NCBI GenBank assembly: GCA_009781635.1
Contig: WQXU01000018.1
Location: forward strand, 1-57,741
DNA: 57,741 bases
Origin: Treponema sp.
GTDB taxonomy: Bacteria; Spirochaetota; Spirochaetia; Treponematales; Breznakiellaceae
Direction of reading: 5' to 3'
The notes under the pieces were generated by a model. The model was given only the letters and a program-made list of their open reading frames with translations. It was not told where the DNA came from and ran no database searches. Position 1 is the stretch's first letter; each line of letters starts with the position of its first letter. A program made the translations under genes and the position numbers. Shown piece by piece: positions 1 through 57,741 of the stretch.

Positions 1-44
1 CTTGCTTCGCGGCTGTTCTTGTTCTCTAAAAGTGAGAATTTAAT

Positions 45-209
45 CGACCGTTTTTTTCAGGCGTTTTGCGTTCTTTGCAAGAGAAATTGTGAATAATCTA
101 TAATGGTAATCTTTATAAATTTTACTTGCGCAAATGAAGTAAATTAACATATAATGTAATAAAACAGGTAATTCATATTAACTAAACAACTGCCTGAAAA
201 AAACGGTCG
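45..209. repeat. 165-bp element with perfect 18-bp inverted termini
   Basis: Positions 45-62 (CGACCGTTTTTTTCAGGC) are the exact reverse complement of 192-209. The 129 bp between them are AT-rich and contain no usable ORF, only a small inner dyad (TTTACTT near 121, AAGTAAA near 138). This is what a MITE-like non-autonomous element looks like, but I see no clear target-site duplication in the flanks. A long-range RNA hairpin is the alternative reading. Confidence 0.6.
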
Positions 210-251
210 TATATTTTTAGCGATTTGGTAGCAGCTACCGCATTTTCAACA

Positions 252-297
252 ACCCCGCGAGCCCCCAACCCCTATTCCCTAAACCCCAGCCCCCACT
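252..297. repeat. C-rich tract, G-quadruplex-capable on the minus strand
   Basis: Repeated CCCC/CCCCC runs are separated by 2-6 bases just downstream of the end of the minus-strand ATPase gene. The word order (CCCCAACCCC, CCCTAA, CCCCAGCCCCCA) resembles the tract at 52721-52805. Apart from this tract and the 45-209 inverted-repeat element, bases 1-325 hold nothing I can call. Confidence 0.5.
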
Positions 298-325
298 TGC
301 TCTAGTAACAGCTATTGGTTTTTCG

Positions 326-1630
326 TTACCCTACAATTCCTGGGAGTTCGCCTAAGGCATACAGCGGGATATCGATCAAACTTCCGGATTTATTAAAATT
401 TGCAAGAGAGCTTCGTACCAATATTTTTGGCTGGAACTTTTCTCTGTAAACAGCCAGGCTTTTTGCTTTTAAATTAATAGACGATTTTACCTCTATAGGA
501 ATGACCTGACCGCCAAGCTGCAGAACAAAATCAACTTCTGCTGTGGCGCTGTCATTTGTCCAATATGCAATTTCTGCATTTTTATATTGTTTCATTTCCT
601 GACAGGCAAATTGTTCTGTTAATGCGCCCTTGAATTCGGTAAATAATGTATCTCCATCTATAATCGTTTTTGCATCTAATCCGGAGATTGCGCAGAGTAA
701 GCCAATGTCGCATAAAAACAATTTGAATGCGCTTGTATTTGCATACCCTCTTAACGGCAGAGCCGGCTTTGATACACGGGAAACTTTATGTACAAGACCA
801 CAGCTCTCAAGCCAGCCAAGTGAAGTTTCAAAAGTGGAAGCAGTGGCGTTTTTTTTGACATCTTTGTGAACAAATTTTTTATTCTCTTTAGAAAGCTGTA
901 CAGGAAAAGAATCCCATAAAAGCCGTATTTTCTGCAAATCACTTGCCGGTATATGTTTTGAAAAATCCTGTTGGTACGAGGCTAAAATGTCATTTTGTAT
1001 TTTTCTGGCTAAATTAAAATCACGATCTCTGGAAAATTCCGCTACAACTTCCGGCATACCGCCTGTATAAAAATACATTTTTAGATAAAAGATTAATTTA
1101 TCTTTAAAGATTTTTAATAGTTCCCAATCATGGTTTTTTACAACATTGTTTAATTTTTCCTCTCCAAGCTCAAGTAAAAATTCTGAAAAACAAACAGGAT
1201 GCAAATTCAAATATTCAACTTTTCCAACCGGAAAAGATGCGCCTTTGTGAAGAAATACCCCAAGCAAACTGCCGGCGGCGATAATATCATATTCCGGCGC
1301 ATTTTCATTAAAGTATTTCAGAGCAGTTAAAGCATTTGGACACGCCTGGATTTCATCAAAAATAATCAATGTGTTATTAGGGTTTATTTTCCCGCCTGTT
1401 TCCAGTTCAAGCCCTGCAAGAATCCGGTGTACGTCTAAATCCTCCTCAAATAATGCCTGCATTCTGGGGTTTTTTTCGAATATTATATAAACTGTATTTT
1501 CGTAATTTATTTTACCAAATTCCTTCATAAGCCAGGTTTTACCAACTTGTCGAATTCCATTAATTATCATGGGTTTATGTCCGGCTTTTGCCTTCCAATT
1601 ACGTAATTCTTCTATAACCAGTTTTCTCAT
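326..1630 (-). CDS. AAA_14 / DUF4143 family ATPase
   Basis: A 434-aa protein of the COG1373 type: an N-terminal AAA_14 P-loop ATPase followed by a DUF4143 region. The Walker A motif is GIRQVGKTWL (about residues 25-34) and Walker B is LIIFDEIQA. Near the C-terminus, AEVDFVLQ followed by IPIEVKS has the spacing of a PD-(D/E)XK-like nuclease core. The biological role of this family is not established; members are scattered accessory genes found in many copies in some gut bacteria. The start is the ATG at 1630, a few bases before a set of 32-bp direct repeats (1651-1778) that must lie in its promoter or leader. It stands alone and is transcribed away from phosphofructokinase. A paralogue with the same domain order lies at 41154-42422. 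The family call is secure; the function is unknown. Confidence 0.9.
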   Translation of the reverse strand: MRKLVIEELRNWKAKAGHKPMIINGIRQVGKTWLMKEFGKINYENTVYIIFEKNPRMQALFEEDLDVHRILAGLELETGGKINPNNTLIIFDEIQACPNALTALKYFNENAPEYDIIAAGSLLGVFLHKGASFPVGKVEYLNLHPVCFSEFLLELGEEKLNNVVKNHDWELLKIFKDKLIFYLKMYFYTGGMPEVVAEFSRDRDFNLARKIQNDILASYQQDFSKHIPASDLQKIRLLWDSFPVQLSKENKKFVHKDVKKNATASTFETSLGWLESCGLVHKVSRVSKPALPLRGYANTSAFKLFLCDIGLLCAISGLDAKTIIDGDTLFTEFKGALTEQFACQEMKQYKNAEIAYWTNDSATAEVDFVLQLGGQVIPIEVKSSINLKAKSLAVYREKFQPKILVRSSLANFNKSGSLIDIPLYALGELPGIVG

Positions 1631-1650
1631 TAATTTAATTTTACCTTATT

Positions 1651-1778
1651 CCTTGGCAAAAAACAAGAAAATGCCGTTTTTACCTTGGCAAAAAATAAGA
1701 AATTGTCGTTTTTTCCTTGGCAAAAACTATCAATCTGGTGGTTTTTCCTTGGCAAAAGCTGATTCTTCCTTTTCCCGT
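1651..1778. repeat. 32-bp-period direct repeat array upstream of the AAA_14 ATPase
   Basis: CCTTGGCAAAA begins at 1651, 1683, 1715 and 1747, exactly 32 bp apart each time. The first two units agree along most of their length; the third and fourth keep mainly the CCTTGGCAAAA core. The units are contiguous, so this is not a CRISPR. The array ends 21 bp before the start codon of the minus-strand ATPase (1630). Two more arrays with periods of 33 and 31 bp occur in the window. Confidence 0.8.
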
Positions 1779-1853
1779 ACCTAATAGTGACAAAAAAGTC
1801 ATTCCACTTAATACATCTTGAATAAGACGCTGTTTTTATATTATAAATTAACC

Positions 1854-2957
1854 ATGGCTAAACACAGTGTTACAAAACGCTTTGGCATTTTAACAGCGGG
1901 CGGCGATTGTCCTGGTCTTAATGCTGCTATTCGGGGTGTGTGCCGCGGTGCTCATGATCGTTACGGCATGGAGATTGTCGGCATTGCCAATGGTTTTCGG
2001 GGATTAATAGATGAGGATACCAAGATTCTTAAACCCGAAGACTTTTCCGGCATTCTGACACGGGGCGGAACCATCCTCGGTTCGAGCAGGGTGAAACCTT
2101 TTGGCGGAACAACTTCCGAGAAAGAAGTAGTTGACAGCGATAAGGTCTCCGCCATTAAGGAAACTTATTCAAAATTAAACCTTGATTGCATTGTTGTTCT
2201 TGGCGGTAACGGCACCAACACTACAGGCTATAAACTTTCACGCGAAGGCCTTAATGTTATAGGGCTTCCAAAAACAATTGATAATGATATCTTCGGCACA
2301 GATAAAACTTTCGGTTTCGATTCCGCTCTGGCTATCGGTACGGAAGCCATCGATCGTCTTCACTCAACAGCGCAAAGCCACAGCCGTGTAATTGTTATCG
2401 AACTTATGGGACACAAGGCCGGCTGGCTGGCTCTTCACGCCGGAGTTGCAGGCGGCGGGGATGTTATACTGATTCCGGAGATTCCCTACGATATCCGTAC
2501 CATTGGGCAGCATCTTGAAAAACGCGCAAAATCCGGCAAGACATTTTCAATTGTGGTTGTTGCCGAAGGCGCGATTTCAATTAAAGAAGCGGAGATGGAT
2601 AAAAAAGACAGGAAAAAATTCCGCATGGAAAACGGTCCTTCTGTAGCGTACCGGGTTGCAAGCGAAATAAATGCAGAAACAGGCATGGAAACCCGCGCTA
2701 CCGTACTGGGTTATGTGCAACGCGGCGGCATCCCCAGCGCAACAGACCGTGTTCTTGCAACCAGCCTTGGGACAGCCGCTGTTGAACTGCTTGCTAACGG
2801 AAAGTACGGCCGCATGGTTGCGCTGACCGGCAGCGACATTGGTTCCATCGATCTTAGAGTTCCCGAAGGCAAGGTAAAAAACGTTCCAACCGATCACTAC
2901 ATGATCGACACGGCAAGAGCTGTAGGCACTTGCATGGGAATCGGAGCAGACGTTTAA
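1854..2957 (+). CDS. pfkA: 6-phosphofructokinase (PfkA family, probable group III)
   Basis: Phosphorylates fructose 6-phosphate at C1, the committed step of glycolysis in the cytoplasm. The 367-aa protein carries the family signatures GGDCPGLNAAIRG (about residues 16-28), GGNGT (117-121) and PKTIDNDI (139-146), the last including the catalytic aspartate. The phosphoryl-donor positions are mixed: Gly120, equivalent to E. coli Gly104, favours ATP, while Lys140, in the place of E. coli Gly124, is typical of PPi enzymes. Gly/Lys is the combination known from group III enzymes such as the ATP-dependent actinobacterial ones, so ATP is more likely than PPi but not proven. Asn119 replaces the usual Asp103. 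An in-frame TTG at 1818 would add 12 residues, but it sits where a -35 hexamer would be (TTGAAT, then an AT-rich -10 near 1839-1846), so I chose the ATG at 1854. It converges on the xylanase gene with a 4-bp overlap. Confidence 0.9.
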   Translation: MAKHSVTKRFGILTAGGDCPGLNAAIRGVCRGAHDRYGMEIVGIANGFRGLIDEDTKILKPEDFSGILTRGGTILGSSRVKPFGGTTSEKEVVDSDKVSAIKETYSKLNLDCIVVLGGNGTNTTGYKLSREGLNVIGLPKTIDNDIFGTDKTFGFDSALAIGTEAIDRLHSTAQSHSRVIVIELMGHKAGWLALHAGVAGGGDVILIPEIPYDIRTIGQHLEKRAKSGKTFSIVVVAEGAISIKEAEMDKKDRKKFRMENGPSVAYRVASEINAETGMETRATVLGYVQRGGIPSATDRVLATSLGTAAVELLANGKYGRMVALTGSDIGSIDLRVPEGKVKNVPTDHYMIDTARAVGTCMGIGADV

Positions 2958-4195
2958 TCTACAAGTCTTATATAGGCCTCTTTTGCTGTGTAGTTTCTGT
3001 TAAACAAAAGCGGATAATCTGTTCTGCCGGTTAATGGATGATTATTCAGCCAGCTGTGGCCGTCTGTAAGTCCCCATAATAAAACCGCATCCAGTTTTCC
3101 CTCATCATACTTTTCCTTAAACATGTCAAAGAAGTCGCGGTATGTTGCCGCTAAATCCGTTAAACGTTCATTAAGCAAATTGTTGGATATTGTTAATGCC
3201 TGGCCTTCGCCTTTTGCGTTGCTGAATATGGAAAAATCAAGTTCGCATATCTGAATCATCAAGTTTCTTCCGTCTTTTCTTTCTAATGCGGAGAACATAT
3301 CAATCCCTGCGCTTATTTGTTCTACAGGATGATCATAAAGCCTGAAATGCCCCTGAAAACCAATGCCATCAATGGGAGCATCTTTTTCTATTAACCATGC
3401 AGCCAGATCATAAAAGTCATCCTGTTTGGTAGAAGTGCCTCTTGTAAAAGGCCTTTCAACGCCAAAATCGGTTAAGTACAGTTTAACGTCTGTGCCTCCG
3501 TTTGCATCGGCATATTGACGCGCCCATTCAAACGCTTTTAATACATACTCATAACGATCCATGCCGCTCTTGCCGGCATCTATCATTATTTCTGTATATC
3601 TTCCCCTGGAATCTCTTCGCGGTCCGCTTTGATCATGATCGATAACTTCGTTTACTACATCCCACCATTCAATTCTGCCGCCGTATTTTTCAAATACTGT
3701 TTTTATATGAGCTTCCATCCGCTCATAAAGTTCATCTATTGTCGCGCGTCCGCTTGTGCCGTTGCCGCGGAAAAACCAGTCCGGAGTTTGATCATGCCAA
3801 ATAAGCACATGGCCGCGTATTTTTTTATTGTTTGCTTCCGCATAATTAACAAGCGCATCCGAATCTGTCCAGTTATATGCGCCGCCCTGTGCGGAAGGCA
3901 TTATATAATCCGGTTTCATTTCATTTTCCGCTACAACGACATTAAAATGATTTAACAGTCTGTGTTGCGGGCTGCCCGGATTTAATGCATTGGCAACGTC
4001 AGAAGCTGCATTGGAATTATTGGTGCGGGCGCCAGGTACGGCTGCTCCTACAAGAAAGGGCCATTTCTCGTGCAGGATAATATCATCATCGAACTCGGGT
4101 ATTTCAACTCCTCCGCCCGGCGGCGGTTCTGATGTACACGAAAAAATACCAAAAATTAAAAAAATTATTAAACAAATACCGGTTATATACTTCAT
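2954..4195 (-). CDS. GH10 endo-1,4-beta-xylanase lipoprotein
   Basis: A 413-aa surface or periplasmic lipoprotein expected to hydrolyse internal beta-1,4 bonds of xylan. The signal peptide ends in a lipobox with Cys20 (GIFSC), followed by a short Pro/Gly-rich linker (PPPGGG) and a full GH10 barrel from about residue 45. The acid/base is Glu183 in WDVVNEV and the nucleophile is Glu318 in ICELD; HVLIWH and LWGLTDGHSW are further family signatures. There is no carbohydrate-binding module. The start at 4195 has a clear Shine-Dalgarno sequence (GGAGG, 4201-4205 on the complement). The gene follows the small cysteine protein (28-bp gap) and overlaps the phosphofructokinase stop codon tail to tail. 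Substrate specificity beyond xylan is inferred from the family. Confidence 0.93.
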   Translation of the reverse strand: MKYITGICLIIFLIFGIFSCTSEPPPGGGVEIPEFDDDIILHEKWPFLVGAAVPGARTNNSNAASDVANALNPGSPQHRLLNHFNVVVAENEMKPDYIMPSAQGGAYNWTDSDALVNYAEANNKKIRGHVLIWHDQTPDWFFRGNGTSGRATIDELYERMEAHIKTVFEKYGGRIEWWDVVNEVIDHDQSGPRRDSRGRYTEIMIDAGKSGMDRYEYVLKAFEWARQYADANGGTDVKLYLTDFGVERPFTRGTSTKQDDFYDLAAWLIEKDAPIDGIGFQGHFRLYDHPVEQISAGIDMFSALERKDGRNLMIQICELDFSIFSNAKGEGQALTISNNLLNERLTDLAATYRDFFDMFKEKYDEGKLDAVLLWGLTDGHSWLNNHPLTGRTDYPLLFNRNYTAKEAYIRLVD

Positions 4196-4223
4196 AATTT
4201 CCTCCGTAAAAAAATGCGTTTAT

Positions 4224-4433
4224 TTATTTTAACCCATCTTTTAGCGCAAAGGAAGGACAATTTGCTCTTGTTGCACGGAATACTTCCAGGGACGGCAGGC
4301 CCGTACACTTAATGGAAAAAATATCGCAGGCCCGCGGAAACGCCGGATCCCAGGTAACTCTGAAGTGAACACATTTCAGGCAATTCGGCGGTTTTGACGG
4401 GGTTTTTGCATTGATGATATACGAATCGCCCAT
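4224..4433 (-). CDS. Small conserved cysteine-rich protein
   Basis: A 69-aa protein with two N-terminal cysteines (CLKC, residues 18-21) and further cysteines at ACDIF, IKC and NCPSF, plus the pattern [15 protein letters not shown] recognise this as a small conserved protein seen in spirochaetes and deltaproteobacteria, sometimes mislabelled uracil-DNA glycosylase in databases. It is far too short to be that enzyme. The cysteine spacing suggests a single zinc- or metal-binding fold, but this is inference. A weak promoter (TTGACA at 4472-4467 on the minus strand, 17-bp spacer) lies in the gap shared with the divergent ftsK gene. It is probably co-transcribed with the xylanase. Function unknown. 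Confidence 0.75.
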
Positions 4434-4520
4434 AATTTATTTTAAGGTAATCTACCTGTTGCTGTATGTCAACTAAAACCGCGGCGGAAAACTGCCGATA
4501 ATGAAGCGGAGGATTACGCT

Positions 4521-6746
4521 TTGCAGATTATTAGTGACTTTAAACATAAATTTTCTACAGACGGATATTTTAAGTTCCGCACAATTGCCCTTATGCTGGC
4601 GGTTTTTCTGGGGTTTTGCGCAATTTGGCTTGGCTTTTCGATATTTTCAGCCATGACAGGGATTGGTTTTTTTCCTGCCGGGCCGGGAAGGTTTTTTGCC
4701 CGCTCTTTTGGAATCCTTTCTGTATTTATTCCGGTTTATTTTGCGTATTCTTCCTTTATACTGGCCGATCCAAAATGGCGCCCCGACAGAATATTTTTTT
4801 TAAACGGCTGCATTATTCCATTTTTAACGCTGGCTATAGGATTTGCTTTTATCCGTGATTTTGAAATACGTTCAGCGCAATTTGCTCTTTTGAATTTTAC
4901 CGGAAAAACAGGATTCAGCCTTATTATAATTTTTATTACTGTAATTGAAACTCTTGTTTTGCATGTGTTAAAAAATGTTTTGTTTTTTAAGAAAATAGGC
5001 ATACTTCACAGCCGTAAAAAACTGCTGCCGCCGCCGGCTGTTGAAACAGCGCCCTTGCAGGAAGTTTATGAAAGTCCAGACATTGTTTTACTTCCCGATG
5101 AAAGCAGCAGTACAGGATATGACTTGATAGAAGAAGCGCCTGAAGAATTGCCGGATGATGCAGAAGAAATAACAATGCGTGATGACGAAGAACCGGAAGC
5201 GGTTTTAAATGATGAAGATACGCGCATAGCCAGCGTTGAACGTCTGCTGGAAGAAGCTGAAGCTGCAGCGGTAGCGCAGCACGGAGAACAGGTCCGCAGG
5301 AAAAACACATACACAGGAAGCGCGCGTTATAAAAAGTACAGGATACCTGTAGATATATTAAATGAATATCCCGACGGCGAATACTGGATTATAGATCAGG
5401 CTACGCGGGATGCGGCAATTGCATTAAAGGAAACGCTTGAAGAGTTCAAGATTCAGGCTGAGGTCACAGGCATAAGGAAAGGGCCTGTAATTACCATGTT
5501 TGAAATCCTTCCCGCGCCCGGAGTTAAACTTTCCAAGATTGTCGGCTTGCAGGATAATATCGCTCTGCGCCTTGCCGCATCTTCTGTACGAATTGTCGCG
5601 CCTATTCCAGGGAAACATGCAGTTGGCATCGAAGTTCCCAACGCAAAACGCAACATTGTTTCTTTCAGGGAAATAATCGAAGGAGAGCTTCGGCGCTCCG
5701 AAAAGATGGGTATTCCTGTTGTTATGGGAAAAGATATTTCAGGAGAAGCGCAGACTGTAGACCTTGTTCAAATGCCGCACCTGCTGATTGCAGGCGCAAC
5801 AGGGTCGGGAAAATCAGTTTGCGTAAACGCCATTATACTATCGATACTTTATCAGCTTCATCCGGCGGAATGCAGGCTCATGCTCATCGATCCCAAAATT
5901 GTAGAACTGAAATTATACAACGATATTCCGCACTTATTAACGCCTGTTATAACAGAGCCGAAAAAAGCTTTTCAGGCACTTCAATACTGCATTTATGAAA
6001 TGGAGAGGCGCTACGCATGTCTTGATTCCATGGGAGTGCGCGATATTCGCAGTTACAATAAACGCATTAAAGAGAAAAATATCGCCCAGGAGCATATGCC
6101 GTATATCGTAGTAGTAATTGACGAGTTTGCGGATTTGATGTCGACAACGGGAAAGGAACTTGAGTCGACTGTTGCAAGGCTGGCTGCAATGAGCCGCGCT
6201 GTCGGCATTCATCTTGTGCTTGCAACACAGCGCCCTTCTATCGATGTAATTACAGGCCTTATTAAAGCGAACATACCAAGCCGCATTGCGTTTATGGTTG
6301 CCAGCAAGACTGACAGCCGTATTATAATTGACATGGTCGGCGCGGAAAAACTTTTAGGCAAGGGTGACATGCTTTACTCGGGAGTTGTAGATCCGTTTCC
6401 GATTCGCATGCAGGGCGCCTTTGTTTCCGAAGAGGAAGTTGAAGTTGTTGTTGAACATGTAAAAACTTTCGGCGAACCTGAATACATTGACGATGAAATC
6501 TTCTTTGAGGAAGAAGAGGAAGACACAGGCGCATCTCTTTTTTCTGACGGAGGAGATCCTCTTTACGACAAGGCTCTGGAAATAGTTATGCAGCAGGGTA
6601 AGGCAAGCGCCAGTTTTATACAACGCAGACTTAAAATCGGCTTTAACCGCGCGGCAAGGCTTATAGATGAAATGGAACATCACGGAGTTGTCGGCCCGGC
6701 GCACGGAAGCAAACCGCGCGAACTTTTACGCGGGTTTGGAGCTTAA
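4521..6746 (+). CDS. ftsK: DNA translocase FtsK/SpoIIIE
   Basis: An ATP-driven motor that pumps chromosomal DNA through the closing division septum. The 741-aa protein has four predicted N-terminal membrane segments (about residues 20-155), an acidic low-complexity linker (about 190-255), and then the RecA-like motor. Walker A is GATGSGKS at about residue 424, Walker B is VVVIDEFADLM at about 534, and ATQRPS follows. The C-terminal winged-helix gamma domain (about 675-741, FIQRRLKIGFNRAARLID) reads the polar DNA motifs. Translation starts at TTG (4521), chosen because GGAGG at 4508-4512 sits 8 bases upstream. The length matches compact FtsK/SpoIIIE proteins with four membrane spans. Confidence 0.95.
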   Translation: MQIISDFKHKFSTDGYFKFRTIALMLAVFLGFCAIWLGFSIFSAMTGIGFFPAGPGRFFARSFGILSVFIPVYFAYSSFILADPKWRPDRIFFLNGCIIPFLTLAIGFAFIRDFEIRSAQFALLNFTGKTGFSLIIIFITVIETLVLHVLKNVLFFKKIGILHSRKKLLPPPAVETAPLQEVYESPDIVLLPDESSSTGYDLIEEAPEELPDDAEEITMRDDEEPEAVLNDEDTRIASVERLLEEAEAAAVAQHGEQVRRKNTYTGSARYKKYRIPVDILNEYPDGEYWIIDQATRDAAIALKETLEEFKIQAEVTGIRKGPVITMFEILPAPGVKLSKIVGLQDNIALRLAASSVRIVAPIPGKHAVGIEVPNAKRNIVSFREIIEGELRRSEKMGIPVVMGKDISGEAQTVDLVQMPHLLIAGATGSGKSVCVNAIILSILYQLHPAECRLMLIDPKIVELKLYNDIPHLLTPVITEPKKAFQALQYCIYEMERRYACLDSMGVRDIRSYNKRIKEKNIAQEHMPYIVVVIDEFADLMSTTGKELESTVARLAAMSRAVGIHLVLATQRPSIDVITGLIKANIPSRIAFMVASKTDSRIIIDMVGAEKLLGKGDMLYSGVVDPFPIRMQGAFVSEEEVEVVVEHVKTFGEPEYIDDEIFFEEEEEDTGASLFSDGGDPLYDKALEIVMQQGKASASFIQRRLKIGFNRAARLIDEMEHHGVVGPAHGSKPRELLRGFGA

Positions 6747-6793
6747 ACCGTTTAATTTATAGCAATTATCTGAAAATTGCATTACAATTGTTT

Positions 6794-9700
6794 ATGCTAA
6801 AAATTTTTTCCAGAATTAAAGAAAAATTAAAGCAGAATACAAAGGGACTGTCATACGAGCTTGAGAAGCTTGCCGAAGCCGCCAGGGACGGCAATTTCGA
6901 TTTTACGCTGGAAAATAATGGATTATCCGGCGGGCAAAAGCAAAATGTGCTGCTGATTAACGACGCTATCCGTAATTACAAAACGGCAACAGAATATGAT
7001 CTTATGAAATACAAGCTCACAAGCAACGCCCTTGGCATCGCGTTATGGGACATGGACGTCATGAGTTCAGACCCAATAAATCCGGACAATACATTTATAT
7101 GGTCAGATGAGTTCCGGTATATGCTTGGGTTTAGCGGCGAGAGTGATTTTCCGAATGTAACGCATAGCTGGAGCGACCGTCTGCATCCGGAGGATAAGGA
7201 AAGGACGCTTAATGCCTTTGCGGCGCACCTTAACGATTATACCGGAAAAACTCCATACGATATTGAATACCGCCTCATGTTAAAAAGCGGCGAGTACCGT
7301 TATTTTCATGCTTTTGGAACTACGCTGCGTGACAATAACGGAATACCGCTGCGGGTAGCCGGAGCTTTAAGAGACATAAACGAAAGAAAGCTGATGCAAA
7401 ACCAGCATATGATAATGTCGAGCATTGTACATAATTCACCTAACTTTATTTCATATAAAAAGCTCGGCGGTGAATGTTTATATGTAAATCCCGCCGCTTC
7501 CAGGATTACAGGATATACGCATGAAGAATTAATGGCTGATTATATCGGCAATCTGTTTGGAGAAAAAGCGGATCAGTACTTATCCGAAGTCATAAAAAAT
7601 CTCACCACTAATGGTTTGGCAAAATACGATTATAAAGCAAAAATAAAAAACGGCGATATAAGAAACATTGCCGGAGTAGCGTTCATGATAGAAGAAAATG
7701 CGTACGCGACTATAGCATCGGATATTACTGAAGCAAAAAAAATGGAAGATTCGCTTAGATCAGCGCATGAACGCCTGATGCTGATGCTGGATACGTCTCC
7801 GTTATGCGCTCAAATATGGGACAAGAGCTACAATACTATAGACTGTAATGAAGCGGCTGTTAAACTGTATGGATTTAACAGCAAGCAGGAATATATTGAC
7901 AAGTTTCTGGAGTGCTGTCTGCCTAAATTTCAATCGGACGGACAGCGTTCTGTTGTAAAAGTAATTAATAATGTTTATCAGGCATTTACAGAAGGTTATT
8001 GCCGTTTTAACTGGATGTGCAAGATGCCTTATGACGATACGCCCATACCCGCAGAGGTTATTCTTGTCAAGGCTAAATATGAGAATGAAGATGTTTTGAT
8101 CGGATATACGCGTGACATGCGTGAACACAATAAACTGATGGATGAGCAGAAGGCGCTGCTCACCAAATTGAATGAAGAGAGTAAAAAGTTCGAGATAGCC
8201 GCTCATTGGTACATGTCTATCCTGGACGCCATTCCGCTTCCTGTCTCTGTTACCGATGAAAATATGAACTGGACTTTTATCAATAATAAAGTCGAAGAAT
8301 TTTTAGGGATAAAACGTGAAGAGGTGATAGGTAAATCATGCAATAACTGGGGTGCCAGTATATGCGACACTGATGACTGCGGCATAGCCTGCGCCAACCG
8401 CGGTTTGAGGCGCACCTATTTTGATCATAAAGATTCATCGTATCAGGTTGATGTTGAAACTCTCCGTGATTTGGAAGGAAAAATTTCAGGTTTCATTGAA
8501 GTAGTACAGGATATTACCAACATAAAAAAACTTATATCAGAAAGAACAGAAGCCGAGATAGCCAATCAGACAAAAACAACATTCCTTGCAAACATGAGCC
8601 ATGAGATACGCACACCCATGAATGCGATTCTTGGCATTACAGATATATTAATGATGCAAAAAGGTTTATCCAAGGATACTGAAGCAGGATTGGATCAGAT
8701 ACATAATTCGTGTGATCTGCTTCTTGGAATAATTAACGACATACTGGATTTTTCAAAAATAGAAGCGGGTAAAGTTGATATTATTCCCGCTGAATATATT
8801 ACCGCAAGTCTGATAAATGATTCGGTGCATCTTAACATGATGCGGCTGGACAGTAAGCCCATTGAATTTGAACTTCAGATAAACGAAAATATTCCGTTTA
8901 GATTAATCGGCGATGCGCTCCGCATCAAGCAAATTTTAAACAATCTGCTCTCCAATGCTTTTAAATACACAGAGACAGGAAAGATTACCTTGTCTATCTC
9001 CTGCGAACTCCAGGATGAGGAAAAAATAACGCTGATTTTAAGCGTGAAGGATACAGGCATAGGCCTGACAAGTGAGCAGTTGAGCAAGCTGTTTGATGAA
9101 TACTCCCGTTTTAATCTGGAAAAAAGCACTATCGAAGGTACAGGGCTTGGCCTGTCCATTACATATCATCTGATACGTTATATGGAAGGCGATATACATG
9201 TGGAGAGTGAACCCGGTGTTGGTTCTTTATTTGTTGTGCGGCTGCCGCAGAAAATTGTAGACAAAGAGGTGCTGGGCAGGGAACTGGCGGATAATCTTAA
9301 GCAGTTCCGCAAGAACTTTGTTCCAAACATGCAAAGAAGCCAGATTACCCGTGATCCAATGCCGTACGGAAGCGTTTTGATTATTGACGATGTAGAAACA
9401 AATTTATATGTTGCAATGGGTCTTCTAAAGCCGTATATGCTGCAAATTGATACAGGCCTGAGAGGGCGTGATGCGATTAATAAAGTCAAGAGCGGCAAAA
9501 TATACGATATTATATTTATGGATCACATGATGCCGGATCTGGACGGAATGGAAACGACATTCCTTCTGCGCGATTCAGGTTATACGCATCCAATTGTAGC
9601 GCTTACAGCAAATGCTGTAGTTGGCCATGCAGAGATCTTTTTGCAAAACGGATTCGATGATTTTATTTCCAAACCCATTGATGTGCGTCAGTTGAATTTT

Positions 9701-10381
9701 ATCCTGAACAAATACATTCGTGACAAGCAGCCGCCGGAAGTTATCAAAGCCGCTTATAAAGAAGCCAGCCGGCAAATGAATGAAACAGACAGCAGTGATG
9801 CGGCACAGGCGCAAATAGATTCACTGATGCTGGAGTCTTTTATTAGGGACGCCCGCAATGCCCTTGTCATAATGGAAGAGCTCAAACCTTTAATTCAGGA
9901 TTCTTCGTTTGAGGAAGGAGAAAATTTACGGCGGTATATCACTGCTGTTCATGGCATGAAGAGCTCTTTAAGTAATATCGGCGAAACAGAACTTTCCGAT
10001 GCAGCGTGCAAATTGGAAACGAACGGACGGAACCGGAATATCGATTTTATAAAAAATTCAACTCCTGGATTTTTGGACGGGCTGCGTGCATTGCTGAATA
10101 AACTTGAAGCAGAACGCGAAGCAGATACAAACGGCACAGATGAAGATGCTCCGGATTTACATAAAAAACTGTACGCTATTGCACAGATGTGCGCAGAGTA
10201 TGACAGAAAAGGAATTTTGGATATTATTACCGCGGTTAAGAAATGTTCCAAAGAGACAAGGGCAGTTCTGGAAAAAATTAACGAGTATGTTACTCACAGT
10301 GAATTTGATGATGCCGAAAAAGAAATTACAGAATATTTAAAAAAAATTGACACAACATATAAAAAATTTGGTAATGTGTAA
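6794..10381 (+). CDS. Hybrid sensor histidine kinase, multi-PAS, with receiver and HPt domains
   Basis: A soluble phosphorelay kinase of 1195 aa with no membrane segment. Four PAS-type sensor modules occupy about residues 55-580. The fourth contains Cys516, Cys524, Cys529 and Cys533 (CNNWGASIC and CGIAC), a possible metal site. The transmitter follows: HisKA with His603 ([12 protein letters not shown]), then the HATPase boxes [17 protein letters not shown] and GTGLGLS. The receiver has Asp910 ([11 protein letters not shown]), and the HPt domain has His1053 (VHGMKSS), followed by a helical tail. It is the first gene of a four-kinase operon; the next gene starts 14 bp after its stop. ATG at 6794 was chosen over the in-frame TTG two codons earlier; neither has a good Shine-Dalgarno sequence. 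A weak dyad (GCAATT, 6762-6780) lies just upstream. The signal sensed is unknown. Confidence 0.9.
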
Positions 10382-10395
10382 GACAGGAGATCTGC

Positions 10396-13300
10396 ATGCC
10401 GGGAAAAAAAAGACAGTTCATCCTGCTTTTCACAATCACGTTTTTATTGTTTTTCCTCGCTGGCTGCGGCAAACCCGCTGAAGATCAATTTGATAATTCA
10501 CTGACATTCAAATCCTATAAAGAAATTCCGGGCATAACTGAAAAAGAAATAGAAGCTATTGAAGCTCTTCAAAGAGAGTACGGCTATTTTATTTACGGTA
10601 TGCCGTTCAGCACTGAAGCGTTTGAAGACAGGTCCGGCAGGGTAAGGGGTTTTTCTGCATTGTTTTGCGAATGGCTGACTGAACTTTTTGGAATCGATTT
10701 TCAGCCTGTTCTGTATGATTGGGCTGACATACTCGAAGGACTTGGAAGCGGGGAGATTTCTTTTACCGGTGAACTTACGGCCAGACCGGAACGCCTTGAG
10801 ATTTACAGCATGACAAGCGCTATTGCCTCGCGTCCGTTAAAATATTTCAGTCTTTACGGTTCTGAACCTCATGCGGAAATAATAAAAGAACGCCCGCTGC
10901 GCTGCGGTTTTATCGAAGGCACGGCGACAATACTTACAATTTCCAATGAAATGGAACCCGGCACCTTTGAGACTGTTATGCTTGGCGATATCAGTCTTGT
11001 TTACGAAGCTCTAAAAAGCGGAAAAATCGATGCTTTCTATTATACAGGCACAGTAGAAGCGAATTTTGATGAATACAGCGATATTGTTGCCTCGTATTTT
11101 TATCCCCTGATGTACCGTCCGGTTTCTCTGTCAACGCAAAATCCCTTGCTGGAACCTGTTATTTCTGTTGTAGAAAAGGCTTTGCGCAGCGGCGGCGCAA
11201 GATATTTAGTAAAATTGTACAATACCGGATATCAGGAATACCTTACGAACAAATTCCAAAATCAGCTGACTGATGAAGAACGTGAATATATAAGAATACG
11301 GCCTGTTATACCAGTAGGAGCAATTTACAGCAATTATCCTGTCAATTTCTACAACACGCGCGAGAATGTATGGCAGGGTATCTTTTTTGATCTTCTTAAT
11401 GAGATCAATTTATTAACTGGTTTATCTTTTGAACTTGTAAATGACGAGCGTACGGAATGGATGGCCATACAGGAAATGCTCAAAAGCGGAGAAGCAGCTT
11501 TTGTTTCAGATTTAATCTGGACAAGAGCGCGTGAAGAGCATTTCATATGGCCGGAAACTTCGATACAAAATGATCATTACGCGCTTATATCAAGAGTTGA
11601 CTACCCCAATGTTGCAGTCAATGAAATCCCGTATGCAAAGGTGGGGCTGACGCGGAATACCGCCTATACGGCCATGTTTATGCAGTGGTTTCCTGAACAT
11701 GAGAACATCGTTGAATTTGACGGCGTAGATGAGACTTTCAACGCAATGCGAAACGGCGAAGTGGATATGGTCATGACTACAGAGAGAAGGCTTATGTTCC
11801 TGACGCATTATCAGGAGCTGACAGGGTATAAAGTCAACTATATATTTAACCAAAGCATGGAAACAAAATTAGGATTTAATATAAACGAAGCCGTTTTATG
11901 TTCTATTATAGATAAGGCGCTCAAAACTATTGATGTTGACGGCATTACCAGCCAATGGATGCGTAAGACCTTTGATTACCGCGCAAAGGTAGCCGAAGCG
12001 CAGCGGCCCTTACTGATAATATTGATGATACTGTCCGCTCTGCTTTTATGCGCGTTATCAATAGTTGTTGTCTTTTTTGTAAAAAGCCGCCGGACTGGCA
12101 AAGAACTTGAAACCCTTGTGGAAGAGCGGACAAGCGATTTGGACAGGCAAACAGCCACGCTTACAACGCTGTTCGATTCCATTCCGGATCTTATTTTTGC
12201 CAAGGATCTGGACCTTCGTTTTACACACTTCAATAAAGCTTTTTTACGTCATTTCGGCTGCAATGAAGAGATATTGGGAAAAACCGATGCAGAAGGCCTT
12301 GGGGTACCTACTGAACTTGCGCAAAGATTCAACAAGTTGGATCGCAGGATCATAAACGAGAATCGAACCCATGTCGAAGAAGAGTATGTACCCTGTATTG
12401 ACGGTACAAATCCGTTTTTTGAAACCATCAAAACGCCGCTTACGCTGAACAACTCTGTAATAGGGGTTCTTGGCATAGCGCGCGATATTACATTACGAAA
12501 AGAAACTGAACGTGTTATGGCGGAAAACTATGAGTACGCGCATAAACTAAGCGATGCGCTTGCAAGCATTACAAAGTCGCCGGCAATCTCCGGCGGTATT
12601 TTGAAAGATGCTGCCGACGTTATTGCGCAGAAGGCGGGCATCGCGCTTAATACCCATCGTGTCAGCGTATGGAATATAACCGAAACCTCGCAGGTTCTTA
12701 CCAATATTACCTGCTATGACTGCATCACAGGCAGGCATAGTATACAGGATGATTTTGATTTAATGCCCCATAAGGAATATGCAAAGGTTTTAAAAACCGA
12801 GCGGCTTATTGTTACAAACGATATTAAAGCCTCCATTTTTGACATAACTATCGGCGGATACTTTCCCAATTTAGTCGCCATGCTGGATGCACCCATGCGC
12901 GTTGACGGAAAGCTGGTCGGCGTAATTTGCGTAGAACAGGATTTGTGTGAACGTTATCCTGAAAAGCGCGAATGGACAATAGAAGAGCAGAGTTTTGCTT
13001 CTTCTCTGGCGGATTTAATGGCATTGACTGTATCCGGCTTTGAGCGCCGTCAAGCCCGCGAAGAAGCGGAGATAGCTAACCAGATCAAATCATCATTCAT
13101 TGCCAACATGAGCCATGAGATACGCACGCCGATGAACAGCATCGTAGGCTTTTCCGAATTGGCGCTTAGCGATAATATATCGCTGAAAACCAAGAACTAT
13201 CTTAATAATATCCTAGAAAATTCGAAATGGCTTCTTCATATTATTAATGATGTCCTTGACATATCAAAAATCGAATCTGGAAAATTGGAACTGGAAAAAG

Positions 13301-14772
13301 TTCCCTTCAGCCTGCCTGATATATTTACCTCCTGCCGGACTATGATTTCACCTAAAACAAATGAAAAGGGGCTTATTCTGCACTTCTACGCTGAGCCGTC
13401 TGTCGGAAAAATGCCTTTGGGTGATCCTACAAGGCTGAGGCAGGTGCTTGCAAACCTCCTGTCCAATGCGGAGAAATTTACAAGCTCCGGTATTATTAAA
13501 GTTCAATCCATAATAAAAAATTTAGGCGAAGAAACTGTTACGATGTATTTTGAGGTAAAGGACAGCGGGATCGGCATGACGCCTGAGCAGATCGAAAGAG
13601 TATTTAAACCGTTTACACAGGCGGAGTCCGGCACGACACGCAAATACGGCGGTACAGGACTTGGGCTCTCCATTACAAATTACCTGGTAGAAATGATGGG
13701 CGGCAAGCTTATGGTAGAAAGCACGCCCGGAATTGGCAGTAAATTCAGCTTTGAGTTAACCTTTGATACAATCGTTTCAAGTAATGACAATATGTTCAAG
13801 ACGAAAATCATACAGGGTGAAATTAACAAACCCTCCTTTGAAGGCGAAGTTTTGTTATGCGAAGATAATAATATGAATCAGCAGGTTATGCGTGAACATC
13901 TTGCAAGGGTTGGCATTAAAACCGCAGTAGCTGAAAACGGTAAAATCGGCGTGGATATGGTGGAGAGCCGTATGCAAAACGGCCAGAAACAGTTTGATCT
14001 AATTTTTATGGACATACACATGCCTGTGATGGACGGCCTTGAAGCGTCAGAAAAAATTATGAAGCTTAACACGGGCATCCCCATAGTGGCATTAACAGCG
14101 AACGTTATGGCCCACGATTGTGAAATATACAAAATGAGCGGTATGGTTGATTATGTCGCAAAGCCGTTTACATCACAGGAGTTATGGCAGTGTCTGATGA
14201 AGTTCTTTACGCCTGTAAGCTGGAAAGCGGATGATAATTCCCAAAACACGCAGACCGATGATGAATTAAACCAAAAATTAATAAATAATTTTGTATCAAA
14301 CAACCGTGATAAATACGCGGAAATAAAAGACGCGGTAAATGCAGGCGACATAAAGCTGGCGCACAGGCTGGCTCATACTCTGCGAAGCAATGCCGGGCAA
14401 CTAAAGAAAACACTTTTACAAAAGGCAGCTGGGGATGTAGAGAACCAGCTGAAAGACGGTAAAAACAAAATAACATCCGAAAAAATGGCAGTGCTGGAAA
14501 GGGAATTATCCACGGTGATAATTGAACTTATACCGATGGTTTCTGAAACAGCTCCGGCCGGGACAGAGATACCCGATGTTTCGGCGATGCAGAATCTGCT
14601 TGCGGAACTGGAACCTTTACTTAATGATGCCGATCCTGAATGCCTGAAGTATATCGATGGCCTTCGTTCAATTCCAGGCAGCGGGAAACTCATTCAGCAG
14701 ATAGAAGGTTTCAAGTTCAAACCTGCGGCGGAAACCCTTATTGAATTAAAGGAAAAAGTTAAGAGTTTATGA
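10396..14772 (+). CDS. BvgS-like hybrid histidine kinase with two periplasmic binding domains
   Basis: A 1458-aa membrane phosphorelay kinase. The N-terminus is a signal peptide with a lipobox-like FLAGC (Cys24). Two SBP_bac_3 (Venus-flytrap) domains follow at about residues 50-275 and 295-530, then one membrane segment at about 537-563. The cytoplasmic part has PAS (about 580-700), GAF (about 715-890), HisKA with His907, HATPase, a receiver with Asp1206 ([11 protein letters not shown]) and an HPt domain with His1327 ([11 protein letters not shown]). Tandem flytrap domains before a PAS and a hybrid kinase are the BvgS layout; they bind small solutes such as amino acids or organic acids. Its transmitter, receiver and HPt are clearly different from those of the other three kinases in the operon. 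A Shine-Dalgarno AGGAGA lies at about 10384-10390. Its stop overlaps the next start by 4 bp. Confidence 0.92.
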
Positions 14773-17018
14773 ACATGGAAAAAAAGAACAGTATATTGAT
14801 TGTAGATGACGACGCAGCCAGCCTCATGGAGTTAACATATATATTAAGGTCAGATTATAAACTTTATGCAGTAAAAGACGGCGTATCCGCATTTGAAAAA
14901 GCAAAAGAATCCCTGCCTGACCTTATATTGATGGATGTTATCATGCCGGGTATGAGCGGATTTGAAGTTTTATCCAAATTAAAAGATCATGAAAGTACAA
15001 AATCCATATCTGTAATATTTATAACAGGACTTAGCGAGGAAGGAAACGAAAGCGAAGGTCTGGCTATGGGCGCTGTCGATTATATACGAAAACCTTTTAA
15101 CGCAGAAATCGTCAAATTAAGGGTTAGCCAGCAGATTAAAATCACTAACTTACAGCGGGAACTTGTAAACGCGGCAGTCGCTGCCGAGGAAGCTGCCAAT
15201 GCTGCCGATGCTGCCAATAAATCAAAATCAAAATTTTTAGCTAACATGAGCCATGAAATACGCACGCCAATGAATGCCATCATGGGTGTAACTGATATAT
15301 TGATGCAGTTCGAACAACTGCCCGGCGAAATAGCAGACGGGCTGGAAATGATTTACGCTTCAAGCGAAATGCTTTTGGGTATAATCAACGACATATTGGA
15401 TTTTTCTAAAGTAGAAGCAGGTAAACTGAACATCACACCGGCCTCGTATAAAGTCGCAAGTTTGATCAATGATGCTGTGCAGTTCAACATGATGCGGATT
15501 GAGAACAGGCCGGTTAAATTTGAACTTCATATCGAAGAAACCATACCGGCAGATCTCATAGGCGACGAACTTCGCATCAAGCAGATTCTGAACAATCTGC
15601 TCTCTAACGCATTCAAATACACGGATATTGGAAAGGTAACAATGTCCGTTACCTCTGAATCGGAATCTGATGATGACAATATTATGCTGGTGTTTTGCAT
15701 ACAGGATACGGGCCACGGCATGACCCAGGAGCAGTTAAACAGGCTGTTTGAAGAATATTCGCGTTTCAATGAAAACGTTAAGCGTACCATCGAAGGTACC
15801 GGGTTAGGTCTTTCCATCATGCAGCGGCTGGTAAGACTTATGAATGGTGAGGTTTATGTAGAGAGTGAACTGGACAAGGGCACTAAAGTCACTGTCCGCC
15901 TTCCTCAGGGGAAGGCAGCTCCCGGAATATTAGGTCCGGCAGTAGTTGATAATTTGCAGCGTTTGCGCAAAAGCGATTTAACGCACAGAAAGAAAATAAA
16001 AATTAATCACGAGCCGATGCCGTATGGAAAAGTTCTGATAGTCGATGATATAGAAACAAACCTGTTTGTTGCCGTAAGGCTTATGAGGCTTTACAAACTG
16101 CAAATTGAAACCGCTACTAACGGCCGGGAAGCCGTTAATAAAGTTAAAAGCGGAAATGTGTATGATGTTATTTTTATGGATCACATGATGCCCGAAATGG
16201 ATGGCATAGAAGCAGCCAAACACATACGCGACTGGGAAGTAAATCAGAGTAAGCAGGTTCCTATTGTCGCGCTGACAGCTAATGCAGTGGCAGGACAGGC
16301 GGATATATTCCTGAAAAATGGTTTTGATGCATTCCTTTCCAAGCCGATAGATGTGCGTCAGCTGGACATGATGTTAAACAAATTTATTCGTGATAAACAA
16401 ACGCCTGAAACTATTGAAGCCGCCAATCGCAGTAAATTTGATACAGAGACAAATGACAGCGATAACATCCAGCCCTATGCGGATTCCATGTTAATGGACT
16501 CATTCATAAGGGATGCCTGTAAAGCCGTAAGCTTATTGGAGGAGTTGTTTCAAAATTCCGGTTTTGAAAGCGAAGAAGGTTTACGAAAGTACATTACCTG
16601 CATTCATGGCATGAAAAGTTCGCTTGGGACTATTGATGAACTGGAATTATCCGAGCTGGCAAAAAAACTTGAACAGGCAGGCCGTAACAAAAACATCAGT
16701 ATTATAACAGAACATACTCCCGGCTTTATAAATGATTTGCGTTTGCTGCTGGAGGAATGTAAGACAAAACAAAGTGACAGGATTGCCGGCAGCGAAGACG
16801 ATGGCTTGTCCGAAGACACCCGTAATTCATTGCTGATTATAAAAGAAAAAGCTGCCAATTATGACAGGAAAGGCGTTTTGGATATTATTGCATCGATGAA
16901 CAAATACTCAAAAGAGACAGGGATGGTTCTGGAAACCATCAAAGAACATGTCATTCACAGTGAATTTGAAAATGCAGAAAGAGCAGTGACAGCTTATCTG
17001 TCAAAGGATGCAGTATGA
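14769..17018 (+). CDS. Receiver-first hybrid histidine kinase with second receiver and HPt
   Basis: A cytoplasmic 749-aa protein with no sensor domain of its own. It has a receiver with Asp56 ([11 protein letters not shown]), a short Ala-rich helical linker, HisKA with His162, HATPase ([25 protein letters not shown]), a second receiver with Asp471 ([11 protein letters not shown]), and HPt with His613 (IHGMKSS) plus the same helical tail as its neighbours. The layout suggests it is phosphorylated by one of the adjacent kinases and relays onward. The start overlaps the preceding stop (ATGA); an ATG two codons in is an alternative start. From HisKA to the end it is closely similar to the first and fourth kinases, pointing to tandem duplication. 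The next gene again begins with a 4-bp overlap. Confidence 0.9.
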
Positions 17019-20000
17019 AAAAAAGTAAAAACAAATTGTCAGTACGTTTCAGAAACATAAATTTACTTTTTATTGTTTGTATCCTGTTGACAATAATGGC
17101 TGTCAGCGCTGTTATGATTTTTTCCCTGGCAAGCAGCGCATCAAAAAGCAATGTTAATTCTTATACAATGGAAACAGTATATATACTGGCTTCGTACCTG
17201 AACCGGGAGATTACGCTTGTGCGGCAGGCTGTGGAAACCAGGGAAATAAGAGAATGGTTTGCCGATGAAGAAAACCCTGAAAAAAAAGCTGCCGCTTATC
17301 AGAGAATGATGCACTACGCTGATTTGCTGCAAATTAACAGCGTATATTTTGTTATACTGGATTCTCTGGACGAGTATTCGGTTAGCAGCGGCGCGTCTTT
17401 TGAAGAGTTTATTCCGTTCGACGTTCTGGACAGGGAGAGCCTTTACGATCAATGGTTTTTTGAGGCAGTAAACTCAGACTTTGATTTTACCCTGAATTTG
17501 GATATTGACAAAGTTACAGATACGCGCCGGATATGGATAAACTATAAAGTTATGAATAACGGATACCCCCTGGGGATATTTTGTTCTGCATTGCAGTTTG
17601 ACGATGTGTTTATCGACTTATTCAACAAGTATGATCGTCAAAATATAATTAGCTATATCATTGATGAAAAAGGGATAATCCAAATAAGCAGCTATGTGCC
17701 GGAACCCGACCTCATGCATACGGACTATACCATACATGACATAGATGAGGGGATTAGTATATTAAGCATTAACTCTAACGCTGATTTTACTGCCGCAATA
17801 AACAGGCATCTGGAAAACCCGGCAGTGCATTTCAAACTGCGTGTTGAGACAGATATTATCAGGTTATCACACGGAAAATACCGGTATATGTCTGTCGCAT
17901 CAATTCCAGGTACAAGCTGGTTTACAGTTACTTTCTTCAGCTCAGACGCAGTATTTGATGCAACAAGTATTCTGATACCTATAGCCATTGTTGTTTTGGC
18001 ATTTATAATTTATGTAGCAACAAGTTCGCTTTTAATTCAGAAGCTGGTTTTTAAGCCTCTCCACTTGTTTACCAAAAGTGTGTCTGATGCATTTCGCGGA
18101 AATGCAGACATATACGGATTTAACCGCGATGATGAAATAGGCGATTTGGCGCGGACAGCAATGCATACCTGGAGCCGGATTGAAAAAAACTCCGCTGCGC
18201 TTAAAAGACGCGACAAGCTTCTTGAGGCAGTAAACACTGCGGCAAACATCCTTCTTAGTTCGGAAATCGAACTATTTAAGTACAACCTGCATCATTGTAT
18301 GGGTTTAATTGCGTCAGCTATTGATGTTTCCCGCGTGCGTTTATGGAAAAATTATACCGAAAACGATCAACTGTATTGTACGCAGTTATATGAATGGTAT
18401 CATGATGTTGAACCGCAGCAGGGCACCAAGTACACGATAAATATTCCATACAATGAAAATATACCAGGTTGGGAAAAAACGCTCTCCGGCGGAGAATGCA
18501 TAAACAGCATAGTAAGAGAAATGTCTCCTGCCGAACAGGCTCAGTTATCTCCGCAGGGAATATTATCGCTTATGGTCGTACCCGTGTTCATTAACGATCA
18601 ATTTTGGGGCTTTATGAGTTATGTCAGCTGCAATAGCGAACGTCTCTTTGAAAAAAGCGAAGAAACAATTCTGCGTTCAGGAAGTTTGCTGATTGCCAAT
18701 GCGCTGGTTCGCCATGATATGACTCAAAATCTTCGTGATACTGTCGCAAAACTTGAAGATGCGCGCAACGAAGCGGAAACCGCAAGCCGTTCCAAGTCTG
18801 TATTCCTAGCCAACATGAGCCATGAGATACGCACGCCAATGAATGCAATTCTGGGCGTTACAGAGATTCTTATTCAAAACGAAACTCTCTCCGGTGAAAT
18901 TGAAGAAGGACTTGAAAGAATTTATTCATCATGCGATATGCTCCTTGGTATTATCAACGATATCCTGGACTTTTCAAAAATTGAAGCGGGCAAAATAGAT
19001 ATAATACATGCCCAGTACAAAGTCGCAAGCTTATTAAACGATTCTGCCCAGCTTAACATGATGAGAATAAACGGAAAGCCAATCGAGTTTGAGCTTCATG
19101 TGGATGAAAGTATACCGGCGAAACTAATTGGCGATGAAATACGCATCAAGCAGATATTAAATAATCTGCTCTCTAACGCTTTCAAGTATACGGATTCCGG
19201 CAAGGTTATCTTGTCGGCTCATTCAGAACCCAGTCCGGATGTAAACGGAATAATTCTTGTGCTGGGAGTTCGTGATACAGGTTATGGTATGACGGAAGAA
19301 CAGCTTGGCAAGCTTTACAACGAGTATTCCCGCTTTAGTGAGGGAAACCGCCGCACTGTGGAAGGTACGGGGCTTGGTCTTGCAATTACACACCGTTTGA
19401 TAAGACTCATGAACGGTGAAATATATGCGGAGAGTAAACCTGGAGTTGGCTCGTATTTTTCTGTATGGCTGCCTCAGGAAACTGTAGATGATGAAGAGCT
19501 GGGTGCAGAAATAGCCGAGAACCTGAAGCAATTCCGCTTGAGTTATATAACGCACAAGCAGAGAGGGCAGGTTAAACGCGACCCTATGCCGTACGGCAGT
19601 GTATTGATTGTCGATGATGTAGAAACCAATCTGTATGTGGCTGCGGGCCTTATGAAACTTTACAGACTGCAAATTGATACTGTGATGAGCGGACGTGAAG
19701 CCATCGAAAAAATCGAAAACGGTAAAGCATACGATGTTGTGTTTATGGATCATATGATGCCGGAAATGGACGGAATAGAAACGACAAGAAGAATACGTGA
19801 ATGGGAAGCCAAACAAAATATCCAGAAAGAAAACTGTATCCCGGTTGTAGCGCTTACAGCCAATGCGGTGGCAGGACAAGCGGATATCTTTCTGCAAAAT
19901 GGTTTTGATGATTTTATTTCCAAACCGATAGATATACGCCAGTTAAATTCCGTATTGAACAGATATGTGCGTGACAAACAGTCTCCGGAAGTTATTGAAG

Positions 20001-20572
20001 CTGCCCTTGCGCAAATAGGCAGCGGGCTGACCTCTTATTCAAACGGCCAAACGGATACAATGCTGTTTGAATCCTTTGTCAGAGATGCCCGTAAAGCTTT
20101 GGTTGTACTGGAAGAACTGGTGAACCTGACAGAGCATGATTTGCAGAAATTTACAGTCACTGTTCACGGCATGAAAAGTTCTCTTTGGAATATTAACGAA
20201 ACTGCGCTTTCTGAACTGGCGCATGAACTGGAACTTGCAGCAAGGAATAAAAGTATCGATTTTATAAAAGAATCCGCGCCGGAGTTTTTGCTTGGATTAA
20301 ACAAGCTGTTAGAAAAATATGAGCTGGAACATGAAGCAAACATCAGCGGCGAAGACGGGGACATTGATGATTTACAAAACAAATTGCATGTTATACGGAA
20401 AATGTGCGGGGACTATGACAGAAAAGGCGTTTTAGACAGTATCTTTGATATAAAAAAAGGTTCCGCAACAACAATGGCAGTGCTGGAAAAAATCAAGGAA
20501 CATGTGATGCACAGCGGGTTTGATGAAGCCGAAAGGATTGCGGCGGATTATTTGATCGAGTTATCCCGATAG
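17015..20572 (+). CDS. Membrane hybrid histidine kinase with extracytoplasmic sensor, HAMP and GAF
   Basis: An 1185-aa sensor kinase. One membrane segment lies at about residues 14-38, an extracytoplasmic sensor region of dCACHE size at about 40-310, and a second membrane segment at about 321-345. A HAMP linker and a GAF domain (about 410-570) follow. The transmitter has His603 ([12 protein letters not shown]), the receiver Asp912 ([11 protein letters not shown]) and the HPt His1051 (VHGMKSS), followed by the shared helical tail. It is the last gene of the four-kinase operon, with its start overlapping the previous stop by 4 bp. It ends in TAG with no obvious terminator before the convergent symporter gene. 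CACHE assignment is from topology and size rather than a clear motif; no DNA-binding response regulator is encoded nearby. Confidence 0.9.
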   Translation: MKKSKNKLSVRFRNINLLFIVCILLTIMAVSAVMIFSLASSASKSNVNSYTMETVYILASYLNREITLVRQAVETREIREWFADEENPEKKAAAYQRMMHYADLLQINSVYFVILDSLDEYSVSSGASFEEFIPFDVLDRESLYDQWFFEAVNSDFDFTLNLDIDKVTDTRRIWINYKVMNNGYPLGIFCSALQFDDVFIDLFNKYDRQNIISYIIDEKGIIQISSYVPEPDLMHTDYTIHDIDEGISILSINSNADFTAAINRHLENPAVHFKLRVETDIIRLSHGKYRYMSVASIPGTSWFTVTFFSSDAVFDATSILIPIAIVVLAFIIYVATSSLLIQKLVFKPLHLFTKSVSDAFRGNADIYGFNRDDEIGDLARTAMHTWSRIEKNSAALKRRDKLLEAVNTAANILLSSEIELFKYNLHHCMGLIASAIDVSRVRLWKNYTENDQLYCTQLYEWYHDVEPQQGTKYTINIPYNENIPGWEKTLSGGECINSIVREMSPAEQAQLSPQGILSLMVVPVFINDQFWGFMSYVSCNSERLFEKSEETILRSGSLLIANALVRHDMTQNLRDTVAKLEDARNEAETASRSKSVFLANMSHEIRTPMNAILGVTEILIQNETLSGEIEEGLERIYSSCDMLLGIINDILDFSKIEAGKIDIIHAQYKVASLLNDSAQLNMMRINGKPIEFELHVDESIPAKLIGDEIRIKQILNNLLSNAFKYTDSGKVILSAHSEPSPDVNGIILVLGVRDTGYGMTEEQLGKLYNEYSRFSEGNRRTVEGTGLGLAITHRLIRLMNGEIYAESKPGVGSYFSVWLPQETVDDEELGAEIAENLKQFRLSYITHKQRGQVKRDPMPYGSVLIVDDVETNLYVAAGLMKLYRLQIDTVMSGREAIEKIENGKAYDVVFMDHMMPEMDGIETTRRIREWEAKQNIQKENCIPVVALTANAVAGQADIFLQNGFDDFISKPIDIRQLNSVLNRYVRDKQSPEVIEAALAQIGSGLTSYSNGQTDTMLFESFVRDARKALVVLEELVNLTEHDLQKFTVTVHGMKSSLWNINETALSELAHELELAARNKSIDFIKESAPEFLLGLNKLLEKYELEHEANISGEDGDIDDLQNKLHVIRKMCGDYDRKGVLDSIFDIKKGSATTMAVLEKIKEHVMHSGFDEAERIAADYLIELSR

Positions 20573-20603
20573 AAATAATAAAGTAACCTGAAACGCCTGA
20601 AGC

Positions 20604-22298
20604 CTAATCCCTGTCAGCATTATAAATTTCAAAGCAGTAATCTCCAAGCCTTTTTATATGGCGGACAAGGTCAATAAATAAAAGTTTTGCTTTAATATTG
20701 CCGCCAGCTTCAATTCGCTTGCGTTCCATTTTCTGCAGGTTCTTCTGGCTCCTTTCAATTTTATCTTCAAGTTCCATTGCCTGGTTTTTGCAATTTGCCT
20801 GCGGGCTGCAGCTTAACTGTACTTCCAGCAGCGTAAGGAGTTCTTCAACCTGTCCCGTATACGGAATAAGTTCGATTAATTCTTTTTCTTTAAATACGCA
20901 TTTCTTGTCGACGCTTTTTTCAAGAAACAAACCAATGTTGCAGCATTCATCACTCATTGCTTTCAGAGTAACTATAACCTGCAATAAATAAGAAATATGG
21001 GATTCTGATCGGGTATTATGATTCATTCCCGAACATTCAATTAAAAATTTACTTAACGTGTACCGCATTTCATCAACATATTCGTCTTTTTGTTTTAACT
21101 CAGCGCATAAAGCTTCTGCGGCCGTTTTGTTATCATTATTATCATCCTGAAAACTGCGTAATACCGTGCAGAAATTAGAGTACATGGAAAAGACAATGCC
21201 TGCCATGCTGGTGATTTCTTTTTCAGCGCGCATTACATTTAATTCCGGCGAATCGGCAATGGCGGTAGAAAGATAGCAAAATTTATAACGTACGCTTTTC
21301 TCTTCGGCCTTATCGGGAATTAAACGCAAGATCAGTTTGGCATATTGATTTACAAACGGCAGGAAGAGAAGGGTATTAATAATATTGTATAAAGTATGAA
21401 GTCCTGCAATGTGAACAGGGATTGCCGCATTACCGGGACCTGCAGCCCAGGGATCTCCCGGCAGTATAACATTAACAAGGTTTAATAATGGGAATATAAA
21501 AGGAAGCGCCCATATAATTCCAGCTATGTTAAAAAGTATATGGACAAGAGCTGCCCGTTTTGAATTTACATTTCCGGCCATACCGGCAAGAGCTGCGGTA
21601 AAGGTGGATCCCAGGTTGGAACCCAGTATCATACCGGCAGCCATCTCGTATGTAATAATATCCTGAAATGCAAGCGCCATAATTAATGTAACAGAAGCGG
21701 TAGATGAATTTATAATTACGGTCATCACAAGCCCAACGCCTACGCCCGTGAGCATTGCAAGAATCCTTTTATCCCTTAAAGCGCCTATAGTATCATAACT
21801 GAATATGTCATTTGCATTGGACATTCCGTCAGTGAGAAAATACAGTCCAAGGAATAAAAAACCGAACCCCAATAAAAAATCGCCGAGGCTTTTATATTTC
21901 CACTTGCTTATACTTATAAAGAAACCTATTCCGATAGCCGGCAAAGCAAGGCTTGCAATACTTATTTTTAATCCGACAAGAGAGATAACCCACCCTGTTA
22001 CCGTTGTTCCTATATTGGTTCCCAGTATTACACCGATTGACTGTGTTAGTGTAAGAAGCCCTGCATTCACAAACGATATTACAATAATGGTAAAAGCAGA
22101 TGAAGATTGAATAATTGCAGTGGCGATAAAACCGGTGAATACTCCGGCAAAACGGTTGCCGGTCATAAAACTCAGCGCCGTGCGCATTCGCTCCCCGGTG
22201 CTCTCCTGCAGTCCGCTGCTCATCTTCTTCATGCCCAGCAGGAACAAGCCTAATCCGCCTGTCATGGTTAGTATTAATGAAATAGTTGCCATAAACAT
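20604..22298 (-). CDS. Na/Pi cotransporter family protein with PhoU-like C-terminus
   Basis: A 564-aa inner-membrane sodium-phosphate symporter of the NptA/YjbB type. The first about 330 residues hold eight or so membrane segments with the inverted-repeat signatures QSSSAFT (about residue 64) and NSSTASVT, and LGTNIGTT and LGSNLGST after them. The C-terminal about 220 residues are soluble, helical and PhoU-like. It is expected to move inorganic phosphate, usually by sodium symport. A second ATG two codons in is an equally possible start; neither has a good Shine-Dalgarno sequence. It is transcribed divergently from the MoxR operon through a 62-bp gap. Substrate is inferred from the family. 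Confidence 0.9.
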   Translation of the reverse strand: MFMATISLILTMTGGLGLFLLGMKKMSSGLQESTGERMRTALSFMTGNRFAGVFTGFIATAIIQSSSAFTIIVISFVNAGLLTLTQSIGVILGTNIGTTVTGWVISLVGLKISIASLALPAIGIGFFISISKWKYKSLGDFLLGFGFLFLGLYFLTDGMSNANDIFSYDTIGALRDKRILAMLTGVGVGLVMTVIINSSTASVTLIMALAFQDIITYEMAAGMILGSNLGSTFTAALAGMAGNVNSKRAALVHILFNIAGIIWALPFIFPLLNLVNVILPGDPWAAGPGNAAIPVHIAGLHTLYNIINTLLFLPFVNQYAKLILRLIPDKAEEKSVRYKFCYLSTAIADSPELNVMRAEKEITSMAGIVFSMYSNFCTVLRSFQDDNNDNKTAAEALCAELKQKDEYVDEMRYTLSKFLIECSGMNHNTRSESHISYLLQVIVTLKAMSDECCNIGLFLEKSVDKKCVFKEKELIELIPYTGQVEELLTLLEVQLSCSPQANCKNQAMELEDKIERSQKNLQKMERKRIEAGGNIKAKLLFIDLVRHIKRLGDYCFEIYNADRD

Positions 22299-22360
22299 AT
22301 AATATATTAGTAACTGCCAAGATACTAGATGCCTGATACATTTTTATTGTATTATTAATC

Positions 22361-23383
22361 ATGGCTGATCAAATAAAACAATCAATACAGCTTTTGATTA
22401 ACAATATCAGGAATTTAATCTCGGTAGACGCTAAAAAACTTGAATATATTATCGCTGCGCAGATAGCGGGGGGACATGTTATTCTTGCGGATTCTCATGG
22501 CGTTGGAAAGACATCCCTTGCGCGGGCTCTGGCTCAATCCATCCGCTGGCTGCCGGGAACTGATTCTGCGCTTGCAATGGCAGACGATGGTTCGTCCCCT
22601 GCGGATATGACTGCCATAGGATATGTTAAAATGAAGGGGTTTAGCCGTATTCAATGTACGGTGGATCTTCTTCCGCAGGACATACTTGGGTTTAACCGTT
22701 TTATAGGCAATACAGGAAAAATGTACTTTAACAAAGGGCCTGTGTTTGCGCATTTTGTATTATGTGATGAAATCAACCTGCTTACCCCAAAGACACAGGG
22801 AAGTTTTTTTCAGGTGATGGAGGAACAGAGCGTGACAATCGAAGGAAGATTGTACCGGCTTGCGGATCCTTTTTTTATAATCGCTACAATGAACCTTAAA
22901 GGCGTTCACCTGTTCCCGCTTCCTGTGCCTCAGCTTGATCGGTTTATGATCCGCCTTTCGCTTGGCTGCCCGTCCGAAGAAGATGAAATAAAAATTATTA
23001 ACCGTCACGGCAGAATCGATGCATGGAACAATTTTAACAGCGTTATAAGCAGCGACGATTTAATACAATGGAAAAAAATGGTAGACACGGTGCAGATGCA
23101 TCCTGATGTTACATCTTACCTTGTAAATTGCGTCCGTCTTACAAGATCGCATCCTGATATCGAAACTCCTGCAAGCCCGCGCGCCGGCGTGCGTATCTCA
23201 AGGCTTGCAAGGTCTCTGGCTCTCTGCCGCGGCATGGACTATGTTTCCGTTGATATGATAAAAGAAATTTTTATTCATGCAATGGCTCACCGTATAATTA
23301 CCCGCGATCCTTCCATACCGCCGGAAGTGCCTTTAACCGGAATTCTAAATTCGGTGCCTGTTGAACCGAAAAAGGTAAATTAA
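22361..23383 (+). CDS. MoxR-type AAA ATPase
   Basis: A 340-aa AAA+ chaperone-like ATPase. Walker A is HGVGKTS (residues 46-52) and Walker B is LCDEIN (Asp136, Glu137); QFPLPVPQLDRFM-type sensor residues are present as LPVPQLDRFMI. Between Walker A and the conserved QCTVDLLPQDILG there is an insertion of about 35 residues that ordinary MoxR proteins lack (around residues 61-95). MoxR proteins act with DUF58 and von Willebrand-type partners in assembling or activating envelope and metal-containing complexes. It is the first gene of a coupled four-gene operon; its TAA shares one base with the ATG of the DUF58 gene. Family call secure, client unknown. Confidence 0.9.
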   Translation: MADQIKQSIQLLINNIRNLISVDAKKLEYIIAAQIAGGHVILADSHGVGKTSLARALAQSIRWLPGTDSALAMADDGSSPADMTAIGYVKMKGFSRIQCTVDLLPQDILGFNRFIGNTGKMYFNKGPVFAHFVLCDEINLLTPKTQGSFFQVMEEQSVTIEGRLYRLADPFFIIATMNLKGVHLFPLPVPQLDRFMIRLSLGCPSEEDEIKIINRHGRIDAWNNFNSVISSDDLIQWKKMVDTVQMHPDVTSYLVNCVRLTRSHPDIETPASPRAGVRISRLARSLALCRGMDYVSVDMIKEIFIHAMAHRIITRDPSIPPEVPLTGILNSVPVEPKKVN

Positions 23384-24756
23384 TGGCTTTGCCCCGTTTC
23401 AGGCTTTTTCCTACGCCATTTGGGGGCGCTGTTCTGATTATCGCCCTTATCGGGCTTGTCCGTTCTCTTGTTAACCGCAATTCATACGAAGTGGTAATTT
23501 TTTCCGCAGCGCTGTTTTTAATGCTTGTTCTATGGATTACCGGCGTATGGAAATCCAAAAAGTTAAATTCCCTGGAACCGGGCTGGAAAACCCCGTTCCC
23601 GGTGACAGCCAATGATGCGCAGAATAAAACACAGATAACAGGACTTTCAGATTCCATTCCGCTTTTTTTCAGGCAGCATTTTATTCTCAGGGGCAGGTTT
23701 TTTCCTGATGGTAAAATTCCGGATGAAACTTCAAAGGCGTTTTCTAAAAACAGCTGCTCCTTATCAATAGAAGTTTCCGTTCCGCGCAAGGAAACAACAG
23801 CGCAATTACCCCTGTGTTTTCCCATGTCCGGCATTTTTCTCGGTGACGGGTATTGTCAGCTGCGTGACATATTCGGATTTTTCTTTTTTAAATGCGGGCA
23901 GCCCCAGCGCAGGACATTGAATGTAAGGTGCGCTCCGTGTATTGGCAGAGAGATTCTTATAAATGCGCAGACGGGCGCAGAGGATCAGCGCAGTAAACCG
24001 GCAGCCGATATTGAACGTTATTACATGAGGGAATATTCTCCCGGAGATCGTTTCCGTGACATCAACTGGAAGAGCTCAGATAAAATCGATACATTAATAA
24101 CCCGTATTTCTACAGATAACCAGGAAAAGGTAAACCGGCTGGAAATACATTTCCGGAATTACAGGGCTCAGAGAACAGGGATATCATTGGAAGAGTTATG
24201 GCTTTTGGACAGGGCAAAAGCCCGCCTGTCATACTTTTTACGAAGCTTAATGGAAAAGAGCGCGTCTTTGGTTTTTGACATCCGTACAGCAGGCGGCAGC
24301 TTTGAAATCCGTGATTTGGATGAGCTTGATACATTTTTTGAAGATCTTGCGGTTATTTCTTTTCTGCCGCCGAAAAATGAAATGACAGCACAGACCGGCA
24401 CAGGCGATATATATGTTTTTTCAACCGCCTGTGATACAGGGCTGCCTTCCTTTCTAATTAATTACAGTCAGCGTCCTGTTAATCTTTTTATTGTTCAGCC
24501 GGCGGAAAAAACAATTAAAGAAAATGCAAATACGGAAATAGAAGCATTATCCGGCGGGGATTTTTATCTAAAGGGACTAGGGCCTGCTGTCCGCTGGTTT
24601 GCAGGCGGAAAAACAAAAATATTAAAAGTTCAGGCAAACAGAATAGAAATGTTTTTTGCACAAGCCGCATTCTTGCGGCGCGTACAATCAAATTCCGCAA
24701 GCGCGCTGCCCGAAGGAAAACCTGCGCAAGCCGCACTCCTGGAAAATAAATTATGA
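23383..24756 (+). CDS. DUF58 domain protein
   Basis: A 457-aa protein with two hydrophobic segments at the N-terminus (about residues 12-55) and a DUF58 domain whose signature, YMREYSPGDRFRDINWKSS, lies at about residues 212-230. DUF58 proteins are VWA-like partners of MoxR ATPases; their exact role is unknown. The gene overlaps MoxR by 1 bp and the transglutaminase gene by 4 bp, so the three products are probably made in fixed ratio and work together at the membrane. No metal-site (MIDAS) motif is evident, as expected for DUF58. Confidence 0.9.
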   Translation: MALPRFRLFPTPFGGAVLIIALIGLVRSLVNRNSYEVVIFSAALFLMLVLWITGVWKSKKLNSLEPGWKTPFPVTANDAQNKTQITGLSDSIPLFFRQHFILRGRFFPDGKIPDETSKAFSKNSCSLSIEVSVPRKETTAQLPLCFPMSGIFLGDGYCQLRDIFGFFFFKCGQPQRRTLNVRCAPCIGREILINAQTGAEDQRSKPAADIERYYMREYSPGDRFRDINWKSSDKIDTLITRISTDNQEKVNRLEIHFRNYRAQRTGISLEELWLLDRAKARLSYFLRSLMEKSASLVFDIRTAGGSFEIRDLDELDTFFEDLAVISFLPPKNEMTAQTGTGDIYVFSTACDTGLPSFLINYSQRPVNLFIVQPAEKTIKENANTEIEALSGGDFYLKGLGPAVRWFAGGKTKILKVQANRIEMFFAQAAFLRRVQSNSASALPEGKPAQAALLENKL

Positions 24757-27059
24757 AAAAATATTTATCCGGATACTCTGTTTTTTTATTTATTCTGCGG
24801 TTGTTTTTCTACTTCAGTGTTATTGCATTTATATTTCTTCATCCGGGCATCTCGGTATCTTTTGATCGCATTGGCATCATGCAGTGGTTTGTAATTGTTC
24901 CGCTTATGGCTTTGGCCGCATTCCTTGCAGAACGTGCAGTAAAAATGCGTTACAGATACATAATCTGCACAGCAATGCTGTGCGCATTATCATTGATTGC
25001 CGGAGGATCAGTTGCTGGCATGCTTCAGCTCATTGCTGCCGGTTTTTTAAGTTATGCGCTTACATTCCTTTTATTTCATCATCCGCGCATGCAGCCCTTT
25101 GAAAAATTTGCAAGGATTGCCGCGCTTGAACCGTTTTTTTTGGCATGGGTGTGTCTGCGTCTTCTTTCACTGTCCCGGTCCGGAGAAGATATAGCAGGAC
25201 AGAGTATTGTTCTTACTCCCTTCATTCTTGTCTGGACAGCTGTTGTTTTTTTTATGCACAGTGCGGTAATTTATCTGTGTTTGTATCACGGCAGCCGCAG
25301 AAGATCATGGAGAGAGGGTCTTGTTTTTTTCTTTGGCGCTTTGGCTGTGATGCTTACGATGCTTGTTGTTTTGCCGCCGGATTTCGTACGCAATGCGGTA
25401 ATCGAAAATCTTGTTACAGAAAGAATGCCGGAGAGGATAAGGCCGTCTGATACGGATCGCGGATTTCCGCGCAGAGGGGGCGGACGAAGAAACATTCCCG
25501 GAGGTGAAGGCGGCAGGGGTGAGCTGCGCGGTTTGCCGGAACACGATTGGCCGGGAGGCGGAGGCACCGGAGAGAACCGTCAGTATATGGTAAAGATTGT
25601 TATATCTGACAGAGAGCCTGTGTACATGGGCGATTCGTTCCGCGGACGCCTTGATCCTGTGCAGGGATTCCTTTTAAGTTCAGATGAACCATTAAATGAT
25701 TTGGCACGTCAAAGATTTTTTGTTACCTGGTTTGATAATGAGCAGGAGTATGACTATAGAAGGGAAAGCCAGGATGTCATTTCGCTTTCCACTTTACGCC
25801 AAAAATATCTGCCATACCGTCCTGTTGTTATAGATCCTGTTATATTAAGCGAAAACTCAGGTCCTCTTCGCTACATTCATCAGCTTGTGTCAAATATTCA
25901 CTACGGAGATCCTCTCCTGCTTGTTCATGAACAGACTCGGCCGTTCAGTAATTTTGAAAAGAGTATGCTCGCTCAATATCTGGAAGTCCCGCTTGATGAT
26001 GATGACATGGAAATATTTAATGACTACCTTAACAACGCAATCAGCGAATGGCGGGAAAACAAAGAGGCAATTATCAGGCAGGATAGCTATCTTAGGCATA
26101 TATTTACAGACATTGATATAAATGATATTAATGAGTTTCTGGATACCATAATTGCATTACTGACAAGTTTTTCGCAGTATCAGTATAACTTAAATCCCGA
26201 TGATGATCATTCAATAGCATCAATAAAAAATTTTATTTTAAACTCCAGGGAAGGCGACTGCGTTGAGTTTTCCAATTCGCTTGCCCTGCTTGGGCGGCTT
26301 GCAGGCATTCCTTCGCGCGTTGTAACAGGATTCCTTGCAGCAGAGGGCCTGCAGACACCTGCGCATATCCGCGGGCTTGCTTCCATGCGCAGCAGAATTC
26401 CATTTTTGCAGCAATTCCCTTTTGATAACCTGTTCATGGTTACAAATCTTCACTCCCATTCATGGGTGCAGTTTTATATCCCCGACTTTGGCTGGCTTGA
26501 TTTTGAAGCCACAGCTTTTTCCATGCCGCCGCAGGATATGGGCGATTTTAACAATTGGGATGTTGTTATCCCGCTCCTGGATCAGCAGCGGACTTTTTCG
26601 CAGGTAAGAAAATTCCCATGGCAGGCTGCCGGCAGGGTTTTATTATTTCTGTTTGTTTTTGCGCTTGCAGGCGCATACGCTCTTCGTTACGGAAGAGAAT
26701 TTGTTTTATGCATTATGTCCATGCGCGGCGGCAGGAAGGGCGCGCGGTATTTGTACCTGCTGCTTCTTGCAAGGCTTGCCGCAGACGGCCGTCCGGTTAA
26801 ACCTGTTTCAAAAACTGCCGGCGAATACTCTGAAATTTTCGGCAGCCCTGAAAATCAAAATGAAAATATTCATTTTAAAAACTTTGCCGGTATTTATTCA
26901 GAGCTCCTCTGGCGCCGGTTTGAAAATTCAGATGAAGTAAACGAACGCTTCAGGCTGTTAAAAAAGGAATACCGCAACATCATAAAATCTACGCGCCGGC
27001 GCGGAATCCACCGGTGGTTTATCCGTATTGTCAGCTTAAAGGGATTGGCGTATCTATGA
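24753..27059 (+). CDS. Membrane-bound transglutaminase-like protein (TgpA type)
   Basis: A 768-aa inner-membrane protein. Five or six membrane segments fill about residues 8-215, followed by a Gly/Arg-rich linker (about 230-275), an extracytoplasmic region with a transglutaminase core, another membrane segment (about 628-650), and a cytoplasmic C-terminal DUF4129-like tail. The catalytic triad is Cys503 (GDCVEFS), His569 (HSHSW) and Asp583 (WLDFEAT). In Pseudomonas, TgpA with MoxR and DUF58 partners forms an essential envelope system; the reaction in vivo is not known. It overlaps both neighbours by 4 bp in the operon. Confidence 0.9.
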   Translation: MKKYLSGYSVFLFILRLFFYFSVIAFIFLHPGISVSFDRIGIMQWFVIVPLMALAAFLAERAVKMRYRYIICTAMLCALSLIAGGSVAGMLQLIAAGFLSYALTFLLFHHPRMQPFEKFARIAALEPFFLAWVCLRLLSLSRSGEDIAGQSIVLTPFILVWTAVVFFMHSAVIYLCLYHGSRRRSWREGLVFFFGALAVMLTMLVVLPPDFVRNAVIENLVTERMPERIRPSDTDRGFPRRGGGRRNIPGGEGGRGELRGLPEHDWPGGGGTGENRQYMVKIVISDREPVYMGDSFRGRLDPVQGFLLSSDEPLNDLARQRFFVTWFDNEQEYDYRRESQDVISLSTLRQKYLPYRPVVIDPVILSENSGPLRYIHQLVSNIHYGDPLLLVHEQTRPFSNFEKSMLAQYLEVPLDDDDMEIFNDYLNNAISEWRENKEAIIRQDSYLRHIFTDIDINDINEFLDTIIALLTSFSQYQYNLNPDDDHSIASIKNFILNSREGDCVEFSNSLALLGRLAGIPSRVVTGFLAAEGLQTPAHIRGLASMRSRIPFLQQFPFDNLFMVTNLHSHSWVQFYIPDFGWLDFEATAFSMPPQDMGDFNNWDVVIPLLDQQRTFSQVRKFPWQAAGRVLLFLFVFALAGAYALRYGREFVLCIMSMRGGRKGARYLYLLLLARLAADGRPVKPVSKTAGEYSEIFGSPENQNENIHFKNFAGIYSELLWRRFENSDEVNERFRLLKKEYRNIIKSTRRRGIHRWFIRIVSLKGLAYL

Positions 27060-28288
27060 AAAATATTAACAGGCATTCATTACCGGTAATAATATTTTTA
27101 TTAATGCTTACTGCATGTTCGCGTAATACCGACTGGGTGCAGTTCCGCGGAGAAGAAGGCCGCGGCGTAAGTTCTTCTCGGATCACTCCGCCTCTGGGTT
27201 TACGCTGGAAGATAAATCTTCAGGGCAGAGAGGATGATGAAAAAAAGATACGTTCTTTAAATCCGCCTGTTGTAATCGGAGATACAATTTATTTTGGTTC
27301 AGACGACGGAAATTTTTATGCGCTTGATGTAGAAAGCGGTTATATGCGCTGGGTGTTTAAAAGCGGAGCGGAAATAAATTCAATTCCCTATGCGGACAAG
27401 GACAAGGTATATTTTGGAAGCAAAGACGGAAAGCTATACGCTCTTTCGCGCGAGACCGGGCAGGAGATCTGGACATTTCAAACAAGAAGCCAGATCAATT
27501 CACAGGTTCAGCGTTACGGGGATTACATTATCTTTGTAGGGGATGCTGATGCAATATACTTTCTTTCGCCTGACGGAATTGAACAATTCAGCATAGATAA
27601 CCCGGGATGGTATAATTATACTTTTTTGGTGGCTGACGGTGTCATGTACATGGCAACGGGCCCAAGAGTGGAATTGATAGGCCCTTACGACATAAAAAAA
27701 AGGGAATTCCTCTGGTACTTGAATTATCAGGACATGGATGCCATATGGTATTCCTTTTCGGCAGTTCGCGGCGATTTATTGTATATGGGAACTGCAACTA
27801 TTTTTTGGAGCGGAATATACCTTGGCTATCATGCATTTAACCGTCATACAGGTGAACTTGTCTGGCAGCAGTACCGTGACGGCGAGCTGAATTATCCGTA
27901 TTTTGAAGATACCTGGAATTATTTTATGAGAAATCTGGATATCCTTGATTTTATGGCGCCGACTGTATGGAAGGACCTTGTAATATTTACAGGCGGAGAT
28001 AACCTGGCGCGCGCTTTTGATGCAGGCACAGGCAGGCTGCGCTGGGTAAAAGATTTCGGCATTCCCGTAAGCTCCGCTCCTACAATCGCCGGCGGCCGTG
28101 TTTACTTCGGTCTTCTCGGCGATGAAATTAGTCCTCCCCAGCTTGTTTGTATCTCCGCGAATGACGGCAGGCTTCTCTGGCAGATGGAAATAGAAGGCGC
28201 AATCCTCTCGGCGCCCGTAATTGCAGGCAAGAGGATCATTTTCGGTACTGATAAAAATGTTTTTTATGTTCTGGAGCAGGTTTTTTAA
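27056..28288 (+). CDS. PQQ-like beta-propeller lipoprotein
   Basis: A 410-aa lipoprotein with Cys21 in MLTAC and several blades of the BamB/PQQ-repeat type, for example VIGDTIYFGSDDGNFYALD, VYFGSKDGKLYALS and RIIFGTDKNVFYVL, with tryptophans at blade ends. Such propellers are scaffolds for protein complexes or bind cofactors; here no dehydrogenase residues are evident. The ATG at 27056 overlaps the transglutaminase stop (ATGA), which favours it over an upstream in-frame start at 27014. Being the fourth coupled gene behind MoxR, DUF58 and transglutaminase, it is likely the periplasmic partner of that system. The MoxR to transglutaminase order is common; this fourth partner is unusual to my knowledge. 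Confidence 0.88.
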   Translation: MKNINRHSLPVIIFLLMLTACSRNTDWVQFRGEEGRGVSSSRITPPLGLRWKINLQGREDDEKKIRSLNPPVVIGDTIYFGSDDGNFYALDVESGYMRWVFKSGAEINSIPYADKDKVYFGSKDGKLYALSRETGQEIWTFQTRSQINSQVQRYGDYIIFVGDADAIYFLSPDGIEQFSIDNPGWYNYTFLVADGVMYMATGPRVELIGPYDIKKREFLWYLNYQDMDAIWYSFSAVRGDLLYMGTATIFWSGIYLGYHAFNRHTGELVWQQYRDGELNYPYFEDTWNYFMRNLDILDFMAPTVWKDLVIFTGGDNLARAFDAGTGRLRWVKDFGIPVSSAPTIAGGRVYFGLLGDEISPPQLVCISANDGRLLWQMEIEGAILSAPVIAGKRIIFGTDKNVFYVLEQVF

Positions 28289-28352
28289 GAGTTTTTACCC
28301 GTTTTTATTATAAATAAGCAGTTTTTTCAATTAACAGCATATTAAATATGCC

Positions 28353-28381
28353 TTGACTTAGGAATACAGTCAGGATATTAT
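28353..28381 (+). promoter_or_regulatory. Strong sigma-70-type promoter
   Basis: TTGACT (28353-28358), a 17-bp spacer and TATTAT (28376-28381) lie 60 bp upstream of the small lipoprotein start. A Shine-Dalgarno AAGGAG at 28429-28434 follows. The two hexamers match the consensus at 5 of 6 positions each. Confidence 0.7.
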
Positions 28382-28441
28382 TGTTGTTAGCGGAATGTAT
28401 TTTTCCGTTAAAATAATAACTATTACTTAAGGAGAAAAAGA

Positions 28442-29050
28442 ATGAAAAAATTTGTAGTAATTATTGCTATTATTGCAATCATTGTTCTGGCCGGATGCGC
28501 AAGCACAGGCAGACCTGAACTGCCAGGAGAAAAACTTGATCGATTAGATGTTGATCTTTCTAAATTACCATCGCTTCGTAATGCAAATGCTTTCACAAAA
28601 GCATGGGATGATTTTATTATCGATTTTGAAGGCGTTCTTCCCGAAGCCGATGATGTAAACTGGGCTTATTTCACCCGCTTCAAAGTTGTAATTGACATGC
28701 TCGATGCAAACGGAAACGTAATGACCTTCGCTGATTTTAATAACATGGCTATGATGACTCTGGTTTACAATCTTGAAGGTATTGTAGCCGGCGGACCGGA
28801 TGTAAGACCCAATTTAAGAGGCGGTGATCCTGGAATTAATATCGGCAATGCTGCTCAGAAACAGTTTAACCTTATGGGTTCATGGTCAAATGTCCACACC
28901 AGAGGATGCATGATCGCTCTTAGAGCTCGTCCCGCAGGACTTCTTTTACAGGTAACAGGCGAAGGCCACAGAGCTGGTATCAGACACATCCAGATTAAAG
29001 AAGCCATTTTTTATAACGACGATGTGATTTCATTCGAAGACGAAGATTAA
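28442..29050 (+). CDS. Small lipoprotein of unknown function
   Basis: A 202-aa protein with a hydrophobic N-terminus rich in isoleucine and a canonical lipobox, VLAGC (Cys19). The mature part has no domain I recognise; it is acidic at the end (FEDED) and has alternating hydrophobic segments (YFTRFKVVIDML, FADFNNMAMMTLVYNLEG, IRHIQIKEAIFY) that suggest a beta-rich fold such as a carbohydrate-binding or jelly-roll domain. It has its own strong promoter, a good ribosome-binding site and a terminator, and so is a single-gene transcript, probably well expressed. Confidence 0.85.
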   Translation: MKKFVVIIAIIAIIVLAGCASTGRPELPGEKLDRLDVDLSKLPSLRNANAFTKAWDDFIIDFEGVLPEADDVNWAYFTRFKVVIDMLDANGNVMTFADFNNMAMMTLVYNLEGIVAGGPDVRPNLRGGDPGINIGNAAQKQFNLMGSWSNVHTRGCMIALRARPAGLLLQVTGEGHRAGIRHIQIKEAIFYNDDVISFEDED

Positions 29051-29072
29051 TATTTTAATTGAATAAAAAGAG

Positions 29073-29099
29073 GGCTGTCCGGAAGGGCAGCCTTTTTTT
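29073..29099 (+). terminator. Rho-independent terminator of the small lipoprotein gene
   Basis: GGCTGTCC, loop GGAA, GGGCAGCC, then seven T residues. The 8-bp stem contains one G-U pair. The same two arms recur at 37802-37831 (minus strand) and 57623-57659. Confidence 0.9.
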
Positions 29100-29117
29100 A
29101 TGTCCAAATAAAAGTGC

Positions 29118-29151
29118 AAAAAAAAGCCTGACCGCTTTTTGCAGTCAGGCT
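29118..29151 (-). terminator. Rho-independent terminator of the ABC binding-protein operon
   Basis: AGCCTGAC (29125-29132) and GTCAGGCT (29144-29151) form a perfect 8-bp stem. Read on the minus strand it is followed by eight T residues (29125-29118). It lies 19 bp after the stop of the substrate-binding protein gene. Confidence 0.9.
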
Positions 29152-29170
29152 CTATTTAACTTAAACGTTA

Positions 29171-30730
29171 TTAGCGGGGATACAGTGAAGATCTTTCGTT
29201 AAGAACTTCCTGCGCTCCTGAATTGAGCCAGTCTGCATATCCAGCATCCCAAACGCGATCAAAGTCTGCGGGTCTTGCTCTGATTGCCTGGGTAATAAGG
29301 TCGTCAGCTTTGGTCTGCAGGGTCTGATCATACTGATTTACAGTGGTAGTTGCCTGCCATACTGCTGCTGCGCGTGCATTGCGGATTGATGTCTGATATG
29401 CGTTAACAATAACGTTAGGATCAAAGCCGCCGTAACCAAGAGCCAATACTCTTGCGTTAAGTTCTGTGCTGCCAAGTTCAATACCGTTCATCGGCATAGT
29501 AATGTCGATGTTCATGGCTGAGTTTACAAACCAGGGGTCTCCGGGAGGCGCTGCTGTAAGTCTGGGCACGCCGTTTTCGATTACGTGGTTAAGACCTTCG
29601 TGGCCAATCTGGATAAACTGATAATTTTCAGGTTTTGCAAGCCAGTTAAGATATCTTAAAGCCGCAATGTGGTTCTTTGAGAAAGAAGGAATAAAAATTC
29701 TTAATCCGGCTTTGTCGAACATATCTTTGCGGGTAACGCCGTCTGCGCTTGTGATTGCATCTACAGGAATGAAATCTGCATTGGGAACATTTCTGCGAAG
29801 GTCGCCGATAATGTTATAGTCGGTTCTGTAGGGAAGATCCCAGTTTTGGCAGAAAGCGCCAACAACGCCGCTCTTAATCATGTTGTAGAAATCGTCTGCA
29901 ACTGTCATAAGCGGGAAGTCGCGGTAAATGAGGCCTTCATTGTACCACTGGTTCATCATGCGTGTGCCTTCTTTGTATCCTGGCATTGCAATATTGCGGT
30001 CTGCAACGTTTAATACCCAGCGATCCCTGTCGGAAATGTTGGCGTCAATTGACGGCTGTATAAGATTTGCAAGGCCCCAGCGGACATCGCTGTTTACGCC
30101 GAACGGAACAACTCTGTTTCTGCCGACATTGCCGGGATCTCTGTCACGGAATGCAACGAGCATTTCATAGAACTGCTGGGTGTTGGTTGGAACTGCCATC
30201 CCGAGCGCATCAAGCCAGTCTTTGCGGACAAAAACGTTTCTCTGGGCAAGAGCAACACGGTAGCTGGGAATTGAATAAATGTGTCCGGTCTGCGGATCAG
30301 CATCGCGGTAGATAAATTCTTTTCCTGCAATTGCAGTATCTTCGCCGAGCAATATTTTAAGATCCGGCAGATACCTGTCAACAAAAGGCGCCAGGTTTAA
30401 AATACCGCCCTGATCTCTGAAGCTGTTGACCATACCAAGATTGTAGGTGTAACAAAGATCCGGTGCGCTCATTGATGCCATCAAGTTGACCATGTCTGTT
30501 CCTTCCGACCAGCGGCCTACGGGAACAAAAGTAACATCGATGTTAAGATCAGCTTTTACCTTTTCTTTTATCCAGTCCATCCATGCATTGTCATGGGCTA
30601 TTGATCTTCCGCCGTCTGTGCCGCGATCGAAGATCTGTACTGTAAGCTGTTCCGGTTCGCTCTTACAGCCAGTAGTTACAAATGCCATGGCTACCATTAA
30701 AATAACCAAAGCAAGCAACAATTTTTTCAT
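29171..30730 (-). CDS. Sugar ABC transporter substrate-binding lipoprotein (LipO-like)
   Basis: A 519-aa extracellular solute-binding protein (family 1) expected to capture oligosaccharides for the two permeases encoded upstream. The signal peptide MKKLLLALVILM ends in a lipobox, VTTGC (Cys22). The ATG at 30730 was chosen because GGAGG (30740-30736 on the minus strand) precedes it; a longer frame starting at 30763 has no such site. The length (about 520 aa) is typical of the LipO group that pairs with LplB and YtcP-type permeases. It is the last gene of the operon, 62 bp after the second permease, and has its own strong terminator. Its sugar cannot be read from sequence; the adjacent beta-glucosidase suggests beta-glucosides or xylo-oligosaccharides. 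Confidence 0.9.
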   Translation of the reverse strand: MKKLLLALVILMVAMAFVTTGCKSEPEQLTVQIFDRGTDGGRSIAHDNAWMDWIKEKVKADLNIDVTFVPVGRWSEGTDMVNLMASMSAPDLCYTYNLGMVNSFRDQGGILNLAPFVDRYLPDLKILLGEDTAIAGKEFIYRDADPQTGHIYSIPSYRVALAQRNVFVRKDWLDALGMAVPTNTQQFYEMLVAFRDRDPGNVGRNRVVPFGVNSDVRWGLANLIQPSIDANISDRDRWVLNVADRNIAMPGYKEGTRMMNQWYNEGLIYRDFPLMTVADDFYNMIKSGVVGAFCQNWDLPYRTDYNIIGDLRRNVPNADFIPVDAITSADGVTRKDMFDKAGLRIFIPSFSKNHIAALRYLNWLAKPENYQFIQIGHEGLNHVIENGVPRLTAAPPGDPWFVNSAMNIDITMPMNGIELGSTELNARVLALGYGGFDPNVIVNAYQTSIRNARAAAVWQATTTVNQYDQTLQTKADDLITQAIRARPADFDRVWDAGYADWLNSGAQEVLNERSSLYPR

Positions 30731-30792
30731 AAAATCCTCCTGATAATATATAGAATCAGTCAATATACATTAACTGTATTCTTAAACAAAAA

Positions 30793-31707
30793 CTAACCTT
30801 TCACGGCGCCGATTGTAACGCCGGCAATAAAGTAACGCTGAAGCCACGGATATACCACAAGAATCGGCACTGTTGCAAACATAATGGCGGCAGCCTTAAT
30901 TGCATCCGATGTCCTTGGCACCGTACCGGCAACCATTTCAACTGTAGATACATCGATAGATGTCATATTATTAATAAGCTGCCAGAGTTTTAACTGAATG
31001 GGTACCCACTGGGGAGCGGCATTTATATAAAGAAGAGCATCGCCAAAACCGTTCCAGCGGCCTACTGCATAAAAAAGAGCCAGCGTCGCCAGAACCGGAG
31101 CGGACAGGGGAATATAAATTCTTACCAGTACTGTAAATGGATTTGCTCCGTCAATTTCCGCAGATTCCCGCAGACTTTCCGGTATCCCGAAGAAAAAGCT
31201 GCGCAGTATTATCATATTGAATACGGAAAGACAGTTTGGAATGATAAGTACAAGCGGATTATTCAAAAGCCCCAATGATCTCATCAATATATAATTGGGA
31301 ATTGTTCCTGCGCTGAAATACATTGTAAAAATAATCACCGTATTGATAAAGGTTTTGCCCCTTAACCAGTCGTATGTCAGCGGATATGCGCATAAAATTG
31401 TCATCAACAGCGAGAACAATGTGCAGATAACAGTAAGAATCGCAGTCCACCACATGGAACGCGTGAATGAAGCATCCAGAAAGACATATCTGTAGGATTC
31501 CAGCGTCATTCCGGTATGGAAAGTATTTGATTCGTGATTATGAATAATAGGTATAAATGAAACTTTATTATTGATAACAGACTGCGAGCTGCTTAAGGAT
31601 TGGGCAAGCAGGTTAATCATCGGCATGATACAGAGCAGGATTACAAATAAACAGACTGCCATGACTATAAAGTCGCCGACTCTTGCTTCTTTTGATTTTA
31701 TATTCAT
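30793..31707 (-). CDS. Sugar ABC transporter permease (YtcP/AraQ-like)
   Basis: A 304-aa inner-membrane permease of the CUT1 family with six predicted membrane segments. The cytoplasmic EAA loop that contacts the ATPase is visible as ESAEIDGANPFTVLVRIYIPL. The ATG at 31707 is preceded by AGGGGG and lies 10 bp after the stop of the first permease gene; the longer frame (to 31770) would run into that gene. It forms the transport pore with the LplB-like partner. No ATPase subunit is encoded here, which is usual where a shared MsmK-type ATPase serves several transporters. Confidence 0.9.
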   Translation of the reverse strand: MNIKSKEARVGDFIVMAVCLFVILLCIMPMINLLAQSLSSSQSVINNKVSFIPIIHNHESNTFHTGMTLESYRYVFLDASFTRSMWWTAILTVICTLFSLLMTILCAYPLTYDWLRGKTFINTVIIFTMYFSAGTIPNYILMRSLGLLNNPLVLIIPNCLSVFNMIILRSFFFGIPESLRESAEIDGANPFTVLVRIYIPLSAPVLATLALFYAVGRWNGFGDALLYINAAPQWVPIQLKLWQLINNMTSIDVSTVEMVAGTVPRTSDAIKAAAIMFATVPILVVYPWLQRYFIAGVTIGAVKG

Positions 31708-31717
31708 TGTTTGCCCC

Positions 31718-32785
31718 CTACCAGATACCGCGTTCGCCGAATTTCTTTGCAAGAGCATTGGCGGCGACAAGGAATATAACGCAAATCACAGACTGGAAAA
31801 GTCCGATTGCAGCGGTAAACGAGAACTGGAATGACTGGATACCGACACGGTAAACAAGAGTGGAGATTACATCTCCGACATCTCTTACAGTGGCATTCAC
31901 CATTGTCCAGGGACGATCAAGTTCAATTCCAAGGATACGTCCAATGTTCATTATCAATAATACTACGATGGTAGGCCTGATTCCCGGCAAGGTGATATGC
32001 CAGAGTTTCCGCCAGCGTCCGGCGCCGTCTACTTCCGCGGCTTCGTATAATTCCGGATTAATCCCTGTTATTGCCGCCAGGTAGATGATGGTTCCCCAGC
32101 CCATTTCCTTCCATACCCCGAAAGCGATGTAGGTTCCTATCCATTTAGCCTTATCCATAAGAAAATCTATAGGTTCCATTCCAAAGTTTTCTGTTATAAA
32201 TATGTTTACAATACCCGTGGATGTCGCCAAAAGCCTTGTTGCGATACTCGATACAATAATCCAGGATAAAAAGTGGGGCAAATAAATAATAGTCTGCGTT
32301 ACTCTTTTAAACTTCTTAAAAATAAGCTCGTTCAGAAGAAGAGCCAGAATAATCGGCGCAGGAAAACCAAAAATTAAATCCAGGGAATTAAGCCAAAGGG
32401 TATTTCTTATAGCGTTCCAGAAATCGCGTGATTGAAAAGCGCGCTCGAACCATTTAAGGCCTACCCAGGGCGAACCTTCCGACCATACTCCCCGGAACAT
32501 ATTATAATCTTTAAACGCCATTACAATATTAGTCATGGGAACATAACGGAAAATCAAAAAGAAAGTCATTGGAAGCAAAAGCATTAAATAAAGCATCCAG
32601 GAACGTTTTATATATGTAAACGATGATACTTTATTCATATAACTTTTACTAAACATGGATGTGTTAGGATTTCCGGCCGGCTCTATTGAATTTTTTCTGG
32701 TTAAAGCCTTAAAAACATGTAATTTTTCAGCAAAGTTGCCCAAAAACTGAGGTTTTTGAACACTTATATTGTTATTTTTTTCCAT
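31718..32785 (-). CDS. Sugar ABC transporter permease (LplB-like)
   Basis: The first permease of the operon, about 355 aa, with six membrane segments after a long hydrophilic N-terminal stretch. The EAA loop reads YEAAEVDGAGRWRKLWHITLPG. I chose the ATG at 32785 over the in-frame ATG at 32812 because a perfect TATAAT lies at 32821-32816 on the minus strand: transcripts would begin around 32809, too late for the upstream ATG, and AGGA precedes the downstream one. The gene is divergent from the GH1 beta-glucosidase across a gap of about 70-100 bp, so both are probably controlled from one short intergenic region. Confidence 0.88.
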   Translation of the reverse strand: MEKNNNISVQKPQFLGNFAEKLHVFKALTRKNSIEPAGNPNTSMFSKSYMNKVSSFTYIKRSWMLYLMLLLPMTFFLIFRYVPMTNIVMAFKDYNMFRGVWSEGSPWVGLKWFERAFQSRDFWNAIRNTLWLNSLDLIFGFPAPIILALLLNELIFKKFKRVTQTIIYLPHFLSWIIVSSIATRLLATSTGIVNIFITENFGMEPIDFLMDKAKWIGTYIAFGVWKEMGWGTIIYLAAITGINPELYEAAEVDGAGRWRKLWHITLPGIRPTIVVLLIMNIGRILGIELDRPWTMVNATVRDVGDVISTLVYRVGIQSFQFSFTAAIGLFQSVICVIFLVAANALAKKFGERGIW

Positions 32786-32815
32786 TAATTTAATTATTCC
32801 TAATTTTACCATGAT

Positions 32816-32840
32816 ATTATAGATTCATTGATCTTGTCAA
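32816..32840 (-). promoter_or_regulatory. Probable promoter of the sugar ABC operon
   Basis: On the minus strand TTGACA (32840-32835) and a perfect TATAAT (32821-32816) are present, but their spacing is only 13 bp, shorter than normal. Either the -10 works with a poorer -35, or an activator helps. It lies between the permease gene and the divergent GH1 gene, whose ribosome-binding site (GGAGG) is at 32871-32875. Confidence 0.4.
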
Positions 32841-32881
32841 GGTTCTAAAAATATGGTGTTGTATCATAACGGAGGCTATTA

Positions 32882-34231
32882 ATGAAAAGACTAGATTTTC
32901 CCGGTGATTTTTTATGGGGGACTGCAACAGCCAGTTATCAGGTTGAGGGTGCGGCATATGAAGGCGGCAGAGGCGAAAGTATATGGGATATTTTTTCCCG
33001 CAAACCTGGAGCCGTATATGCCGGAGAAAACGGAAATGTCGCATGCGATCAGTATCATCGTTATCCCGAAGATATTGCCCTGATGGCGGAATTGGGTTTT
33101 AAAAGTTACCGTTTTTCCATTGCATGGCCAAGAATCATTCCCAAAGGACGCGGTGAAGTTAATCCTGAGGGGATTGCCTATTACCGCAGACTCTGCGAAG
33201 AGTTGCGTAAAAACGGCATTCATGTCTGCGCTACCATTTACCATTGGGATCTTCCTCAGCCTCTGGAAGACGAGGGCGGCTGGACAAACCGTTCTGTAGT
33301 TGATGCCTTTGAAGAATATGTAAAAGTATGTTACAGGGAATTAGGCGATCTTGTTGATATGTGGATCACCATAAATGAACCTTTTTGCGTTGCTTATTTG
33401 GGGTACTATTGGGGCGTACATGCGCCCGGTCATCGTGACATAAATAAAGCGCTTGCCGCAGCGCACCACGTAAATATGGCGCATGGCGTTGCTGTTAAAG
33501 AATACCGGAAGACCGGATTGAAAGCGCCGATAGGAATTGTCTTTAATCCTCACACTCCAAGGCCTGCTACCGTAAGCGAAGCGGATAAAAATGCCGCAGA
33601 TCTTTCAAGGGCATTCAGTACAGAAATATTTATGTTCCCCTGTCTTGGAAAGGGTTATCCGGAATCTGTTTTGAATAAATATCAGGATGTCCTTCCAATA
33701 AAGGACGGCGATCTTGAAACAATTGCGCAGCCAATCGATTTTATCGGGGTGAATTTTTACAACGAAACTGCGGAGGCTGCAGATGCCAAATCACCGCATG
33801 GTTTTACTTCCAGGCCGTCATGGCAGGACACCACAGTTATGAATTGGCCGATTACACCGGGCGGCCTTGAAAGACAGCTCTTGTGGATAGCAAAAATTTC
33901 CAAAGGCGTTTTCGGCAGGGCGGAGATTCCAATTTACGTTACCGAAAACGGCTGCGCCTGCGATGATGTAGTGGCAGCTAACGGCAGAGTTCATGATAAG
34001 GAAAGAATAAGTTACCTGCAGCAGCATCTGGCGGCTTGCGCAGATGCTATAAAGAAGGGAGTGCCGCTCAAGGGATATTTTGTCTGGTCGCTTATGGATA
34101 ATTTTGAGTGGGCATATGGTTATACGAAACGTTTCGGCATCATTCATATTAATTTTGCAACAATGAAGCGCACACCAAAAGACAGCGCGTATTTCCTGCG
34201 TGATGTAATCGCCGGGTTTGGCGATAATTAA
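32882..34231 (+). CDS. GH1 beta-glucosidase
   Basis: A 449-aa cytoplasmic glycoside hydrolase family 1 enzyme that splits beta-linked disaccharides or aryl glucosides. The retaining pair is visible: acid/base Glu166 in TINEPF and nucleophile Glu355 in YVTENG. FLWGTATASYQVEGA at the N-terminus and WSLMDNFEWAYGY near the end are further family signatures. There is no signal peptide, and no phosphate-binding signature of 6-phospho-beta-glucosidases that I can see, so import by the adjacent ABC transporter fits. GGAGG at 32871-32875 supports the start. A stem-loop follows the stop and an MFS transporter gene begins 72 bp later on the same strand. Confidence 0.94.
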   Translation: MKRLDFPGDFLWGTATASYQVEGAAYEGGRGESIWDIFSRKPGAVYAGENGNVACDQYHRYPEDIALMAELGFKSYRFSIAWPRIIPKGRGEVNPEGIAYYRRLCEELRKNGIHVCATIYHWDLPQPLEDEGGWTNRSVVDAFEEYVKVCYRELGDLVDMWITINEPFCVAYLGYYWGVHAPGHRDINKALAAAHHVNMAHGVAVKEYRKTGLKAPIGIVFNPHTPRPATVSEADKNAADLSRAFSTEIFMFPCLGKGYPESVLNKYQDVLPIKDGDLETIAQPIDFIGVNFYNETAEAADAKSPHGFTSRPSWQDTTVMNWPITPGGLERQLLWIAKISKGVFGRAEIPIYVTENGCACDDVVAANGRVHDKERISYLQQHLAACADAIKKGVPLKGYFVWSLMDNFEWAYGYTKRFGIIHINFATMKRTPKDSAYFLRDVIAGFGDN

Positions 34232-34240
34232 ACAGCAGTT

Positions 34241-34285
34241 CCCTGTAAACAGGCATAAAAGTTTATTTACAGGGATTTTATTTTT
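34241..34285 (+). terminator. Stem-loop after the GH1 gene
   Basis: CCCTGTAAA (34241-34249) and TTTACAGGG (34266-34274) form a perfect 9-bp stem with a 16-base loop, followed by the T-rich ATTTTATTTTT. Probably a moderate terminator, possibly leaky into the MFS gene. Confidence 0.65.
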
Positions 34286-34303
34286 GAAAGCTTTAACTAA
34301 TTA

Positions 34304-35560
34304 ATGTCTGATTCATTATTTTCTACTTTAAAAAATCTTAAAGGCAACCCCCGCGCCTGTGTTTACACTGAACCTCTCTGGGGTTTGTCGATGAATTTAT
34401 GTATGCCGTATATATCGGTTTATATGCTGGCTCTTGGGTTGAGCGATACGCGGATTGGTTTTCTTGTAACTGTTAACACATTTATGCAGATGGTATTCTC
34501 GTTTATAAGCGGCCCTGTCACCGATAAAATGGGCAGGAGAAAAGCGACAGCGTTATTCGACATTATTGCATGGTGTATTCCGGCGCTTATCTGGTGGCGT
34601 GCAGAAAGCTTTTGGTTTTTTCTGGCTGCAGCCGTTCTTAACGGCACTAACGGAATAACAAGCAATTCATGGCATTGCCTTGTAGTGGAAGACGCCGATA
34701 AAAAGCAGATAACAAGAATTTATTCTTTGATAATGGCATTCGGGCAATTATCCGGAATATTTGCGCCGATTTCATCCGTGCTTATTTCCAGGCTGACTCT
34801 TGTTCCGGCCATACGCATACTTTTTATAAATGCCTTTGTATTAATGTCGGTTAAAGTCATTATACTTTATCTTGCGTCAAAGGAAACCGGTACAGGCAAA
34901 ATCCGCATTGAAGAAACAAAGGGTAAAAACATTTTTCAGCTTGCAGGCGGTTACGGCGATGTAATAAAAATAATTTTGCAGTCTCCCGGCACTATTTTTG
35001 CCATTGTAATAGCGGCTCTCGGCTGGATAGTAGGAACAGTCAACAACACTTTCTGGCAGATTATTGTTAATAAAAAATTACTGGTTCCGGAAGCGATACT
35101 TCCTCTTTTTAATGTATTTAGATCGATTTTAGCCATTATTTTTCTATTTTTTATTTTTCCAAGATTTATAAAAGGCCTGTTAAAAATCCCGATTTTAATT
35201 TCATTTGCATCACTTTTTATCGGCCAGCTTTTGCTTGTTTTAATACCTGCAGAAGGGATGCTGAAGTATCCTCTTATTTTGGTATCGCTGGTTTTTGACG
35301 GATTCGGCATAGCAGGCCTTATGATGCTCTGCGAATCCATTATTGCAATTCATGTTAATCCCAACGAGCGCGCAAGAATAATGGCCATTCGTTATATGTT
35401 TATAATGATAGCCGCATCTCCCTTTGGATGGATTGGCGGAATCCTTTCCGACATTTCCCGGAACCTGCCGTTTGTACTTAACATGGTAATTCTTGTAATT
35501 GCCATTATAATAACGCTGTTTTACTACCGCAAAGAAAACGACCATTCCGCAGAGCATTAG
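34304..35560 (+). CDS. MFS transporter
   Basis: A 418-aa inner-membrane protein with about 12 membrane segments. The MFS motif A is seen in the first cytoplasmic loop as GPVTDKMGRRKA (about residues 72-83), and a weaker copy lies in the second half. The substrate cannot be assigned from sequence. Its position behind the beta-glucosidase suggests sugar or sugar-product movement. It ends in TAG; beyond it lies the decayed accessory region. Confidence 0.85.
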   Translation: MSDSLFSTLKNLKGNPRACVYTEPLWGLSMNLCMPYISVYMLALGLSDTRIGFLVTVNTFMQMVFSFISGPVTDKMGRRKATALFDIIAWCIPALIWWRAESFWFFLAAAVLNGTNGITSNSWHCLVVEDADKKQITRIYSLIMAFGQLSGIFAPISSVLISRLTLVPAIRILFINAFVLMSVKVIILYLASKETGTGKIRIEETKGKNIFQLAGGYGDVIKIILQSPGTIFAIVIAALGWIVGTVNNTFWQIIVNKKLLVPEAILPLFNVFRSILAIIFLFFIFPRFIKGLLKIPILISFASLFIGQLLLVLIPAEGMLKYPLILVSLVFDGFGIAGLMMLCESIIAIHVNPNERARIMAIRYMFIMIAASPFGWIGGILSDISRNLPFVLNMVILVIAIIITLFYYRKENDHSAEH

Positions 35561-35618
35561 TTGTGAATACTAATTATAGAAAAAATACTATTGGCACTTG
35601 ACTAATTGTCAACCATAG

Positions 35619-35723
35619 TTTGCTATATATTATAGGCAGCTTTGCGGAGGTGATAAACGCAGTCAACAAGCAGACATTAACAAAGCAGTCAATCTTGCCA
35701 AGGAGGTTTCAAAATGGCTTTAA
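35619..35723 (+). pseudogene. Remnant of a RelE/HigB-type toxin gene (C-terminal part)
   Basis: The reading frame ending at the TAA at 35721-35723 encodes LCGGDKRSQQADINKAVNLA (from about 35640) and then KEVSKWL. This is the typical end of the small addiction-module killer proteins of the RelE superfamily. Upstream the frame is closed by a TAG at 35616-35618 and no toxin N-terminus is found in any frame, so about two thirds of the gene is missing. The last codons overlap the start of the antitoxin remnant, the arrangement expected of an intact pair. Too short to have been noticed as an ORF. Confidence 0.65.
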
Positions 35724-35878
35724 AATTCAAGAAATGGGATGTTACGGAACGCATGGACAACGAGAAATATATTTCAGAATACCTAAAAGCGGCTTTTGAA
35801 TGCGGAGATATTTCTGCTCTAGGGTTGCAAATGAGCATAATAATGCCTTCTAAACCCATAAGAAAGCGAGTATCCTAA
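35714..35878 (+). pseudogene. Truncated addiction-module antitoxin remnant
   Basis: ATG at 35714, after AGGAGG at 35701-35706, opens a 54-codon frame beginning MALKFKKWDVTERMDNEKY and continuing ISEYLKAAFECGDISALGL. That is the N-terminus of HigA-like antidote proteins that partner the toxin above. Intact members are about 100 aa with a helix-turn-helix, which is absent: homology stops at about residue 38, and the rest is out-of-frame sequence from the start of the following nuclease gene. The broken toxin immediately upstream supports this reading. Confidence 0.65.
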
Positions 35879-36031
35879 CAAAGCCAAAAAAACAGAATAA
35901 ATCGAAAAAATCTGAACCAAAATCAACAGCTGTCAATATTGACGAAAACAAGTTGTTCTTACGTGTTTCCGCAATAATCGAAAACCGCAAAGCAAGAGCC
36001 GGGTCGTTATGCGAACCAGGAAGTTACACTG
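35843..36031 (+). pseudogene. Frameshifted 5' end of the DUF1016 nuclease gene
   Basis: Reading across two single-base frameshifts restores a normal DUF1016 N-terminus. ATG at 35843 gives MPSK; one base appears missing near 35851-35855; then a frame gives THKKASILTKPKKQNKSKK and, further on, LFLRVSAIIENRKARAG. One extra base at about 36001-36004 shifts into the frame RYANQEVTLMFWEVGQYI, which continues as the main ORF. Without suppression of both shifts the annotated downstream ORF lacks its natural first about 60 residues. Confidence 0.75.
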
Positions 36032-37009
36032 ATGTTTTGGGAAGTTGGTCAATATATCAATTCTATCTTACTTGGCAATGAACGGGCAGAATACGGAAAA
36101 CGAATTGTGTCGGAACTGGCAACACAGTTAATAATAAAGTATGGAAAAAATTTTACCGAGCGTAATATATACAGAATGATGCTGTTCGCGGATCGATTTC
36201 CTGATACAAAGATTTTGCCGACACTGTCGGCAAAATTAAGCTGGTCGCATGTTATAGAATTACTGACCTTAAAATCAGAAAAAGCTCAAATTTATTATAT
36301 AAATGAAGCGGTTTTGCAAAATTATGGAGTAAGAGAACTCCGGCAGCAAATATCACGAAAAGCATATGAACGGCAGGAAATTTCTAATTTGGCACTTACA
36401 GAGAAATCTGCTGTACCATTTAATATATTCAAAGATCCGTATATTTTAGATATGTTTGGTTTAAAAGAAAACTTTGCTGAAGCTGATTTAGAAAAAGCGA
36501 TTTTGAAAGAACTTGAAGCCTTCTTGCTTGAATTTGGTCATGGATTCACTTTTGTAGAGCGTCAAAAACGCATGATAATAGATGGCGAGGATATTATTCT
36601 GGATTTACTTTTTTTCCACCGTAAATTAAGAAGACTTGTAGCTGTCGAATTAAAAATAGGGAAATTTAAAGCAGCCTATGCAGGGCAAATGTTATTATAC
36701 CTAAAATGGCTTGATAGATATGAAAGGCAGGAAAATGAAGAAGCGCCTATTGGCATTATTCTTTGTGCTTCAGCGCAGCGGGAAAAGATAGAGCTGCTTG
36801 ATCTTGATAAATCCGGAATTGCTGTCGCAGAGTATTGGACTGAACTTCCTCCTAAAGCATTACTTGAAGAAAAGATAAAGTCAATCTTGATAGAAGCAAA
36901 AGAACGTCTTGAACGCAGTAGAACCTTTGGTTCACAAACGCTCCAGAATACAAAGATTCAAAAACAAATTGAATATTATTATGAATCTAAAGACGATGAA
37001 GATGATTAA
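36032..37009 (+). CDS. PDDEXK nuclease domain protein (DUF1016/YhcG), 5'-damaged
   Basis: A 325-aa open frame starting at ATG 36032 (MFWEVGQYINSILLGNERAE). It carries the N-terminal DUF1016 winged-helix region and a C-terminal PD-(D/E)XK core, with the catalytic pattern LDLLFFHRKLRRLVAVELKIG (Asp then Glu-x-Lys, about residues 190-210) intact. DUF1016/YhcG proteins are accessory nucleases of uncertain role, often near restriction or toxin-antitoxin genes. The true start lies upstream and is lost to two frameshifts, so the protein is probably not made in full. A second copy of the family is at 54789-55838, also broken. The gene sits directly behind a decayed toxin-antitoxin pair. Confidence 0.8.
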   Translation: MFWEVGQYINSILLGNERAEYGKRIVSELATQLIIKYGKNFTERNIYRMMLFADRFPDTKILPTLSAKLSWSHVIELLTLKSEKAQIYYINEAVLQNYGVRELRQQISRKAYERQEISNLALTEKSAVPFNIFKDPYILDMFGLKENFAEADLEKAILKELEAFLLEFGHGFTFVERQKRMIIDGEDIILDLLFFHRKLRRLVAVELKIGKFKAAYAGQMLLYLKWLDRYERQENEEAPIGIILCASAQREKIELLDLDKSGIAVAEYWTELPPKALLEEKIKSILIEAKERLERSRTFGSQTLQNTKIQKQIEYYYESKDDEDD

Positions 37010-37118
37010 ATATAAAAAATTTCCGTGTTCTTTTAACGCGATGTTCGCCGGCCGGAGGGTGGCATAAATAAAATACCATGCCATACACAAAAGCTATCAT
37101 TCATTGTATACTTGATAC

Positions 37119-37760
37119 ATGAAAACACTGGCTGAACAAAGATATTCAAAACTGGGGCCGAAGCTTGTGCAGGCTCTTACAGAACGCTCCTTCGATGCTT
37201 TTTATTTTGACGATAGAGCAGAGGCTGCGGAAAAAATTGTATCGCTTATTCCCAAAGATCATCTGGTGTCCTGGGGCGGCTCAAAAACCCTGCTGGACTT
37301 GGGTATTCAGGAAAGGCTCGAAAAGGAAGGATACAATCTGCTGGACAGGGACAAAGCCGCCTCTGCACAGGAACGCCAGGAGATAATGCGCCGCTCTTTG
37401 TTATGCGACACTTTTCTCTCCGGGACAAATGCAATAAGCGAAGACGGACAGCTTGTAAATATTGACGGGAACGGCAACCGCGTAGCTGCAATGATCTACG
37501 GCCCAAGACAGGTAATTGTCGCCGCAGGCATGAACAAAGCGGCAAAAACTTATGAAGATGCACTTGTCCGTGCAAGAACCATTGCCGCTCCTTTAAATGT
37601 CCAGCGTTTTCCGGCTCTTAAATCACCATGTAACGAAACAGGAACCTGCATCGACTGCTTAAGCAGCGACACAATCTGCTCTTTCTTTGTTACAACACGT
37701 TTTTGCAAACCTGCAGGAAGAATTAAAGTGATACTTGTTGGAACGGATCTGGGGTTATAA
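37119..37760 (+). CDS. LUD domain (LutC/YkgG-like) protein
   Basis: A 213-aa cytoplasmic protein of the LUD (DUF162) family. Signatures are SWGGSKTLLDLG, SGTNAISEDGQLVNIDGNGN and GPRQVIVAAGMNKA. The C-terminus has four cysteines (SPCNETGTCIDCLSSDTIC) of the kind that could bind metal. LUD proteins occur with the LutABC lactate-utilisation iron-sulfur complex, but here the gene stands alone with no LutA or LutB, so the role is open. There is no clear Shine-Dalgarno sequence. A terminator follows immediately. Confidence 0.87.
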   Translation: MKTLAEQRYSKLGPKLVQALTERSFDAFYFDDRAEAAEKIVSLIPKDHLVSWGGSKTLLDLGIQERLEKEGYNLLDRDKAASAQERQEIMRRSLLCDTFLSGTNAISEDGQLVNIDGNGNRVAAMIYGPRQVIVAAGMNKAAKTYEDALVRARTIAAPLNVQRFPALKSPCNETGTCIDCLSSDTICSFFVTTRFCKPAGRIKVILVGTDLGL

Positions 37761-37761
37761 G

Positions 37762-37788
37762 AAATTTCGGACGTCTGAAATTTTTTTT
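37762..37788 (+). terminator. Terminator of the LUD gene
   Basis: AAATTTCGGAC next to GTCTGAAATTT forms an 11-bp near-perfect dyad followed by eight T residues in total at 37781-37788. It lies directly after the LUD stop codon. Confidence 0.75.
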
Positions 37789-37801
37789 GATAATTAAAAC
37801 A

Positions 37802-37831
37802 GGCTGCCCAGGAATTAATTCCCGGACAGCC
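37802..37831 (-). terminator. Terminator of the small heat shock gene
   Basis: On the minus strand GGCTGTCCGGGAATT pairs with AATTCCTGGGCAGCC (15-bp stem with two G-U pairs), followed by TGTTTT. The outer arms are the same as those of the terminators at 29073-29099 and 57623-57659. Confidence 0.8.
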
Positions 37832-37837
37832 TCCCGG

Positions 37838-38305
37838 CTATGCTACATTAATCTGAATTGTTCTTTTCTGGGCTTCTGCGCGCTTTTTAATTTCCAGGCA
37901 GAGTACGCCGTTTTTAAATGATGCGTTTACAGCTTCGGGATCGGCATTTTCCGGCAGCTTAAAAGAACGGGTGAAGGAATTGATTTTCCGCTCGCGAAGA
38001 ATGTAAGCGCCTTTTCCTTCATCGGTTTTCTGCTCCGCAAGTTCGACGGCAGTCTCCTGTCTGGAAGCGATAGTCAGGCTGGAACCGTCAACATGTACGT
38101 TGATGTTTTTCTCATCAAAACCGGGCAGATCCATGTGCAATACATAGGCATTCTCGTTTTCCTGAATGTCCACTGCAGGCAGCTGGTTAAAGATTCTGGC
38201 TGCGGGCGCAAGGAAAGAGTCCCCAAAGAATGATTCAAGGTACCTGTCAAAATCGTTCAGGGCGTTTTGAATTGAATTGGGGCCGTAAAAGCTTAGAGTT
38301 TTCAT
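37838..38305 (-). CDS. Hsp20 small heat shock protein
   Basis: A 155-aa ATP-independent holdase that binds unfolding proteins. The alpha-crystallin domain runs from about residue 42 to 145 (VDIQENENAYVLHMDLPGF, then FKNGVLCLEIKKR), and the C-terminal tail has the I-x-I type oligomerisation motif (TIQINV). GGAGA lies 7-8 bases before the ATG at 38305. The leader is long: a near-perfect sigma-54 promoter at 38451-38435 (minus strand) implies an untranslated region of about 120 nt, which could fold over the ribosome-binding site. The gene ends in a strong terminator and is transcribed alone, diverging from the cellobiose phosphorylase. Confidence 0.92.
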   Translation of the reverse strand: MKTLSFYGPNSIQNALNDFDRYLESFFGDSFLAPAARIFNQLPAVDIQENENAYVLHMDLPGFDEKNINVHVDGSSLTIASRQETAVELAEQKTDEGKGAYILRERKINSFTRSFKLPENADPEAVNASFKNGVLCLEIKKRAEAQKRTIQINVA

Positions 38306-38434
38306 TTTTTTCTCCAGTCCAGCGGGATTCGGAACTGCGTTCTTTTGAACATTGTTCCCTGCGGATATTACGGCTCAACGAACCATCCCCCTTTCGGCGG
38401 GTATTCCGCTTGTCCTCGTTGACACTTATTTAAC

Positions 38435-38451
38435 AGCAATAACTGTGCCAA
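38435..38451 (-). promoter_or_regulatory. Sigma-54 (RpoN) type promoter for hsp20
   Basis: On the minus strand the sequence is TTGGCACAGTTATTGCT. It matches the -24/-12 consensus (TGGCAC, five bases, TTGCW) at every key position, with GG and GC correctly spaced. The predicted start is near 38424, about 120 nt before the hsp20 ATG. No enhancer-binding activator gene lies in the window. Confidence 0.65.
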
Positions 38452-38564
38452 GATGTAATTTAATGCTTTAAACGCCTTAAAATTGGCTTAATAATGGTTT
38501 TTTAGTATAAATTAAGAATAGTTTTATTTATTTTAGGTCATAATGACACAGAGGACAGTTTTTT

Positions 38565-38589
38565 TATCATTTTTCGTATCAAAATGATA
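38565..38589. promoter_or_regulatory. Operator-like inverted repeat upstream of cellobiose phosphorylase
   Basis: TATCATTTT (38565-38573) and AAAATGATA (38581-38589) form 9-bp arms around a 7-bp centre; GTATCA-AAA-TGATAC is nested at 38576-38590, and a smaller palindrome GTCATAATGAC lies at 38537-38547. They sit 80-130 bp before the cellobiose phosphorylase start, in the 365-bp gap between divergent genes. The rest of that gap holds the hsp20 leader and sigma-54 site. Confidence 0.5.
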
Positions 38590-38670
38590 CATAATAGCGC
38601 TAATATTTCATTTGAATTATCTATCAATATAGATTATTCTGGATAAAGCACAATATTCTGGAGGATCCGA

Positions 38671-41148
38671 ATGAAATACGGTTATTTTGATGATAATGCA
38701 AGAGAGTATGTAATTACACGTCCTGATACGCCTTATCCCTGGATTAATTATCTTGGCTGTGAGGAGTTTTTCAGCCTTTTTTCAAATACATCCGGCGGCT
38801 ATTGTTTCTACCGTGATGCGCGCATGCTGCGCCTTACACGTTACCGTTACAATAATGTGCCGGCAGATGCGGGCGGGCGCTACTTCTATTTGCGTGACGA
38901 CGGCGATGTCTGGACTCCTTCCTGGATGCCGATGAAATCAAAGCTTGACCGTTATGAGTGCCGTCACGGAATGGGTTATTCGCAGATATCATCTGCGCGC
39001 AATGGACTGGCTTTTTCACAGGTCTCTTTTGTTCCGTTACGTGACAATTGCGAAATTCATAAAGTAACTCTTGCGAATGAATCCAGTGCGGATAAATATA
39101 TTGATATGTTTTCATTTGTCGAGTTCTGCCTGTGGAATGCAAACGATGACATGACAAACTTCCAGCGCAATTTCAGCATTGGAGAAGTTGAAATTGAAAC
39201 AGCTGCCGGAGGGCGTCCGGCAGGCACACGGATTTATCATAAAACCGAGTACCGCGAAAAGCGCAATCACTATGCTGTATGGGCGGTTAATGTTCCTGCA
39301 AACGGCTTTGATACCGACAGGCAGACCTTCCTTGGTTTATATAACGGTTTTGATCATCCGCAGACTGTATTTAAGGGTGAGGCGAACAATTCTGTCGCTT
39401 CCGGCTGGGCGCCTGTTGGTTCCCATCATATAAAAGTGCGCCTTGCAGCGGGTGAATCAAAATCATTTGTTTTTGTGCTTGGTTATTGTGAAAACCCCGA
39501 GGATCAAAAATGGGAAAGCCAGAGTGTAATTAATAAAAAACCTGCGGATGCCTTGCTGGAAAAATACAATACTCCGGAAGCGGCGGACGGGGCTCTTGCC
39601 GCATTAAAGGATTACTGGAGAAATCTTCTGGGGCGTTTTACTGTAGATGCATCGCTTTCATCAAGGCCGGACGACAGTAAAATGGCGCGTATGGCCGGTG
39701 TGTGGAATCAGTATCAGTGTATGGTAACGTTTAATATGTCGCGCAGCGCTTCTTATTTTGAATCGGGTATCGGGCGCGGTATGGGTTTCCGTGATTCAAA
39801 CCAGGATCTTCTGGGTTTTGTGCATCTTGTGCCGGAGCGCGCCCGCGCTCGTATCCTGGATATCGCCGCAACTCAGTTTCCCGACGGCAGCGCGTATCAT
39901 CAATATCAGCCTTTAACAAAACGCGGCAATAACGAAATTGGATCCGGTTTTAACGATGATCCTCTGTGGCTCATCTGCGGCGTCGCAGCATATATAAAAG
40001 AAACCGGCGATTACGGTATTCTCAACGAGAAAGTTCCTTTTGATAATAATGATGAATTGGCTGACTCGCTTTTTATTCACCTGAAGCGATCATTTTATTA
40101 TACCGTAAAAAATACCGGCCCTCACGGACTGCCGCTGATTGGCCGCGCCGACTGGAATGATTGTTTAAACTTAAACTGTTTTTCCAAAACGCCGGGTGAA
40201 TCCTTTCAGACTACTGCCAACTTTGAAAGCGGTATAGCCGAATCTGTTTTAATCGCAGGGATATTCGTTTTTGCAGGTCCGGACTTTGTAGAGATCTGCC
40301 GCCGGACAGGAAGGGCTGACGAAGCGGAACAGGCCGAAAAAGCTATTGCCGCAATGACAGAAACAATTAAGAATCACGGCTGGGACGGAAACTGGTTCCT
40401 CCGCGCATATGATGCCTATGGTAAAAAAATCGGCAGCCATGAATGTGAAGACGGAAAGATATTTATTGAATCAAACGGATTTGCGGTTATGGCGGGCATT
40501 GGCCTTAATGACGGGCGCGCATTGACAGCTATGGAGTCTGTAAAGGATCATCTTGACAGCAAATACGGAATAGTCCTTTTGCAGCCTGCCTATAGAGACT
40601 ACCATCTTGAGTTAGGTGAAGTTTCTTCGTATCCTCCGGGATACAAGGAGAATGCGGGGATTTTCTGTCATAACAATCCGTGGATTACAATAGCGGAAAC
40701 CGTTTTGGGAAGAGGTTCCCGCGCGTTTGAAACTTATGCGAAAATATGCCCCGCATACCGCGAGGATGACAGCGATTTACGGCGCACAGAACCATATGTG
40801 TACGCGCAGATGGTCGCCGGCAAGGACGCTGTAAATCACGGCGAAGCGAAAAACTCATGGCTTACAGGAACTGCGGCATGGACATTTGTCAGCATTTCCC
40901 AGTACATCCTTGGCGTGCGCCCCGTGTTTGACGGCCTTTTAATAGATCCGTGCATTCCTTCTGACATGAAGGAGTACGCAATTACAAGGCATTTCCGGGG
41001 CGCAGATTATCACATAACAGTGGACAACAGCGCCGGCGTTGAAAAAGGCATTAAATCCATTACCGTGGATGGAAATGCACATAACGGAAATGTGCTGCCC
41101 GCATTCGGTGACGGCAAGGTGCACAAGATTATAGTGGTAATGGGGTAA
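38671..41148 (+). CDS. Cellobiose phosphorylase (GH94)
   Basis: Converts cellobiose and phosphate to glucose 1-phosphate and glucose in the cytoplasm, saving one ATP compared with hydrolysis. The 825-aa protein is co-linear with characterised cellobiose phosphorylases: [20 protein letters not shown] at the start, [47 protein letters not shown] and [19 protein letters not shown]. The catalytic acid is expected to be the second aspartate of DWND (Asp497). There is no signal peptide. GGAGG at 38660-38664 supports the start. It stands alone, with operator-like dyads upstream. The specificity call rests on close agreement of the substrate-loop segments with known cellobiose enzymes rather than chitobiose or cellodextrin relatives. 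Confidence 0.95.
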
Positions 41149-41153
41149 AGGTA

Positions 41154-42422
41154 TCAGGCGCCTTCCAATAGCCATTTCCAAAGCGGTAAGACATCAATTT
41201 TCTTGCCGCCGGAAGAAATGGTTTTTTCCAGATCGCTTGTGATGATCAGTAATTTTTTACATTCAAGAAAAGTTGATGCCTTAAGCAATGAATTAATTTC
41301 TCTTTCTGCAGTGGCATTTGTACTGTCCAAATTATAACACGCTTGTATGGCAGTTGCTGTTTCCGGCAGATAAAAATCAACTTCTATGCCCTTATTGTAA
41401 AAAAATACCATATTGTTACGCCCAAATGTTTTTACTAAATTAACCGCCACCATATTTTCAAATAATGATGTGGTTCCATCCAACAAAAAAAGGTTTAGTA
41501 TGCCGTTGTCTGTAAAATAATATTTCGGTTTTGTTTCTTTCTCGGTTAATTTGCCAGCAATATTTTGTATTGGATTGATAAGCCAGGCATCTTTTGCATA
41601 CTCGATATAGTTAATAACGCTGTTAACGCTTATTTTTATACCTACAGAAGATACTATGTTAGCTATTCGATTGTAGGATACAGGCTGATTAACACTCTCT
41701 GCCAGTTTTTTGAACAAAACGCGAAGCGCTGCAATGTTGGATACAGAATGTCTTGCCGCAATATCTCCAAGATAAATTTTCTGATATATGCTGTTCAGAT
41801 AATCCCTCTTGGATGAAAACAATAAAGTTTCCGGCAATCCGCCGTAATTGAAATAATCGTTAAATTTCCTTAATACACCGGCTTTGCCCTGAGTTGAAAA
41901 AAGAGTGTTTTCTGAAAAATCAGTATTACTTGCATTTAAATATTCTTTAAAGCTGTACGGATAAACATCAATGGGAATAAACCTTCCGCCGAGTGTGCTC
42001 TGAATCTCGGCGCTTAACATTTTTGCGTTGCTTCCGGTAATGTAAACCCGGTACTTTGTGTCAGCAAGCCTGCGCGCGAATTTTTCCCAGCCGTTCACAT
42101 TTTGAATTTCATCAAGAAAAAATATGGGTTTTACGCCGTACATCTCAATATGTGTTTCCAAAAGGAGGTCCAAATCGTCAGAAACCATGCCGGAAATTCT
42201 TTCATCTTCGAAATTGATATAAAGCATTTCATGCGGTTTTATACCCCTGGAAAGCAGTTCCTGCATACGCTGAAAAAGCAGGTAGGATTTTCCGGCTCTG
42301 CGTATGCCGACAAAAACATAGTTTCCCTCCTCCTCAAAACGAATATTCCGGGGGGTTACCTTGTATTTTGGGATTTCTGCCATGTTGTTGGCAATTATTG
42401 ATTTTAATGTATTTTTATACAT
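41154..42422 (-). CDS. AAA_14 / DUF4143 family ATPase (second copy)
   Basis: A 422-aa protein with the same layout as the gene at 326-1630. Walker A is GIRRAGKSYLL (about residues 39-49), Walker B is IFFLDEIQN, and VYITGSNAKML is the sensor-1 segment. The C-terminal DUF4143 part has GIEVDFYLPE followed by AIQACYNL in the place of the nuclease-like core; the usual EVK is degraded to QAC here, so catalytic nuclease activity is doubtful. The sequences of the two ATPases are clearly divergent, so they are not a recent duplication. It converges on the cellobiose phosphorylase stop (5-bp gap). Upstream lies a 33-bp-period direct-repeat array. Function unknown. Confidence 0.9.
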   Translation of the reverse strand: MYKNTLKSIIANNMAEIPKYKVTPRNIRFEEEGNYVFVGIRRAGKSYLLFQRMQELLSRGIKPHEMLYINFEDERISGMVSDDLDLLLETHIEMYGVKPIFFLDEIQNVNGWEKFARRLADTKYRVYITGSNAKMLSAEIQSTLGGRFIPIDVYPYSFKEYLNASNTDFSENTLFSTQGKAGVLRKFNDYFNYGGLPETLLFSSKRDYLNSIYQKIYLGDIAARHSVSNIAALRVLFKKLAESVNQPVSYNRIANIVSSVGIKISVNSVINYIEYAKDAWLINPIQNIAGKLTEKETKPKYYFTDNGILNLFLLDGTTSLFENMVAVNLVKTFGRNNMVFFYNKGIEVDFYLPETATAIQACYNLDSTNATAEREINSLLKASTFLECKKLLIITSDLEKTISSGGKKIDVLPLWKWLLEGA

Positions 42423-42451
42423 AAACCCTCAATTTTGTTCAGTATAACTCA

Positions 42452-42517
42452 GTCTATAGAACAATTATACTATATTTTTGTTCTGTCTATAGAACAATTA
42501 TACTGTATTTTGAGGGG
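42452..42517. repeat. 33-bp-period direct repeats upstream of the second AAA_14 ATPase
   Basis: GTCTATAGAACAATTATACT begins at 42452 and again at 42485, 33 bp apart; each is followed by a TATTTTG-like segment. At the junction TTGTTCT (42478-42484) and AGAACAA (42491-42497) form a perfect dyad around 6 bp, an operator-like feature. The array starts 30 bp before the ATPase start codon (42422). Confidence 0.75.
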
Positions 42518-42536
42518 GAGCGCCAGACACCATGTA

Positions 42537-42553
42537 CCGGTGCCTGGCACCGG
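42537..42553. repeat. GC-rich palindrome
   Basis: CCGGTGCC-T-GGCACCGG, a perfect 8-bp dyad with a one-base centre, followed by GTTTTATTTT on the plus strand. It lies just past the DUF3597 stop codon. It could end plus-strand transcription or be a dispersed palindromic repeat (the core GGTGCCTGGCACC). Confidence 0.5.
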
Positions 42554-42556
42554 GTT

Positions 42557-42994
42557 TTATTTTCCCATTCCTGAGGGGACTTTACCGCCGTTTGCGGCGA
42601 GCGCCTTCATTACTTCCTTGTGCAGCCAGATGTTCTTTTCTGCGGAACCATCGGGATGGGTGCCGGAGTATTTGAGTTCAGCGGCGAGTTCCTTGCGTGC
42701 AGCCAGACTGCTGTCAAGATCGATTGTCCTTAATAAATCAACAATCGATTCGCGCCAATTGAGCTTTATACCCTTGGCCTTTGCTGCGGCATCGAGAACA
42801 GCCGCTACATCAACGGGCTGTGCTGCCGGCCGCGGCGCTTGTACCGGTTGCGCTGCTGCTGCTGCTTTTCCTGCCGCTATTGCCGCTGCTGCCGTTCCTG
42901 ACATTACTGGGGCGGCGGCTGGTTTTGCAGGCGCTGCCGGCGCTGGCGTTGGTTTACCGAGGATTTTGTCCTTAATCGAATTAAAGATACTCAT
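42557..42994 (-). CDS. DUF3597 domain protein
   Basis: A 145-aa protein. It opens with MSIFNSIKDKILGK, continues with an Ala/Pro-rich low-complexity stretch (about residues 16-65), and ends with the DUF3597 domain (LNWRESIVDLLRTIDLDSSL, AARKELAAEL, NIWLHKEVMKAL). The domain is conserved but of unknown function; distant relatives have been compared with peptidoglycan-associated or LysM-linked proteins. The ATG at 42994 is preceded by AAGGAG, so a longer frame starting at 43072 is rejected. It is a single-gene unit. Confidence 0.88.
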   Translation of the reverse strand: MSIFNSIKDKILGKPTPAPAAPAKPAAAPVMSGTAAAAIAAGKAAAAAQPVQAPRPAAQPVDVAAVLDAAAKAKGIKLNWRESIVDLLRTIDLDSSLAARKELAAELKYSGTHPDGSAEKNIWLHKEVMKALAANGGKVPSGMGK

Positions 42995-43135
42995 AAATTT
43001 GCTCCTTTTTTTGGCGTTTGGATATTGCTTTATCCGTAGTGTTATTCTACTGCTTAAAGCCGCAGAATACAAGGAAAAAGAATTGCCTAATTACAGGACA
43101 CTAGGCCAGGGCTGCATTCCACTTCACTCAAATAC

Positions 43136-43279
43136 CCACGCCAGAGCGTGCGTTAATAATATCTACCTCTACCAAGGAAAAATTTATAAAAAAAACAACT
43201 AATTAGGAAGCGGGTACGCAAAGCCCTGCCGCGGGCCTCGGTGTGAAGTCCTACAATGCCACGCCAGAGCGTGCGTTAA
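43136..43279. repeat. Pair of 21-bp direct repeats
   Basis: CCACGCCAGAGCGTGCGTTA plus one A occurs at 43136-43156 and again at 43259-43279. Each contains a small dyad (ACGC-CAGA-GCGT). The second copy lies in the loop of the large inverted repeat 43205-43330. No gene is seen between 42994 and 43357. Confidence 0.6.
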
Positions 43280-43330
43280 AAAATACCACAGCCGCCAGCC
43301 CGCGGCAGGGGCTTTGCGCACCCGCTTCCT
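43205..43330. repeat. 126-bp inverted-repeat element with 32-bp arms
   Basis: The left arm 43205-43236 (AGGAAGCGGGT...CCGCGGGC) and the right arm 43298-43330 are reverse complements apart from one substitution and one extra G. The arms are GC-rich, unlike the AT-rich flanks. It could fold as a long hairpin in RNA beyond the peptidase stop (43357), or be a MITE-like element. No ORF inside. Confidence 0.7.
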
Positions 43331-43356
43331 GAGGAGTTACTTATATTGGTATAAAT

Positions 43357-44361
43357 TTACCGCATCAATGCACGCGGATTAACAGTAGCCCCATTCCTGT
43401 AAACAGTAAAATGTAAATGAGCTCCGGTACTAATGCCCGTGTTGCCGACATCACCTACACGTTCCCCTGAGGCAACATAAGCGCCTGTCCTTGTTCTTAT
43501 TACATTCAAATGACCGTAGAGCGTACGATACCCCGCATGATGGTTTATTATTACATAATTTCCTAAAATCCTGTCAAATCCGACCGCGCTTACACGTCCT
43601 GCCATCGCTGCCCTTACCGGAGTGCCAATGCTTCCCCTTATGTCGATTCCATTGTGGAACTGCCGCCGGTTCCTGTTAAAAGGATCGCGTCTCCATCCAT
43701 AGGATGATGTTACAACACCGTTGACCGGCCAGATAAACAAGTCGCCGTTAATTTCCTGAAGCATTGTCCAGTCCAGCCGCGCGCCCGGAATAAAAAGATC
43801 CGTTCCGGGGACAATTTTACTGGAAAAAAGCTCATTTGTAATTTTTATCGCTTCACTGTCGGCTCTGTACCTTTCCGCTATGCCGCTTAGGTTTTCGCCG
43901 CTTCTGACCGTATGGAAAATACCGTCCTGATTCGGGATTCTAAGAACCCTTCCCACCTGAAGAAGTCTTGTATTTGTTATCTTGTTTACAGAAATAATTG
44001 TATCCTGATTCAGGCCGAAATTTCTTGCAAGACCGCTAATATTCTCTCCCCTTTGAACAATGTGGGAATCATAGAGCAGTGTGTACGATTTAATAAGGGA
44101 CTCAGGTTCTGAAACAGATTCATATGATGCGGGAGTAAGTAAAATTCCATCGTCAATATCGGGATATACCTCTTCGGAAATATAACCGCCGCCAATGCCA
44201 TGCTCTTCATTAACAGGGGTTTCCTTAAATTTTATATATTGAACCGGATTTATTATCGCTATCATGCACAGAGCAGCTGCAAGCCTGAAGATATTTCTGT
44301 CTTTTTGGCCGCTGTGCGATTCAGTCAAACCAGTCTGTTCATTTGATGGCAACATACTCAT
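43357..44361 (-). CDS. LysM / M23 family metallopeptidase
   Basis: A 334-aa envelope protein with an N-terminal membrane segment (about residues 27-43). Two LysM peptidoglycan-binding modules follow (HIVQRGENISGLARNFGL at about 100; FHTVRSGENLSGIAERY at about 148), then a C-terminal M23 (LytM-type) domain. The zinc ligands are His236 and Asp240 (FHNGID) and the HLH pair His315/His317, so the enzyme can be expected to cut peptidoglycan cross-links, outside the inner membrane. Start at 44361; an ATG two codons in is equally possible. It is followed at 22 bp upstream by the BFN gene on the same strand and is probably co-transcribed with it. Confidence 0.92.
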   Translation of the reverse strand: MSMLPSNEQTGLTESHSGQKDRNIFRLAAALCMIAIINPVQYIKFKETPVNEEHGIGGGYISEEVYPDIDDGILLTPASYESVSEPESLIKSYTLLYDSHIVQRGENISGLARNFGLNQDTIISVNKITNTRLLQVGRVLRIPNQDGIFHTVRSGENLSGIAERYRADSEAIKITNELFSSKIVPGTDLFIPGARLDWTMLQEINGDLFIWPVNGVVTSSYGWRRDPFNRNRRQFHNGIDIRGSIGTPVRAAMAGRVSAVGFDRILGNYVIINHHAGYRTLYGHLNVIRTRTGAYVASGERVGDVGNTGISTGAHLHFTVYRNGATVNPRALMR

Positions 44362-44382
44362 ATTTTAATCTATTTTACCCTA

Positions 44383-44949
44383 TCATGCAATAATACTGTC
44401 ATCGTCAAGCATTTTCAATAAATCGCGGATTTCCGCCGCCTGCTCATATTCTTCCTCGGCAATTGCCTGTTCCAGCTGTTCTTTTAGGGATCTATATTGA
44501 TTATCGGATTCTTCTTCAAGGTCGTTGATGAAAAAAGTGAGCGGAACGCCCGTTTGTTCAATGATGGATGAAGCAAGGTAAATTGGGCTTTTTTTCCGCG
44601 CAGCAATGGCAAAGGCGTCTGATGGCCGGCTGTCCATAATAAGGGGCTTTTCCCTGGTGTATTCGCCGCCCGTTATAACCAAACGGGCATGGAAAACATC
44701 GTCCTTTAACTCGTAAACTTCAACCCTCTTAATTGAAAGGTTCACATGGGAAAGCATGTTTAAAAACAGGTCATGGGTATGCGGCCGTGACAGGTTAAGC
44801 CCTTCCTTGCCTACTAAAATGGACTGCATTTCAAGCGTACCGATAAAAATCGGCACTGCGATATCTTTATTCCTGGGTTTTAACAGTATGGCATTTCCGT
44901 GGCTTGTCTTTAAAATTGACCATATCTCGCTTATAATCATCGACTTCAT
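44383..44949 (-). CDS. Bifunctional nuclease (BFN/DUF151) domain protein with UVR motif
   Basis: A 188-aa protein with a BFN domain over about residues 5-135 (ILLKPRNKDIAVPIFIG, RPSDAFAIAARKKSPIYLA) and a C-terminal UVR-type coiled hairpin (LEQAIAEEEYEQAAEIRDLL, about 160-180). The BFN domain has been described as a nuclease in plants; in bacteria its role is not fixed. It begins 8 bp after the polyprenyl synthetase stop, so polyprenyl synthetase, BFN and M23 peptidase probably form one operon. Confidence 0.9.
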   Translation of the reverse strand: MKSMIISEIWSILKTSHGNAILLKPRNKDIAVPIFIGTLEMQSILVGKEGLNLSRPHTHDLFLNMLSHVNLSIKRVEVYELKDDVFHARLVITGGEYTREKPLIMDSRPSDAFAIAARKKSPIYLASSIIEQTGVPLTFFINDLEEESDNQYRSLKEQLEQAIAEEEYEQAAEIRDLLKMLDDDSIIA

Positions 44950-44957
44950 AAAATTTC

Positions 44958-45998
44958 CTAGCTAATCAATTTGATAAAACCCTCAAGCAATGAATGACTG
45001 TTTTCACTTACGGGGAAGCCTGCAAATTCCCTGGCTTTAAAAATCTTGCGGGATTCCTCCAGAAATAACATTGCTTTTTCCTCGGCTTCGGGGAAGACGC
45101 CGTCGGCACTCAGTATATCAATCAATTCCTCAACTTCCGGGGCTCTTGTGCCTTCCTGTTTGGCTACATGGAAACAGTAAAAAATCTTGTCTCTTTTTTC
45201 GGGATATTTATGCATGTGTAAAAGGACAGGCAGCCCTTTTTTCCCTTCGACTACATCATCTCCGCGTATCTTGCCGGGAACTCCGGTTGTAAGATTTTTT
45301 ATATCATCCAGTATCTGAAAGCCGACTCCCATTTTATCTGTTGCATCGGCCAGTAACTGTATTGCTTCCGGAGGCGCGCCTGCTGCAAGTGCACCTAACT
45401 CTGCAGAAAGGCGGGCAAGGCTTCCTGTTTTCATTCTGCACATCAGATAATATTCTTCTATGCCGGGGACAGCCGAAATATTCCGGTGCCAGTTTATATC
45501 CATCGCCTGCCCAAGGTGAAGTCTGCGCATGCATTCCAGCCAAAGTTTGTATATCTGCTCTTTATTGTCAAATGCGCAATTATCGATACAGCAGGATGCA
45601 AGAAAGTAAAAGAAAGATGCGGAATTAATGGCAGTATCAGTTCCGTAGAGTTTATGAATAGAAGGTTTTCCCCGCCGCTCGTCAGACTCATCCTCGATAT
45701 CATCATGAATTAAACTTGCGTTATGCGAAAATTCTACAAGCGGCGTAAGCGGGACAGCGGCATCCGCGCCGCCGAGGGTCTCGCACACGATTGACATTAA
45801 AAGAGGCCTCCAGCGCTTGCCTCCGCGGAAAACCAGTTCCCTGAGCGGATCAATTAAAAAACGCATGGAATCCAGATCTGCGTTTTTCCCGGTTTTTGTA
45901 AATACTTTTTCCGCCCAGGCAGAGTCCGGATTTTCCGGCAGCCAGCGTTCCAGTTCAGCTTCGATTTTAGATAACTGCTGTGTATACTCTTGATTCAT
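44958..45998 (-). CDS. Polyprenyl synthetase (trans-isoprenyl diphosphate synthase)
   Basis: A 346-aa enzyme that lengthens prenyl diphosphates, supplying precursors for lipid carriers or quinones. First Asp-rich motif: DDIEDESDERR (Asp99, Asp100, Asp103); second: LDDIKN (Asp231, Asp232), where the usual third aspartate is replaced. FRGGKRWRPLL at about residue 57 binds substrate diphosphate. Chain length cannot be read reliably from the sequence. TATAAT lies only 6 bp before the ATG on the minus strand (46009-46004), so the transcript may be nearly leaderless. It is divergent from rlmE with a 20-bp gap. Confidence 0.9.
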   Translation of the reverse strand: MNQEYTQQLSKIEAELERWLPENPDSAWAEKVFTKTGKNADLDSMRFLIDPLRELVFRGGKRWRPLLMSIVCETLGGADAAVPLTPLVEFSHNASLIHDDIEDESDERRGKPSIHKLYGTDTAINSASFFYFLASCCIDNCAFDNKEQIYKLWLECMRRLHLGQAMDINWHRNISAVPGIEEYYLMCRMKTGSLARLSAELGALAAGAPPEAIQLLADATDKMGVGFQILDDIKNLTTGVPGKIRGDDVVEGKKGLPVLLHMHKYPEKRDKIFYCFHVAKQEGTRAPEVEELIDILSADGVFPEAEEKAMLFLEESRKIFKAREFAGFPVSENSHSLLEGFIKLIS

Positions 45999-46018
45999 AA
46001 GCCATTATAATCCAATAA

Positions 46019-46657
46019 ATGGCAGATTACAAGAAACCGGATTACTGGCAGCAAAGAGCGCGTAATGAGGGATATCCGGCCCGCTCGGTTTACAAATTAA
46101 AAGAAATTGATGAAAAGTTCAGCCTTTTTAAACCGGCCGGCAAAGCAGGGCGTATTCTGGATATCGGCGCCGCTCCCGGAAGCTGGAGTCTTTATGTACT
46201 GCGTAAATTTGCCGCCGGATCAAAGTGTTTTCTTGCCGCTGCGGATCTTTGCCCTCTTTCCCGCGAATTTGACAATAAACTTTTTGACAGCGAAAGGTTC
46301 TTCTTTGTTCAGGGCGATGTCACATCTGCGGATATCCGTGATGCGATTTTTTCTAAGGGCCCTTACAATGTCATTATTAGCGATGCAGCCCCCGGCACTA
46401 CAGGCAGCCGCATGGCGGACTCCGCCCGTTCTCTGGAGCTTGCGGAAACTGTTGTAGGCTATGCCGAAAGCGTTCTTGCTCCCGGCGGCAATCTTGCGCT
46501 AAAGATCTTTCAGGGCAGCGGAATTGATGCGCTTTTAAAACATATGAAAACGCTTTTTGAAAAGGCCAGGAGCTTTAAGCCGCAGGCATGCCGCGGAGAA
46601 TCGGTAGAAACATATTTTATCGGTCTTGGAAAACTGGCGCCTAAAATAAATATTTAA
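46019..46657 (+). CDS. rlmE: 23S rRNA 2'-O-ribose methyltransferase RlmE (FtsJ)
   Basis: Methylates the ribose of one uridine in the peptidyl-transferase region of 23S rRNA using S-adenosylmethionine. The 212-aa protein is typical in length. The K-D-K-E catalytic set is visible: the lysine in RSVYKLKEID, SDAAPGTTG, LALKIFQG and SVETYFIG. The SAM loop is ILDIGAAPGSWS. The start is the ATG at 46019, 20 bp from the divergent polyprenyl synthetase. Confidence 0.92.
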   Translation: MADYKKPDYWQQRARNEGYPARSVYKLKEIDEKFSLFKPAGKAGRILDIGAAPGSWSLYVLRKFAAGSKCFLAAADLCPLSREFDNKLFDSERFFFVQGDVTSADIRDAIFSKGPYNVIISDAAPGTTGSRMADSARSLELAETVVGYAESVLAPGGNLALKIFQGSGIDALLKHMKTLFEKARSFKPQACRGESVETYFIGLGKLAPKINI

Positions 46658-46731
46658 GTATTATTACTCTTGAAAAACCCCTGATTGTGTGATTAAAATT
46701 CACTATCAATTTGTTAAATAAGGTGGTTTTT

Positions 46732-49008
46732 ATGAAAAGTAAGATTTTATCCGTTTGTATCATTTTATTTGCTCTGACAGGATTTTTATTAACAGGCTGC
46801 GATCTTGATCCGCCTGATGGCGGCGGCAGGGGAGGCGACGGCAGCGAAAGTAGTCCTTTTGTGCTTAGCGCAGGCCAGTGGCGGCATGGTGAAATAACAG
46901 ATGCAGGGGACAGTGTCTGGTATACGCTTTCTGTAGCAGAAGATTTCGTTTATTATTTCTATATAAATGACCAAAGCCAAGGTGATGGTACTAAAACATT
47001 AAATGTAAAATATACCGCTTACCTTGATGATGTTAGAGTGGAAGAAGGTAATTGGTCTCATTGGGATTATCCGCTATGGTTTTGGGCAGAAGAGGATGGA
47101 ACCCTTAAAATTAAAGTTGAAGCTTTTATTGGAACCCATACAGGCACTTTTAGTTTTGTATATGTCTCAAGTGATGACTGGAATTACGAGCCTGTAAGAC
47201 CTGCCCACCCCTTTAATCCTCCCAATCCATCAGCGCTTGCAGAAAACGTTTGGGTTGACGGTGAAATTGAAAATATAGGGGACATGGACTGGTATACATT
47301 AGATGTTACCGCCGGAGATTACTATTACATTTGGCCTAATGCTAATGGTTATTACAACGGCAATGGCTCCAAAACAGCGTATATAGATGTGGCAATACGT
47401 CATAATGACGGAGAGTTTTTTGAAACCAACTATTTTGATTATGGCTGGAATCAACCATTAATTATTTATGCGGAAGAGGATGAAACATTATTTATTAGAG
47501 TTCGCGGAAATTATTCTACTACAGGCACTTACGGCATTGTTTACAGTACAGAAGATGAAAGACCAAGCGTTTTCAATGTTTCTGATGTTATTGAACTTGA
47601 TGCCGGCGAATGGAAGGATGATGAAATTACAAGTTCAAAAACAGAGGTTTGGTATTCAATAACTGCATCAAATAGCGGTTATCTGTCTATCTGGTGGAAT
47701 GATTTTAATCAGGGCAATGGCGATAAGACATTGGACATAGTGGTTTCCGCCTGGCGTTTAAGTGACGAAGTATCAATATTTTCCAACGAAGACTCTGCAT
47801 GGAGTAATCCGATGGGCGATTATACGTATTTTAATACAGGCGATGAGATCATTGTCAAAGTTACTCCCAAAACACCGGGAGCTGCCGGTACCTTCGGCAT
47901 TGCATATGATATTGGCTTTTCCGACGAAAGACCCTGGCTTGAGCCGTCAAGTGCAATTGAACTTGAAGACGGCGAATGGGCGGAAGGCGAGTTAACGGAA
48001 AATTCATCTGAAGACTGGTATACATTGGATGTAACAAGCAACACAAACTATTATTTCTGGGTGAATAGTAGTTATTATGGTGACGGCACAAAATCGGCGC
48101 AAGTAATAGTGATATTTTATCGCAGTGACGGAACACCAATTAACAGTTATTATTACATGGACATTCACGATCCACGTGAATTATCCTGGGATTTCGATGA
48201 TACAGTATTTATTAAAGTAAATCCATTGTATTCTGGATACGGCACTTACAGTATTGCGTATTCAGAAATTGATTCAAGGCCGCCTGTAATTGAGTTGCCG
48301 GATCTTGCAGATACCATCGAGCTGGAAATGGGCCAGTGGATGGACGGGGAAATTACAGCACAAGTCAGCGAAATTTGGTATTCGGTCGGCGCATATGAAT
48401 ATATATTAGGTATGCTCTGGCTTAATGATTCTAAAGAAGGCAATGGAGAAAAAACACTGGATGCTGTTGTTACTGTCTGGGATGTTTCCGGATATCCGCT
48501 TGTAAATGTATTTGATTCTGCATGGCATAATCCAAAGGATTTTTATTTTAACGATACTATTTTTATCCGGGTTACTCCAAAAATACCGGGAAGCACAGGC
48601 ACCTTCGGGATAGCGCTTGATGACTATTACTCCGGTTCTTACGCCGGCAGACCATGGATTGAACCTGTCAATACAACCGCGCTTTCCAACGGTCAATGGA
48701 AAGACGGCGTCATGACAATCTCAACCAACGAAATCTGGTATACATTCAATGTAACAAGCGGAACAACTTATCGTATCTGGTGGAACGATAGTTATCAGGG
48801 AAGCGGCAAAACAGCGGATGTAGTTGTATCCGCATATTCCGATACCGGAACTCCGATTTTTACTAATGTAGATAGCGGATGGAATGTGCCGCAGTCATTT
48901 ACTGCCGGCTTTACAGGCACTGTCTTTGTAGAAGTAGTTCCATGGTCTGGTGACACCGGTACTTTCGGCATTGTTTACAGCACCGGTATTTCAAAACCGG
49001 CATTGTAA
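46732..49008 (+). CDS. Large lipoprotein with six PPC-like repeats
   Basis: A 758-aa lipoprotein (lipobox LLTGC, Cys23) made almost entirely of six tandem beta-rich repeats of about 110-120 aa. Each opens with a phrase like LSAGQWRHGEI, LDAGEWKDDEI or LEMGQWMDGEI, followed by a W-Y-T/S strand, a N/G-rich turn (GNGDKTLD, GDGTKSAQ) and an end such as GTFGIAYD or GTYGIVYS. They resemble pre-peptidase C-terminal (PPC) beta-sandwiches, often ligand- or carbohydrate-binding, but no catalytic domain is present. The repeats differ enough that recent duplication is unlikely. ATG at 46732 is preceded by AAGGTGG; an upstream in-frame TTG at 46711 is less likely. Own promoter not resolved; a strong terminator follows. 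Likely surface-exposed. Confidence 0.85.
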   Translation: MKSKILSVCIILFALTGFLLTGCDLDPPDGGGRGGDGSESSPFVLSAGQWRHGEITDAGDSVWYTLSVAEDFVYYFYINDQSQGDGTKTLNVKYTAYLDDVRVEEGNWSHWDYPLWFWAEEDGTLKIKVEAFIGTHTGTFSFVYVSSDDWNYEPVRPAHPFNPPNPSALAENVWVDGEIENIGDMDWYTLDVTAGDYYYIWPNANGYYNGNGSKTAYIDVAIRHNDGEFFETNYFDYGWNQPLIIYAEEDETLFIRVRGNYSTTGTYGIVYSTEDERPSVFNVSDVIELDAGEWKDDEITSSKTEVWYSITASNSGYLSIWWNDFNQGNGDKTLDIVVSAWRLSDEVSIFSNEDSAWSNPMGDYTYFNTGDEIIVKVTPKTPGAAGTFGIAYDIGFSDERPWLEPSSAIELEDGEWAEGELTENSSEDWYTLDVTSNTNYYFWVNSSYYGDGTKSAQVIVIFYRSDGTPINSYYYMDIHDPRELSWDFDDTVFIKVNPLYSGYGTYSIAYSEIDSRPPVIELPDLADTIELEMGQWMDGEITAQVSEIWYSVGAYEYILGMLWLNDSKEGNGEKTLDAVVTVWDVSGYPLVNVFDSAWHNPKDFYFNDTIFIRVTPKIPGSTGTFGIALDDYYSGSYAGRPWIEPVNTTALSNGQWKDGVMTISTNEIWYTFNVTSGTTYRIWWNDSYQGSGKTADVVVSAYSDTGTPIFTNVDSGWNVPQSFTAGFTGTVFVEVVPWSGDTGTFGIVYSTGISKPAL

Positions 49009-49029
49009 ACTTAGGTTCTATGAACAAAT

Positions 49030-49062
49030 AAAAAACCGGACGCGAAAGCATCCGGTTTTTTT
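49030..49062. terminator. Bidirectional terminator between the repeat lipoprotein and the chemotaxis receptor
   Basis: AAAACCGGACGC, loop GAAA, GCATCCGGTTTT with T-runs on both sides (one mismatch in the stem). It serves the plus-strand lipoprotein gene and the minus-strand receptor gene that converge here. Confidence 0.88.
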
Positions 49063-49089
49063 TGCATAAGCAATATTGGATATTTTTTG

Positions 49090-51216
49090 TTAGTTGGACT
49101 CTACCTTAAACCGTGTAATATCCGAGCTTAACATAACGATATTATCCTTGTTCTCCTCTGTTATTTCCTGCACTCTTGTAAATGCATTGGAAATTTCATC
49201 TACATTTGTAGTAATATCATCCATGTCGCCGGCAATTTCGGCGGTAATTTTCCGCAGGGAACCGCTCTGACTTAACACCTCGCTGCTTTCTGTAGTCATG
49301 GAGGAAGATGACTTGCGCACAAGCCCGGTAACGGAATTAAGCTGAGTTACGGCTTCCAGTATTTGCCGGCTGCCTTCTCCCTGCTCTTCCATTGCATTGC
49401 GAATCTGGGTTTCCTGATCCGACACAGTCTGCACTTCTTTTTCAATTGTTTCAAAACGTTCAAGAACAACGCTTGTAGACTTTGTAATTGTATCAATCAT
49501 TAATTTTATCTTTTTAAGAACTCCGCTGATTGTCTTGGATTGTTTCCCGGAGTTTTCCGCCAGTTTGCGGATTTCATCGGCGACAACGGCAAAGCCCTTG
49601 CCTGATTCGCCCGCATGAGCCGCTTCGATTGCCGCATTCATGGCAAGAAGATTGGTCTGGCTTGCGATATTCTGCATTACAGAGTTAATCTGCAAAAGGC
49701 CTTCCGATTCCTGCGCAATCTCCTGAATATCGTTTGAAACCTTATGCAGGTCCGCCCGTCCGGCTCCGGAAGATTCCGCAAGCGAATGGATGTTAGCTGA
49801 ATTTCTCACAAGGGTTTGCGTAACAGATTGAATATTCGCAAGCATTTCTTCTATCGCAGACGACGATTGCGCAACGCTGTCCGCCTGGACAGCTATGTGC
49901 CCATTCAATTCGTCCATGCCTTTTATGATTTTTTCCATGGAGTTTACAGCAGAGTTAACGCTGTCCGCCTGGGATAAAATCTGTCCTCTCATATGCTGAA
50001 TATTGGAGTGAATCCCGTTAATGTCTTTTCTGGTAGTTGTCATATATGTTGCAAGCTCATCGCCGGTGTCTGTAAGGGCTATTGTCTTTCCCTTTATTCC
50101 TAAAAGCAGCTCCCTTATCTTTTCAAATGTCAGGTTAAAGAAGTCGCTTAATACGCCAATCTCATCCCTGCGGCTGAAATGAAGCCGTCTTGTTAAGTCC
50201 CAGTCTGCAGTTATATGATCCAGTATATTTACCATTTGTTTCATCGGCTTTAGTATGCCAATGACAATAAACAGGTAAAAAATAGCAAAGATGCCGATGA
50301 TGACTGCCATTACTGCCAAAAAAAGCATCGTCATAGTGTTGCCCAATACATCCTGAACGCCAACCCGTCTTATTGCGGTTATATACCAGTCAAGCGCCGG
50401 CACCTCTCCCACAACAACGATACCTTCAGGCGCTTCAAAAAATATAGATTCTCCCGGCTTCATCGCCTGCGCTCTTGCAAAGATTTCCTTTCCTGTATCG
50501 CCAAGCGTCTCATAAATAAAATTTTTATTTGTTACAAGCGATGCGTCGCGCGCGCCTGTAAATTCTCCTTCCTTGTTAAAAAGAAGCAGCATTTCCTTTC
50601 CGGTGTAGTTCCTGTATATCGAATTGACAAATTCAGTAAGATCGATACCGGTCCCCACAAGACCTATAGGTGTACGCGCAAAGTCAAAGACAGGCGCATT
50701 TATCCAAAGCATGATCTTTTGAATTTCCGGATTATAATTGATATTAAAATTATACCTTTCTGTTCTGTACAGGGTCATGTTATACCAGTAATTATCCGGA
50801 TCATCGGCATCAACTGTATAATGATTATTTTCGTCAAAATAAAATTCTTTATCCGTATCGCTGGCCCAGAAAACCATGCTGCTTGCAAAGGCCTTCCTGT
50901 ACCCTTCAATCTCGTCAAAAGCCATCCTTTTTAACCCGGGGTCTGCGGGATTAATGAAGTGCTGGATAATCAAAGGTGAAGTTGCCATCTTTAGAGCCAG
51001 GGCTATTTCCCCGTTTACCGAAGATTCAAGTTTGATGCTTTCAATCTCCAGTACTTTTACCAGTTCATGGCTGGCATTGCTGCGGACTAATTGCCTCATG
51101 GAAAGTATAAAAACGGTGCTTCCGCATATAAATATCAATGAAAACAGAATAACCGAAAAGAATAAAAATTGACGCTTTAATGAAGTATAGCGCTTATTAG
51201 TGGTTGTATTTCCCAT
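49090..51216 (-). CDS. Methyl-accepting chemotaxis protein
   Basis: A 708-aa chemoreceptor. First membrane segment about residues 16-39, an extracytoplasmic sensor of dCACHE size (about 40-290; [18 protein letters not shown]-type strand), second membrane segment about 293-318, HAMP about 319-372, then a long coiled-coil signalling domain with the tip [20 protein letters not shown]. It should pass ligand state to CheA/CheW, which are not in the window. AGAGGAG lies about 10 bases before the ATG. The ligand is not deducible. It is divergent from acetate kinase through a 140-bp gap. Confidence 0.92.
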
Positions 51217-51356
51217 ATATTCAGACTCCTCTAATAGTTACAGCATCGTACTATTATAGGTACTAATATATCAATTCTGCGCAAATAAAACAATGAAAGA
51301 TGCATCTAAATGTAGTATAATTAATTAGTGACAAAAAACAAAAGGCGGGAAAAAAA

Positions 51357-52694
51357 ATGATTATTTTAACATTAAATTGCGGATCATCATCTGCAAAATA
51401 TCAGGTCTATGACTGGGAAACAAAGGATGTTCTGGCTGTCGGTATTGTGGAAAAAGTAACTGTCGGCGATTCATTTATCACCCATAAGGCCAAGGGCAGG
51501 GAAGAGGTCGTTTTTAAAAATGATTGTCCTACACACACAGATGCAATTGAACTAATCATTAAAACCATCACAAGCAAGGATATCGGCGTAATAAGCGATA
51601 TGTCCGTAATTACGGCTGTCGGGCATCGAGTTGTACACGGCGGCGACAAATTCACAAAATCTGTCATTGTTGATGATACAGCGATGAAGGCATTTGCGGA
51701 CATGCAGGATCTGAGTCCCCTGCACAATCCCGCCAATATAATGGGAATTGAGGCTGCAAAAAAAGTGCTGCCCAATGTACCGCACTGCGCAATAATGGAT
51801 ACCGCCTGGCATCAAACCATGCCGCCCAAAAGCTATCTGTATGCAGTTCCGCTGGACTGGTATAAAAAATACAGAGTACGCCGTTATGGTTTTCATGGAA
51901 CAAGTTTTCTATATACAGCAAAACGCGCCGCAGTGCTTTTGGGGCAGGATCCATTCAAGACAAATGTAATCATCTGTCACCTTGGAAACGGCGCTTCGAT
52001 TAACGCTGTCAAGGACGGTCTGTCTTTTGATACATCGATGGGCATTACGCCTCTGGAAGGCCTTGTTATGGGAACACGTTCCGGCGATGTTGATCCGTCC
52101 CTTCCCTTTTATGTTATGCGCAAAACAGGAATGAGCGTAGCGGAAATTGAAAGCGCTCTTAATAAGACATCCGGTCTTCTGGGCCTGACAGGCAAACTTA
52201 CAGACAGGCGCGACATTGAAGCTGCCGCGCAGGCCGGCAGTATTGACGCTTTGCGCGCCCAGAAAATTGAAGCTAACCGCGTGAAAAAATACATAGGCGG
52301 GTATATGGCCATCCTTGGCAGGGTTGATGCGCTTGTCCTTACAGCCGGCGTCGGCGAGTTTGCCTGGTTTATGAGGGATAAAATTCTAAGCGGCCTTGAA
52401 GGACTCGGCATTGTCTACGATCCGAAAAAGAACGATGTCTCACGCACAAGGAATGCAGAAACGCTTATCAGCAAGCCGGAATCAAAAATACCAATATTCA
52501 TCATTCCTACAGATGAAGAACTTGTCATGACCGAGGATGCCTATGCATTAATGCAGAAAACCTATGATACGCATACTCACTTTACCTATTCCTTCCAAAA
52601 CAAGGATTATATAAACAAGGGACGCGCAGAAGGACTAAAATTTGATCTTGCCAAAAACCCGGCCCTAGCAGAAATTATCGCGCTGCCGAAATAA
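51357..52694 (+). CDS. ackA: Acetate kinase
   Basis: Makes ATP and acetate from acetyl phosphate, the energy-yielding end of sugar fermentation. The 445-aa protein shows NCGSSSAKY (residues 7-15), [28 protein letters not shown] and [10 protein letters not shown]. It is about 45 residues longer than the common 400-aa enzymes because of a C-terminal extension ([18 protein letters not shown]), a length also known in treponemes. TATAAT at 51316-51321 and GGCGGG before the ATG fit as promoter -10 and ribosome-binding site. No phosphotransacetylase gene is adjacent. Confidence 0.95.
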
Positions 52695-52728
52695 CAGGGA
52701 ATAAAGAGCAGGGACGGCTAACCCCCTG

Positions 52729-52770
52729 CTCCCCACTCCCCACTCCCCACTCCCCACTCCCCACTCCCCA
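52729..52770. repeat. Heptamer repeat array (CTCCCCA x6), G-quadruplex-capable
   Basis: Six perfect copies of CTCCCCA at 52729-52770, extended by degenerate CTCCCTAA and CCCCAGCCCC-type units to about 52805. It fills the gap between acetate kinase and the PfkB kinase. The minus strand carries GGGG runs every 7 bases, a strong G-quadruplex pattern. It resembles the short tandem heptamer (STRR) repeats known from cyanobacteria. Confidence 0.85.
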
Positions 52771-52842
52771 CTCCCTAACCCCCAGCCCCATTCCCCAACC
52801 CCCCCTTTCCATGTAAAAATAAAAAAAATCCAGGAGGTTTCA

Positions 52843-53883
52843 TTGATCGAGCTTTTGTGCATCGGCAATCCGCTTGTTGATGTCTTTGTAAATATTGATG
52901 ATAAACTCGCAGCAAAATACGGCATTGTCGATCCTGTTCAGCATATCGACAGGGAGCAGGCTGAACTTTTTCTGCGCGACAATGCAATTGATGTTGCAGG
53001 AACGGTAAAAAGTTCAGGCGGAGGAGCCGCGAATGTCGCAAAAATAGCCGCCATGCTGGGAATGAACGCTGCGTTTTCCGGCTGCGTGGGACAGGATGAA
53101 CTTGCAAAAACATTTGAAGATGAGATGAACGGAGCCGGCGTATCCGCAAAGCTTGTAAGGTCAAATGAAAAAACAGGGCTGTGTTTTGCGTGTAACATTA
53201 ACGGCGAAACAAGATTTGCCGCAAGCCCGGGCGCGGCGCTGGAGTTTAATGAATCGCATATCAGCGAAGAGATGATCAGCAGCGCGGAAGTTGTTGTAGT
53301 TGACGGTTATATTCTGGATCGCCGCCCTCTTGTAAAGCACATCTTACTGCTTGCAAGCCGCCGCGGAATTCCGGTTGCCCTGGATGCAGCTTCGGTTTTT
53401 CAGGTTAACAGAAAAGCGGAGGAAATTCTTACCTACAGCCGCAACTTTCCCCTGTTTATTTTTATGAATGCCGATGAAGCGCTTGCATTTTATAACACAA
53501 TAAGAAAAAGCAATGATGATGATTCCAGATTATCGGAGAAGGAAAAGGAAACTAAAATCATTAATTATATCTGCCCCACATTAAAAATAATTACAGACGG
53601 AGAATTATTTCCCATCATAGTGTTAAAACTCGGAGGCCGAGGTGCGCTGGTTATTGCAGGCGGCAATATATACCGCGAAGAGACTTTTACAATTACACCG
53701 CGGGACACAATCGGCGCAGGAGATGCTTTCTGCGCAGCTTTCATTTCCGCATGGATACGCCACAAGTCCATTTCCGAGTGCGCCGCGCTTGGCAACAAAG
53801 TCGCGCGGGAGATTTTACAAGTACCCGGCACTCATATAAAGAGCGGAAAATTAAAGTCCTTCGCAAAAATGCTGCAGAAGTAA
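52843..53883 (+). CDS. PfkB family carbohydrate/nucleoside kinase
   Basis: A 346-aa ribokinase-fold kinase. N-terminal signature GGGAANVAKIAAMLG; C-terminal signature DTIGAGDAF with the catalytic base Asp294. The opening LCIGNPLVDVFVNIDD and spacing resemble the adenosine kinase-like branch, but the substrate is not certain. The start is a TTG at 52843, chosen because AGGAGG at 52832-52837 precedes it at the right distance. The ribosome-binding site begins about 25 bp after the C-rich heptamer tract. The DJ-1 gene follows after 27 bp, probably in the same transcript. Confidence 0.88.
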   Translation: MIELLCIGNPLVDVFVNIDDKLAAKYGIVDPVQHIDREQAELFLRDNAIDVAGTVKSSGGGAANVAKIAAMLGMNAAFSGCVGQDELAKTFEDEMNGAGVSAKLVRSNEKTGLCFACNINGETRFAASPGAALEFNESHISEEMISSAEVVVVDGYILDRRPLVKHILLLASRRGIPVALDAASVFQVNRKAEEILTYSRNFPLFIFMNADEALAFYNTIRKSNDDDSRLSEKEKETKIINYICPTLKIITDGELFPIIVLKLGGRGALVIAGGNIYREETFTITPRDTIGAGDAFCAAFISAWIRHKSISECAALGNKVAREILQVPGTHIKSGKLKSFAKMLQK

Positions 53884-53910
53884 AAGACGGCGGCAAAAAG
53901 GAGAAAACCC

Positions 53911-54480
53911 ATGAAAAAAGTAATTGTTTTATTAGCCGACGGGTTTGAAGAAGTTGAAGCAATCACACCTGCAGATTATCTTCGCCGGGCAGGAGCTGAA
54001 GTTACAATAGTATCAATTTCTGAAAGCCTGAGTGTAACAGGCAGGTGGACAGGTATTAAGGTAATTGCCGATACAACATTAAAGGAGTTTTTAAAGCAGG
54101 GCAGCGGGGATTGGGATGCAGTTATCCTCCCCGGAGGCATGCCGGGCGCTGCAAATCTTTCGGCTTCGGCGGAAACAGGCGCGCTATTAAAAACAATGGC
54201 AGCTAACAGAAAAGTTATTGCTGCCATCTGCGCTTCGCCGGCAGTGGTTCTGGCTCCGCTGGAACTTTTAGCAGGCAAAAAGTTTACATGCTATCCGGGA
54301 CTGGAAAAGAAAGCCGCGGAAGCCGGAGCATCTGTCTGGTCAGAAGATCGCGTTGTTACTGACGGAGATATTATTACAAGCCGCGGAGCCGGAACAGCCG
54401 GAGAGTGGTCAGTAGCAATAATAGAAAAATTATTCGACAAGGAAACCGCAGAAAAGATCGCAGAAGCGGTTTTGCTGTAA
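53911..54480 (+). CDS. DJ-1/PfpI family protein
   Basis: A 189-aa protein of the DJ-1 (YajL/ThiJ) group. The nucleophile Cys107 sits in the elbow AAICASPAV and its partner Glu16 in DGFEEVEA; GAGTAGEWSV is the later conserved segment. Relatives act as chaperones, glyoxalases or protein repair factors; the exact activity is uncertain. AAGGAG lies just before the ATG. It probably shares a transcript with the upstream PfkB kinase. Confidence 0.9.
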   Translation: MKKVIVLLADGFEEVEAITPADYLRRAGAEVTIVSISESLSVTGRWTGIKVIADTTLKEFLKQGSGDWDAVILPGGMPGAANLSASAETGALLKTMAANRKVIAAICASPAVVLAPLELLAGKKFTCYPGLEKKAAEAGASVWSEDRVVTDGDIITSRGAGTAGEWSVAIIEKLFDKETAEKIAEAVLL

Positions 54481-54621
54481 GTGCAGTTAACAGGGTTTGC
54501 AAATAATCTTAGAGACAGTGTTTATTTTATTGAATATTTATACGATAAAAGACGGTTAAAATTTATCACTATAATATTAAATGGCAGAAACTGGCGGATT
54601 ATTTGAATTAGGGGATGACTT

Positions 54622-54648
54622 AATTATGCGATCAGTGTTCGCATAATT
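54622..54648. promoter_or_regulatory. Perfect 9-bp hairpin in an otherwise gene-free gap
   Basis: AATTATGCG, 9-base loop, CGCATAATT. It lies in 54481-54788, a gap with no supported gene. A 21-codon frame (ATG at 54581, MAETGGLFELGDDLIMRSVFA) covers the hairpin but is too short to call. The dyad may be an operator or a weak terminator for the DJ-1 transcript; there is no T-run. Confidence 0.4.
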
Positions 54649-54788
54649 GGAAGTTTGGGAAAAATTTGATAAATTACCGGTAATCATTAAAGTTTTCGGC
54701 GAATATTGGTTATTTCGAATGATTTACCATATTTAACCATTAGTTTTTGCGACAGTGTTGTAACAATTCGTTTTTCGTATTCTGCACG

Positions 54789-55406
54789 TCAATTTTGCTC
54801 TAACAATTTTCTTGCTTCCAGCCTCTCCCGTGCTTCAATTAATAAGTATCTAATTTTTTCTTCTAATTCCTTTTTAGGCGGTAATTCTGTCCAGTACTCG
54901 GCAACCATTATTCCGTCTTTATCCATTTCAAGCAATTCAATCTGTTCACGACTATCTCCGGCGCAAAGAATTAATCCGATAGGCTGATTTTCATCTGGTT
55001 GTCGCTCGTATCTGTTTAACCATTTAAGATACAATTTCATCTGCCCTTCGTATTTTGCCAAAAATTTACCGATTTTTAATTCAATGGCGACAAGCCTTTT
55101 TAATTTTCTATGATAAAATAATAAATCAAGATGGTAATCTATATCATCAATTATCATTCGTTTTTGCCGTTCAATAAAAGAAAATCCTTTTCCCAGCTCT
55201 AAAATAAAACTTTCAAGATCACGCAATATTGCTGTTTCAATATCTTTTTCCGGATAAGCATTTTTAAGATCAAAAAAATCGAATATATAAGGGTCTTTGA
55301 ATGTATTAGCAGGTATTTTTGATTTTTTGGTAATTTGAGTATTGGCGATTTTAGTTCGCTCGAAAGTTTTTCTTTCAACTAATAAACGACAATCTCTTTT
55401 TCCCAA
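54789..55406 (-). pseudogene. DUF1016 PDDEXK nuclease, 3' part (broken by an in-frame TAG)
   Basis: This 205-codon frame holds the C-terminal half of a DUF1016/YhcG nuclease: ERKTFERTKIAN, FKDPYIFDFFDL and the PD-(D/E)XK core LDLLFYHRKLKRLVAIELKIG with Asp and Glu-x-Lys intact. It is in the same frame as the ORF upstream at 55425-55838, separated from it only by a TAG at 55427-55425 (FYA-stop-RAIEENLGKRD). Aligned with the other copy at 36032-37009, no base is gained or lost across the stop, so a single substitution inactivated the gene. Translation from a downstream ATG (55406) would give a fragment without the N-terminal domain. Confidence 0.85.
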
Positions 55407-55424
55407 GTTTTCTTCTATCGCACG

Positions 55425-55838
55425 CTAAGCATAAAACAGCCTTTCTTTCATGGTTTTTAGCGGAATAATGATAATAAAGTGAGACCAGCTCAATTGTCGT
55501 GCCAGTGGAACGACAATCTTCTTGTCCGGGAACTGGACCGCAAATTGCATCATTCTACGAAGGTTTTTTATCTCATAGCTTTGTCCGTATTTTGCGGTAA
55601 GTCTTTCTGCGATATTTACTACTATTTGCTGCCCGTATTCCGCTCTTTTGTTATTAAGAATGTCATAGTTTATTGTTTTTCCAATATGCCAGAATAATAG
55701 GTTTGCTGTGCTTTTAACCTGTGATACAGCCTTTTGCTTGCTTTTTTCGATGAGTATAGACAACTCTTTAAAGAGTTTATCTTCTGGGATTATGAGGCTG
55801 ATGTTATTTGGCTTTGTTATTGGTTTCTTTTTTGCCAT
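55425..55838 (-). pseudogene. DUF1016 PDDEXK nuclease, 5' part
   Basis: The N-terminal 137 codons of the DUF1016 nuclease, from MAKKKPITKPNNISL to LKTMKERLFYA. They contain the DUF1016 N-terminal domain (TANLLFWHIGKTINYDIL, QLSWSHF). The frame ends in TAG where the family continues. Spirochaete genes in this window use TAG as an ordinary stop (for example the fourth hybrid kinase and the MFS gene), so readthrough is unlikely. A small 41-codon frame lies just upstream. Confidence 0.85.
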
Positions 55839-55839
55839 A

Positions 55840-55965
55840 TTAATTTATTGTACTCCTTTTTTGGGGGTTATGGTAGAAGATTTCTTGCGGATTTAGAACC
55901 GAAGGTTCGGCAAAGAATGCAGATGGGATTTGTAAAATAGCCTCTGCCCATTGTTTTTCATTCAT
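55840..55965 (-). CDS. Possible small protein upstream of the nuclease gene
   Basis: A 41-aa frame, beginning MNEKQWAEAILQIPSAFFAE and ending KRSTIN, ends 1 bp before the nuclease ATG and has AAGG upstream. It fits between the AlbA_2 remnant and the DUF1016 gene as a possible cistron. I do not recognise the sequence; it could be the start of a truncated partner (antitoxin-like) gene. Low confidence. Confidence 0.35.
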   Translation of the reverse strand: MNEKQWAEAILQIPSAFFAEPSVLNPQEIFYHNPQKRSTIN

Positions 55966-55993
55966 TGTAATACGTCCTTATCAATTCCTAAAG

Positions 55994-56011
55994 CGGCAGT
56001 TACAACTGCCG
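55994..56011. terminator. Small hairpin downstream of the AlbA_2 remnant
   Basis: CGGCAGT, loop TACA, ACTGCCG, followed by TTTT on the plus strand only. It lies just past the reconstructed end of the AlbA_2 frame (56028). Confidence 0.4.
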
Positions 56012-56155
56012 TTTTGTTCGGTGCAAGTTATGAAATGTACCATTTTGCGGCAGAAGTATTGCCTTCAACAAAAATACGATTTTCATTCCTTAATTCACTA
56101 AGTAATTCCTGAACCTGCCTTCTTGAATGACTAGGCAAAACTTGCTGTAGTTCTT

Positions 56156-57097
56156 TTAAAGGGGTGCCTTTCTTGCCATTTGATTTAATGTGTTTAACAA
56201 TTCCTTGTTTGTCTCTTTGTCTAAACCCATAATTCTTGTATGAACGCCGGATTTTCCTGTTGCCTCATACAAACCTCTTGCTAATACATATTTGTTTCGA
56301 CCAGTAGATTCGACTATTCCAATATCAATTAATTTCTTGATATTCGTTTTTATATTTTTTAACTCCAAAATTTGCTTTGGTATCTTTTGATCATAAAAAA
56401 GTGAATTGATTAAAAGAAAATCTTCGGTTATAAAATTTTCAAGCTGTTCTTCGCCGATTTTATTTAGTATCAATAACAGTTTTTTATTTAGGATTATTCC
56501 GTTAAATGTTACTTTAACAAAAAAATTATCTATGCCCTTAAAATCGGGTAATGATTTTGCTTCTTTGACACATGATTCATATATTAAATTCATACCCTGT
56601 CCGGCTCGCTCTACTAAACCGCTAAGAGCTAATATTTCTGCTATCAGACGATTTCTGGGAGATTGAATTTCCAGAATATTATTTACTGTAACTCCGGGCG
56701 GTAATCCCCCAGGGCTTTCAACAACAAGTCTGTCTCGATACTGGCGAACAAAAACACTTCCGCTCATTCGATAATTTCTATGGCTTACGGCATTTAATAA
56801 TGCATCTCGAACTACATTTTCATTAAATGTCGGGACATCAAGGACAAATAAACCGTCCTGATAATGCTGTTTGTCATTTCTAAGATTAACTAAATCCCAT
56901 ATTTTATCATAACAGGCAAAAAAACCTATGCGGAACTCATCTCTTTGCTGTGCCGCACCTGCGTTGTTTGTAGATCTATATTCAAATATAATTTCTGACT
57001 GAGGTAAAAAGCGTCTTAATGCGGTACTTGTTCCAAACATTATTAATGCCGCATAAGTTAATTCATTGTTTATCATTGCACCGCAATCTGTCATCAC
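56156..57097 (-). pseudogene. ATP-binding AlbA_2-type regulator, central part (broken gene)
   Basis: This 313-codon frame holds the GHKL-like ATP-binding half (HATPase_c_4) of a family in which an N-terminal AlbA_2 domain precedes it. Seen here: VRDALLNAVSHRNYRMSG, VFVRQYRDRLVVESPGGLP, SPRNRLIAEILALSGLVERA and GQGMNLIY. Downstream the homology continues in another frame: KHIKSNGKKGTPLKELQQVL to the TAA at 56028-56030 (ending AAKWYIS), so a one-base shift lies near 56185. Upstream an in-frame TAG (57148-57146) cuts it from the AlbA_2 part. COG2865-type proteins are putative transcriptional regulators or accessory defence-like genes; here the gene is dead or split. Confidence 0.8.
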
Positions 57098-57145
57098 TTG
57101 TTCAATAGAAAGATTTTTTATACGTTTATTTCCTGATTTTGCTGC

Positions 57146-57583
57146 CTATTTATTACGAAAAACATCTATTGCATTTTTATCTAAATCATTTATTGTTGCG
57201 TCAGAACAAATATCACTTGAAAAATCATGATCTGATTCATAAAATATTCTTTGCATTTCTTCAGAGGGCATTTGAATTAAACTGTCGCCTTTACGCCACC
57301 AAGCTATTCCATCAACTTGTACTGGTAATCCTATGGGTCTACTTGCTATTTCAAAAACCAGTACTCGTTTTTTATCTTGTTCGTAGATTTGAAAATCTAT
57401 GCGAACTCGAAGTTTTTCTATTAGTCCTTGTCTGGTTCTCTCTGGTTGATCAAAAACAGCGCTTCCTACAACTTTACGGGGTCGCTTGTCTGAAATACCT
57501 AAAATAAACTTTCCACCGTCGCAATTTGCAAGAGCACAGCAATATTTTAATGCTTCTATAAATTCATATTTATTTTTTGCTTT
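57146..57583 (-). pseudogene. AlbA_2 domain, 5' part of the broken gene
   Basis: The frame encodes EFIEALKYCCALANCDGGKF, then FILGISDKRPRKVVGS and DGIAWWRKGDSLIQMPSEEM, typical AlbA_2 sequence. It stops at the TAG 57148-57146, where relatives have a tryptophan (FRNK-stop-AAKSGNKRI against FRxxWAxKSGN); TGG to TAG is one change. At the 5' side an in-frame TGA (57586-57584) precedes the domain and no start codon is present, so the N-terminus is also lost. Three lesions in one gene indicate old decay. Confidence 0.75.
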
Positions 57584-57622
57584 TCATGTTTATTATTGTA
57601 ATATAGTTTAACTAATCTATGG

Positions 57623-57659
57623 GGCTGTCCGAGAAGTAATTCTTGGGCAGCCTTTTTTT
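57623..57659 (+). terminator. Orphan Rho-independent terminator
   Basis: GGCTGTCCGAGAA, loop GTAA, TTCTTGGGCAGCC, then seven T residues. The stem is 13 bp with two G-U pairs. No plus-strand gene ends here. The arms are those of the terminators at 29073 and 37802. Confidence 0.8.
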
Positions 57660-57677
57660 ATGATCAAAATAACCTTA

Positions 57678-57730
57678 AATTCCACACATGCGGAATTCTG
57701 AGGTATACAATTCTACACGTATGGAATTCT
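57678..57730. repeat. 31-bp-period direct repeats at the window end
   Basis: AATTCCACACATGCGGAATT plus CT (57678-57699) recurs as AATTCTACACGTATGGAATT plus CT (57709-57730), 31 bp apart. Each unit is itself a dyad (AATTCC...GGAATT). More units may lie beyond the window edge. Confidence 0.65.
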
Positions 57731-57741
57731 AACCAATATTA

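Follow-up and report, generated by a model that had tools for sequence, protein, structure and literature searches.

What purpose is served by the evenly spaced repeats that stand directly in front of an ATPase gene in a treponeme, and which protein reads them? The window, that is, the whole stretch of 57,741 nucleotides of Treponema sp. that was analysed (contig WQXU01000018.1), carries on its minus strand an AAA_14/DUF4143 ATPase gene at 326-1630 (434 aa; Pfam AAA_14 E 8e-28 and DUF4143 E 8e-37; PADLOC PDC-S01 E 7e-171), and the original prediction regarded the repeats ahead of it as cooperative operators or a gene-specific self-recognition site. The analysis reported here leads to the view that each ATPase of this family probably uses a winged helix to assemble on its own array and thereby represses the gene that encodes it.

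The window array consists of four operator-like units with the core TTTTTGCCAAGG on the strand of the gene (minus), spaced exactly 32 bp, namely the distal unit 1 at 1747-1758 (CTTTTGCCAAGG), unit 2 at 1715-1726 (TTTTTGCCAAGG), unit 3 at 1683-1694 (TTTTTGCCAAGG) and the promoter-proximal unit 4 at 1651-1662 (TTTTTGCCAAGG). The 32-bp period that had been claimed is confirmed, as the two highest tandem-repeat scores in the window (TRF 124 and 120) belong to this array and the repeat score of the region upstream of 326-1630 was reached by no dinucleotide shuffle (p <= 0.01). The extent of the array was predicted correctly at its start, 1651, but slightly too far at its end, 1778, as the array stops at about 1758. 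A gap of 20 bp separates it from the ATG of the minus-strand gene (1630), and its unit is a dyad (p 0.025). The predicted core promoter (1638-1666, minus strand) is composed of TTGTTT (1661-1666), a 17-bp spacer, in which unit 4 lies, and TAAAAT (1638-1643). This promoter is a reading by analogy with orthologues in other genomes, which carry TTGTTT-17-TATAAT at the equivalent position, while an automatic scan favoured other hexamers.

A second AAA_14/DUF4143 ATPase gene, a distant paralogue, is located at 41154-42422 on the minus strand (422 aa; assigned by Pfam; PADLOC PDC-S01 E 2.8e-95), and an array of different sequence with a 33-bp period, anticipated in front of it, was found. Its two operator-like units on the minus strand, at 42482-42497 (TTGTTCTATAGACAGA) and 42449-42464 (TTGTTCTATAGACTGA), share the form TTGTTCTATAGAC(T/A)GA, which is unrelated in sequence to the first array, and lie 33 bp apart; two copies are weak when taken alone, and they are supported by the family pattern described below. 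Near this array (42520-42560), as well as at another family locus (L018), there are dispersed repeats of the GGTGCCTGGCACC and GCTGGCACCTCACC types, unrelated to the operator units. The window additionally holds an inverted repeat at 43188-43347, with 39-nt arms that are 79% complementary and 82 nt apart, which stands beside a repeated CACGCCAGAGCGTGCGTTAA sequence and may be a mobile repeat of the dispersed or miniature sort. At 52729-52797, CTCCCCA (7 bp) is repeated ten times in tandem ahead of a kinase-like gene that begins near 52843.

The genome of the window contains nine DUF4143 genes, and nearly all of those with a readable upstream region show promoter repeats or dyads by eye. A quantitative comparison was made over 160 bp upstream of each of 138 non-identical family genes, drawn from the genome of the window and from relatives, with significance assessed against dinucleotide shuffles (p <= 0.01). 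The controls were 175 neighbouring genes with intergenic upstream regions, from which family members, the divergent pfk gene and CRISPR arrays had been removed. Significant direct repeats precede 79/138 family genes versus 4/175 controls (Fisher p about 1e-30), and when inverted repeats are also counted the figures become 97/138 and 8/175 (Fisher p about 1e-37); by the shuffles and these cleaned controls, an artefact of chance or composition is rejected. The enrichment is not driven by near-copies, because 47 of the 85 clusters formed at 70% identity hold a direct array. In these 160-bp shuffle tests, about 40% of the members gave no significant direct repeat and 30% gave neither direct nor inverted repeats, and some members have no array but one long dyad that spans the -10 box. 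The proposed locus type, an ATPase with its own cis array, is thus supported by this enrichment among relatives, with unrelated genes rarely positive, and is wider than had been guessed. CRISPR arrays (repeat GCACCCGCGCGGGGTGCGAC), among those removed from the controls, lie no more than a few kb away from family genes in one genome, G035 (L081 and L094). An inverted repeat was also observed upstream of an AbiEi-like gene (L109:1541-2180), which is a possible analogue of autoregulation.

The geometry of the arrays is quantised. Neighbouring units are spaced at 23 bp (91 cases), 22 bp (10), 33 bp (44) or 32 bp (21), with little else, so that the period of 31-33 bp predicted for the family holds in one large branch (32-33 bp) but not in others, in which it is 22-23 bp. 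Mapped on the tree of the proteins, the class of spacing changes only twice, compared with 24 times on average in shuffles, and the class of the nearest neighbour agrees in 96%, even when the comparison is restricted to proteins less than 40% identical. The sequence of the units behaves differently: a motif is common to about 90% of pairs at >=70% protein identity, part of which may be plain common ancestry, to 13% at 50-60% identity and to almost none below 45%. The change of motif therefore falls between 50 and 70% protein identity, whereas spacing holds far deeper. Such a combination of deeply conserved geometry and fast-changing sequence is as expected of a protein that binds to its own sites in side-by-side fashion. 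The unit core measures about 12-18 bp within a period fixed at 22-23 or 32-33 bp. Dyad symmetry as a general rule was rejected, as only 12/28 arrays of the 32/33 class and 10/39 of the 22/23 class have dyad units at p <= 0.05; these include the window array and the ACATTTATTGG..CCAATAAGTGT types, and the rest of the family are not dyads. A windowed analysis of motif against protein hinted at the ATPase/winged-helix part, but a domain-level bootstrap singled out no domain.

The pattern extends well beyond treponemes. A search with the first protein as the single query yielded 80 loci with relatives that are 51-76% identical, distributed among Firmicutes, Melainabacteria, Bacteroidetes, Synergistetes, Rickettsiales, Endomicrobium, treponemes and others, and the upstream self-match of these loci rises to one sharp peak only, at lags 33 and 32 (8.4 and 5.6 versus about 3.5). 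A spacing of 32/33 bp is met again in Firmicutes, Melainabacteria, Bacteroidetes, Proteobacteria, Fusobacteria and Actinobacteria, and appears as 66 bp in Haloferax, the sole archaeon looked at. Moreover, among 11 plasmid or phage records that were picked before any look at their upstream regions, repeats were present in 8 at p <= 0.005 and in one more at 0.01, with lags of 32, 33 or 66; those with repeats include Glaesserella, Collinsella, Acinetobacter, Fusobacterium animalis and the archaeon Haloferax. An Endomicrobium member of the 23-bp branch has likewise kept its array, which has a 23-bp period and belongs to the TTTTCGC type. A Rickettsiales assembly (L149) and an Endomicrobium assembly (L151) contain relatives that share 61-62% identity with the window protein, which suggests either transfer between unrelated bacteria or misbinned contigs. 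The plasmid-borne relative of Glaesserella (L284) adjoins a site-specific DNA methyltransferase, and that of Fusobacterium animalis (L285) adjoins an RNA 2'-phosphotransferase.

For the protein itself, AlphaFold2 models of a 32-bp member, the product of 326-1630 (pLDDT 92.5), and of a 23-bp member (pLDDT 91.6) are confident, and the former is laid out as an ATPase domain, a winged helix and a C-terminal PD-(D/E)XK-like domain (E339, D367, E380, K382). Residues G25, G30, K31, D92 and E93 of the ATPase core (Walker A/B) are invariant. The closest folds are those of the archaeal ATPases 2qen (Z 16.4) and 2fna (Z 15.4), followed by CED-4/NLR STAND proteins and Orc; the product is accordingly predicted to be an Orc/STAND-like ATPase followed by a winged helix, the recognition helix of which is provisionally placed at 264-276. 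In the C-terminal domain, E339 and K382 are invariant and D367 and E380 nearly so among 75 sequences, and the model arranges helix 328-346 and strands 352-358, 365-372 and 375-381 as an alpha-beta-beta-beta core bearing the conserved E, D and ExK, the pattern of a PD-(D/E)XK nuclease. The structure comparison of the whole model barely covered this domain, and its only match to a solved nuclease is a weak one to Cas4 (4r5q, E 0.27 and 0.083).

The function of the family, earlier described as unknown, is not wholly blank, as PADLOC lists it as the phage-defence candidate PDC-S01, the profile of which is matched by all 56 proteins of the alignment. PDC-S01 has been described as a single-gene candidate in which an ATPase is fused to a PD-(D/E)XK domain, and is reported to rank fourth in abundance among the defence systems of prokaryotes (PMC12988326). 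It was discovered by guilt-by-embedding, and for most such candidates validation is pending (PMC12988326). Since no experimental validation of PDC-S01 was found in the literature, phage defence by this family is a prediction, and the family a candidate system.

Within genomes, the motifs are private. In the 2.77-Mb genome of the window, TTTTTGCCAAGG has three exact copies in the array and one elsewhere, and its matches at <=1 mismatch number 45, versus 41 for a reversed-pattern control. For the second gene, mismatch copies of the motif are likewise as frequent as those of reversed-pattern controls; both this motif and the one at a third copy in the genome (ACTGAGTAAAAATACTCA, 22-bp period) recur only at their own genes, and the search of this genome revealed no genome-wide regulon for any of the three. 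In many members, units are positioned at the -35/-10 region. Promoter overlap, a private motif and a spacing that follows the protein tree, the properties by which an autoregulated operator array is recognized, are all present, and together with the predicted winged helix they strengthen the reading of the repeats as operators or self-recognition sites to which the ATPase would bind.

These properties can be assembled into a model in which the repeats would be operators for the product of the gene that they precede. The ATPase would bind the units of its own array through the winged-helix domain, with subunits side by side and a spacing that protein shape dictates, at 22-23 bp in some branches and at 32-33 bp in the other. 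Once assembled cooperatively over the core promoter, they would shut the gene down; repression is proposed as the direction of control because the units cover the core promoter, an argument from position alone, and activation by the arrays instead is possible. As each protein branch has its own unit sequence, several copies per genome would not cross-regulate. In this manner a potentially harmful ATPase-nuclease, predicted to act against phages, may be kept low until it is released, for which ATP state, invading DNA or a phage product are candidate triggers.

A different use of the same binding has also been considered, in which the array, beyond its role as an operator, would serve for docking or self-recognition and keep the ATPase on its own DNA in a silent, polar assembly. 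This assembly would act as a sensor in the manner of STAND/NLR proteins, and its release or remodelling would license the nuclease. The single orientation of the units (265 versus 16 hits) and their fixed spacing are as expected of a polar assembly, the closest folds are STAND-type ATPases and Orc, and the catalytic PD-(D/E)XK residues are conserved. However, the location of units over the core promoter is already explained by plain autoregulation, and the trigger is hypothetical; this explanation is judged unlikely.

It may be asked instead whether the repeats are the ends of a mobile element or replication-type iterons, through which the ATPase moves or replicates its gene. The family is indeed patchy, with 0 to 22 copies per genome within the genus, plasmid carriage of relatives was seen, and the fold is Orc-like. 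Furthermore, in same-genus relatives, pfk, which adjoins the window copy, is preceded by other genes, often mazG-like; because the ATPase and the array are both absent at the pfk site in these relatives (by eye), gene and array most likely arrived together, as would be expected of an element. Their joint absence counts for the operator model too. However, units are essentially confined to upstream regions (18.6 per kb versus 0-0.24 elsewhere), with no motif copies downstream of family genes (the hits there at L018 belong to another dispersed repeat), by which a transposon with terminal repeats was rejected. In addition, the units overlap the promoter, and the neighbours of 102 family genes include no recurrent partner recombinase or replication gene. 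Mobility or replication through the repeats is therefore regarded as quite improbable.

A separate host regulator, rather than the ATPase, might bind the arrays, as binding by the ATPase is itself a prediction. Against such a regulator, the paralogues of one genome have different motifs, none of which occurs elsewhere in that genome, the spacing follows the tree of the ATPase, and no neighbour family recurs beside the 102 genes apart from other family members, which are the commonest neighbours; there is little to recommend this possibility. With no conserved adjacent partner gene at these loci, a two-gene toxin-antitoxin module was likewise rejected. Lastly, it is highly improbable that the repeats lack a regulatory role and represent neutral tandem repeats, a relic of CRISPR type or an RNA element, for although AT-rich intergenic DNA commonly holds short tandem repeats, the control genes lack arrays, the spacing is quantised and follows the tree, the cores are more alike than the spacers (0.90-0.93 versus 0.59, a difference partly inflated by best-window choice), and there is no Rfam hit. 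A known RNA element was dismissed on the last ground, and a CRISPR array on the core length and the fixed periods over the promoter as well.

Autoregulation through promoter repeats is an already known kind of control. In toxin-antitoxin and restriction-modification controller operons, a dangerous activity is restrained by a protein that binds repeats in its own promoter. The arrangement proposed here resembles these operons in such restraint but differs in that one protein, encoded by a single gene with no partner, would be both regulator and effector, and in that the arrays are head-to-tail with two quantised spacings. Iteron Rep proteins of plasmids and Orc1/Cdc6 are winged-helix initiators that act on head-to-tail repeats and can repress their own genes. 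The present family shares with them the head-to-tail direct repeats and the predicted winged helix, but no origin or replicon function is seen, the genes are single and chromosomal, and the motif is confined to the promoter. The archaeal ATPases 2qen (PAB2304) and 2fna (SSO1545) and the STAND ATPases provide the best structural match over the ATPase and winged helix, at about 12-17% identity and with the C-terminal nuclease-like domain of the family uncovered. To our knowledge, no cis array is known for 2qen, 2fna or STAND ATPases. With PDC-S01 the family agrees in profile membership and in domain make-up (PMC12988326), and differs in the promoter array, which is mentioned in no paper found. 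In the open-access literature on DUF4143, COG1373 and PDC-S01 (preprints and most subscription journals being outside the search), there is no report of arrays, and protein-specific arrays with two quantised spacings in this widespread ATPase-nuclease family appear to be unreported.

These arrays bear on a family for which a published survey counts about 39,000 PDC-S01 genes. A more speculative idea, which is doubtful at present, is that of a built-in sensor, in which an inactive, protein-specific ATPase assembly would be stored on its own promoter, and its loss or remodelling, for example upon phage takeover of transcription or degradation of host DNA, would both derepress the gene and license the nuclease; if true, this would be a one-gene defence system guarded by its own operator. 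For autoregulation by the ATPase as proposed here, the private operator of each protein amounts to a predicted DNA ligand, legible directly in the genome, by which binding, stoichiometry, regulation and the trigger become directly testable. Moreover, the many protein-motif pairs constitute a natural data set on DNA recognition by winged helices and on the avoidance of cross-talk by paralogous regulators.
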